From the IMG/VR virus record IMGVR_UViG_3300020196_000100, positions 1-39,843 of that record: a DNA stretch of 39,843 nucleotides; one strand, 5' to 3'. This DNA is from a virus. Shown here in pieces: positions 1 through 39,843 of the stretch. The notes beneath the pieces were generated by a model. That model was not told where the DNA came from and did not search any database. It saw only the letters and a list, made by a program, of their open reading frames with translations. The translations under genes were made by a program, and so were the position numbers. Each line of letters starts with the position of its first letter. The stretch's first letter is position 1.

Positions 1-193
1 ACGCATGACCGACTTCGTGACCCATGAGAAGATCATAAAGGTTGCCATCCATATCTTTCCAGACAGGACAGACTAGTGTGCGTGATTTCAGATCGAAATA
101 TGCGGTCTTGACTTTTTGGTGTGAGACCGTGATATTCTCAGTCGCCAAAAGTTTGGCGAGCATAGACTTGGAAGTTTGAATACTCATATTCAT
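1..193 (-). CDS. HEXXH metallopeptidase-like protein (5' part, cut by window edge)
   Basis: The first 64 codons of a gene run off the left edge. Translation gives a start MNMSIQTS, a stretch with CPVWKDMDGNLYDLL, and then MGHEVGHA, which contains the zinc-protease signature HEXXH (H-E-V-G-H). Proteins of this kind, annotated as peptidases, occur in marine T4-like phages; substrate and role are unknown. I chose the ATG at 193 because an AGGA lies about a dozen bases upstream; the ATG at 187 is an alternative. It follows the deformylase after a 68-base AT-rich gap in which I see no convincing promoter. The catalytic third ligand and the rest of the protein lie outside the window, so the family call is tentative. 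Confidence 0.6.
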   Translation of the reverse strand, partial: MNMSIQTSKSMLAKLLATENITVSHQKVKTAYFDLKSRTLVCPVWKDMDGNLYDLLMGHEVGHA

Positions 194-261
194 ACAACCA
201 TTATCCTATAAATTATGTATTAAGTAAAGTGAAAAAACCTTAACAAAATCAATAACTTACG

Positions 262-924
262 TCAGTTAACAGAATATACAAACTTTTCAGGTAGATTTTT
301 CTTATCTACTGTAATCATGGGCTGATTCTCTGGTAGATTTATTGGTGCTTGTTCATTTTCCTGTTGCTGAACAAAAGCTCGCATTCTTTTTACATTTTTC
401 TTAACTTTTCGTTTTGCTTGATCAAGTTTGATTGGACTGACTTTATCAGTATATACAATCCCATCTAAGTGATCAATTTCATGTTGAACACAAACCGCTG
501 TAAGTCCATCGAACTCTTGTACAATCTCTTGACCATACATTGCTTGAAATTTTACTTTTATATGATTGTGGCGTGGAACTTTTAAATATAATCCAGGATA
601 AGACAAACATCCCTCTTGATATGTTGCTGGTGTAAGTCCATGATCTATAATCTCTGGATTAAATAATGTCCAAATCTCATTGCCCATGTTTATAACACAA
701 ACGCGATGTTTAAGTCCAACTTGATTGGCAGACAAACCGATGCCACCATAATGCTTTAGAGTTTCAGCAAGCGAGTATGCTAATGATTCGCATTCTTTGG
801 GTTCATGATCTTTATGATTCCATGTAATGGTTGGTTCGCGAAGAATTGAATCATAAAAATCTACCAATTTGAAAATTTCGTATTCAATTAAATTACCTTT
901 ATGATATTTTATCCTTTTTGACAT
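262..924 (-). CDS. def: Peptide deformylase with C-terminal extension
   Basis: This is a metal-dependent hydrolase that removes the formyl group from the initiator methionine of new proteins. All three family motifs are present: GIGLSANQ (residues 61-68), EGCLS with metal-ligand Cys106, and HEIDH (148-152) with two metal-binding histidines and the catalytic Glu149. At 220 aa it is longer than the short deformylases known from marine phages; about 50 residues after the core are basic, then Pro/Asn/Gln-rich, and have no motif I recognise. The start codon directly follows the gp46 stop (TAA-ATG), so it is the distal gene of the uvsY-46 operon. Phage deformylases are thought to support translation late in infection; that role is inferred here. 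Confidence 0.95.
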   Translation of the reverse strand: MSKRIKYHKGNLIEYEIFKLVDFYDSILREPTITWNHKDHEPKECESLAYSLAETLKHYGGIGLSANQVGLKHRVCVINMGNEIWTLFNPEIIDHGLTPATYQEGCLSYPGLYLKVPRHNHIKVKFQAMYGQEIVQEFDGLTAVCVQHEIDHLDGIVYTDKVSPIKLDQAKRKVKKNVKRMRAFVQQQENEQAPINLPENQPMITVDKKNLPEKFVYSVN

Positions 925-2634
925 TTAGTTCACCATCTGTGAGAAATTTTTAATTTTACCGAATCGTATTGTGTGTTTAAACTTGTCTATCATTTGATCT
1001 GATTTATGTGTGATGACAAACACATTCGTGCCTTCATTCATAATATTTATCAGCTTCATAAATTCTTCAGTACCATTAATGTCAAGAGAACCATCAAAGA
1101 CCTCGTCAAAAATTAATAGATTCGTATTCACACTGTTCTTTAATTTGGCGACCGACCTCCAGGTAAACAACAATGCAAGATCAATACGTTTCTTTTCACC
1201 TTCTGAGAAATTATCATAACTGAAATCATCTCGGTGACGAGACTTGATGGTCTCTTTGAACTCCTCGTCAATATTAAAATTAACGAAGAAATCCATCGCA
1301 GCCAAGTATTTGTTTACCAATTTGTTTATAATTGGTACATACTGCTTAATGATTTTCGACTTAATCCCGCCATCTTTAAGCAGCTGCGCGACAATATCGT
1401 AATTCTGTGTTTGTTCAGATACTTCTTTTCGTTTTTCGTTATGAATATGCAAATCAGTCAATAGAGTTTTACTCTGAGCCTTGAACTCTTCACTCATTGC
1501 TGGTTTGCTCTCTATTTCTCCAATCTCCGCTTCAAGTTTCTTAATATATTTTCTGATCTGGTTGCGAGAAGTATTAACACTAACAAGATCTTGTTCAAGA
1601 GATTTGAGTTCTTTTTGGATTGTTTTGATGGTATTGATTCGCTGTAGAACGGCATCACTTTCCTCCTTGAGTTTGTTTAATCCATCAGTAAGTTCTGTAA
1701 TTTTATTATTACAAGTATGCACTTTCTCTTCTTTATTATTAATCGCTTGGTCACAAGTTGGACATGTAGAATTTTTAGAATAAAATTCAATATCCTTTTC
1801 AAGTTTCTGAATATTATTCTCGATCTTTGCCTCTAAATTGTTTATCTTTTGAAAACGTTTGGCAGTAAATTCTTCATCGGAAGTTTGAGCGACAAATTTA
1901 TCTATTTCAGATTCTTTTGCCAATGCTGATGCCTCTAGTTCAGAAAGCGTCGTTGTATTTTCTATTATCTCTTGTTTCTTTGCATCAATTATATCTTTAG
2001 TATTTCTTTTAAGTTCATCTAAATGTCTTTTATGAAGTTCAATTTTACCTTTTGTAGCATCTATTAGTATTTTAAGATTACTCGCCTGATCTTTTAAAGT
2101 ATGGAGTTTATTCTTTACAATAATATTCATCGATGAGAATATTTGTATGTCAAGTAGATCTTCAATAACAGCTCTTCGATCAGAGGCTGATAGTTGCATA
2201 AATGGAGTGAAATTAGTAGATCCTAGAATAACGATCTGTGTAAATGATTTGTAGTTCATTTTAAGAATAACTTTTTCAAGATACTCTTGGTAATCCTTGG
2301 ATTTAGCATCTTGATTTAACATATCGCCATCTACATATATTTCAAATGTATTTGGACGAATACCACGAACAATTTTATATCTTGTTTTACCAACATCGAA
2401 TTCAATCTCAACCGTGCAATCTTTTTCATTGATTGAGTTTACAAGTTGAGGTTTATTGATATTTCGAAATGGCTTACCAAACAATGCAAATGTGATTGCA
2501 TCTAGGAATGTAGATTTTCCTGCACCATTCTCACCTACAATCAATGTGGTTAAATGTTCACCGAGTCGAATTTCAGTAAACAAATTACCAGTTGAAAGAA
2601 AGTTTTTATATCTAACTGTTTTAAAAAATATCAA
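925..2634 (-). CDS. gp46: gp46 recombination endonuclease subunit (Rad50/SbcC-like)
   Basis: This is the ATPase subunit of the gp46-gp47 nuclease complex, which resects DNA ends for recombination-dependent replication and degrades host DNA in T4. Visible motifs: Walker A GENGAGKS (residues 34-41), a long coiled-coil middle (about 170-400) with a zinc-hook CPTC at 291-294, ABC signature FSEGE (476-480), Walker B LLIFDE (506-511) and an H-loop histidine near 543. The length of 569 aa is normal for the family. Its ATG overlaps the gp47 stop by 4 bases (ATGA), indicating translational coupling with its partner subunit. Confidence 0.97.
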   Translation of the reverse strand: MIFFKTVRYKNFLSTGNLFTEIRLGEHLTTLIVGENGAGKSTFLDAITFALFGKPFRNINKPQLVNSINEKDCTVEIEFDVGKTRYKIVRGIRPNTFEIYVDGDMLNQDAKSKDYQEYLEKVILKMNYKSFTQIVILGSTNFTPFMQLSASDRRAVIEDLLDIQIFSSMNIIVKNKLHTLKDQASNLKILIDATKGKIELHKRHLDELKRNTKDIIDAKKQEIIENTTTLSELEASALAKESEIDKFVAQTSDEEFTAKRFQKINNLEAKIENNIQKLEKDIEFYSKNSTCPTCDQAINNKEEKVHTCNNKITELTDGLNKLKEESDAVLQRINTIKTIQKELKSLEQDLVSVNTSRNQIRKYIKKLEAEIGEIESKPAMSEEFKAQSKTLLTDLHIHNEKRKEVSEQTQNYDIVAQLLKDGGIKSKIIKQYVPIINKLVNKYLAAMDFFVNFNIDEEFKETIKSRHRDDFSYDNFSEGEKKRIDLALLFTWRSVAKLKNSVNTNLLIFDEVFDGSLDINGTEEFMKLINIMNEGTNVFVITHKSDQMIDKFKHTIRFGKIKNFSQMVN

Positions 2635-3686
2635 ACTGACTCCATAGAGATGGCTTCGCTGTACACATCGCGCAAGACAGCTTTTATTTTATCTGATTCT
2701 ACTGGCAATGTCAACCCATCAACATACTTGTTTAATATTGTAATCGTGTCCTCTGCTTGGTCTACATCCATCTCTACATTGGCTGTGAGCTCTGAGAAAT
2801 CTTCCACAACTGAAACTTCTAGTGGTGCTACTTTGGTAATAGTGTCAATCAAAGTATCAAACAAAAAAGAATTATTTCGTTTTTCAACAACAATTTTAAG
2901 ATACTTTCCACTCAGATGCGAATAGTCAGTATTCACAATATCATTATAGAATAGATTATCATCATTGTAATGTATCTTATAAAACATTTTATTTGGGTTC
3001 AAAATAAATGTTAACTCGCGAGTTTCTGTGTCGAAGATATGAAAGCCACGTTCATCGTTATAATCTAACCATGTAATTTCACCAGGAGTGCCCACATAAA
3101 CAATATGTCCATCACTGCTTTTGTGATGATAATGCCCACTTAACACAAGATCATATTTCTGTAAAATACTTGCATTCATACCCTCATGACTGATATTCAT
3201 TTTATCCATTTTATAGCCAGCAAGTTCATAATGACCAAAATTAATTTGATTCTCGCTGCGCTTGATGAAATCCATTATTTCTAGTTCATTGTCTTTGCAT
3301 ATCCACGGAATGATATCGATTCCCATCCAAGTAGATGGCTTGTCATAAAGAATTAAATGTTTTTCATATTCTCTTAGAAGCAGATTAGGTGAATTAACTT
3401 CGAGAGTGTTCTTGAAAAAAATATCATGATTGCCAAGTAGAACACGACACTCAATATTGTGTTTGACTAACTGATCAAAAAAGTAACGACGGCAAAGAGC
3501 GAGAGACTGAAAAGAGATATATTTCCTACGATCAAATAAATCACCCAACTGAAAGATAGTAGTAATACCATGCTTTACCAAATAAGGAAAAAAGGTATTC
3601 AAATAAAAATCTTTGTAGTAGTTATGAAAGGCAATGCTATCACCTCTCATACCAAAATGTGTATCGCCAAGGATAGCAATCTTCAC
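2631..3686 (-). CDS. gp47: gp47 recombination endonuclease subunit (Mre11/SbcD-like)
   Basis: This is the nuclease subunit that pairs with gp46. It carries the calcineurin-like phosphoesterase motifs for two metal ions: GDTHFG (residues 7-12), GDLFDRR (48-54), GNHD (85-88), a later GHYE (151-154) and GHYHH (184-188). At 351 aa it is close to T4 gp47. It overlaps both neighbours by 4 bases (gp55 upstream, gp46 downstream), the tight packing expected for proteins made in fixed ratio. Nothing essential appears to be missing. Confidence 0.97.
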   Translation of the reverse strand: MKIAILGDTHFGMRGDSIAFHNYYKDFYLNTFFPYLVKHGITTIFQLGDLFDRRKYISFQSLALCRRYFFDQLVKHNIECRVLLGNHDIFFKNTLEVNSPNLLLREYEKHLILYDKPSTWMGIDIIPWICKDNELEIMDFIKRSENQINFGHYELAGYKMDKMNISHEGMNASILQKYDLVLSGHYHHKSSDGHIVYVGTPGEITWLDYNDERGFHIFDTETRELTFILNPNKMFYKIHYNDDNLFYNDIVNTDYSHLSGKYLKIVVEKRNNSFLFDTLIDTITKVAPLEVSVVEDFSELTANVEMDVDQAEDTITILNKYVDGLTLPVESDKIKAVLRDVYSEAISMESV

Positions 3687-4219
3687 TTTACAACTTCCTC
3701 ATCTACAAACTTCTCAATACCAGCCTTCTTGGCTTTCTTAGCCTTGCGAGCATTTTCCCAATTATCAATGAACTCTGAGATATTATCATAGAGTTCGAAT
3801 TGTCTAAACGTGCCGTCTTCATTTTCATTTAATTCATATTCATCTAGAACGCCAGCTGTTTGTGTCGACTTATATTTAATATAAAGTTGTTTCTTTTCCT
3901 TTTGAATGCGTCTCAAAAATGCATAAAAAACTATTTGTGTGAAATATGCAAATGGATTATTTGATTTGGCAGGATCAAAATTTTCTACATACATGACGCA
4001 ATTTTCAATTGCATCTGCAATCATTTCATCTCTAAAGGTATATGAAATAAAATTTGGTTTATGCGAAAGATTCTCTGCGATCTTCATAAAGCACTCAGCA
4101 ACATATCGAGGGATTTGTGGTTTAGGTTTACTCTCTCGTTTGGCTTTTCTAATTGCTTGACGATATTTTGTCATTTCTTTGACAAAATCTTTATTGTTTA
4201 TATAATGATTTTTTGCCAT
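3683..4219 (-). CDS. gp55: gp55 late-transcription sigma factor
   Basis: This is a minimal sigma factor that directs host RNA polymerase to late promoters, in T4 together with the sliding clamp. The centre (roughly residues 62-115) has the sigma region 2 pattern: DEMIADAIENCV, a FDPAKSNNPFAYF segment, and a basic aromatic helix FLRRIQKEKKQ. The length of 178 aa matches T4 gp55 (185 aa). The C-terminus is Lys-rich and ends in a short hydrophobic patch (IEKFVDEE), possibly the clamp-contact tail; that is inference. Its presence agrees with the TATAAATA late promoters found in this window at 12591 and 15254. It starts 3 bases after the stop of the upstream 139-aa gene. Confidence 0.93.
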   Translation of the reverse strand: MAKNHYINNKDFVKEMTKYRQAIRKAKRESKPKPQIPRYVAECFMKIAENLSHKPNFISYTFRDEMIADAIENCVMYVENFDPAKSNNPFAYFTQIVFYAFLRRIQKEKKQLYIKYKSTQTAGVLDEYELNENEDGTFRQFELYDNISEFIDNWENARKAKKAKKAGIEKFVDEEVVK

Positions 4220-4222
4220 AAA

Positions 4223-4642
4223 TTAGTGTACTGGTTTATCCTTTTTAGTTTTCAATGCTTCTAAGATTGAGATTACATTCTCATGAGTTTCCATATGTTC
4301 TTTAATCATTTCTCTTCTCTTTTTCAAGGTTTCTTGAAATTTAGATTGATTATTATAGAAAAAATCGCTGACGAATTCGTATTGCTCATAAAATTCTGCG
4401 CGGACTGGAGTGCAAAACATCACATCATCTAATGGAAATTCTACTTCACGTAGTTGTATAATCGATTGTGGTAAGTATTCCTGCAATGCAAGAGTTTGTC
4501 TCCCCTCTTCAAATGCAGTTTCAATCTCAACTCTCAGTGGCATCTCAATCAGAATACACTCTTCCTTATATGTTACCCATCCAACTAAATCATCAGGCAA
4601 ATTTTTAAATCGTACGAACTTTAATTCTCTTTCTTCTGACAT
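4223..4642 (-). CDS. Conserved hypothetical protein between uvsW and 55
   Basis: This 139-aa protein has no catalytic motif I can identify. The first 85 residues alternate short hydrophobic strands with charged turns (VGWVTYKE, ILIEMPLRVEI, VMFCTPVRAEFY), suggesting a small beta-barrel, possibly Sm-like. The last 50 residues are a charged, helical, probably coiled-coil tail ending in Lys. Its start overlaps the uvsW stop by one base (TAATG), and gp55 follows after 3 bases, so it is made with the recombination and late-sigma genes. A protein of unknown function also sits in this position in related marine phages, as far as I recall. A nucleic-acid or polymerase-binding role is only a guess. 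Confidence 0.85.
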   Translation of the reverse strand: MSEERELKFVRFKNLPDDLVGWVTYKEECILIEMPLRVEIETAFEEGRQTLALQEYLPQSIIQLREVEFPLDDVMFCTPVRAEFYEQYEFVSDFFYNNQSKFQETLKKRREMIKEHMETHENVISILEALKTKKDKPVH

Positions 4643-6108
4643 TAATTTATCCTTACATTGTTTGTAGTGAATGGAAATTTTTCTTCGCTGTATATCTTCA
4701 CTCTTTCTTCATAATGTTTCAATGTAAAATTTATATAAGGTCCATACCTAAGATCATCTGCTAAATCGTAGAGTGTCGCTGCATCTTTGTTATCTCCTAA
4801 ACGTAATACGCGACCAATTGATTGCAGCGAGCGTATCTTACTCTTTGTTGGAGAAGAGAACACTATATTATGTAGGTTGCGAATGTTCACGCCTGTCGAG
4901 AAAGTGCCATAACTCGCCACAATGATTGCGTCGTTTTCTTGTTCAGTAATATGCCTCACTGCTTCACGATCCTCTGCCTCAACTCCACCATGGATAAAAA
5001 ATACTTTACGACTATTTGCTTTTTCACCTATCAGATCATATAATATCTTACCATGTTTTTCGACATAAGTAAATAAAATTAAACTATTTCCTTTAAGATT
5101 TATTGCAAGATCTCGTATAAAATTATTTCGACCTTCATGCTGTGTTAAAAAATTCATCTCATCAGGATAAGTAAATCCTTTGATCGCTTTACACACTGCG
5201 TCAGGATATTTCAATACAATACATTTGATACTGAAATTCGCTAATTGTTTGCGTTCAATTAACTCTTTTGTAGAGATGGCTTTAAACACAGGTCCGAATA
5301 ATCCTTCTAAAACCAACTTATTGACTTTACTGTCATCCAGTGTTCCTGTTGTACCAATACGCACATCACAATTGATTAGTTTAGTCATAATACTTGTCAA
5401 TGACTTTGCTTTAAATGTGTGCGCCTCGTCACCAATAATGAAGTCAAATTGCGAGAAGTATTTTTTGGGCATGTCGTATATACTTTGCCACGTAGAGATA
5501 ATTAAATCACTGTTTGGAATCTTTGTTTCACCACCAAATATTTTTTGACAATGTTTCTCCACATCCCAACCATTACTGCTCGAGTAATTTTGAAAATCAG
5601 AGTGCATTTGTGTTACAAGGTTGATTGTCGGCACGATAAGCAATCCTCGTTTCTTACCTGTGCTCAGTAACTGACGAATCATCATATAAATGATGAGCGA
5701 CTTTCCACTCGCAGTGGGCGAGACAAGCACTGTTCTTTTTTTAGTAAGACCTACACTTGACGCAAGATATTGATAGTCTCGTGGCTCTATGGGAAGTGAG
5801 AGTGCACTTGCTAGGTTTTTTGTATCGATTGGATGAAGTTCTGTCTCTTCATCAATCACTTCAAACGAATAATTTTTTTGTTTACAAAAAACCTTTATGT
5901 AACTAATTAGTCCAGTATAAATTTGTTTCGTGCGTAAGTTGAGCAGACGTATCTTTCCGTCCCAGTGTCGATTACGAAACGCTGGACTGAATTGATACCC
6001 AGGAGTCGAAAATGTAAAAAATTCAGACATCTCTTGAAGTATCGAATCTTCTGCATGAACCTGTACATATATGTTGTCAACCTTTTCAATCGCAACGTGA
6101 TCGATCAT
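4642..6108 (-). CDS. uvsW: UvsW RNA-DNA / DNA-DNA helicase
   Basis: This superfamily 2 helicase in T4 unwinds R-loops and branched recombination intermediates and drives the switch from origin to recombination-dependent replication. Motifs: Walker A PTASGKS (131-137), DEAH (227-230), TGT (254-256) and motif VI QSIGRVLR (429-436). The 120 residues before the ATPase core match the position of the UvsW N-terminal DNA-binding domain. The length of 488 aa is typical (T4 503 aa). It overlaps uvsY by 4 bases upstream and the 139-aa gene by one base downstream. All core motifs are intact. Confidence 0.96.
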   Translation of the reverse strand: MIDHVAIEKVDNIYVQVHAEDSILQEMSEFFTFSTPGYQFSPAFRNRHWDGKIRLLNLRTKQIYTGLISYIKVFCKQKNYSFEVIDEETELHPIDTKNLASALSLPIEPRDYQYLASSVGLTKKRTVLVSPTASGKSLIIYMMIRQLLSTGKKRGLLIVPTINLVTQMHSDFQNYSSSNGWDVEKHCQKIFGGETKIPNSDLIISTWQSIYDMPKKYFSQFDFIIGDEAHTFKAKSLTSIMTKLINCDVRIGTTGTLDDSKVNKLVLEGLFGPVFKAISTKELIERKQLANFSIKCIVLKYPDAVCKAIKGFTYPDEMNFLTQHEGRNNFIRDLAINLKGNSLILFTYVEKHGKILYDLIGEKANSRKVFFIHGGVEAEDREAVRHITEQENDAIIVASYGTFSTGVNIRNLHNIVFSSPTKSKIRSLQSIGRVLRLGDNKDAATLYDLADDLRYGPYINFTLKHYEERVKIYSEEKFPFTTNNVRIN

Positions 6109-6554
6109 CTAGCACCTTGAATAAATTTCTCCCAGCCCATATATTCTTTTAATTGCCACGTTCGATTGTTTAGTTCCTTCATAACGTTTGTACAAAATGA
6201 AGACGCCTCCTCATGATAGGCTTTCTTGCGTTTAAGTTTTGATAAATCCTCATCACCATCCAAATAAACTTGAATATCAGATTTAAGTGTAAATCGAAAC
6301 GGCTCCCAACCAAGTTCTGTCAATTCTTTTTGATCAAGTTTACCTGTATAATACATCCACTTCAATCGCTTGAGTTTGTCTAGTTCTAATCCTACTCTTT
6401 TTGCAGCAAGATTATGTACTGACAAATATTTGTTATATTTGTTATGAATAAGGGGAATACGCAAGATTTCTTTTCCAGGCTCTGTAATATCTACTTCAGA
6501 GTCTTTTTCCCATTGCGCCATGAGTTCTTCAAGAGGAGGAGTTTCAATTTTCAT
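6105..6554 (-). CDS. uvsY: UvsY recombination mediator
   Basis: UvsY loads the UvsX recombinase onto ssDNA coated with the phage SSB (gp32). This 149-aa protein is close to the T4 length (137 aa). It shows the expected mixed charged, helical layout, with a conserved-looking segment KRLKWMYYTGKLDQ (residues 62-75) matching the LDYYSG-type region of T4 UvsY. The identification rests on this local similarity plus position immediately upstream of uvsW, the standard order in marine T4-like phages. It is the first gene of the recombination operon and has its own sigma70-like promoter at 6584-6612. Confidence 0.88.
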   Translation of the reverse strand: MKIETPPLEELMAQWEKDSEVDITEPGKEILRIPLIHNKYNKYLSVHNLAAKRVGLELDKLKRLKWMYYTGKLDQKELTELGWEPFRFTLKSDIQVYLDGDEDLSKLKRKKAYHEEASSFCTNVMKELNNRTWQLKEYMGWEKFIQGAR

Positions 6555-6583
6555 ATATGAATAGAAATGAGTACAATGATTGT

Positions 6584-6612
6584 ATCATACTATATTTCAT
6601 GAATGAAGACAA
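6584..6612 (-). promoter_or_regulatory. Sigma70-like promoter for the uvsY operon
   Basis: On the minus strand there is a -35 box TTGTCT (6607-6612), a 17-base spacer and a -10 box TATGAT (6584-6589), ending 29 bases before the uvsY start codon. Box quality and spacing are good for host sigma70 polymerase. It would let the recombination/gp55 operon be expressed before late transcription. I see no T4-type MotA box. Confidence 0.6.
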
Positions 6613-6625
6613 GTTACAAAAAAGG

Positions 6626-6654
6626 TTGACTAATTGTATTTTTGTCGATATAAT
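6626..6654 (+). promoter_or_regulatory. Near-consensus sigma70 promoter on the plus strand (antisense direction)
   Basis: On the plus strand there is TTGACT (6626-6631), exactly 17 bases, and TATAAT (6649-6654). That is five of six and six of six consensus positions at optimal spacing. It points towards higher coordinates, against every gene in the window, and would transcribe antisense to the 3' end of the gp3-like gene. No plus-strand reading frame of credible size follows. It could make an antisense RNA, or be a chance match in AT-rich DNA. Confidence 0.45.
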
Positions 6655-6693
6655 AAGTATGTCTACGTTCTAAAGATACTCTATATAACTAGA

Positions 6694-7242
6694 CTATAAT
6701 AATTCGATATCGTAATATGAAAATCTAAACGATGCATTGCTTGTAATAACACCTTCGGCATTTGATCCGACGTTAAACGAAAGTGATGACAAGTAAGTTG
6801 GAAAAATATCATGAAACTTAACACGAATTCTTGGATTGTTTTTGTTTGAATAAATTGTAAGAATTCCATCTGTATATACGGCAGGTCGACGATTATTCAT
6901 TAAACTCTGCATATAAGAAGACTTTGTTACTTTTGCTAAATCAACATATTCTTTAAAGTCGGTAGGAAATGTTGCAGCGCGAATCCAATTATGAATTTCT
7001 AACCAAGAACTTAACGTTTCATTTACAAGAAATGTTGTGCTAAAGGCATCATAAACTGCTTTTTCTCCTGGCACAAATAAATCAATAAATGGTGTAAAGC
7101 GTTGAATTTCAGTCAATGAAATTCCAGGAATAGATGCATCTTGACAAAAATATGTGACGTCAGGTAATCGATCAAAGATCATCTGAAACTTATGCGGTTG
7201 AAGAAAATCTGTATTAATTGGATTTCGTGTTAATGCTGTCAT
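6694..7242 (-). CDS. Tail completion protein, gp3-like (tube-fold)
   Basis: This 182-aa protein looks like a tail tube-family molecule. It has an N-terminal target segment (FQMIFDRLP), a conserved-looking turn ASIPGISLTEI, a GEKAVYD strand and the helix SSWLEIHNWIR. This resembles the layout of gp19-type tube proteins, although the gene is distinct from gp19 at 17244. In marine T4-like phages the gene between 23 and uvsY is, as I recall, annotated gp3, the tail tube terminator that caps the tube and sheath; T4 gp3 has a similar length (176 aa). The start overlaps the upstream 73-aa gene by 29 bases. A second tail-tube-like protein is the alternative. Confidence 0.55.
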   Translation of the reverse strand: MTALTRNPINTDFLQPHKFQMIFDRLPDVTYFCQDASIPGISLTEIQRFTPFIDLFVPGEKAVYDAFSTTFLVNETLSSWLEIHNWIRAATFPTDFKEYVDLAKVTKSSYMQSLMNNRRPAVYTDGILTIYSNKNNPRIRVKFHDIFPTYLSSLSFNVGSNAEGVITSNASFRFSYYDIELL

Positions 7243-7435
7243 CTAATAGTTTCCGTAGATCGATGGTTTTTTCTCTCTCAATTAAATCAATAATAAAGTT
7301 TGTTAACTCGATTTCTTTCTTGATAAAGAATAGTTTTTTGTTTAATTCTTCTAATCGCTCAGAGTAATATTTCAATTCCTGCTTTTTTTGTTTGCGCAGA
7401 TCTTTCAAGTCTGATAAAAGAATTATCTTAGCCAT
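7214..7435 (-). CDS. Small coiled-coil protein downstream of gp23
   Basis: This is a 73-aa protein of which about 50 residues (DLRKQKKQELKYY onward to the end) form one strongly charged heptad-like helix, so it is a predicted coiled coil. I start it at the ATG at 7435 (MAKIILLSDLK) rather than the in-frame ATG at 7480, because the longer version would begin inside the terminator hairpin that follows gp23. There is no clear Shine-Dalgarno sequence before this ATG. It overlaps the gp3-like gene by 29 bases. Function unknown; a minor structural or assembly role is suggested only by position. Confidence 0.7.
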   Translation of the reverse strand: MAKIILLSDLKDLRKQKKQELKYYSERLEELNKKLFFIKKEIELTNFIIDLIEREKTIDLRKLLDDSINTKSN

Positions 7436-7438
7436 ATT

Positions 7439-7446
7439 ATATTTAG
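7439..7446 (-). promoter_or_regulatory. Possible variant late promoter (CTAAATAT)
   Basis: The minus strand reads CTAAATAT between the gp23 terminator and the 73-aa gene. The same octamer occurs in the intergenic gaps before gp18 and gp13. By the spacing of T4 late promoters, the start site would fall on or next to the ATG at 7435, giving an almost leaderless transcript, so this assignment is weak. Confidence 0.3.
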
Positions 7447-7448
7447 GG

Positions 7449-7483
7449 AAAGAAAAAGGGGTGGATCCTTTCGAATCCACCCC
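7449..7483 (-). terminator. Intrinsic terminator after gp23
   Basis: On the minus strand a perfect 9-bp stem, GGGGTGGAT (7475-7483) pairing with ATCCACCCC (7458-7466), encloses an 8-base loop and is followed by TTTTTCTTT. This is a classic Rho-independent terminator 43 bases after the major capsid stop codon. It should confine the very high capsid message to gp23 and let only readthrough reach the next genes. It is the only strong terminator I found in the window. Confidence 0.88.
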
Positions 7484-7525
7484 CGAGTCACTTTGCCTTG
7501 TTATTATTATAAGTTTGGCAAACTA

Positions 7526-8866
7526 TTACTGGTTGATATTCAACACGACGAACTTACGATAGTATACGTTTGTTCCGTTCGATAGAGTACCATTACCTGC
7601 CGCTGTTGCGAATGGATTTGCTACGAGACCATAACGTGTCTTGAAGCCAACCTTTGGCTGGTATGTTGTTGGATCAACTGCACGTACCATCTGGAGTGGA
7701 ACGTATGGGCAGTAGAACAATCCAGCGTCATAAGGAGTTACTCCCTTATAACCTACCACAACATAATCTGCACCGCTGACAGAATATGGATCAACATAGA
7801 CTTTGATGCGTCCGAAGAGCACACCAGCGAATGTGTTGCCTGTATCGTCAACTACGAGATTCGTGTTGTTTGATAGTGCTGAGTTGTAATCGAGAAGACC
7901 AGTCATTGCGAGGGCTGATGCAACGTCTGTGGAGACGATGACCATGTTGCCCTTGCCGCGACGGGTGTCTTTTGCGATTTTATTAGCTGCTTGTTCGATG
8001 CGGAAAAGAAGTGACTTATACTTCTCTGCCTGCCAACGACCAGAGGTGCCACCTGCTGCATCAGATACTGTCGAACTTGATAGGTTGACAACATTTGATG
8101 TCACGCCAGTGATACCGACATTTGCAGTTGCATAGATCGTACGAACAACTTCGCGGTTGATTTCAGCAAGAATTTCAGTTGACAAAATATTTGTCAATTC
8201 TGTTTCTGCGTCGAGACCGTGAACTGCCTTTAGATCCTGGGCTAGTTCGAGCGTGTAAGCTGCTTGCAAGCCACGTGAATTGGCTGTAACAGCAACGCGA
8301 TCGATTTGGAAGCCCATACGAGCAAGTGTTGCATCTTCAGCAAAAGCTGTTGTAAAGCCAATACCCGTATTTGCAAGACCGAACACTGCAGAATTTGCAT
8401 CACCTGGATTTACAGATGTGCTAAATGCTGTTGATGTTCCGTTACCTGAATGAGTATTTGCTTCGTTGAAGAGAGCTTCACCAGCGCGAGCTGAATCTGA
8501 TGCAAATGTTGAGCGCATAGCAAAGATAAGTCCTGTTGGACCTGTCATTGGCTGCACGCCGCAGATGTCATAAGCCATTAGATTTGGAAGAGCACGACGA
8601 ACTAGACCAATAAGAACTGGATCAAATCCTGTGATTCCTGCGTTTGTTGCACCTGAGAGACCAGAGATTCCTGCAACGCCCATGGAATTTGCTGGAGCAG
8701 CTTCCCATAGGTTTTGCATTGATCGTGTCTCTTCCATAAGAGCACGTTCCTGATTTTCTAGAACGAGTGCAGTAACTGCGCGCTTGTAAGGGTCGCTGAT
8801 TGCTGGGAGTTCTGGGTGATCAAGAACTGGTGCCCACTTTTTTGCATATGTTTCGTTAATATACAT
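7526..8866 (-). CDS. gp23: gp23 major capsid protein
   Basis: This is the main head shell protein, 446 aa before processing. The N-terminus (KKWAPVLDHPELP, then YKRAVTALVLENQE) matches the short propeptide of marine T4-like gp23. A prohead protease site of the L-x-E type lies at residues 53-55 (LWE, then AAPANSMG), so cleavage would leave a mature protein of about 391 aa, as in T4 where a 65-residue propeptide is removed. The body is Ala/Gly/Thr-rich with the expected HK97-fold composition. It has a good Shine-Dalgarno sequence (GAGGAAA), follows gp22 after 18 bases and is followed by the terminator at 7449-7483. Confidence 0.97.
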   Translation of the reverse strand: MYINETYAKKWAPVLDHPELPAISDPYKRAVTALVLENQERALMEETRSMQNLWEAAPANSMGVAGISGLSGATNAGITGFDPVLIGLVRRALPNLMAYDICGVQPMTGPTGLIFAMRSTFASDSARAGEALFNEANTHSGNGTSTAFSTSVNPGDANSAVFGLANTGIGFTTAFAEDATLARMGFQIDRVAVTANSRGLQAAYTLELAQDLKAVHGLDAETELTNILSTEILAEINREVVRTIYATANVGITGVTSNVVNLSSSTVSDAAGGTSGRWQAEKYKSLLFRIEQAANKIAKDTRRGKGNMVIVSTDVASALAMTGLLDYNSALSNNTNLVVDDTGNTFAGVLFGRIKVYVDPYSVSGADYVVVGYKGVTPYDAGLFYCPYVPLQMVRAVDPTTYQPKVGFKTRYGLVANPFATAAGNGTLSNGTNVYYRKFVVLNINQ

Positions 8867-8884
8867 TTAGTGTTTCCTCAGTTA

Positions 8885-11800
8885 TTAGGCTTTTGGAGCC
8901 GTTTTTGATATTGATTGAACATATCGACTCATAATATTATTTGTAATTTCTACTTCTGGTTCTTCATTAAGAGCGACTCTTTGAAGTTCCTTTACCTCAC
9001 TTTTCACTTGTACTTTAGTCGGGAAGTAGTTCTCGCGTAATACAGCGAGTTTTTCTTCATAATCACCTTCTGTGGTGAACTCCACACCCTCTGCGAGTGC
9101 CTTCATTTTCTCTGCTTGAACTGCTGTGAGTCCAGAGCAGAATGATTCTGTGACAATTGCTTTCTGAACAAAGTTAAGTTGCTCTTGAAGAGAAGCAATT
9201 GTTGCGGTCTGATCTGCAACATGTTTATGTACATTCTCTACATACTCAGCTGCTGATTCAAGTTCAGATGCAAGTGTTTCTGCAACATCAACTTTTTCTT
9301 CAGGAATCTCGATGTAGTGCTCTTGGAACAATGCACGTAAACCAGAGATAAAGTCTTCAGCGAGCTCAGCACGTAGACCTGTTTCGACAGCAACTTTATT
9401 CTCTTGCATCCATTGTTCAACAACATAGTTGAGATATTCATCAACTTGCTCTGTCAATTCGTCTTTAATTTCCTCATATGCCTGTCCTAGAACTTGGTCA
9501 TTTGAAGCAACAAGCTCTTCTAGAATTTTTTCGACACGAGATGATACAGCTGCTTCGAAGATAAGTGTGGCTTTGGCGCGGAATTCTTCAGAGAGTGATT
9601 CGCCATTAAACAGCGCATCTACATCCTCTCTCATATTGCCTTGGAACTGCTTGACCGTTTCTTTAATTGCAATCATTCTTTGCTCACGAATTTGCTCTTC
9701 GGTGAGTTCAGCTGTTTTATCTTCAGCTTCTTCATCATCTTGCATATTTTGATCAGATTGCTGAGGCATTTGCTGAGGCTTTTGCTGAGGCATTTGCTGA
9801 GGCTTTTGCTGAGGCTTTTGCTGAGGCTTGAGCCGACCTTGTGGGTTCTTTCCACTTTCGCTGAGATTTTCATTCTCATTGAATGTCTCATTTGCTTCCT
9901 CTTGATTTTCTATGTCGTTCATATTCGAATCCTCAGTGCTTTCATTTGTTGTTTTACCACGAAATAAATTTAATGCCCCTTTGGCTAAATCATAAACCGC
10001 TTGTCCAGCGGCGCCAGCTTTGGCAGCGTCTCCAAAATCTTGACCAGTTAATGCGCCGCCAATACCTGTTCGGAGACCAGTACGACCAGCCCTTTGTGCA
10101 AAATCAATAAATGCATTTCCAAGACCATATTTATCATTTCGTTGATTTGAACTTGTAGTTTGATTTGCGCTAGAGGAATCTGCAGAAGCACCTCCACCAG
10201 AGGAAGAATCGGATCTAGATCTACCTCTTCTATCAATTGGATCTGAATGCCAATCCTCTAAACTGTTATATCTACCTTGAGGTCTTGCAGCGCCATCATT
10301 TCCCTGTTGACCTGCTGTTTGCTCTGGTGGACCTGATCCTGCAGGATCAGGTCGACCTGATCCTGTACCTGAACCGCCAGCACCAGTGTTGGTAGCGCCA
10401 GCACCAGTGTTGTCAGCACCAAAGTTCAGACCCTGCTGAACTAACGTTAGCATTCTATTAGCATCAGCACCAAGATTTGTACTAGCAGCTGAACCACCAT
10501 CACTCTGCGCCTGGTACGCGACTGGTTGTGTAACTGGTCCTGAACCACCAGCTGGTTTTGAACCACCAGCTGGTTTTGAACCACTGCCATCAGATCCACC
10601 AGCACCCATTCTATTAACAGCAGCAAGAGCTTGCTTAAAATCAGCATCTAATTTTAAATTGCTTTCTTTAGTTTTACCAAGGCGTTCTCTCATTTTATAT
10701 GCATAATCTGCGCCAACATTAGGATCAACTCCGAAACCTGCAGCTAGTTGTGCACCAGATCTACGAATTGATGCTCCTGTTTTGCCATAGCGATCTTCAT
10801 CACTCATTTCAGATGGTGCTTGAAATTTGGTTCCTGTCCAGAATTTGCCTTTATTTGCACCAGTTCCCCTTTCGCCATACTTCGGTGTTGCCACTGGTGC
10901 TGCCGCTGATGTTGCTGTCGTTGCAGCAGCGTTTGTTGCAGCAGCATTTAATGTTGCTGTCGTTGCAGCAGCATCTGTTTTAGCGCGTCGACGACGTGGA
11001 CCACCCCTTTCAAATAAGTTTACAACGTATTCAGCTTGATCCTCTGATAATGAATTAATAAACTGATCTAGTTGCTCTTCATTTAATGTTGACAGTTGTT
11101 GAATGATATCTGTTTCTTCAGCAGCCATTCTATTTACTCCTCTTAATCGATCTTTGTTAGCGTTAATATCTCTCATGAAATTTCTAACTGAGTCTGGATC
11201 TTCATCGTCGTTGTCTTGATTTCTATTTTGTGCCACGCGTGTTTGTATATTCTCAGAATCATCTTGAACATTTTGATTAGATTGCTGAGGCTTTTCTCGT
11301 TTTTGTGCAGCTTGATTAAGTGCTGTTGAAGCGACGCTACCAGCAAGATCTGATCCTGTTCTTTGACCAACTGCTCCACCTGCTGCACTTGTAATATTTC
11401 CAACAACTGCATCTCTCACACTGCCGCCTTGCAGTTTAGCAGAAGCAACATCGCGTGCAAGATTACCTACAAGCTCTGACCCTGTTGCTTTTGCAATACT
11501 GCCACCAATTCCTCCAGTCACTCCACCAATCGCACCAGATTTGGCTCCTGATTTTAAGCCTGCTGAAAAACTACCGCCTGACAATTTACTTTGAACACCA
11601 CCCTGAATTGCTCCCGATATGCTTTGTTGAACAACATTTTTCGCCAAGGTTTTTAAACCTGCTTTCAAACCTGCTTTTGCGACACCACTAGCAGCGGCAC
11701 CACCAGCGCCACCAGCTGCTGCACCAGCAAAACCTAATTTTCCAGCAATTGCACCACCAATTCCAGGTAAAAGAAATCCAGCCGCAATTGGTGCTAATTT

Positions 11801-12565
11801 CTTTAAAATTTTTCCAATACTTCTTTTCTTTTTAAGGACCCATTGTCCACGTTTAAATTTCCATTTCTTACCCTTGGGTGGAGGTTCTGTTGGTTTTGGA
11901 GGGCGTCCTGTATTCGGAGCTGGTGTCGGAGCTGGTGTCGGAGCTGGTGCAGAGGCGTTAACATTACCATCAGATCCACCACCAATACTTGAATTTTCAT
12001 TATCACGTGCTGCTAATTCAGCAGGATCAGTTTCTTCATCTAAAGATGCAAGTTGAATTGTGTATACTATTTCCTCTTCATTTAATCTTTCAAAAAATTT
12101 AACTAGTTCTTCATCGGATTGTGATTCAATAAAATCTTCTAGTTGATCTGCGTCCTCTTCCAACTGCATGAATTCATCTTCAGTAAATTCTCGTTGTTTA
12201 AAATCATTAATAATCGCTTCAATGAGTAATTCTTTTGCTCCATCTTCACCATATTGTTCAATTAAATTTTCCATTAAATTATTTGATTTCTCAGGCTCTT
12301 CAGATTCAGAATTTTCCTCTGACTCTTCATCCTCGGTTGGAAGTTTCTTAATTTCTTCTGCTGGAGCTCCAGGACGACCTGGTTTTGGTGTTGCATTTAT
12401 TGATTGTGCACTCATTAAACCTGGAGACACAACATCTCCAGTCATCATTTCACCACCTAAATCATTGTGTTGTATAGCAGCCATGCGAATAGGCTCTTTG
12501 CCAGCATTCGCCAATGACGCTGCAAGAATTTCAGCTGCCGACTCGTGTAATGTTTTATGAGCCAT
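8885..12565 (-). CDS. gp22: gp22 prohead scaffold with a very large internal insertion
   Basis: The two ends look like scaffold gp22 of marine T4-like phages. Residues 1-95 hold a start LHESAAEILAASL and a NATPKPGRPGAPAEE stretch; residues about 955-1226 are a charged helical coiled-coil scaffold (HVADQTATIASLQEQLNFV, then SFCSGLTAVQAEKM). The total of 1226 aa compares with 269 aa in T4. The insert (about 95-950) holds two acidic helical modules (141-167 and 490-520) that resemble each other, Pro-Ala repeats (205-218), a basic Trp/Lys patch (231-248), a glycine-zipper, membrane-like region (258-420), Ala/Thr- and Gly/Ser-rich linkers, a second Gly/Ala-rich region (813-870) and a KPQQ/MPQQ repeat (913-936). 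Possible L-x-E protease sites include LHE (6-8), LSE (901-903) and LSE (991-993). An exact late promoter precedes it. The ends are assigned with confidence; the insert's role is unknown. Confidence 0.85.
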   Translation of the reverse strand: MAHKTLHESAAEILAASLANAGKEPIRMAAIQHNDLGGEMMTGDVVSPGLMSAQSINATPKPGRPGAPAEEIKKLPTEDEESEENSESEEPEKSNNLMENLIEQYGEDGAKELLIEAIINDFKQREFTEDEFMQLEEDADQLEDFIESQSDEELVKFFERLNEEEIVYTIQLASLDEETDPAELAARDNENSSIGGGSDGNVNASAPAPTPAPTPAPNTGRPPKPTEPPPKGKKWKFKRGQWVLKKKRSIGKILKKLAPIAAGFLLPGIGGAIAGKLGFAGAAAGGAGGAAASGVAKAGLKAGLKTLAKNVVQQSISGAIQGGVQSKLSGGSFSAGLKSGAKSGAIGGVTGGIGGSIAKATGSELVGNLARDVASAKLQGGSVRDAVVGNITSAAGGAVGQRTGSDLAGSVASTALNQAAQKREKPQQSNQNVQDDSENIQTRVAQNRNQDNDDEDPDSVRNFMRDINANKDRLRGVNRMAAEETDIIQQLSTLNEEQLDQFINSLSEDQAEYVVNLFERGGPRRRRAKTDAAATTATLNAAATNAAATTATSAAAPVATPKYGERGTGANKGKFWTGTKFQAPSEMSDEDRYGKTGASIRRSGAQLAAGFGVDPNVGADYAYKMRERLGKTKESNLKLDADFKQALAAVNRMGAGGSDGSGSKPAGGSKPAGGSGPVTQPVAYQAQSDGGSAASTNLGADANRMLTLVQQGLNFGADNTGAGATNTGAGGSGTGSGRPDPAGSGPPEQTAGQQGNDGAARPQGRYNSLEDWHSDPIDRRGRSRSDSSSGGGASADSSSANQTTSSNQRNDKYGLGNAFIDFAQRAGRTGLRTGIGGALTGQDFGDAAKAGAAGQAVYDLAKGALNLFRGKTTNESTEDSNMNDIENQEEANETFNENENLSESGKNPQGRLKPQQKPQQKPQQMPQQKPQQMPQQSDQNMQDDEEAEDKTAELTEEQIREQRMIAIKETVKQFQGNMREDVDALFNGESLSEEFRAKATLIFEAAVSSRVEKILEELVASNDQVLGQAYEEIKDELTEQVDEYLNYVVEQWMQENKVAVETGLRAELAEDFISGLRALFQEHYIEIPEEKVDVAETLASELESAAEYVENVHKHVADQTATIASLQEQLNFVQKAIVTESFCSGLTAVQAEKMKALAEGVEFTTEGDYEEKLAVLRENYFPTKVQVKSEVKELQRVALNEEPEVEITNNIMSRYVQSISKTAPKA

Positions 12566-12590
12566 GAAAATTATCCGTTAAATGGTAATA

Positions 12591-12598
12591 TATTTATA
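12591..12598 (-). promoter_or_regulatory. Late promoter TATAAATA before gp22
   Basis: An exact match to the T4 late (gp55-dependent) octamer TATAAATA lies on the minus strand in the 37-base gap between gp21 and gp22, with its end 26 bases before the gp22 ATG. It would drive scaffold and capsid expression. Confidence 0.8.
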
Positions 12599-12602
12599 AA
12601 AG

Positions 12603-13247
12603 TTATAATCTCGATAAAAAGTTTTCAAATATTTTCAAGGAGATATCGTCTAATTGCTTCTGTTTTGCAGTCTTTATTTGATTATAATATTCATTTACAT
12701 TAAATTCCTTCACAAAACCATTGTCCCAGACCCACTCTTTACCTTCCATAATGCCTTGAACAAAAGCACCTGGAGCTGATGGATCAGCTACGATATCAGC
12801 TGCAGTTGCAAGGTAAAAGTCTGGTTGTACGATATTGACTCCATCGATCATTTTAAGAGAGCCCATACCACGCGAGGATACACCAAGAGTAGCACCAGCC
12901 TCCATAAGATTCTTAGCAATTTTACCCATTGGAGTTTCAAGAACTTTTGCTTTACCCTCGAATACATTACCATTGCGCGAAATATTGGTAATCATATGAG
13001 AGACGCGCTCTAGATTAATGGTTGGTGATTCTGGATGTCCAAGTTCACCAAAAGCTCGATTCTTATCGACGTATTCTCTCATGTAACGATTGACTTCGTT
13101 TTCAAGTACCGCAACAGGATATGAACGTCCGTTTCGATTCTTTGTTTCGGCGACAAGGAATGGACCTTGAATGTATAAAGTCTTAACACCGTTTTTCTCT
13201 TCAGTGATGACTTTAATTTCTTCGACTGTTTCTGTAATAAGTTTCAT
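12603..13247 (-). CDS. gp21: gp21 prohead maturation protease
   Basis: This serine protease (herpes-assemblin-like fold, T4 gp21/U9 family) sits inside the prohead and cleaves scaffold and capsid proteins after (L/I)-x-E. The catalytic histidine lies in GELGHPES (His71) and the nucleophile in LGVSSRG (Ser124 or Ser125). The front segment FLVAETKNRNGRSYP (residues 30-44) is also characteristic. At 214 aa it matches T4 gp21 (212 aa). It sits directly before gp22 and gp23, its main substrates. Confidence 0.95.
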   Translation of the reverse strand: MKLITETVEEIKVITEEKNGVKTLYIQGPFLVAETKNRNGRSYPVAVLENEVNRYMREYVDKNRAFGELGHPESPTINLERVSHMITNISRNGNVFEGKAKVLETPMGKIAKNLMEAGATLGVSSRGMGSLKMIDGVNIVQPDFYLATAADIVADPSAPGAFVQGIMEGKEWVWDNGFVKEFNVNEYYNQIKTAKQKQLDDISLKIFENFLSRL

Positions 13248-13257
13248 TTTTTGTTTC

Positions 13258-14337
13258 CTATACTCCGAGAGCTGCTCGTCTTCTCATTGATCTTCGTCTT
13301 TTCATAAGAGCTCGAGCCATTTTTGCTTTTCTTTTAATTTTGCCACGACGTTGGCCACGTTTGCGACGAATTCTTTCTTGCATTGACATGCGCTTGAGTT
13401 TACCACCACGAATCGTATATCCTTTTACAGCAGAGACTCTTCTACGTCTTTGCACTTTACCCTTTCTTATACGAACTCTGACAACATTTGTGCGACCTTG
13501 ACGCATTATATTGCGATTTGCTTCGCTTAATGATTCTGAATTTTCTGTAACCTCTTCATGTAATCCATAATGTGCTTGACGTAAGTCTTCAGCATCTGAA
13601 GCCATGGCCATGTCTGAACTAATTTCTCCACGCTCTAAACGTCCTTGCAAATGCGCAGCTCTACGTTCTGCTTCTTCTTGTTGATCTGGTGTTAATTTGG
13701 AAGGAGGAATTAAATTAAATTGTTGTTGTTTTTCCGTTGGTACATTTTGCGCAATAGCACGACCAGAGCGTAATGGTGAATGATTCGCATCAAAGGGGAC
13801 AAAACCTTTGATAACACCTTTTGTACCAAGATTACGCATGAAGTTTTTAAGTTTTTCTCTATTTTCTTTTTTGCCTTCCTCTATCGCAATTAATGTTTTA
13901 TATAAGTTTAATTTATGTGTAGCAATTTCATTTATTAATAAAAATATTTCTTCTTTTATATCTTCACGACTTCTATAATTTTTTAATTCTCGAGTCTTAA
14001 CGATGCGTGGATTTAACGCTTGCATTGTCTTAATACGTTTTTCATCTTCATGATTAAATGGTTCATCTTTATCATTTTCTTCATCATCTACATTCGTATC
14101 TAATTCAGAATTATCTTTTTGAGTTGAAATTTTTGCAGGTTGCTCAGCTAAAACTTTACCTAAAACATCACGTGATACAGCGTTAGCCAAATCAACACTA
14201 GTATCCGTTGGTTTTATACCAAGTTTTCTTTTTTGTTCCATCTCTTTTTGCATAATCGATCTTTTTTGATTTGCACCTTGCCTCTGCTTAAAATCGGAAT
14301 CGCCGCGATCTTCGAATTTTTCTTGATCAACATTCAT
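13258..14337 (-). CDS. Probable internal head protein with Arg/Lys-rich C-terminus
   Basis: This 359-aa protein is acidic and polar in its first half (DDEENDKDE near residues 85-95) and extremely basic at the end. The motif LSE at residues 270-272, followed by Ala, fits the prohead protease consensus; cutting there would free 87 residues, of which 37 are Arg or Lys and only one is acidic. The tail includes RGGKLKRMSMQERIRRK and RRSMRRRAALGV. This looks like a DNA-condensing internal head protein, comparable in idea to T4 internal proteins or gp68. The gene lies between prohead core gene 67 and protease 21, which supports a head role. It overlaps the upstream 241-aa gene by 4 bases. I cannot give it a T4 gene name. 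Confidence 0.75.
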   Translation of the reverse strand: MNVDQEKFEDRGDSDFKQRQGANQKRSIMQKEMEQKRKLGIKPTDTSVDLANAVSRDVLGKVLAEQPAKISTQKDNSELDTNVDDEENDKDEPFNHEDEKRIKTMQALNPRIVKTRELKNYRSREDIKEEIFLLINEIATHKLNLYKTLIAIEEGKKENREKLKNFMRNLGTKGVIKGFVPFDANHSPLRSGRAIAQNVPTEKQQQFNLIPPSKLTPDQQEEAERRAAHLQGRLERGEISSDMAMASDAEDLRQAHYGLHEEVTENSESLSEANRNIMRQGRTNVVRVRIRKGKVQRRRRVSAVKGYTIRGGKLKRMSMQERIRRKRGQRRGKIKRKAKMARALMKRRRSMRRRAALGV

Positions 14338-15059
14338 TGAATTGTCTCAGTAAATTTTTTTATTTTATTAAATGATTCTTTACTTTCAAGTATCATATCA
14401 TTAAGTCGTATTTTATTTTGTTCATTTAACATTGAGTACAATATTTCAATTTTTTTAAATACATCTTTTTCTATATTAATTTCTTCGCCAGTGGCAAATA
14501 AAACAGGCACAACGTCTTCTTTTAAAAACCCTGCAGCTGCTGTTTGACTAGTGCGAGCATATGTATTTAAATCACCGAATCCTTTATCTAAATCGTAAGG
14601 GACTGGAAACGTTAATCCGTATTTACTATCAGTATACATTACAACTCGTTGGCGATTCGGAAACATGCGTATTGCTTGTCTTCGCAAAACAAGCACAGCA
14701 GGTGGATTAAATTCTTCATTTAATAGCTCTGTTTCTTCTCTCATATCGCGTAATGTACGACGTAGTTGTGGCATGGTTGTATTTACAATCGTAGCAACTG
14801 GCAATTTTAAAGCAGATACAGCATCCCTTTTTTGCGGACTCATATCTCGTAAGATTCGAAAGTGAGAATGTTTTGGATTTTTTCTTGCGCGATTAATATA
14901 ATCACTGATTGCAGAGGTAGCAAGAGAGGTATTAACACTGCTTCCCAAACGTAATGTGTTTCTAACAAGTGCAATTCTGTCACGAAGCTGGCTACCATTG
15001 GTTTTATTTGCAGCTGCAGCCTCGTCTAAATTTAACTTATCATTGTTTTGATGATTCAT
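14334..15059 (-). CDS. Head-region protein of unknown function (241 aa)
   Basis: I see no catalytic motif. The N-terminal third is helical and basic (LRDRIALVRNTLRLGSS). The middle has a recognisable beta segment, NPPAVLVLRRQAIRMFPNR, then VVMYTDSKYG and FPVPYDLD, a pattern I associate with uncharacterised proteins next to the portal gene in marine T4-like phages. The C-terminus is a charged helix (KESFNKIKKFTETIQ). It contains ELLNEEFN, where LNE could be a prohead protease site. It starts on the gp67 stop (TAATG) and overlaps the next gene by 4 bases, so the three are translated together. A prohead core role is inferred from position only. Confidence 0.75.
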   Translation of the reverse strand: MNHQNNDKLNLDEAAAANKTNGSQLRDRIALVRNTLRLGSSVNTSLATSAISDYINRARKNPKHSHFRILRDMSPQKRDAVSALKLPVATIVNTTMPQLRRTLRDMREETELLNEEFNPPAVLVLRRQAIRMFPNRQRVVMYTDSKYGLTFPVPYDLDKGFGDLNTYARTSQTAAAGFLKEDVVPVLFATGEEINIEKDVFKKIEILYSMLNEQNKIRLNDMILESKESFNKIKKFTETIQ

Positions 15060-15241
15060 TATGCCTCTGTTTGTGCCTCTGTATTCATTTCTGTTGGTGC
15101 AGCAATGAAGTTCGAAGCAACCTCAACTTTTTTTACCTCTAAAGCATCAGCGACTTTTGCTGATAGAGAACTATTAAATGCCTCTACAGCCTCATCTCTG
15201 TTTCCTGAAAGAATCGCGTTTATAAATGATTCACTGTTCAT
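15059..15241 (-). CDS. gp67: gp67-like prohead core protein
   Basis: This small protein is 60 aa from the ATG at 15241. The segment SESFINAILSGNRDEAVEAF, then SLSAKVADALEVKKVEVASN, matches the short prohead core protein found after the portal gene in marine T4-like phages (gp67 in T4 is also a small acidic core protein). I chose ATG 15241 because GGAGAAA lies just upstream; the in-frame TTG at 15253 would destroy that spacing. An exact late promoter sits immediately ahead. It would be incorporated into the scaffold core and cleaved by gp21. Confidence 0.82.
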   Translation of the reverse strand: MNSESFINAILSGNRDEAVEAFNSSLSAKVADALEVKKVEVASNFIAAPTEMNTEAQTEA

Positions 15242-15253
15242 ATATTTCTCCAA

Positions 15254-15261
15254 TATTTATA
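15254..15261 (-). promoter_or_regulatory. Late promoter TATAAATA before gp67
   Basis: An exact TATAAATA octamer lies on the minus strand, between the portal stop (15268) and the gp67 start (15241). With T4-like spacing, transcription would begin about six bases after it, leaving a leader of only seven or so bases that barely includes the GGAG ribosome site. Confidence 0.65.
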
Positions 15262-15267
15262 CAATTA

Positions 15268-16914
15268 TTATTGTTGCGGTTGTTGCTGTTGCTGTTGCTG
15301 TTGTTGTTCGGCGGCAGCAGCTTGTTCTGGTGCTACAGGAGGCTGGGGAGGAGCATATTGAGCCTGAATCGCCATTAATTGTTGATTCATAATGGCTTCC
15401 TCTTGAGCCTTCGTTATAGTCTCTTGTTGTTCTTCCATACGTTCATTCACTAACTGCATTTTCATTTTATCGATAGCCTCTTCATCTAGATGAAGAACAT
15501 TCTTTTGAATATATTCTTTCGAGAAATATCGACCCGTAAACTGCTCTACTTGCTGTAACAATTGCATTCTAGCGTTCATGAGATCAGCTTCTCTTAATTC
15601 TGCAAAGTTATTATCTTTTAAAAAGTCATAATGAATCTTTTCGCGAAGATCTTTCCATTCATCGATCGAAGCAATGCCTTTAAGGGCAAGTTGTCGCTCC
15701 ATAAGTTCGTCGAATAAAACAGTAAATTTTCCACGAAGTCTTTCAATAAACTTATTAAATTTAACCTCATCTCGTGTAATTTCTTGTGAGCGACCAAGCA
15801 TAAAACCTTGTCCTGCCTCTAAACGAGTAATAGGAATGTTTAATGCTTTGTAAAGTTTTTGCTCAAAATACTTAACATCTGTCATCTCACCTAAATTTTG
15901 ACCTGGAGGAAGAGTTGTAATCTCTGTTGACCTGCCCTCACCGCGTCGAGGAATCCAAAAATCTTCCATAATTGACATAAATTTACGATCGTCTTTGACC
16001 TCACCAGTTGATGAATCATAAACAACTTTGTTTCGGAACTTTGTCATAAAATCGCGCAAATATTGTTCTGCTTTAATTCGTGGCATATTACCAACATCGA
16101 TATAAAATACACGACGTTCTGGCGCACGACTTAAACGATAGATAACGACAGCATCTTCAATCATTCGAAGTTGATTTAACGGTTTAATGGCTTTATGAAT
16201 ATATGATAGAACCATTTGTCGTTTTGGATCTAGTAATCCAGAATTTACATTCACAATTGCATCAACTGCAATTTTTACTGATGCATCGCCAACATTTGTT
16301 ACAACTTGATTACCTTGTGTTGTAGTCTTATCGTTGAACAAATAAAATTCTTGCATACCAACTACCACTTCTGCACCAGTGCGTGGTTCTTTTTTCTTTT
16401 GAACCTGACGAACTTTTTTAATCTTGCGTGGATCGATGTAAACTAGTTCTTGAATGCCTAGCTGTGGTTGCGCGCGATCAACTAAAACTTGAAAAAATAA
16501 TCTTCCATCAATGTACCAATCACGAAATAAACCAGAGCCATCATTAGAAAAGTTGAGCAATTTTAACACATGCTTGAATTCGTTACGAATAGAGGTTTTA
16601 ATTTCCTCTGATAGTTCTAGATCATCAAGTATAATTGAAACTGATTTGCCTGTAACATCATGTACAATTGACTCATTTACAATTTCATCTATTGCTGACT
16701 CGAGTTCAGGTTGTAGAGACATTTCACGATAACGTGAAATTAAATCAACTTCATTTTTAAAACTGGCTTCTAGATCTAGATATGTACCAAAATATCCACC
16801 TGTGCCAAGTTCCATCGCACCATCGTCTGAGACGGGTGCGGTAATTTGTGGTTGAATATCATTCTCTGGCTTTCTTCTTATAATTTCAAAGCCAAATAAA
16901 TTAATGCCTGCCAT
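15268..16914 (-). CDS. gp20: gp20 portal protein
   Basis: This forms the dodecameric portal vertex through which DNA enters and leaves the head, the initiator of head assembly and docking site of terminase and neck. It is 548 aa (T4 524 aa). Familiar segments include MSLQPELESAIDEIVNES, VYIDPRKIKKVR, and the crown-side DFWIPRRGEGRSTEI, then TLPPGQNLGEM and YKALNIPITRLE. The C-terminal 30 residues are low complexity (Pro/Ala then a run of nine Gln ending PQQ), an extension absent from T4. The start is supported by GGAG 9 bases upstream. It lies between a small basic protein and gp67. Confidence 0.97.
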   Translation of the reverse strand: MAGINLFGFEIIRRKPENDIQPQITAPVSDDGAMELGTGGYFGTYLDLEASFKNEVDLISRYREMSLQPELESAIDEIVNESIVHDVTGKSVSIILDDLELSEEIKTSIRNEFKHVLKLLNFSNDGSGLFRDWYIDGRLFFQVLVDRAQPQLGIQELVYIDPRKIKKVRQVQKKKEPRTGAEVVVGMQEFYLFNDKTTTQGNQVVTNVGDASVKIAVDAIVNVNSGLLDPKRQMVLSYIHKAIKPLNQLRMIEDAVVIYRLSRAPERRVFYIDVGNMPRIKAEQYLRDFMTKFRNKVVYDSSTGEVKDDRKFMSIMEDFWIPRRGEGRSTEITTLPPGQNLGEMTDVKYFEQKLYKALNIPITRLEAGQGFMLGRSQEITRDEVKFNKFIERLRGKFTVLFDELMERQLALKGIASIDEWKDLREKIHYDFLKDNNFAELREADLMNARMQLLQQVEQFTGRYFSKEYIQKNVLHLDEEAIDKMKMQLVNERMEEQQETITKAQEEAIMNQQLMAIQAQYAPPQPPVAPEQAAAAEQQQQQQQQQPQQ

Positions 16915-16946
16915 AGTTTACTCCATTATAATAAAATCAAATAAAT

Positions 16947-17237
16947 TTATGGACCCTCACCCTTTCTTCTTCGAGTAGGTCTTACATTTATATTTCTGCC
17001 AGTGTTAGGTGCTTTAGCCACAGGAGTGAGGTTTAATGGTTTTTGATTTGGATTGGTTCTTGATGTTCCTGTGTTTCGACCACGACCACGAATTTCATCA
17101 CGAACACGCCTAACATTTCGAACTGCTCGATTTAAATTAGAGGCAGATCGTGTAATATCATTAATACCACGTGTAACACCATTTACTTTTCTAAGGAAAA
17201 TCTCTAAGAGAGACTTTTTGACAACGTTTCTTGCCAT
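16947..17237 (-). CDS. Small basic protein between gp19 and gp20
   Basis: This is a 96-aa, strongly basic protein. The first 50 residues form a probable amphipathic helix (SLLEIFLRKVNGVTRGINDI, then LNRAVRNVRRVRDEIRG); the rest is disordered and rich in Arg, Asn, Thr and Pro, ending RRRKGEGP. It has no cysteine and no recognised motif. It starts 7 bases after the gp19 stop, within the late structural operon. T4 has no gene between 19 and 20, so this is a lineage-specific insertion. A DNA- or portal-associated structural role is possible but unproven. Confidence 0.72.
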   Translation of the reverse strand: MARNVVKKSLLEIFLRKVNGVTRGINDITRSASNLNRAVRNVRRVRDEIRGRGRNTGTSRTNPNQKPLNLTPVAKAPNTGRNINVRPTRRRKGEGP

Positions 17238-17243
17238 AATTAA

Positions 17244-17756
17244 TTAACCAACATTAACTTCTTGTGAAGTCCAATATTGATACTGAAATGTTACTGCATA
17301 TTCTTCGATTGCATCATTTTGATCCCAGCTAATGTCAATTGCTGAAAGATCCACAGGAAACATATCAATGAATGTATAACTCTTAATAATATCGCCCTGT
17401 TTCCCAAACTGATAAACATCAGCATCAAAAGAGTATTGAGATAAAAATGCTTCTGAAAGATTGCTCTCGTGACCAACGATTCGTGACATCCACTCTTCAA
17501 GCTGATTACGAATAATAAAATCCTCATCATTTAATACTTGAATTGTCCATTCAGGAAATACTCTATTTCCTGCCATCTTAATGCTTCTACCAAAATATGG
17601 AATTTCAATTGTTCCTATTGTAGAGCCAGGAAGCTGTGCTGTTTTTGCAGTAAAGGTAAGTTTTTCATCAAACACTGGAATGTTGACTTCAAACAGATTA
17701 GGACGTGCACCGTCAAATGGAAAATTACTTTTAAAGTCTGTAATATTAAAAGGCAT
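17244..17756 (-). CDS. gp19: gp19 tail tube protein
   Basis: This is the inner tail tube monomer, stacked in hexameric rings inside the sheath. At 170 aa it matches T4 gp19 (163 aa). The order of segments agrees with the family: GARPNLFEVNIP near the start, TAKTAQLPGSTIG, MAGNRVFPEWTIQVLND (like GDRTFDDWTVTVMND in T4), and a C-terminal EEYAVTFQYQYW strand. An AGGAG lies just upstream of the ATG, and a late-promoter-like AATAAATA overlaps the gp18 stop. Confidence 0.96.
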   Translation of the reverse strand: MPFNITDFKSNFPFDGARPNLFEVNIPVFDEKLTFTAKTAQLPGSTIGTIEIPYFGRSIKMAGNRVFPEWTIQVLNDEDFIIRNQLEEWMSRIVGHESNLSEAFLSQYSFDADVYQFGKQGDIIKSYTFIDMFPVDLSAIDISWDQNDAIEEYAVTFQYQYWTSQEVNVG

Positions 17757-17776
17757 TGCGTTCTCCTGACCTTATA

Positions 17777-17784
17777 TATTTATT
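17777..17784 (-). promoter_or_regulatory. Late promoter-like AATAAATA before gp19
   Basis: The minus strand reads AATAAATA, one base from the T4 octamer and matching the NATAAATA form reported for marine T4-like phages. It overlaps the gp18 stop codon and lies 21 bases ahead of the gp19 ATG, so tube protein can be boosted separately from sheath. Confidence 0.55.
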
Positions 17785-19492
17785 AGAATCTACCAACGAC
17801 TTCTTCGAACGATACACCACTACGAACAGCGATGAAGTTTAGCTGAATAAAGTTTACACTTCGATTTGGTTTGACATATATGTCACCAATAAATTCATTG
17901 CGATCAATAACATCTGGTGTGTTGTTTGTCGAGTTACAAATAACCTTGAAGTCTGTGATTCCACGACGACCTTTCACTGTTCTCAAGAATGGCTCAACGA
18001 TTGATACAAATTGAGATCTTGTAAACTCATCGTTAAACTCAAACAATTGCGCTTTCGCGGCTCGAGAAATTGCTTTTTCTAGAGTAATAAACAAGCGGCG
18101 AACATTGATACGATCGAAAGCACTTGGCTTCGATAGCATTGTCTTATCACCAAATAAAATAGTGCCCTCACCAGCGAATGAAACAATTGGATTAATTCCA
18201 TTCTTGTATAGAACATCTCTGTCTGCTTTAGCTGGATAGTATGCAAGTTTTATTACATTTTTAATCTGGCCACGTGAGGAACCAGCTGGTGAATACCATG
18301 GATCGCGTTCTAGGTCAGTGCGCACGCATAGACCAGCAACATCTCCATTAAGTGGAATCCAACGATATGTGTCAGAATATTTGTCGTATTGATACTTCCA
18401 CCCACTATCCATCACTGCATAAGAGGATGAAACATTTGAAAGTGCATTTTTACGATAGTTGACAACATCATCAGATGCTGTTGAAGAGGTTACGTTTGCA
18501 AGTGTTGGTGATACAAATACTACGCAATCTTTACGAACTTCAGCAATATTATTGATTGCATAAAGAACTGTTGCAGGAGCAGCATCACCTGTCATAATAA
18601 GCGATACATCAATTAGATCGCTATCAATGAATTTACTGTATGCTGTTTGAACATTTCCAGCAACAACAACACCATCAGCACCAGAGGTCAATGATGATGT
18701 ATGAACTGCTGCAACATTTACGAGCTGAGCAAACGTTTTACCAGCTGCAGTTGTTCCCCACGTTGTATAAGTGTTCGTAATATCTGGATGATCTGTCCAA
18801 TAAATGTATTTTGATTTTCTATAAAGTACATCTTTATAGAAATTTGAATTACCGACGCTATCTTTTGCATCGCTTGCTTTCGATAAGAATGGAAACGTTT
18901 CTAGAACTGATCCTGCACTGCCTGTCAAAAGACCATCTTCATCAACAACCACGATGTGCATTTCGTCATTAGCTCCGCCAACTGCGCTTACATAGGCTGA
19001 TGTTCCTGGTGCAGAGTCAAAGAAATTTTTATATGTCCAAGAATTAAAGTGCGTTGTATTTGTATTTGCCCAAACACTTACTTTCAATGAATTTCCAAGT
19101 GCACCAGCATATCTTGCTGTCCATGCACCAGTGTTTGCAGTGTTTGAATTGTAAAAAGTTGTGAAATACTGATCTTCGTTTTTGATAAGAAACGATGAGT
19201 TACCTGAAGTAGTTGCAGATCTTGTATTATCACCATTTACTGCTCGAACAACACGTAAATCGTTGCCATAGTTTAAAAAATTTGTGCATGTAAAGAAAGA
19301 AATTGCCGTGTTTGTGTCAGGTTTGCCAAAAATTTCTACAAGACGAACTTCATTTTCGACCTGTCTTGCGAATTCAGCTGGACCCCATTGGAACACTCCA
19401 GCAAATGCACCAGTTGTTGTTCCTGTGGAAGGCACTACGGTTGTTAAATCTACTTCAGAGGTAACAACGCCAGGAGATACTTGAAACGCCAT
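17783..19492 (-). CDS. gp18: gp18 contractile tail sheath protein
   Basis: The sheath subunit contracts to drive the tube through the envelope. The length of 569 aa is close to T4 gp18 (659 aa), with the shorter form usual in marine relatives. The N-terminus (AFQVSPGVVTSEVDLTTVVP) and the FAGVFQWGPAEFARQ segment are diagnostic. The conserved C-terminal domain includes FAGEGTILFGDKTM, SAFDRINVRRLFITLEKAI and FNDEFTRSQFVSIVEPFL, ending NFIQLNFIAVRSGVSFEEVV. The outward-facing middle is variable and Ser/Thr/Ala-rich. Confidence 0.97.
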   Translation of the reverse strand: MAFQVSPGVVTSEVDLTTVVPSTGTTTGAFAGVFQWGPAEFARQVENEVRLVEIFGKPDTNTAISFFTCTNFLNYGNDLRVVRAVNGDNTRSATTSGNSSFLIKNEDQYFTTFYNSNTANTGAWTARYAGALGNSLKVSVWANTNTTHFNSWTYKNFFDSAPGTSAYVSAVGGANDEMHIVVVDEDGLLTGSAGSVLETFPFLSKASDAKDSVGNSNFYKDVLYRKSKYIYWTDHPDITNTYTTWGTTAAGKTFAQLVNVAAVHTSSLTSGADGVVVAGNVQTAYSKFIDSDLIDVSLIMTGDAAPATVLYAINNIAEVRKDCVVFVSPTLANVTSSTASDDVVNYRKNALSNVSSSYAVMDSGWKYQYDKYSDTYRWIPLNGDVAGLCVRTDLERDPWYSPAGSSRGQIKNVIKLAYYPAKADRDVLYKNGINPIVSFAGEGTILFGDKTMLSKPSAFDRINVRRLFITLEKAISRAAKAQLFEFNDEFTRSQFVSIVEPFLRTVKGRRGITDFKVICNSTNNTPDVIDRNEFIGDIYVKPNRSVNFIQLNFIAVRSGVSFEEVVGRF

Positions 19493-19532
19493 GTTTATGC
19501 TCCTATAAATGGAGAAATAGAAAATCTACGGA

Positions 19533-19540
19533 ATATTTAG
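19533..19540 (-). promoter_or_regulatory. Possible variant late promoter (CTAAATAT) before gp18
   Basis: The minus strand reads CTAAATAT in the 65-base gap between the terminase and sheath genes, about 40 bases before the gp18 ATG, a plausible promoter position. It differs from TATAAATA but shares the TAAATA core. Confidence 0.42.
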
Positions 19541-19557
19541 TAATTCATAATTTTGTA

Positions 19558-21192
19558 CTAGGTGCCCCAGTTTTTACCCTCCACCACGTTCCAGAGAGCT
19601 CCATCTGATACAAAAGAATTGTTGCGCTCCTCTAATACAACGGGTAAGGGCAACATTTCATCCTCGATTTGTTGCATTTGTTGCTCGTAGAGACGTTTCT
19701 TGATATTCGTGTCACTTATCTCGGAGAAAAAGTTTTGACTCGTGCACCACGAGAACAAAACAAGACACATAATCAAATCGTCATGGCTTCCCTCTTCAGC
19801 TTCAAAACTAGTTCCTCTTGCGATAAATGTGGATAACTCTGAGATAGTGTCGAAATCTGTAATAATGATTTGCTGAGATTCAATTAAATTCTTTAAAATC
19901 GAACACCCCATACGCTTCACACTCTTAGTGGTTCTCAATCCTCGACTAGATTTTGTACCATATCCCCATGTTAACGATATTCGACCTTTAAGATCAACTG
20001 TGGAAAGAATATTCTCATATTCATAGTCATCGAAAAGAGAGTCCACTACTTGCTGACCATTATCGTTTATTTCAATTAGCACATATGCATTGTTATAATA
20101 TTGCGCTATCTTTTTTATAATACTGGGATACACAAGTGGGCTTATGTTGTTATCTCTATATGTCGAAACAAGTTTATAGGGAATCGAGTTAATATCTATT
20201 ACAACAAAGGCTGAATAATCTAAGCCTTTTCCTCGACTAGTGTCAGCCACAATTAGATAGTTATGATTCGCTGCAGGTTGATCGTAAATGTTAATTCCGC
20301 TATCAGTTTTGTTTAAAGGTTTGTTAAATGCTAAACTCTTAAGCCCAGCTGCAGAGATAAGAGTTCCAGAGGAACCCATAAACTCAGTTTCGACCTCTTG
20401 ATAGTATTTTTGATCACCAAGAACTCGCCGTTGTTCATCAGCCCATCGCTGATCTCTTCCAGGAACATTTCTCCAGTTTGCCTCGATATGCATAAATCCA
20501 TTGTGACCCTCTATCGCTTCGTTCCACATTTTGTAAAAATGATTCATTCCATTTGGTGTCGAGGAGATAAGAATTTTAGATGTTTCACCTGAAGATATCG
20601 TAGGATACACAGAGGTAAAGAAATCCTCGGCAATATTACTTGGAACGAATGCAAACTCATCGAGATATAGTAAAGAGATAGAGAAACCACGAATTGCACT
20701 CGAGGCAGTCGAAGTTGCCATTACACGGCAATTATTCTCGAGTTCAATATCACCTTTATTCCAGACTCTCACACCCTGTTGAATCCAGAGTGGTAACGCC
20801 TCGTATGCAATTTTAATTCGACTTAAAATCTCACGTGCTGTCGGCGCTTTGTTGGCAAGAATGGCTACAAATTTATCATTATTGAAAAGAATGTACCATA
20901 GAATGTAACCAACAACCATCGTCGTCTTTCCAAGCTGACGACCTGCTTTGAGAATTACCTTTCGATTATTTGTAATATCATTTATCGCTTGTGTTTGAAA
21001 AGGATAAAGATTTATATTAATAAATCCTCGATCAAGCGTAATAATTTTTACATAACGCTCAATGAAAAAGATTGGATCCTCGGCGCATTTCACATATTCA
21101 CGGATTTGTTCCTCCGTGAGTGAGACTGGCATATTAACTTTTTTTAAGTTTGGATTGCCAAGATAATTTTTAACTCTAAGTGGTAGATTCAT
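19558..21192 (-). CDS. gp17: gp17 large terminase (packaging ATPase and nuclease)
   Basis: This is the motor that pumps DNA into the prohead and cuts concatemers. ATPase domain: Walker A AGRQLGKTT (83-91), Walker B LLYLDEF with Asp178 and catalytic Glu179, and coupling motif ISSTPNG (209-215). RNase H-like nuclease domain: VADTSRG with Asp317, LIEIND (Glu374) and SHDDLIM (Asp471/472). The length of 544 aa is slightly below T4 gp17 (610 aa). It overlaps the small terminase gene by 17 bases. All catalytic residues appear intact. Confidence 0.98.
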   Translation of the reverse strand: MNLPLRVKNYLGNPNLKKVNMPVSLTEEQIREYVKCAEDPIFFIERYVKIITLDRGFININLYPFQTQAINDITNNRKVILKAGRQLGKTTMVVGYILWYILFNNDKFVAILANKAPTAREILSRIKIAYEALPLWIQQGVRVWNKGDIELENNCRVMATSTASSAIRGFSISLLYLDEFAFVPSNIAEDFFTSVYPTISSGETSKILISSTPNGMNHFYKMWNEAIEGHNGFMHIEANWRNVPGRDQRWADEQRRVLGDQKYYQEVETEFMGSSGTLISAAGLKSLAFNKPLNKTDSGINIYDQPAANHNYLIVADTSRGKGLDYSAFVVIDINSIPYKLVSTYRDNNISPLVYPSIIKKIAQYYNNAYVLIEINDNGQQVVDSLFDDYEYENILSTVDLKGRISLTWGYGTKSSRGLRTTKSVKRMGCSILKNLIESQQIIITDFDTISELSTFIARGTSFEAEEGSHDDLIMCLVLFSWCTSQNFFSEISDTNIKKRLYEQQMQQIEDEMLPLPVVLEERNNSFVSDGALWNVVEGKNWGT

Positions 21193-21577
21193 TTTTTATT
21201 TTTTTCAATAACTCTGTTGTTGAACCGACAAATACAGCTTTGTCGACATTAATATTGGTTGGAGTTACTTCTTTTGGCTTCAGATCCTGTTGCTGTTTCT
21301 GAAGAATCATTAATTTCTCTGTTACATCAGAGAGATTTTTTATCATATTTGCAGCCACTTCGTATGCTCGAGGATGTTGTGATTCTTTTGCAACCTCTAA
21401 AATACCATCTAATGCTTCATTACCTCGCTCGATAAGATTATAATAATTTGATCGAGAATAATCAGCATCTGGATTTTCACCGTTCTCTTTAAAAATTGTA
21501 ACTGGTTTATCCTCTTTTACAGCAGGGATATAATCAGTATTCAAGATTTCTGCTAAATTTTTATCGGTTTCACTCAT
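21176..21577 (-). CDS. gp16: gp16 small terminase
   Basis: This DNA-recognition subunit forms a ring and stimulates gp17. At 133 aa it is somewhat shorter than T4 gp16 (164 aa). The central helical hairpin is visible (YYNLIERGNEALDGILEVAK, then YEVAANMIKNLSDVTEKLMI), followed by a Gln/Lys-rich region and a C-terminal FVGSTTELLKKIKN segment that resembles the gp17-contact tail of marine homologues. It directly precedes and overlaps gp17. Confidence 0.92.
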   Translation of the reverse strand: MSETDKNLAEILNTDYIPAVKEDKPVTIFKENGENPDADYSRSNYYNLIERGNEALDGILEVAKESQHPRAYEVAANMIKNLSDVTEKLMILQKQQQDLKPKEVTPTNINVDKAVFVGSTTELLKKIKNESTT

Positions 21578-21580
21578 AAA

Positions 21581-22582
21581 TCACGTTATGTTCGGTGCAT
21601 GATCAATATCGATATCAAATCCAAATGCAGTATTTGCATTAGCTGATATTGGATCTGGTTCAATTGTAATTCTATTTAACTGATAATCTGTCGCTGAATT
21701 ATAAGAATATAGATTGTAAGCAGCATTCGAAACTGCTCCAGTGATAGTATTTCCAGAGGTGAACGAACCGCTTATATCACTTACAACAAGTATATTAGCT
21801 GTATTATTCCAAGAACTTACGAATCCTCTTACTGAAGCTCCATCAACATTACGACCTTGATAAACCATTTCACCAATTTTAAATTGTCCTGTTCCTGTAT
21901 TTAAATTAAATCGTTTTGCTTCGTTACCTCCACTGTTAAACTCATAAGTATTCGCAGTAACTTTGCGAATAATTTCAACATTGCTCACAGGACCATATAG
22001 ATAACCCTTCATGGTAAAACCTAAATTCCATTGTAAAATTCTTAATTCTTGTGGTGGACCCTCTGTTCCACCAGAATTATAATTTACACTTTGAAGAATT
22101 AAAGGAACATCAACTGGATTTCCAACACCTACCAAATCTAATGTCATCGTATAATCTGGATTAAAGTAAGGTAAGATTTGTTCAATTAGTTGTGTGCCAT
22201 CCTCTGTATTTCGAACATAGATGAAAAGTGAAAAATTAAAGTTATATGGAGCAAGAAAGGTTGTTTTAATTGCTGTTTGGTTTAATGGTCCATACTGATT
22301 AATATATGGTGAAATTTTGCGAGTAGTATCGTAAGCGATATCGGTCAATTCAAATGACATACGAGGCAATGTGAGTTGAACACGTCGATCAAGATTTGGA
22401 TCTTGTGTAATACGCGAATAAAACTTTTCTTTTGATAGGTAATTCAATGGAACTACAATGCGTTCTAGTTCAGTAGTTCCCGCTAAGTTATAACGAAACA
22501 ATTTTAAATTATTGAACATCGAGCCGAAAGCAACGACCATCTTCCGCGTTATGCGATGATAAAAGTGTTGACCAGATAACAT
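21581..22582 (-). CDS. gp15: gp15 tail terminator / sheath stabiliser, with extra C-terminal module
   Basis: This forms the ring that ends the tail and joins it to the neck. The start (HFYHRITRKMVVAFGSMFNN) and the VPLNYLSKEKFYSRI, LPRMSFELTDIAYD and IVEQ-like LIEQILPYFNPDY segments match T4 gp15. It is 333 aa against 272 aa in T4. The extra length is mostly a beta-rich module (residues 233-295: YQGRNVDGASVRGFVSSWN, then ISGSF and VSNAAYNLYSY) that also occurs in gp14 next door. It begins within 2 bases of the gp14 stop. Confidence 0.95.
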   Translation of the reverse strand: MLSGQHFYHRITRKMVVAFGSMFNNLKLFRYNLAGTTELERIVVPLNYLSKEKFYSRITQDPNLDRRVQLTLPRMSFELTDIAYDTTRKISPYINQYGPLNQTAIKTTFLAPYNFNFSLFIYVRNTEDGTQLIEQILPYFNPDYTMTLDLVGVGNPVDVPLILQSVNYNSGGTEGPPQELRILQWNLGFTMKGYLYGPVSNVEIIRKVTANTYEFNSGGNEAKRFNLNTGTGQFKIGEMVYQGRNVDGASVRGFVSSWNNTANILVVSDISGSFTSGNTITGAVSNAAYNLYSYNSATDYQLNRITIEPDPISANANTAFGFDIDIDHAPNIT

Positions 22583-22583
22583 A

Positions 22584-23459
22584 TTATGGCTCGTCTAGTG
22601 TTCCAAATGGATTAGATTCTGTAAAGTCTAGAATATTATCTGCTTCATTTTCAAGTAGTACATTCTCTTCAAGTGCATCTGTCTGATTCTCTTGCGGATC
22701 TACGCTAGTCATCGTCCATTGCGCATTTGATTCTGAACCTTTTATAAGTGTATTTGCTGCAAATGATCCTTTGATATTTCGAATAATTAGTTTTCTAGTT
22801 GGTAAATCCCAACTTGAAACGTATCCACGTGCTGTCGCTGAAGCCAAATTGGATCCCTGAAATACAATCTCGTTATTCGTAAATGTGCTCGAGCCACCAG
22901 CTTGCATTGTAAATTCAATTCCATATGCACTTAATTGCGCAATTATATCGATCTCATTTATTCCTGTATCGAAAATTTCACCATTATAACGTAACATCTC
23001 TAGATTTAGAGAGTACATATATGGAGCAACTTTTCCTGCCTGGAAGAAATTCTTTTCCTCTTCAACAAACTTTATCTCCATTATTTTTTCTTGAATGGGT
23101 AGATAAATTAAATCGCCCTCTTTTGGAAGATTCCGAAGTGTTTTAGGTATAACTCGTTCAAATGTTCTTCGTGCTACAGTCACACGTGCTTCTTTTTGAA
23201 TTTGCAAACCAAATTTAGAAAAGAATTCTTGATTACCTTCGAAATCTTGAAATGAGTCAAGATACATATCGATCTTAAAAGCCTTTGTAAATTTTTTAAC
23301 AGAATCATCGCCAAACAATCGATCTAACTCTGATTGAGATTCTCGAGGAAGATAATAAATGTCGATACCATGATTGCGTATGGATTCGATAATCATATCT
23401 TCAATCAGTAGTTGCTCTCGAGTCGCGCCCTGATTGTTAAAATAAACTGACGTTGCCAT
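22584..23459 (-). CDS. gp14: gp14 neck protein, with extra C-terminal module
   Basis: This is part of the neck that joins head and tail after packaging. Diagnostic segments are SVYFNNQGATREQLLIEDMI, GIDIYYLPRE, the FEGNQEFFSKFGLQI region and EGDLIYLPIQEKIMEIKFVE. I start it at the ATG at 23459 (MATSVYF); the in-frame TTG three codons earlier overlaps the gp13 stop and is less likely. Residues 192-254 (VFQGSNLASATARGYVSSW, then IKGSF and SNAQWTMTSVD) match a module in gp15. The C-terminal end is acidic. The length of 291 aa compares with 256 aa in T4. Confidence 0.94.
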   Translation of the reverse strand: MATSVYFNNQGATREQLLIEDMIIESIRNHGIDIYYLPRESQSELDRLFGDDSVKKFTKAFKIDMYLDSFQDFEGNQEFFSKFGLQIQKEARVTVARRTFERVIPKTLRNLPKEGDLIYLPIQEKIMEIKFVEEEKNFFQAGKVAPYMYSLNLEMLRYNGEIFDTGINEIDIIAQLSAYGIEFTMQAGGSSTFTNNEIVFQGSNLASATARGYVSSWDLPTRKLIIRNIKGSFAANTLIKGSESNAQWTMTSVDPQENQTDALEENVLLENEADNILDFTESNPFGTLDEP

Positions 23460-23460
23460 A

Positions 23461-24222
23461 TCAACCAACGCACATCATTGGAGGCTCTTCAAATACATCG
23501 CGCAGTTTACCCTCGAGCCGTTGAATCTCTTGATCTGCTTCAGCGTAAATCCTTTCTCCATTTATAACCAATCCTCCAGGTAAAGTATAATTACCATATT
23601 TTTTTAGATTAGTTCCCCATTGGCGTTTAAATAATTGAGTTGTATACTCCTTGACCCAAGAATCATTATAAACTCTTTCATAAGAATCTTGATCAACTAT
23701 TCGATTTGCGCGAAATAGTATGTACTCATTTACATTTAATTTAGAATCCCAATCTTGGAACAGATAGAGACGATTTGTCTTTTTATTATATGAAAATGGT
23801 ACATCTCCTGTAATGATCATATCAAGCATTGACAAGTGTTGGCGAGCGATATAATAATAAGCATATGATGAGGCTGTTAAACTATAGAAATCGTTTAAGC
23901 GAATTTGATAGTTAACATCAAATATGTTGAACTCATTTCCGTCTAATGAAGATACCGAGGTGCCAGAAAAAGGAAACACCTGACTTACACCAATTATATT
24001 GTCACATAAGGTGATATACTTGTTTAAAATATCAGCATTCGTTACTTTATGCCCAAGGTACATAGTCTCAGTACCATCGTAGTGATAATCTTGGAATAGC
24101 TGCAAAGCATCGTCCATACGATCGTCGAGCTGATCGTCATCAACATTTATATCGATTACAGGAAAACCAAGATTTCGGAGGCAATGATCTTTAAGTGTGG
24201 ATTTATTGGTAGGTTTCGCCAT
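23461..24222 (-). CDS. gp13: gp13 neck protein
   Basis: This head-completion/neck protein in T4 forms a complex with gp14. At 253 aa (T4 309 aa) it has the typical opening STLKDHCLRNLGFPVIDINV, the acidic DDDQLDDRMDDALQLFQDYH stretch, an LGHKVT segment and VNEYILFRANR later. It is first in the 13-14-15-16-17 series and follows the modification cassette after a 30-base gap holding a CTAAATAT motif. Confidence 0.94.
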   Translation of the reverse strand: MAKPTNKSTLKDHCLRNLGFPVIDINVDDDQLDDRMDDALQLFQDYHYDGTETMYLGHKVTNADILNKYITLCDNIIGVSQVFPFSGTSVSSLDGNEFNIFDVNYQIRLNDFYSLTASSYAYYYIARQHLSMLDMIITGDVPFSYNKKTNRLYLFQDWDSKLNVNEYILFRANRIVDQDSYERVYNDSWVKEYTTQLFKRQWGTNLKKYGNYTLPGGLVINGERIYAEADQEIQRLEGKLRDVFEEPPMMCVG

Positions 24223-24244
24223 TTAGAACCTCGCATGTAGTACT

Positions 24245-24252
24245 ATATTTAG
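24245..24252 (-). promoter_or_regulatory. Possible variant late promoter (CTAAATAT) before gp13
   Basis: The minus strand reads CTAAATAT immediately after the stop of the glycosyltransferase gene and 22 bases before the gp13 ATG. Position at the border between the modification cassette and the neck genes makes it a sensible late promoter, though the sequence is not the canonical octamer. Confidence 0.42.
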
Positions 24253-24999
24253 TTATTCGATCAATCTACCCTCTCGAGATGTATAAATTCGATCAGGATC
24301 CATGTGAGCAAACTGCTCCCAATTAGGCTCGCCCTCTAATATTCTTTTACCAGTCGTCTCCTCGCCGATATGCTCAATTATATTTTCGCCTCGAGAATTT
24401 TTTAATGTGGCAGAATACATCTGATGAAAATGGTCTAGATAAACCATTATCATTCCTTCATTAATATTAAACTTCCAATAATCTTGGAATGGATATTCGA
24501 TAATATTCTTACGATATAAACTAAAGATTATCGGAAAAGTCTTTGTATTTTTGCTATAGTAAAATTGCTTGAATTGCGTATCGCTCGATTCAATAGTTGA
24601 TGGCTTCTCATTAAAGTACCATGGTTGTCGTTGTAAAACAACCGAGGCAATTTTAGATTCTGACTCGAGACATTCAATCAGATCGTCGACTTTAATTGGT
24701 TCTTTTAGAATTACGTCATCCTCTTGATGAAGAACGTAATCTACATCCATACCTCGGAGCGAGGAGAAGAAATCCGACCAATTTACCGATAGTCCTTTAT
24801 TAACTGAATTTCTCCATATCTCAAATCTATAGCGTTTACCAATCAAATCAAAGATCGCATCATTGCGTGTTCTTGGATAATCATCGACAATAATCTTTCG
24901 AACCTCATGATTTCCATAGTCTAAATTAGACAATGAGTTAAGTGTCGGAAACAGATATCGAATCCTGTTGCAAGAAAAGATTACATGAAGAATCTTCAT
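24253..24999 (-). CDS. GT-A type glycosyltransferase (family 2-like)
   Basis: This 248-aa protein is a predicted sugar-nucleotide-dependent transferase. It opens with a Rossmann-like strand (KILHVIFSCNRIRYLFPTL), then a DDYPRTRNDA segment and, at about residues 90-96, HQEDDVI, the acidic metal/nucleotide-binding motif of GT-A enzymes. WYFNEKPS and FNINEGMIM could form the acceptor side. It starts on the stop of the upstream DUF6445-like gene (TAATG). Such enzymes near fibre genes in marine myoviruses may modify virion proteins or host surface glycans; the acceptor is unknown. Confidence 0.72.
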   Translation of the reverse strand: MKILHVIFSCNRIRYLFPTLNSLSNLDYGNHEVRKIIVDDYPRTRNDAIFDLIGKRYRFEIWRNSVNKGLSVNWSDFFSSLRGMDVDYVLHQEDDVILKEPIKVDDLIECLESESKIASVVLQRQPWYFNEKPSTIESSDTQFKQFYYSKNTKTFPIIFSLYRKNIIEYPFQDYWKFNINEGMIMVYLDHFHQMYSATLKNSRGENIIEHIGEETTGKRILEGEPNWEQFAHMDPDRIYTSREGRLIE

Positions 25000-25556
25000 T
25001 AGTATTCTGTATTAAAAAAGAATGTTTGAAATAGTCTTCCGTTTTGAAGATTATTTCCGAAATAATCTACTGAAGCATGATACATGTTTCCGCGATATAA
25101 TACTAATCGATTATATTTGTTCGAGACATAATCTGTCATATCCCATTTGGTGTAATCATATCCATCATACTGCGGCTCATCGTTATTAGATCGCTCATAC
25201 TTCTTGTTCTCTTTCCATCGATATAGTGCAGTGCCAGCAGATATTGGTGCATCAGGGTTCAGATAACAAACACCAGCCCAAGTATTAAAACTATCTGCAT
25301 GTATCCATGTACGATCTTTCGCCATGCAAATTTGAAAAGCGCCTGTGTATCCAGAACTTTCAAACCAATCTGTTATTTTTCCACTCGAGTGTTGAACAAT
25401 TCCTTGAATTGCACTTTTCAAATCGTCTGGTAAATACGCTTTGGTTCGAAGTCCAGGATAATTACCTGAAATTTCGAAAGGTTGTGAGAGCGCATATTCC
25501 CTAACTGAATCTGGGTTTGTATAGAAATCATCTATAATAATAAGTTTAACTTTCAT
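24999..25556 (-). CDS. DUF6445-type protein, 2OG-Fe(II) oxygenase-like
   Basis: This 185-aa protein is counted from the ATG at 25556 (MKVKLIIIDDFY). A longer in-frame start at 25610 would lie inside the upstream gene and is unlikely. Likely iron ligands are His86 and Asp88 in WIHADSFN and His160 in MYHAS, with Arg174 as a 2-oxoglutarate contact, in the right order for the 2OG-Fe(II) fold. The segment NTWAGVCYLNPDAP is typical of the DUF6445 group. Its substrate is unknown. It sits among glycosyltransferases, which hints at protein or glycan hydroxylation. Confidence 0.7.
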   Translation of the reverse strand: MKVKLIIIDDFYTNPDSVREYALSQPFEISGNYPGLRTKAYLPDDLKSAIQGIVQHSSGKITDWFESSGYTGAFQICMAKDRTWIHADSFNTWAGVCYLNPDAPISAGTALYRWKENKKYERSNNDEPQYDGYDYTKWDMTDYVSNKYNRLVLYRGNMYHASVDYFGNNLQNGRLFQTFFFNTEY

Positions 25557-25563
25557 TTTATAT

Positions 25564-26316
25564 CTAGTAATGCATAAATCGACCGTCGACACCATTCCAT
25601 CCCACCACATTCCAATTAGTTTCTATTATTCGACTCTCATTTGGTCGTGTAAGATAGTACATAAGAGTTTCAATATCGTAGTTTATCATTTCTTTACTGT
25701 CGATGAAATGCATTGCAGCTTCATTTATCTCTATTATTGAATTTAAATTAGATGAACCAAATGCATACATAACGGTGCAATATTGTCTCAACATATCATC
25801 ATTTTGTATCGCTCTACGATCGACCATCCAATAATTCCAATTGTCATTCCATTTAAACTGTAGGGGTTTCTTAAAGAAGAATTTATCTTTATTTTCTTCT
25901 GTGAATAAACCATTATTAAAATTATTATGAAAATATCTTCCTGTGGCTTTTATGACAAAATCATAACCTTGTAATTCCTTCTTAAAGTGCGTATAAAACG
26001 AGTTTAGTAGTAAACATTCACAATAACTTTTATTTGTATGTGTGTTTACTTTTTCAAATGCTGTATATGAAATTTCTTTGAGTGGCACGAAATCAACATT
26101 TTCAAACACATTAAACATTCTTTCATATTCGACATAGTCATCTGATGAATCGATTATCTTTATTTTTGCATCGGGTAAAATATTTTTAATCGAATTGATG
26201 GTAAAGATTGTTTGTCTAAATCGTTCATCTTTATTAAAAATAGAACGTGTTTCACTATATGTAAATTTACCTTCTCTTGGTTGAATTGATGAACCTACTA
26301 CTACAATTTTATTCAT
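25564..26316 (-). CDS. Glycosyltransferase-like protein
   Basis: This 250-aa protein starts with a nucleotide-binding-type strand (MNKIVVVGSSI) and has a second Rossmann-type unit (LPDAKIKIIDSSDDYVEYER). The motif DFVIKATGRYFHNN (about residues 118-131) and the later DIETLMYYL resemble a group of viral glycosyltransferase-like proteins in which K-x-S/T-GRY lines the active site. I see no clear DXD, so enzymatic activity is uncertain. It overlaps the GT4 gene by 8 bases and lies 7 bases before the DUF6445-like gene, inside one tight operon. Confidence 0.55.
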   Translation of the reverse strand: MNKIVVVGSSIQPREGKFTYSETRSIFNKDERFRQTIFTINSIKNILPDAKIKIIDSSDDYVEYERMFNVFENVDFVPLKEISYTAFEKVNTHTNKSYCECLLLNSFYTHFKKELQGYDFVIKATGRYFHNNFNNGLFTEENKDKFFFKKPLQFKWNDNWNYWMVDRRAIQNDDMLRQYCTVMYAFGSSNLNSIIEINEAAMHFIDSKEMINYDIETLMYYLTRPNESRIIETNWNVVGWNGVDGRFMHY

Positions 26317-27307
26317 AGAATTTATTTTTAATAACTTTCTGTAAATATTGATGGTGTTTTTTATGCACCTCTTCGTCAGAAAAATTTAGTCCCCACTTTC
26401 TACAATCATATGGTGATATTTTATCAATGTTTTCAATTGCAGTTAGTAATGATTTAAAATCGCGAATACGATAACCCGTATCGCCTTCTAATACAATCTC
26501 TGGGAATGCGCCCCAGTCTGTTGTAATTACTGGAGTGCCGCAGAGATTCGCCTCAATAATCATGTTACCAAATGGCTCAACGTAGTATGTTAAACCAAAT
26601 AGTGCTTTGGCGTTCTTCATTAGTTTCATGCGTTGTTCCGCATCATTTACATATCCAATTACCTCAACATGATCAGGCACGTTAGAATAACCAAGATCAT
26701 GCAATGATCCAGGTCCAGCTATTTTAAGTTTTTTGCCAAGTTTTTCTGTGGCTTGAATTGCTAAATGAATGCCCTTCTCTTCACAAACTCTTCCAAAGTG
26801 TAAAAAATAATCCTCTTTTGTTTCAGAGTATTCGAATTCTTCAATCGTAAATGGATTACCAATTACTGCATCAAACCACGAAGGATTCATGAGCATCCCT
26901 CGTTCGCCATAAAAAAAGTGCATCTGAGCGTAAGAGGTAAACACTCTATAGTCACTAAAAATTCCACTTGTTCTATAGCCAATAGAAGGCTCTACGGCAA
27001 TACATTCTGGATTCATTTTGCACGCAAGTTGATTATCAATACCAAAAAAACATACAATAATATCACCCTTATCTGAACGTTTGCGTATTTGCGCGCCTGC
27101 ACGTTCATTAAATAATCTTATCTCCACAGGCGTGGTATTAATATCGACATGCTCGCAATCCACTTGTGCACCAGGAATACCATAATGAACCATCTCATAA
27201 TGTTTAGATAGATGCTTGATGTATTTGTATGCATGAACCGCAAAGGGATCTATACGATTCATCAACCCAGTCGGATTTCTGGGATTTGCTAAAACATGTA
27301 TTTTCAT
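26309..27307 (-). CDS. GT4 family (GT-B fold) glycosyltransferase
   Basis: This 332-aa retaining glycosyltransferase has a shortened N-terminal domain. The C-terminal nucleotide-binding domain is clear: FGRVCEEKGIHLAI (171-184), LKIAGPG (194-200), VEVIGYVNDAEQ (214-225) and the E-x7-E signature in EPFGNMIIEANLCGTPVI (Glu244 and Glu252), then TDWGAFPE. The sugar donor and acceptor cannot be read from sequence. It follows the sulfotransferase by 9 bases. Confidence 0.88.
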   Translation of the reverse strand: MKIHVLANPRNPTGLMNRIDPFAVHAYKYIKHLSKHYEMVHYGIPGAQVDCEHVDINTTPVEIRLFNERAGAQIRKRSDKGDIIVCFFGIDNQLACKMNPECIAVEPSIGYRTSGIFSDYRVFTSYAQMHFFYGERGMLMNPSWFDAVIGNPFTIEEFEYSETKEDYFLHFGRVCEEKGIHLAIQATEKLGKKLKIAGPGSLHDLGYSNVPDHVEVIGYVNDAEQRMKLMKNAKALFGLTYYVEPFGNMIIEANLCGTPVITTDWGAFPEIVLEGDTGYRIRDFKSLLTAIENIDKISPYDCRKWGLNFSDEEVHKKHHQYLQKVIKNKFYE

Positions 27308-27316
27308 AAAAAAATA

Positions 27317-28030
27317 TTAGAATGTAATTCCTTTAGAAGCAAAGAAATCGTAATCAATTTGATACTTTTGCATAATTAAATTGCGCTCTTCTGTCGTAAA
27401 CGGAACATCAGTATCTAAATTAATGTTCTCATTTTTGCGCGGTACTTCTTCTATAGTAACATCAAAGAACGAAAGAAGTCGACGTAGTTCATTATCATAA
27501 TCAGCAAAATTTAAATATGTGATATCAATATCATGATCTAACCATCGTTTTTGATATGCTAATCCAGTTTCTATGGTAGCAGGAATAGTGTCAATCGAAG
27601 GAACTAAATCTAATATTTGATCTAATGTGATCGACTCTAAAATTGCTCTGGTTTCTTCCGACAACCATAAATAACTCTCAGGATAATGTCTATTAGGAAA
27701 CAAAAAGTCATCATATATTTTTTTGCGAACTTGCAATAAAGCCTTTCTCGATTCTTCTAGCGTTGAAAATTTATTAAGAGCACCCATGTATGTGTGTCGT
27801 TTATAATATTTAAACGCCGAAGTAAATCTACTCACAGGATCTCTGTAAAAGCAAAAGAATTTATATTTGTCGAAATCAGGCAACTCAAATGCTTGTGATG
27901 CTAAAGTATAATTTAAATGATTTTGTTTTTTAAAAGTTACTGGAATATTTTTAAATGCCACCATAATTGAAGTTGATCCAACTTTAGGATTTAAAAACAC
28001 ACCAATTTTTTTTTCTGTACAATATATCAT
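27317..28030 (-). CDS. Sulfotransferase (PAPS-dependent)
   Basis: This 237-aa protein has the two nucleotide-binding motifs of sulfotransferases. The 5'-phosphosulfate loop is NPKVGSTSI (residues 14-22), with the catalytic-loop Lys16. The 3'-phosphate motif is YRDPVSRFTSAF (62-73), with Arg63 and Ser71 at the expected places. This pattern is closest to the carbohydrate sulfotransferase group (Sulfotransfer_2 type). It would move a sulfate from PAPS onto a sugar or tyrosine. The neighbouring glycosyltransferases make a glycan acceptor the simplest guess; whether it acts on virion or host glycans is open. Confidence 0.82.
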   Translation of the reverse strand: MIYCTEKKIGVFLNPKVGSTSIMVAFKNIPVTFKKQNHLNYTLASQAFELPDFDKYKFFCFYRDPVSRFTSAFKYYKRHTYMGALNKFSTLEESRKALLQVRKKIYDDFLFPNRHYPESYLWLSEETRAILESITLDQILDLVPSIDTIPATIETGLAYQKRWLDHDIDITYLNFADYDNELRRLLSFFDVTIEEVPRKNENINLDTDVPFTTEERNLIMQKYQIDYDFFASKGITF

Positions 28031-28204
28031 TTACCATTTACCTACAGGACAATTAATTAAATCTTGATTTACAAGATGTTTAACCTTTTGTTCACAAATT
28101 CCGCATTTGATTTCTTTTTCTATGTAAAATGCGCATAATTTACAGATATTAAACCGCTTGAGCGCGAGTGAGTCTATCGGATACTCTCTTTTCTCTACTT
28201 GCAT
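28031..28204 (-). CDS. Small CxxC protein ending CPVGKW
   Basis: This 57-aa protein lies between the oxygenase and sulfotransferase genes. Reading from ATG 28204 gives a basic N-terminus, then CKLCAFYIEKEIKCGIC (two CxxC pairs separated by nine residues) and a final CPVGKW. The pattern, two CxxC knuckles plus a Cys before a terminal K-W, recurs in small uncharacterised phage proteins and suggests one zinc-binding ribbon. Its stop codon is immediately followed by the ATG of the sulfotransferase (TAA-ATG). Role unknown. Confidence 0.75.
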   Translation of the reverse strand: MQVEKREYPIDSLALKRFNICKLCAFYIEKEIKCGICEQKVKHLVNQDLINCPVGKW

Positions 28205-28210
28205 ATTTAG

Positions 28211-28807
28211 TTATTTAAATTTAGGACCAGAAACCCAAATAACAAGAGATCTACGAATGCCAGATGTGACAGGTGTTACTCGATGTAACATCCAAGATGG
28301 AAATGCATATAGCAATCCCTTTTGTTTTTTGGCTTTTATTGGTTCAGCTGATACAAAAAACTCTAAATCCCCACCCTCATACTCATTTGGATCTGATAAC
28401 TGCAATACTAATGAAAGTTTACGTGGTGTTTCGCGTGATCCTCTATCAATATGCCAAGTATAGTGATCCCCTGCGCCATCGTATACTGTATATTGAAAAT
28501 CTTCAACAAACCCATCTAAACTAAAATCGTAGAATTGTCCATTGAGATGTCTGCAAATATATGCTAATGAATCATATAACCAAGTCGTCTCATTGTTAAG
28601 TTGTATCCAAGAAGTTTTAGATTTTCTAATTTCAGATATAACTTTTCTTTCATTTTCTGTACCAACAATTGCTTCCTTTGGTCGCAAACTCTCACCAATG
28701 CGAACAATATCATTAATTTGAGAGTCGGTGAATCCATTTTCCCAAAATGTAAATGTTTGTTCTCTTGTCGATAAATCAGGCGATGGCGCAAAAAAGTATG
28801 TGCTCAT
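28211..28807 (-). CDS. PKHD-type 2OG-Fe(II) oxygenase (prolyl-hydroxylase-like)
   Basis: This 198-aa dioxygenase is of the prolyl 4-hydroxylase superfamily. Iron ligands are His119 and Asp121 in YTWHIDRGS and His175 in MLHRVTPV; Arg185/186 in SGIRRSLVIWV binds 2-oxoglutarate. The intervening LSLVLQLSDPNEYEGGDLEF is textbook for the PKHD/PiuC-like group. It hydroxylates an unknown substrate; homologues are frequent in marine myoviruses. Here it is unusual in standing close to collagen-like fibres. It starts one base into the stop of the upstream DUF6065-like gene. Confidence 0.92.
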   Translation of the reverse strand: MSTYFFAPSPDLSTREQTFTFWENGFTDSQINDIVRIGESLRPKEAIVGTENERKVISEIRKSKTSWIQLNNETTWLYDSLAYICRHLNGQFYDFSLDGFVEDFQYTVYDGAGDHYTWHIDRGSRETPRKLSLVLQLSDPNEYEGGDLEFFVSAEPIKAKKQKGLLYAFPSWMLHRVTPVTSGIRRSLVIWVSGPKFK

Positions 28808-29532
28808 TACTTTCTACTCCAAATAAAATCTCTATAAATGCTTTCGTGCGCTTTTCTTCTCGCTCTTGTTGTGTTCAAATCTTTATGATCTTTTTTATTA
28901 AATGGTCTAATTCTTGATTTTGTAATTAATCCATCTCGTTTAATTGGTATTGCTTGCACCATTGGAGTTCCAGCCTCAATCATGCCAGTATAGTTTGGTA
29001 AATGAAAAAAGAATGGAAAGTTAATGTATTCAAAGTAACCATCACAATCAACAAATCCTGACATACAAGTAAATTTTGGATCTTGACGATTTAATGGTGG
29101 CACAAATAAAACTGAATATCCTTTCGGAACTTTGATTGCCCACCAATTCAAAAATTTCATTGGTGGTTTCGGCATCATTGGATGCGGTGTTCGTTTGGTA
29201 CTTATTTGATCAGCATTGTGATTTTCTACAAGAGTCCTTGTGAAAGTCCACTTGTAATTTACACCGCTCGCATCTGTATTTGTGATGAACTCCACATCAC
29301 CGCAAAGTGGAATAATCCAACCAACAGACATTGCATCAAGAACAGGCGCACAACGCTTGATTGTGCTGTTCTCAATTTTATTTTCGCGATTAATTTTTGG
29401 TGGTAATTCTTTGTACCACTCTGGCATCATTTTGCGCGCGGGATATGGCTCAGGCATTGTGCCATATAATTCTTCTTCACACAAGAATTCAATTTCTGGA
29501 GTTTTAATTACAGACTTTAATTTCGAAAACAT
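28807..29532 (-). CDS. DUF6065-like protein
   Basis: This 241-aa protein is counted from ATG 29532, which has AGGTG just upstream; a GTG two codons earlier is the alternative. Recognisable segments are MMPEWYKELPPK, TIKRCAPVLDAMSVGWIIPL, WWAIKVPKGYSVLFVPPLNR and NFPFFFHLPN, then GTPMVQAIPIKRD. This is the pattern of a cupin/beta-sandwich family of unknown function seen in marine phages and in bacteria (DUF6065, from memory). I see no obvious metal triad. It begins the modification cassette after the glycine-rich adhesin gene. Confidence 0.72.
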   Translation of the reverse strand: MFSKLKSVIKTPEIEFLCEEELYGTMPEPYPARKMMPEWYKELPPKINRENKIENSTIKRCAPVLDAMSVGWIIPLCGDVEFITNTDASGVNYKWTFTRTLVENHNADQISTKRTPHPMMPKPPMKFLNWWAIKVPKGYSVLFVPPLNRQDPKFTCMSGFVDCDGYFEYINFPFFFHLPNYTGMIEAGTPMVQAIPIKRDGLITKSRIRPFNKKDHKDLNTTRARRKAHESIYRDFIWSRK

Positions 29533-29545
29533 GTTCACCTCACCA

Positions 29546-29565
29546 ATCCATAATTATATATGGAT
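29546..29565 (-). other. AT-rich inverted repeat before the DUF6065-like gene
   Basis: A 7-bp inverted repeat, ATCCATA and TATGGAT, with a 6-base loop lies in the 50-base gap after the glycine-rich adhesin. It lacks GC pairs and a T tract, so it is a poor terminator. It could be an mRNA stability or weak regulatory hairpin. Confidence 0.3.
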
Positions 29566-29582
29566 TATTTACATAAAGCAAA

Positions 29583-32500
29583 TTATTGATTTGGCCAAGA
29601 GATCGTAATCGATCCTGTTCCAGCACCAGTTCCTACTGAAATTGTACTTGTTGCGCCTTGTGATACTGATTTTTGCATTGTAGAAGAAGAATTGGTTGTG
29701 CTAGCTGCGCTTCCAGAACCTCCTGGTTGACCAGAAGTTGCTCCAGTTCCTGCAGAGCCAGCATTACCTGCTGATCCATTTGAGCCAGCTGCACCATTAC
29801 CGCCAGCGTTTCCTGGTTGCCCTGCTGCTCCTGGTTGACCAGAGGTTGCTCCAGTTCCTGCAGCGCCAGTATTTCCAGCAGCACCATTTGCTCCTGCTGA
29901 TCCTGGTTGTCCAGCTGCTCCTGAAGTTGCTCCAGATCCTGCAGCACCAGTATTTCCAGCAGTTCCGTTAGCACCAGCTGCTCCTGGTTGTCCAGCTGCT
30001 CCTGAAGTTGCTCCAGATCCTGCGCCTCCGATAGTGCCTGGTGCACCATTGGCACCTGCTGATCCAGGTTGTCCTGCAGCACCATTTGTTGCTCCGCTGC
30101 CACCTGCGCCTGTATTGCCTGCGACACCATTGGCACCCGCACTACCTGGTTGTCCTGCTGATCCTGATGTTGCACCAGAACCGCCTGCACCAGTATTACC
30201 TGCTGTGCCATTGGCACCTGCTGATCCAGGTTGTCCTGCAGCACCATTATTTGCTCCAGATCCAGCATTTCCTGGTTGCCCTGCTGCTCCAGCATTTCCA
30301 TTGGCTCCAGCATTTCCTGGTTGTCCAGCATTACCACCAGCACCGTTTGTGGCACCACTTCCACCACCACCAGTATTTCCTCCAGCTCCTGCTGATCCTG
30401 GTTGACCAGCAGATCCATTAGAACCAGCAGCTGCGAGATCGGTGCTGGCTGGTCCTCCTCCACCGCCAGCACCGGATCCTGGATTTCCTCCAGCACCTCC
30501 TGCCGAACCTGGTTGTCCGTCCGCAGTATGAGTTATTGGGATCCAAGGACTATAAGTCTCTGACATTCCAGCACCACCACCGCCGCCACCGCCGCCGCCA
30601 CCGCCACCACCTGGTGTTCCTGCATTTCCTGGTGATCCTGGATTACCTGCCGAACCACCACTACCACCATTACCAGCTGCGCCACCATTGCCATTATTAC
30701 CTGTATTTCCTGGCTGACCTGTTGCACCAACATTACCTGGATTTCCAGCATTACCTTGCGCACCACCAGCTCCACCAGCACCATTAGTGCCTGGATTGCC
30801 TGAATTGCCTTGAGCACCTGGATTGCCAGCAGAACCACCAGCTCCACCTGCACCGCCAGCTCCATTATTTCCTGGTTGCCCTGCATTACCTAGTGCACCT
30901 GGATTACCTGCCGAGCCACCAGCTCCACCAGCACCTCCAGCACCATTGTTTCCTGGTTGACCAGTATTTCCTTGAGCACCTGGATTGCCAGCAGAACCTC
31001 CTGCGCCTCCAGCTCCACCAGCACCATTAGTGCCTGGATTGCCTGAATTGCCTTGAGCACCTGGATTGCCAGCAGAACCACCAGCTCCACCTGCACCTCC
31101 CGCTCCGTTGTTTCCTGGTTGTCCAGTATTTCCTTGTGCGCCTGAATTTCCTGCTGCACCACCCGCACCACCTGCACCGCCAGATCCACCATTTCCAGCA
31201 TCACCATTTGTTCCTGGTTGACCTGCTGTTCCAGCGTTTCCTGGTTGACCAATATTACCTGCTGCTCCAGCAGCACCAGCGTTACCGCCAGAACCGCCTG
31301 GAAGAGAAACCCCTGTAAATGTAACAGATGAACCTGCTACAAAAGTTGTTGCATTTCCTGCATTACCTGCGGAGCCAGCAGATCCTGCTGCTCCAGGATT
31401 TCCGGCATTGCCTGGTTGACCTGATGTGCCAGGATTTGCTCCAGTACCAGCATTACCTGCTGCGCCTGTTGATCCTGGTGTTCCAGAGTTGCCATTTGCC
31501 CCCGCAGCTCCAGGTTGTCCTGCAGATCCTGGTGTTGCTCCTGTTCCTGCCGCTCCTGTATTGCCAGCAGCACCTGCTGAACCTGCATTTCCTGGTTGTC
31601 CTGCTGAACCAGATGTAGCGCCTGATCCTGCAGCACCAGTATTACCTGCTGTGCCATTGGCACCTGCTGATCCTGGTTGACCCGCAGCCCCCGAAGTTGC
31701 TCCAGATCCCGCAGCGCCAGTATTTCCTGCCGCGCCATTTGCACCTGCAGCTCCAGGTTGTCCCGCTTGACCAATATTAGCGCCAGAACCAGCAGCACCA
31801 GTATTACCTGCTGCTCCAGCAGATCCTGCATTTCCTGGTTGTCCGCTCGCGCCAGGATTTGCTCCAGAACCACCACCGCCAGTATTTCCAGCATTTCCGT
31901 TTGCACCAGCATTTCCTGGCTGGCCAGCAGATCCTGGTTGTCCACCAGTTGCACCTGAGCCTCCGCTTCCAGGATTACCTGCTGCACCTGTGTTTCCTGC
32001 TGCACCTGCATTACCACCAGAACCAGGATTTCCTGATCCACCTGATCCAGCATTTCCACCGTTACCAGCATTACCGCCATAATTAAGTAAAGTTCCTGGA
32101 TATCCTGGTGATGCAGGATTACCGCCACCTTGACCATAAGTCCCACTTGCACCATAATTTGGATATCCGATATTTCCTGTAGGATTGCCATTTGTTCCTG
32201 TGTTTCCATTATTTCCTGGTGTGGTTGAACTTGGTTGTGTAAATACTGACCAGCCACCTTGTCCACCACCACCTGCATTGCCGCCGTTTGCACCAGCACC
32301 ACCTGCACCACCATTTCCGTTGCTACCAGCATTACCAGTCGCACCAGCATTTCCTGCGTTTCCTGGATTGCCAGCATTTCCTCTAGCACCGCCTGGACCT
32401 CCAGCACCACCGTTTCCGTTAGTTCCAGGATTTCCTGAGTTTCCTGTAGCACCTGAATTGCCAGCAGAGCCTCCTGCGCCACCAGCACCACCGTTTCCAT

Positions 32501-33095
32501 TTGAACCAGGTTGTCCAGTGTTGCCTTGTGCTCCAGGGTTGCCAGCATTTCCTCTGGCGCCACCAGCACCGCCAGCTCCGTTGTTTCCTGGCTGTCCTGT
32601 GTTGCCCTGCGCGCCTGGATTACCTGCTGAACCTCCAGCACCACCTGCTCCGCCAGCACCATTTGAGCCAGGTTGACCTGTGTTACCTTGAGCACCTGAA
32701 TTGCCAGCAGAGCCTCCTGCGCCACCAGCACCACCGTTTCCATTTGAACCAGGTTGTCCAGTGTTTCCTATTGCTCCGGAATTGCCAGCAGAACCCCCTG
32801 CACCACCAGCACCACCTGCGCCATTATTACCTGCATTTCCTGGCTGACCTGTAGCACCTTGTGCTCCTGGATTACCAGCATTACCAGCAGTACCACCTGT
32901 ACCAGCAGAACCACCATTACCTCCGACGCCATTATTTCCAGGATTACCTGCAGTACCAGCATTACCTGTACCACCTGTACCAGAAATTGTAATTCGTCGA
33001 ACGCCAAATGGAATGTACCATGTTCCGTTCGTTGAAAATGTAACGGAACCTGCTTTTACTCTCGTTTTTCGAAGAGTCGTCGCTGCTAATGGCAT
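29583..33095 (-). CDS. Giant glycine-rich virion protein, candidate polyglycine-II adhesin
   Basis: This is a 1170-aa protein. Residues 1-42 form a short beta domain (AGSVTFSTNGTWYIPFGVRR). Nearly all the rest is Gly/Ala/Asn/Pro/Gln repeats such as GNTGQPGNNGAGGAGGA. Three non-repeat islands interrupt it, near residues 282-340 (with WSVFTQPSS and Tyr/Pro-rich), 583-600 (FVAGSSVTFTGVSLPGG) and 840-858 (polyglycine, then SPWIPITHTADG). The end is a Ser/Thr beta segment finishing SISWPNQ-like. The repeats do not follow a strict collagen G-x-y triplet pattern, and GG pairs are frequent; this suits packed polyglycine II helices, known from the gp38-type receptor-binding tip of phage S16. A tail-fibre tip or adhesin is the best guess, supported by flanking fibre genes. 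Confidence 0.7.
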   Translation of the reverse strand: MPLAATTLRKTRVKAGSVTFSTNGTWYIPFGVRRITISGTGGTGNAGTAGNPGNNGVGGNGGSAGTGGTAGNAGNPGAQGATGQPGNAGNNGAGGAGGAGGSAGNSGAIGNTGQPGSNGNGGAGGAGGSAGNSGAQGNTGQPGSNGAGGAGGAGGSAGNPGAQGNTGQPGNNGAGGAGGARGNAGNPGAQGNTGQPGSNGNGGAGGAGGSAGNSGATGNSGNPGTNGNGGAGGPGGARGNAGNPGNAGNAGATGNAGSNGNGGAGGAGANGGNAGGGGQGGWSVFTQPSSTTPGNNGNTGTNGNPTGNIGYPNYGASGTYGQGGGNPASPGYPGTLLNYGGNAGNGGNAGSGGSGNPGSGGNAGAAGNTGAAGNPGSGGSGATGGQPGSAGQPGNAGANGNAGNTGGGGSGANPGASGQPGNAGSAGAAGNTGAAGSGANIGQAGQPGAAGANGAAGNTGAAGSGATSGAAGQPGSAGANGTAGNTGAAGSGATSGSAGQPGNAGSAGAAGNTGAAGTGATPGSAGQPGAAGANGNSGTPGSTGAAGNAGTGANPGTSGQPGNAGNPGAAGSAGSAGNAGNATTFVAGSSVTFTGVSLPGGSGGNAGAAGAAGNIGQPGNAGTAGQPGTNGDAGNGGSGGAGGAGGAAGNSGAQGNTGQPGNNGAGGAGGAGGSAGNPGAQGNSGNPGTNGAGGAGGAGGSAGNPGAQGNTGQPGNNGAGGAGGAGGSAGNPGALGNAGQPGNNGAGGAGGAGGSAGNPGAQGNSGNPGTNGAGGAGGAQGNAGNPGNVGATGQPGNTGNNGNGGAAGNGGSGGSAGNPGSPGNAGTPGGGGGGGGGGGGGAGMSETYSPWIPITHTADGQPGSAGGAGGNPGSGAGGGGGPASTDLAAAGSNGSAGQPGSAGAGGNTGGGGSGATNGAGGNAGQPGNAGANGNAGAAGQPGNAGSGANNGAAGQPGSAGANGTAGNTGAGGSGATSGSAGQPGSAGANGVAGNTGAGGSGATNGAAGQPGSAGANGAPGTIGGAGSGATSGAAGQPGAAGANGTAGNTGAAGSGATSGAAGQPGSAGANGAAGNTGAAGTGATSGQPGAAGQPGNAGGNGAAGSNGSAGNAGSAGTGATSGQPGGSGSAASTTNSSSTMQKSVSQGATSTISVGTGAGTGSITISWPNQ
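29700..32970 (-). repeat. Glycine-rich codon repeat tract
   Basis: About 3.3 kb of imperfect short repeats encode the Gly/Ala/Asn/Pro modules of the giant adhesin. Units of roughly 48-60 bases (for example those encoding GNTGQPGNNGAGGAGG) recur many times with small differences, so slippage or recombination between copies could change length. The biased composition opens long spurious frames on both strands. Confidence 0.85.
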
Positions 33096-33112
33096 TTAAA
33101 TCAACCTTTTAA

Positions 33113-33460
33113 TTAAGCAGGTTGAACAATCTTATCAAGATTTGCCATCAATTGAGAACTTTGAAGTTCTGTTAAACCTTCTACAGCATTTGTGGCTACA
33201 TCGTCAGTGTCATACACACCTTCCCAATGAACGATTGGGAGTTTTGTGAATGTCTTATGCGACATTGTTTCGCCATCATAATAGTTCCAAGTGCCTAGAG
33301 CTGAATACAAACCTTCGAGAGTTGAATCATCGCTCCAGTTTAAATGTTGAAATGGAACATTGTTATCTTTGAGAAGTTTAACAGCATTCCAGCACTCACC
33401 AGCATCTGCAGTCATTGCAGTATAAACAGTGATCTTCTTAATTTTAACTAAATTAGCCAT
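33113..33460 (-). CDS. Glutaredoxin-like protein lacking the redox motif
   Basis: This 115-aa protein has the start of a thioredoxin/glutaredoxin fold: strand KKITVYTAM (8-16), a helix at about 21-33, then a second strand VPFQHLNW, and later KLPIVHW, where Pro75 resembles the family's cis-proline. The active-site position reads TADAGECW, with only one cysteine (Cys23) in the whole protein, so the usual CxxC or CxxS is gone. It lies between two fibre-type genes, suggesting a structural or chaperone use of the fold. The assignment is from secondary-structure pattern only. Confidence 0.55.
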   Translation of the reverse strand: MANLVKIKKITVYTAMTADAGECWNAVKLLKDNNVPFQHLNWSDDSTLEGLYSALGTWNYYDGETMSHKTFTKLPIVHWEGVYDTDDVATNAVEGLTELQSSQLMANLDKIVQPA

Positions 33461-33474
33461 TGTACAATAACCTC

Positions 33475-33879
33475 CTAACGTCCAAGATTGGCTAGGGCAT
33501 GCGAAGCGTAATACGTTTCGCCGCCATCAAATGTCATCAATGTAATTACATCAGCAAAATCTGGTTTTGATGAGAGTATTGCAACTTCACCAAAAGACCA
33601 GAAAACGTTTTCAGGAAATACAACCTTACGATTTCCCATGTTATCTTGCTTTAATATTAATGTGCAAGAATAACTTTTATCTGCTTCTGGCAAATTATCG
33701 AACGAAATATTTATAATATTTTTTCTCAGTGTAATATGAAAAACATTTGATTCTCGTAGATCAAGAATCTCAATATTATTTACCGCATTTATTTTAGTAA
33801 TCTTCTCGCGATACGCTTTTAATACGCCTTCAAATGTATCGAGACGATTTTTGCGAAGTGAAACTACATTTCCGTCCAT
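33475..33879 (-). CDS. Stand-alone fibre C-terminal domain protein
   Basis: This 134-aa protein has a second half (residues 72-134) that matches the last 60-odd residues of the neighbouring 811-aa collagen-like fibre: here TLILKQDNMGNRKVVF, FWSFGEVAILSS, DVITLMTFDGGETYYASHAL; there [49 protein letters not shown]. It is therefore a paralogue of the fibre's terminal domain without the collagen shaft. It may be a separate capping or tip subunit, or a spare tip exchanged by recombination. A GGAGG lies before the next gene downstream. Confidence 0.78.
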   Translation of the reverse strand: MDGNVVSLRKNRLDTFEGVLKAYREKITKINAVNNIEILDLRESNVFHITLRKNIINISFDNLPEADKSYSCTLILKQDNMGNRKVVFPENVFWSFGEVAILSSKPDFADVITLMTFDGGETYYASHALANLGR

Positions 33880-33894
33880 TTTATTTTCCTCTTA

Positions 33895-36330
33895 TCAGTA
33901 AGATACGTTAGCCATAGCATGTGCGCCAAAGTATGTAGCACCATTATTAACAGTAAACAAAGTAATCACATCAAGTTTGCTGGCGATTCCAGAAGACAAT
34001 GTAGGAACTTCGGCATTCGACCAGTATACAGTATTTGCAAATGTAACAACATTTGCTGCAGTTCCAGGCTGTCTTAGGATTAGCGTTAATGGGCTAGACT
34101 TACCTGAAGCAGCAACGCTTGTAAATGTAATTGCTACAGTTGATGCTTGAAGCGTGAGATCAAAAATATTATTTCCAGAAGCATCAGCTGTAAATGTCGA
34201 ACCAGTAATTGTTGCACTGTTTGTGCGTTCAATATATCCATACAATTCAACACCACCAGAAGCCATTGGTCCTTGTGGACCTTGAGGACCTTGTGGTCCA
34301 GTCACACCCTGTGGTCCTTGCGGTCCCTGTGGTCCTTGTGGTCCAGTCACACCCTGTGGTCCTTGTGGTCCCTGTGGACCTTGTGGACCAGTTACACCTT
34401 GCGGTCCTTGTGGTCCCTGAGGACCAGTGACGCCTTGTGGTCCTTGTGGACCTTGTGGACCAGTAACACCTTGCGGTCCTTGTGGTCCCTGAGGACCAGT
34501 GTCGCCTTGTGGTCCTTGTGGTCCAGGAACGTTCGAAACACCAGCTGGTCCTTGTGGCCCTTGAGGTCCAGTAACACCTTGCGGTCCTTGTGGTCCCTGA
34601 GGACCAGTGTCGCCTTGTGGTCCTTGTGGTCCAGGAACGTTCGAAACACCAGCTGGTCCTTGTGGACCTTGAGGTCCAGTATCACCTTGTGAACCTTGTG
34701 GACCTTGAGGTCCAGTCACACCTTGTGGACCTTGCGGACCTTGTGGACCAGTCACACCTTGTGGACCTTGTGGACCAGTCACACCTTGTGGACCTTGTGG
34801 ACCTTGCGGACCCTGTGGACCTGTTGGTCCTGGGACGTTAGACACACCGCTTGGTCCCTGTGGACCTTGAGGTCCAGTATCACCTTGTGGACCTTGTGGT
34901 CCTTGCGGACCAGTCACACCTTGTGGACCCTGTGGTCCTTGCGGACCTTGTGGTCCCTGTGGTCCTTGAGGACCTGCATCACCCTTGTCACCAGTTCTTG
35001 CAAATGTAATAATAACATTTGTTGAATCTGGGAATGTTGTTACGCCAGTTGTGTGCGCAACAGGAACATAGAAGTAACTTGAAGTGTGATCATGCAATCC
35101 ATTAATACTAAAGAATGCAAACTCATTAATGTTTGCACTATTTGCTAACTTAAATGTTCCTTTGATTGTTGAAGTAGAGTCGTCAATTGTTTGTAGATAA
35201 TTAAATACATTTGCTGAATTTTGATCAATGAAATCAATATACAATGTTGTTGCTGTCGAGAAAGATGCGCTATTGAATTTTAAATTTGATGATCCAGGAT
35301 CTGAGTTTGCTGTGTTTGTTAGATACACAAACTCAAATGTTGCGCCACCGAATTCGCCAGTGTCACCCTTTGCTCCTTGAGGACCTTGCGGTCCTTGTGG
35401 ACCCTGTGGTCCTTGTGGACCTTGTGGACCCTGTGGACCAGTAACACCAATCACACCTTGTGGACCTTGCGGACCTTGTGGTCCTTGCGGTCCAGTTAAA
35501 CCAATTGGACCTTGTGGTCCTGTTGGTCCAGGAACATTTGAGACACCAGATGGTCCTTGAGGACCTTGTGGACCTTCAACTCCTTGTGGTCCTTGTGGAC
35601 CAATAACACCTTGTGGTCCTTGTGGTCCTTGTGGACCCTGTGGACCTTGTGGACCAGGAACATTCGAAACACCACTTGGTCCTTGTGGACCTTCTGGACC
35701 CTGTGGACCTGTTGGTCCTGGAACATTCGAAACACCACTTGGTCCTTGTGGACCTTGCGGTCCTTGTGGTCCTGTTGGTCCAGGAACATTTGAAACGCCA
35801 GCTGGTCCTTGTGGACCCTCAACTCCTTGTGGTCCCTGAGGACCTTGTGGACCCTGTGGACCAGTCACACCTTGCGGACCTTGTGGTCCTTGAGGTCCTG
35901 TTACTCCTTGTGGACCCTGCGGTCCTTGTGGTCCTTGAGGACCAGTGTCGCCAATGACACCTTGTGAACCCTGCGGACCTTGTGGACCTTGTGGTCCAGT
36001 TACACCTTGAGGACCTTGTGGACCAGTGATACCCTGTGGTCCTTGTGGACCAATGTCGCCAGTCACACCTTGTGGTCCTTGTGGACCAGTTACACCTTGC
36101 GGACCTTGTGCACCAGTTACACCCTGCGGTCCTTGTGGACCTTGTGGACCAGTTGCACCTTGTGATCCTTGAGAACCAGTCACACCTTGCGGACCTTGAG
36201 GTCCTTGTGGACCAACACCCTGTGGACCTTGTGGACCCTGCGGTCCTTGTGGACCTTGCGGACCTTGTGGACCGCGTGCAATTTGCAAAACATTTACAGA
36301 TTGGCTTTGCTGTTTAACTGTAACTGCCAT
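33895..36330 (-). CDS. Collagen-like tail fibre
   Basis: This is an 811-aa fibre. A 19-residue start ([19 protein letters not shown]) leads into a first collagen-like shaft of [10 protein letters not shown] triplets to about residue 330, a globular insert (about 331-445, [18 protein letters not shown] onward), a second shaft to about 688 and a C-terminal beta domain of about 123 residues. The segment GVSNVPG occurs seven times and breaks the Gly-x-y register at regular places, probably making flexible hinges. The C-terminal domain probably nucleates trimerisation. A TAATG overlap couples it to the upstream 110-aa virion protein. Confidence 0.9.
34260..36285 (-). repeat. Collagen-triplet DNA repeats
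   Basis: Two tracts (about 34265-34990 and 35370-36280) consist of 9- and 18-base units such as GGTCCACAAGGT and its variants, encoding GPQ, GPQGVT and GPQGDT triplets. Copies are near-identical and match the tract at 39667-39843, so they can recombine within and between the two fibre genes. Confidence 0.85.
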
Positions 36331-36662
36331 TATTTTGTAACCTGTGGATACACCGTGATAATACCCTCAATAAGGCGAGTTACATTGTTGCTATTGACTT
36401 CTTTAATATCGTAGAGATATCTTCCAGGGCGAATATTTGCAGTCACAGCTGAATTTGCATTTGCATAAATGAAACCATTAGCAGCATCAGCGGCTGTAAT
36501 TGATAGATTTGCAGTAACAGAAGAAGAATAATAGGACTTGCGAATTGATGATGTGAATGTAGAGTTCGCAACGTTTCTTGTAGAACCGTCTTCGTTAATT
36601 ACAGTAATATCCACGCCAAAGGAAGTTCCTTGGTCCATTGATAATTCTACATACTGCGCCAT
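36330..36662 (-). CDS. Small beta-sandwich virion protein (BppU-like)
   Basis: This 110-aa protein fits a single immunoglobulin-like or BppU-N-type beta domain: [20 protein letters not shown] at the start, then [29 protein letters not shown] and a final [12 protein letters not shown]. Domains of this type anchor fibres or decorate baseplates in many phages. Its stop overlaps the start of the collagen-like fibre (TAATG), so the two are co-translated and may form a fibre attachment pair. It has an AATAAATA late-promoter-like site upstream. Confidence 0.72.
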
Positions 36663-36683
36663 CTATCATATCCTATTTTTTTA

Positions 36684-36691
36684 TATTTATT
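36684..36691 (-). promoter_or_regulatory. Late promoter-like AATAAATA before the fibre pair
   Basis: The minus strand reads AATAAATA, one base from the T4 late octamer, in the 33-base gap after the cupin gene and 22 bases before the ATG of the 110-aa virion protein. It would drive the collagen-like fibre and following genes. Confidence 0.55.
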
Positions 36692-36695
36692 GAGT

Positions 36696-37394
36696 TTAAT
36701 TCGCTTTTCTTTCTAGCATATAGTCGAAAAGTTTTGATTTCATTCTTAAACGTTTTCTAACTTCATCTGGCTCTTCATACTTCATATTTAATTTGTTTAA
36801 GGCTTTTTTACGTCTATTAAGTTTAGCCTCTAGTTTGCTTGTATCTATGCATCGAATCCACTTATATCCTTTCCAAGAGTCTTCGTTATCATTATCGGCA
36901 AACTTACTGAAAACTTCTGAATATTCTACCTTCTCGCTATCTGCTAAACATTTATCATATGGTGCGCATTTTTCGCAAACATCATCACATCCTTTAATGT
37001 GAATCTGCCAATTTGTCTTTCTAAAGCCATGATAAAACAAAGTCCATGAACCAGGAATACATGATTTTAATTGATGAACATCGTCCTTTGTTCTAAAAAC
37101 AAACTCACCTTTTTTGCGATTATAATCTTTGCCATTGAATGTTTCTAGATATCCACCCTTTAAAATGTAGGTTACTGTTGCCCAAGGATGATTATGATCG
37201 TATCCACCGTCAGTATATTTTTCTACAGGAAAGTAATGTAACCATACATTAGGTAACCATCTCATTCCCTTCTTTTTGTCTTCATCCTCTTCAAAATAAA
37301 ACAAATAGTATCTATGCGCTAAAATGTTACCGTAAAAATCAACAAATACTTTTTTTCTTCCAATCTTCTCAAGAAATCGCAAAAACAAATTCAT
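36696..37394 (-). CDS. Cupin-like protein with cysteine cluster
   Basis: In this 232-aa protein a cupin-type metal site is suggested by His67-x-His69 in YDHNHPWATV, the KGGYLETFNG strand and His107 in DDVHQLK. Residues 136-149 (CDDVCEKCAPYDKC) add a four-cysteine cluster that could hold zinc or an iron-sulfur centre. The last 50 residues are a highly basic helix. It overlaps the upstream 231-aa gene by 4 bases. It does not look like a classic structural protein; an enzyme or metal-dependent binding protein is likelier. I do not recognise the exact family. Confidence 0.6.
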   Translation of the reverse strand: MNLFLRFLEKIGRKKVFVDFYGNILAHRYYLFYFEEDEDKKKGMRWLPNVWLHYFPVEKYTDGGYDHNHPWATVTYILKGGYLETFNGKDYNRKKGEFVFRTKDDVHQLKSCIPGSWTLFYHGFRKTNWQIHIKGCDDVCEKCAPYDKCLADSEKVEYSEVFSKFADNDNEDSWKGYKWIRCIDTSKLEAKLNRRKKALNKLNMKYEEPDEVRKRLRMKSKLFDYMLERKAN

Positions 37395-38086
37395 TTTGTA
37401 AACCTCACAATTTTTACTCGTCGCGCATTATTATTTGTAACATTTAATGTTGCATTCACAAACTTATACATACGCTTACTTCTTAAAATCTTTTCTCCAC
37501 TATTGAGTGAATCAGAAAACAATAAAAAGCAAGATTCAACTTCTGGTCTTGATAATGTGATTGTTTCTCCAGATTCTATGGTTCTATTCATAAAAGTATA
37601 TCTTGAATATGATCCATTTAATCTTGTAACACATAACATTTCTGCATCTTCGGAATTGAGAATAACTTTTGCTTTTGGTGAAGCAATTTGCCATCTGATG
37701 TGATTATCCACCCACTCACTAGACTGCCAATCAGTTGTGATGTCAGCATACAACTTATTATTCGCCATATCCTTTGTAAAGGTATAATTTGTAAGTGCTG
37801 GTGAAATCGTTGTTAGATAATTGTCTACTTCACTTTCAGATATCTGCCCTGATTTCCATTCCCACTCAGCTCTAATGTTTCCACTTAAAAATAATTGCCC
37901 ATTAAAACAACTAACGACATTTGCCAGTGTTGAGTGTGGATTTAATGCGCCAGCAGAATGATGTGCGCTGGCGATGCTGTCGCGCATAATATATTTGCCA
38001 ATGTTTCCTGGTTCAAAATGAGAGACTAAAAGTTCATCATCGTACAGACCAAGAATTTTAGGAGTTATATTGGATTCAAAAGCCAT
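37391..38086 (-). CDS. Probable virion protein of unknown function (231 aa)
   Basis: I recognise no family. The sequence is polar and beta-rich with few charges: FESNITPKILGLYDD at the start, SGNIRAEWEWKSGQ, a Trp-rich DITTDWQSSEWVDNHIRWQI, and a C-terminal immunoglobulin-like part (NRTIESGETITLSRPEVESC, then MYKFVNATLNVTNNNARRV). This composition suits a fibre or baseplate-decoration protein. It starts on the stop codon of the 46-aa gene (TAATG) and overlaps the cupin-like gene by 4 bases. Confidence 0.7.
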   Translation of the reverse strand: MAFESNITPKILGLYDDELLVSHFEPGNIGKYIMRDSIASAHHSAGALNPHSTLANVVSCFNGQLFLSGNIRAEWEWKSGQISESEVDNYLTTISPALTNYTFTKDMANNKLYADITTDWQSSEWVDNHIRWQIASPKAKVILNSEDAEMLCVTRLNGSYSRYTFMNRTIESGETITLSRPEVESCFLLFSDSLNSGEKILRSKRMYKFVNATLNVTNNNARRVKIVRFTK

Positions 38087-38226
38087 TATAATTCCTCTGC
38101 TTCAGTTTCTGGATCAGTGAAAGGGGCTTTGATATAACTCTTCAATGGAAGATTAATTGTTGTCTCGTCGCCGTTGTCCCATTGCAGTGTGGTATTTGCG
38201 CTATTATTTTCTGTATTTGCTGACAT
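38086..38226 (-). CDS. Small 46-aa protein in the fibre operon
   Basis: This is a short frame of 46 codons plus stop, chained by one-base TAATG overlaps to both neighbours, which makes it convincing despite its size. The protein is acidic and polar: LQWDNGDETTINLPLKSYIK in the middle, then DPETEAEEL at the end. There is no signal peptide or membrane segment. Function unknown; it may be a linker or cofactor of the adjacent virion proteins. Confidence 0.72.
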   Translation of the reverse strand: MSANTENNSANTTLQWDNGDETTINLPLKSYIKAPFTDPETEAEEL

Positions 38227-39245
38227 TAGTATACCAACACTCCATCAGCATAAAAGTTTGGACTTGTTTTAAATTTATTATTAAAGGTGTAGACTGTATC
38301 AAAATGATCAATTCGTACAATTTCATCTACCTGGATTGAATTATTGTCTTTATCCACAAAGTTGTCGCCAACTTCCACCATCTGAACATTAGTTAAACTC
38401 TTGTACCCATTCATTGTGAGTGCAGGATTCATCGAACAATATCCTTTACCAACTACAAAAAATGGATGATCATGTGAAGCACGTATTTCTTTTCCATTTG
38501 CTAGAGTATACTTGTACATCATTCTATTCACGCGTGTAATTAATTCCTCAACTTCATTAGTTTCATGCTGCTGAGTTTCTGGATTATATGATAGAATTTG
38601 ATCACCAACCTGAATTTGATTAATATTTTTTTTTGATAAATCAGCCATTGTAACTTCAGTATCATGTGTAAAACAACAACCGCCGCCGCCTCCGCCGCCG
38701 CCGCCACCGACGCCGTCAGGTATCGCGCCACCATCATTAAATCGTAATCCAATTGTAAATGTTCCGCTGGCTGGTAGATTAAACGGTTGATTCCAATAAA
38801 TCTCAGCACCACCTGTACCATATCCATTCACTGTGCTTGTAATTGTTCTTTGAATATCTTGTGTTGCTAAAATATTAATGTTACCGGCAGGATAATTTTC
38901 AAATGCAACCCACATAAACATCACTTCTGTACCATCACCATAATTAAATGATATAACAGAAGCCACATTTTGAGTAATACTAGTATTGGCTATTACAATT
39001 TGATCATCAATGCTTCCATGCAAATATTCAGTAAACCCAGTTTGATTTCCAAATTTTTGATCATAAGAAGCAGAAGTAACGGTTGCTCCATATGATCTAT
39101 AAAGATCACTCATTCTAACATCATTATTAAAACCGAGTCCAAGTCTATTTGCAGCATCACTGCGCAATGCAACCTGACCTGAAAATGATTGCAGGATCTC
39201 CAATCTGAGTGAACTCATGCTGATTTGTCCAGAGGTTGGTGTCAT
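38226..39245 (-). CDS. Virion protein with C-terminal Hint (hedgehog/intein) domain
   Basis: This 339-aa protein has three parts. Residues 1-55 (PTSGQISMSSLRLEI, then NDVRMSDLYRSYG) match the short N-terminal attachment domain of marine phage structural proteins. Residues 56-175 are a beta-sandwich (SYDQKFGNQTGF, MWVAFENYPAGNIN). A ten-glycine run (180-189) then precedes Cys190-Cys191. Residues 191-339 form a Hint domain: CFTHDTEVTM (block A), VGDQILSYN, ASHDHPFFV with the TxxH-type histidines (257-260), and a final NFYADGVLVY. The usual C-terminal His-Asn is absent and nothing follows, so C-terminal splicing looks impossible; hedgehog-like N-terminal cleavage at Cys190/191 is likely. Confidence 0.88.
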   Translation of the reverse strand: MTPTSGQISMSSLRLEILQSFSGQVALRSDAANRLGLGFNNDVRMSDLYRSYGATVTSASYDQKFGNQTGFTEYLHGSIDDQIVIANTSITQNVASVISFNYGDGTEVMFMWVAFENYPAGNINILATQDIQRTITSTVNGYGTGGAEIYWNQPFNLPASGTFTIGLRFNDGGAIPDGVGGGGGGGGGGCCFTHDTEVTMADLSKKNINQIQVGDQILSYNPETQQHETNEVEELITRVNRMMYKYTLANGKEIRASHDHPFFVVGKGYCSMNPALTMNGYKSLTNVQMVEVGDNFVDKDNNSIQVDEIVRIDHFDTVYTFNNKFKTSPNFYADGVLVY

Positions 39246-39248
39246 CGA

Positions 39249-39843
39249 TCAGCCCTTTTGAATCAAATCCATTAATGCATCTTGTTTCTTGTCAATATCT
39301 TTAATGGCTTCAATAAGTAGTGCAACGATCTTATCGTACTTAACAGCAAGAATTCCATCTGGTCTTTCAGCTACAACTTCTGGTAGCACTTGTTGAATGT
39401 CCTGAGCGATAACACCAATATCTTGCTTACGAACAAAATATCCATCTTCACCGCCGCGTCTTTGAACTTCTTCTTCATTCCAATCATAACGAACACCATT
39501 AATCTTCTTCAGAAGTTCAAGAGCATTTTCGATGTTGCGAATATTTTCTTTGAGTCGACGATCAGAGGAATAATATGCAATCACATCACCAGAAGAACGA
39601 ATTTCATTCGATGCAATAGATGTAGATGATGTACTAACGATCAATCCACCAAAATAAACATGATTGGTTGTGTTTGCAGCTCCAGCTGGACCTTGTGGAC
39701 CTTGCGGACCAGTCACACCTTGTGGACCTTGTGGACCAGTCACACCTTGTGGACCTTGTGGACCAGTCACACCTTGTGGACCTTGTGGACCAGTCACACC
39801 TTGTGGACCTTGTGGACCAGCAGGACCTTGTGGACCTTGTGGA
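39249..39843 (-). CDS. Collagen-like tail fibre with S74 self-cleaving chaperone (5' end outside window)
   Basis: The frame is open to the right edge; the apparent start at 39797 is an internal GTG valine, so the true start is outside the window. The visible part has a collagen-like shaft ([10 protein letters not shown] repeats), a short beta region ([14 protein letters not shown]) and an intramolecular chaperone of the endosialidase type (peptidase S74): [20 protein letters not shown] with the catalytic Ser-Asp, then [16 protein letters not shown] and a long C-terminal helix ([20 protein letters not shown]). The chaperone trimerises the fibre and then cuts itself off. It is 3 bases from the Hint protein gene. 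Confidence 0.93.
39667..39843 (-). repeat. Collagen-triplet DNA repeats at window edge
   Basis: Near-exact 27-base units encode GPQGPQGVT and run out of the window. They are the same kind of unit as in the 811-aa fibre, giving homology for exchange between the two fibre genes. Confidence 0.8.

Follow-up and report, generated by a model that had tools for sequence, protein, structure and literature searches.

A long gp22 in one clade of T4-type phages: a possible nested scaffold polyprotein carrying cargo-like segments

The window, the whole 39,843-nucleotide stretch of IMG/VR record IMGVR_UViG_3300020196_000100 analyzed here, carries a gp22 gene located between gp21 and gp23, as in T4-type phages (Table 1). 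The gene is a single frame with an ATG start and no internal stop. Residues 978–1218 match Pfam PF25623 (T4_CASP; E 5.9e-60, 203.3 bits against a cut-off of 27), residues 888–1222 match phrog_237, head scaffolding protein (E 8e-70), and residues 1–95 look like the N-terminal arm found in related phages with short gp22s (M.KTL.ESAAEIL...). Between this arm and the T4-type scaffold domain lie about 850 further residues. A reading of the sequence without database searches (the sequence-only reading) had already noticed them, and the approximate boundaries it gave hold; residues 96–962 were unmatched. The Pro-Ala and KPQQ repeats mentioned in that reading are present, together with GGSKPA repeats, and its glycine-zipper block at 11306–11794 is real, corresponding to residues 258–420 in predicted fragment 1. 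Upstream of the gene is TATAAATA, the T4 late promoter motif.

Table 1. Features at the gp22 locus of the window (↓, predicted gp21 cut)
Feature	Position	Strand	Remarks
gp23 major capsid protein	7526..8866	−	predicted gp21 site NLWE↓AA
gp22 long form	8885..12565	−	1226 aa, 130.0 kDa
Predicted internal translation product	8885..9922	−	from Met882; 345 aa, scaffold without insert
Scaffold domain PF25623	8912..9634	−	residues 978–1218; Pfam match
Predicted fragment 2 (cargo 2)	9857..11008	−	residues 520–903; 38.9 kDa, pI 8.0
TGAGG, Shine-Dalgarno-like	9931..9935	−	8 nt ahead of internal ATG
Acidic linker 2	11009..11113	−	residues 485–519; LNE496, LSE508, LFE519; as drawn, overlaps end of predicted fragment 1
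Predicted fragment 1 (cargo 1)	11078..12034	−	residues 178–496; 32.0 kDa, pI 10.0
Acidic linker 1	12035..12280	−	residues 96–177; six strict [LI]xE motifs, last LDE177
N-terminal arm	12281..12565	−	residues 1–95; common to short gp22s of related phages
TATAAATA	12591..12598	−	32–33 nt upstream of gp22 ATG in 9/9 homologues
gp21 prohead protease	12603..13247	−	phrog_207, E 7.7e-78

The long frame is not two genes fused by error, since an identical protein occurs in three other assemblies (L001 and L003 with identical DNA, L002 with DNA that is not identical) and diverged long relatives exist, at 44–73% identity. The frameshift or assembly artefact that the sequence-only reading had named as its refutation is thus extremely improbable. 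Long-type gp22 was found on 20 contigs including the window, with 13 complete genes of 1112–1388 aa, all 13 of which hold the cargo-like segments inside gp22 and not as separate genes; one partial protein (L017, 134 aa) was assigned to the type from its linker 1 and its gp21 alone. In a gp21 tree (rows dropped when gp21 was incomplete or identical, or when gp22 was incomplete), the long forms make up one clade of 8 of 69 rows (support 100/99). The sisters of this clade carry gp22 of 360–416 aa, and the T4-type gp22s of the remaining 61 rows measure 250–461 aa. A second sample of 78 gp22s, 10 of them excluded as incomplete, gave 327–460 aa for the 68 complete proteins, and nine isolates gave 265–410 aa. 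Within the sample taken, long gp22 is restricted to one clade. (Of the 32 non-gp22 loci among L116–L148, 24 were inspected; L149–L157 were listed in addition.) The contigs identical or closest to the window come from metagenomes given as freshwater Lake Tanganyika (IMG 3300020198, 3300020190, 3300020193 and 3300021091; PMC8245535), so the word "marine" in the sequence-only reading does not suit them. Assigning a host through gp21 was attempted and abandoned, the nine relatives in named MAG contigs being just 52–60% identical.

The insert is modular: acidic, [LI]xE-rich linkers alternate with Gly/Ala-rich, mostly basic, site-poor segments. The extra residues are real, but the sequence-only reading had missed their division: two site-poor segments are parted by acidic linkers in the window, and L018 has three linker–cargo units. 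T4 gp21 is described as cleaving after L/I-X-E (PMC9026906), and in gp22 such motifs lie between the parts of the protein, as for a predicted gp21 substrate, and run through the scaffold domain, as in other T4-type gp22s. Sites bordering the glycine-zipper region, which the sequence-only reading proposed to look for, are predicted at LDE177 before it and LNE496 after it; fragment 2 is bordered by predicted cuts at LFE519 and LSE903. The site expected in the capsid protein, NLWE↓(A/T) or similar (LWE), occurs in 13/13 listed capsid proteins of the clade and its sisters.

Motifs were counted in seven homologues, with segments drawn by net charge alone; L036, which nearly duplicates L020, the overly short L017 and later finds were excluded. 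The acidic non-scaffold stretches contain 101 [LI].E motifs against 52.5 expected from shuffles; for the control motifs, seen and expected numbers were 74 and 52.6 (E.[LI]), 21 and 20.7 ([LI].D) and 48 and 42.8 ([VMF].E). Because the mirror motif is also raised, 1.41-fold compared with 1.92-fold, helix periodicity accounts for part of the linker excess. The basic stretches hold five [LI].E motifs in 2751 residues where 5.4 are expected, so that the cargo of these seven gp22s shows no avoidance beyond composition, and scarcity of Glu explains the low number. Boundaries drawn by hand had suggested avoidance (3 motifs where 10.4 were expected), but this was discarded, as they had been placed partly by the sites and the effect disappeared with charge-drawn segments. 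A duplication origin of the linkers found partial support in linker 1 of L016 (12.4 bits) and L105 (11.2 bits) and in the short gp22s L049 (11.7) and L038 (9.1), the best of 1900 background shuffles scoring 9.2 bits and the next 5.3; no linker-1 match above 5 bits was obtained in the window, L004, L019 or L109.

Cargo 1 opens at the predicted cut LNEEYLVE↓FLKKI, with FLKKI starting a cationic amphipathic helix, in 10 of the 14 homologues reaching that spot. In the window and L004 the predicted cut lies 63–67 residues ahead of the helix (67 in the window, where the helix starts at residue 245), which is less amphipathic in these two. The helix moment is 0.70–0.77 in 6 of 8 homologues, a value matched by 0–1 of 5000 shuffles, and 0.51 in the window, where 265 of 5000 shuffles were as high. 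The most hydrophobic 19-residue stretch of gp22 begins at residue 257 (LAPIAAGFLLPGIGGAIAG). The helix and a FIPGVG stretch align with tape-measure-like proteins (e.g. L117, L130 and L133; hhalign probability 97.1) in a match of 35 columns, too short and composition-biased to establish homology; unlike the gp22 cargo, those proteins are separate genes. The term "basic" suits cargo 1 better than cargo 2, because fragment 2 is nearly neutral (net +1 in the window, −1 in L004). Cargo 2 contains a relaxed site, MRE627, in the window, and a strict site within it or at its end in L019, L020, L036, L100, L101, L102 and L109 (LIPE, FKIKE). Purifying selection acts on most gp22 segment pairs tested; dN/dS of cargo 1 is 0.21–0.36 in four of five pairs and 0.76 for the window against L004. 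A model of linker plus cargo 1 was poor (mean pLDDT 41.1).

A search of 50,697 phage records (E up to 1) found nothing matching residues 96–962. Against PDB sequences the best E was 0.072 for the insert and 0.057 for the scaffold domain. PHROGs and Pfam returned just weak matches on biased sequence (phrog_794 tape measure, E 0.0003; phrog_5115, E 0.00066; phrog_18972, E 0.0038), which were rejected as identifying the insert. No such long, cargo-like gp22 was found in the open-licence literature searched.

Lambda Nu3 is made from an internal start. In the long gp22s, an in-frame ATG with a Shine-Dalgarno-like sequence precedes the scaffold part, as in a gene of the lambda C/Nu3 kind: TGAGG-N8-ATG stands just upstream of the scaffold domain in 12/12 homologues reaching the region, several of them near copies, and is the sole such site in each of the 12 proteins. 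This conserved start, newly found here, predicts a scaffold-only product, of 345 aa in the window. Among nine Met columns with Met in at least eight of nine homologues, only those of Met882 and M978 have a Shine-Dalgarno-like sequence in 9/9. M978 (KGNM) was rejected as a second internal ATG, its Shine-Dalgarno-like sequence being explained by a Lys/Arg/Gln-Gly pair; several short gp22s have such a sequence at this Met too. An internal transcription start was rejected on a search for TATAAATA and CTATAAAT: no TATAAATA was detected inside gp22 in 9/9 homologues, and one CTATAAAT lies inside the gp22 of L004.

There is nevertheless an appreciable chance that the internal ATG is unused, with TGAGG and Met conserved through constraint on the protein or common ancestry and all gp22 made long. 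Synonymous shuffles place TGAGG at the Met882 site in 6–18% of cases per sequence (nine sequences), and a conserved GAG is not rare: all nine sequences use GAG in 5 of the scaffold domain's 32 invariant Glu columns. L004 also has a structured start region (−9.5 kcal/mol). Against disuse, the residues at the site vary (EDSN, EESN, EGQT, EELH) while the nucleotide pattern stays, and the start region is weakly structured in 5 of 6 sequences tested (1–13% of codon positions less structured).

Taken together, gp22 of this clade may be a nested scaffold polyprotein, with gp21 releasing two fragments from it inside the prohead; this is a tentative reading, with a little short of an even chance. Translation from residue 1 would give the long form, in which the N-terminal arm and the scaffold domain flank cargo 1 and cargo 2, each preceded by an acidic linker, and translation from Met882 the plain scaffold. 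Sharing the C-terminal scaffold domain, both would assemble together in the prohead core, and gp23 would build the shell around it. In vivo, gp21 would cut the linkers and scaffold domain after [LI]xE into small peptides, while the site-poor segments (~32 and ~39 kDa in the window) would survive whole, be retained in the head alongside the DNA and probably be delivered along with it. The cationic helix of cargo 1, followed by the hydrophobic glycine-zipper stretch, could enter the host membrane. The sequence-only reading had suggested a gp21-released, ejected cargo; the site layout fits release, and a weak resemblance hints at ejection and membrane activity. Its concern over the mass added to the core would be answered if the conserved internal start makes scaffold without the insert. 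We are more doubtful of the fullest version, a programmed polyprotein in which the internal start gives the plain form, the outer start the cargo-loaded form, and the protease frees two to three cargos, at least one membrane-active, for injection.

Alternatively, the insert may enlarge or reshape the core to suit a larger head, and then be degraded completely and expelled as ordinary scaffold is. T4 gp22 and other core proteins are reported to be cut to fragments that mostly exit the head (PMC9026906), P0004, another core gene, is also enlarged in the long-gp22 clade, and much of the insert is variable and of low complexity (cargo 2 identity is 29–51% in two of three pairs). We consider this explanation unlikely: the window has two segments of >300 residues lacking strict [LI]xE, which gp21 would not shred, and between the window and L004 the capsid protein and gp21 are nearly unchanged while the cargo differs. 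Slightly less likely still is that the fragments are internal-protein-like partners of DNA, condensing or neutralizing it or countering host defences after ejection, with no membrane role. The basic fragment 1 and a cargo that diverges faster than the capsid genes agree with this, T4 internal proteins being described as basic, gp21-freed, ejected and poorly conserved among phages (PMC9026906); a hydrophobic glycine-zipper stretch and an amphipathic helix would be unexpected in a DNA-binding protein, as would the near neutrality of fragment 2 in the window.

The nested-scaffold reading has partial counterparts in known systems. T4 IPI–III and Alt are brought into the core and freed by gp21 after L/I-X-E according to PMC9026906, a route the gp22 segments would share; each of them, however, has its own gene and a short propeptide for targeting, whereas here the segments lie inside the scaffold polypeptide. 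The giant phages phiKZ and SPN3US are described as having a gp21-like protease, head-protein propeptides of >100 residues and an ejected protein bolus (PMC5694885, PMC7411985); their ejection proteins are separate genes, unlike the gp22 segments. Their gp22 counterpart is given as unconfirmed in the 2017 paper (PMC5694885), and one was proposed for SPN3US in the 2020 paper (PMC7411985). In the lambda C/Nu3 and P2 protease–scaffold genes the scaffold is encoded inside a longer gene (PMC8508860), as here, but the longer product is the protease; in this clade it bears cargo-like segments instead, with gp21 encoded separately.

If a cargo-carrying scaffold is true, many protein copies would be loaded per head. 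With the T4 number of 576 gp22 copies (PMC5694885) borrowed and all taken as long, both window fragments (70.9 kDa) would amount to ~41 MDa, near the >40 MDa stated for the SPN3US ejection proteins (PMC7411985). Sister phages with short gp22 offer a natural comparison. Scaffolds are usually seen as disposable; this one would be nature's equivalent of engineered capsid-targeting fusions, having cargo loading built into capsid assembly and its ratio set by two start codons rather than by targeting tags.

The window protein is assigned as gp22 on its domain and gene order. The T4-type capsid assembly scaffold family PF25623 matches residues 978–1218 with 203.3 bits (cut-off 27), a PHROG 237 match spans residues 888–1222, and the genes for the prohead protease gp21 and the major capsid protein gp23 flank it on either side. 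The sequence-only reading had placed a large block of extra residues between two gp22-like ends. This is borne out by an uninterrupted frame, whose residues 96–962 gave no match in a search of 50,697 phage records with an E limit of 1. A frameshift or assembly error joining two genes, named there as the alternative, is countered by the identical protein recurring in three other assemblies; the long gp22 is real.

Features of the window and their positions
Feature	Position	Strand	Remark
tail-tube family phrog_45	6694–7242	minus	
gp23	7526–8866		
gp22	8885–12565	minus	ATG start, 1226 aa
TATAAATA	12591–12598	minus	
gp21	12603–13247		
P0004	13258–14337		candidate core protein
59-aa frame	15062–15241	minus	after portal gene
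TATAAATA	15254–15261	minus	
tail-tube family phrog_45	17244–17756	minus	
collagen-type-repeat protein	29583–33095	minus	1170 aa; PF01391, E 2.4e-36
TATAAATA	33708–33715	minus	
collagen-type-repeat protein	33895–36330	minus	811 aa; PF01391, E 1.2e-75

Relatives were found by a gp21 scan (best 80 matches of a longer list) and an ORF census, and additional long-type relatives by scans with linker and cargo alignments. Within the sampled phages the long gp22 is limited to one clade, and the length of the window protein is unlike that of every other gp22 measured here. Among the best 80 gp21 matches listed, gp21 identity of at least 90% goes with a long gp22 and 73–79% with a gp22 of 360–416 aa. 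The long type was found on at least 20 contigs including the window, seven broken by contig ends and 13 with a complete gene (1112, 1146, 1172, 1196, 1200, 1202, 1226 in four cases, 1231, 1235 and 1388 aa). In a 69-row gp21 tree, the eight long-gp22 rows form a single clade (support 100/99; 100% of 200 bootstrap trees), which 11 short-gp22 sisters adjoin; the remaining 61 rows have gp22s of 250–461 aa. A second sample gave 327–460 aa (68 complete out of 78 inspected), and nine isolates 265–410 aa. No isolate capsid protein reached 60% identity to that of the window (top 55.7% among the matches listed). PMC8245535 gives Lake Tanganyika as the source of four of the metagenomes.

T4 gp21 cleaves after L/I-X-E, according to PMC9026906, and a predicted site, LWE↓(A or T), was present in all 13 capsid proteins listed from the long clade and its sisters. 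In window gp22 linkers 1 and 2 and the scaffold domain are rich in the strict motif, which does not occur between residues 177 and 496 (cargo 1) or between 519 and 903 (cargo 2). So that the boundaries would not be circular, net charge alone was used to divide seven homologues. Their acidic non-scaffold stretches held 101 [LI].E against 52.5 from shuffles, compared with 74/52.6 for the mirror motif E.[LI], 21/20.7 for [LI].D and 48/42.8 for [VMF].E; the scaffold domain gave 67/30.7 (mirror 45/30.7). The linkers thus hold more of the cut motif than composition predicts, and somewhat more than helix periodicity would account for. The layout, with motif-rich linkers around site-poor segments, fits the proposal that gp21 frees a cargo, but the scarcity in basic stretches (five [LI].E in 2751 residues, 5.4 expected) is explained by their low Glu content.

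Ahead of cargo 1, the predicted cut is LNEEYLVE↓FLKKI in ten homologues, SLNE↓GFLSKVG or SLNE↓GFFKKIG in two more, and SLDE↓ETDPAEL in the window and its relative L004; several of these sequences are near copies. Cleavage there would expose a cationic amphipathic helix as the new N-terminus, with a glycine-zipper stretch behind it. The helix moment is 0.70–0.77, equalled in 0–1 of 5000 shuffles, in six of eight homologues; in the window and L004 it is lower (0.51, 265 of 5000 shuffles, and 0.61, 102 of 5000). In the window and L004 a spacer of 63–67 residues lies between cut and helix. Cargo 2 is less clean than cargo 1; seven homologues have a strict site inside it or at its end, and the predicted window fragment holding it is nearly neutral (net charge +1). 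Three linker–cargo units are present in the relative L018.

In-frame ATGs of gp22 were scanned, prompted by how the core could fit so much mass. In all 12 homologues reaching the region (several near copies), TGAGG and exactly 8 nt precede a pre-scaffold ATG (Met882 in the window), and this site is unique within each protein. The residues there vary (EDSN, EESN, EGQT, EELH), and TGAGGA also precedes the window capsid gene start. Among nine Met columns (Met in at least eight of nine homologues), an SD-like sequence occurs in all nine only at this start and at M978. Against the start weigh, besides the near copies, that synonymous shuffles gave TGAGG at the internal Met in 6–18% of cases for each of the nine sequences, and that GAG is the codon throughout the nine in 5 of the 32 scaffold-domain columns with invariant Glu. 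The region has little structure in five of six tested, and is structured in L004. TGAGG preceded none of the listed internal ATGs of 12 short gp22s. It is the combination of features, not any one, that makes it rather likely that the internal start is used; the product would have 285–345 aa where the C-terminus is complete, 288 in most. An internal start is known for lambda Nu3. The predicted double start is similar to the arrangement of the lambda and P2 protease-scaffold genes (PMC8508860).

A linker 2 profile matches linker 1 of relatives L016 (12.4 bits) and L105 (11.2 bits), and it also picks up an acidic module of the short gp22s L049 (11.7 bits) and L038 (9.1 bits), compared with top scores of 9.2 and 5.3 bits on 1900 shuffled segments; no linker-1 match above 5 bits was found in the window, L004, L019 or L109. 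The matches lend weak support to an origin in which an existing cleavable module may have been repeated, with new sequence between copies. dN/dS was 0.21, 0.34, 0.36 and 0.36 in four pairs for cargo 1 (window–L004, 0.76), 0.35, 0.54 and 0.62 for cargo 2, and 0.19, 0.22 and 0.30 for the scaffold. The window and L004 are 96.7% identical in gp21 and 97.4% in the capsid protein, but 55.5% and 51.8% in the neighbouring candidate core proteins P0004 and P0005 and 51% in cargo 2, and dS between gp22 segments spans 0.09 to 0.77. These contrasts point to mosaic exchange, with core and cargo segments swapped among related phages. P0004, too, is longer in the clade with long gp22 (302–478 aa versus 99–115 aa in complete forms from short-gp22 relatives). 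Ahead of its very basic tail lies a predicted gp21 site, reading LSE↓A, LDE↓A or LDE↓G, and IAE↓A is found at residue 14 in three of the four short forms inspected.

Elsewhere, TATAAATA, the T4 late promoter motif, occurs three times, all on the minus strand, and lies at the identical place ahead of gp22 in 9/9 homologues. The 59-aa frame, below the 80-aa limit of the ORF list, is presumably gp67-like by position. One phrog_45 gene is downstream of the capsid gene, and the two collagen-repeat proteins are perhaps fibres. Separate proteins in other phages (L116–L148; 24 of 32 loci inspected) have 245–737 aa when complete. Most contain IASLNPxTGLEEF, then FFKKIGKALKK and PGVG; the C-terminus of the two tested matches tape-measure families, and the L130 protein has a match in one of 50,697 phage records.

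In T4, according to PMC9026906 and PMC5694885, 576 copies of gp22 share the core with gp21 and the internal proteins; the internal proteins, like Alt, are liberated by gp21 and ejected. The predicted processing of long gp22 is alike, but it falls outside the definition of T4 internal proteins, which requires a separate gene with a short targeting propeptide. No comparable scaffold was found in the open-licence papers searched. Membrane activity of the cargo is suggested by the cationic helix together with the glycine zipper. Tape-measure-like proteins from other phages also point that way through a profile match, but this covers just 35 compositionally biased columns and counts for little. Long and short gp22 would most likely co-assemble via the common scaffold domain; gp21 would then shred linkers and scaffold, and what stays in the head with the DNA would be the segments poor in cut sites (in the window, roughly 32 and 39 kDa).
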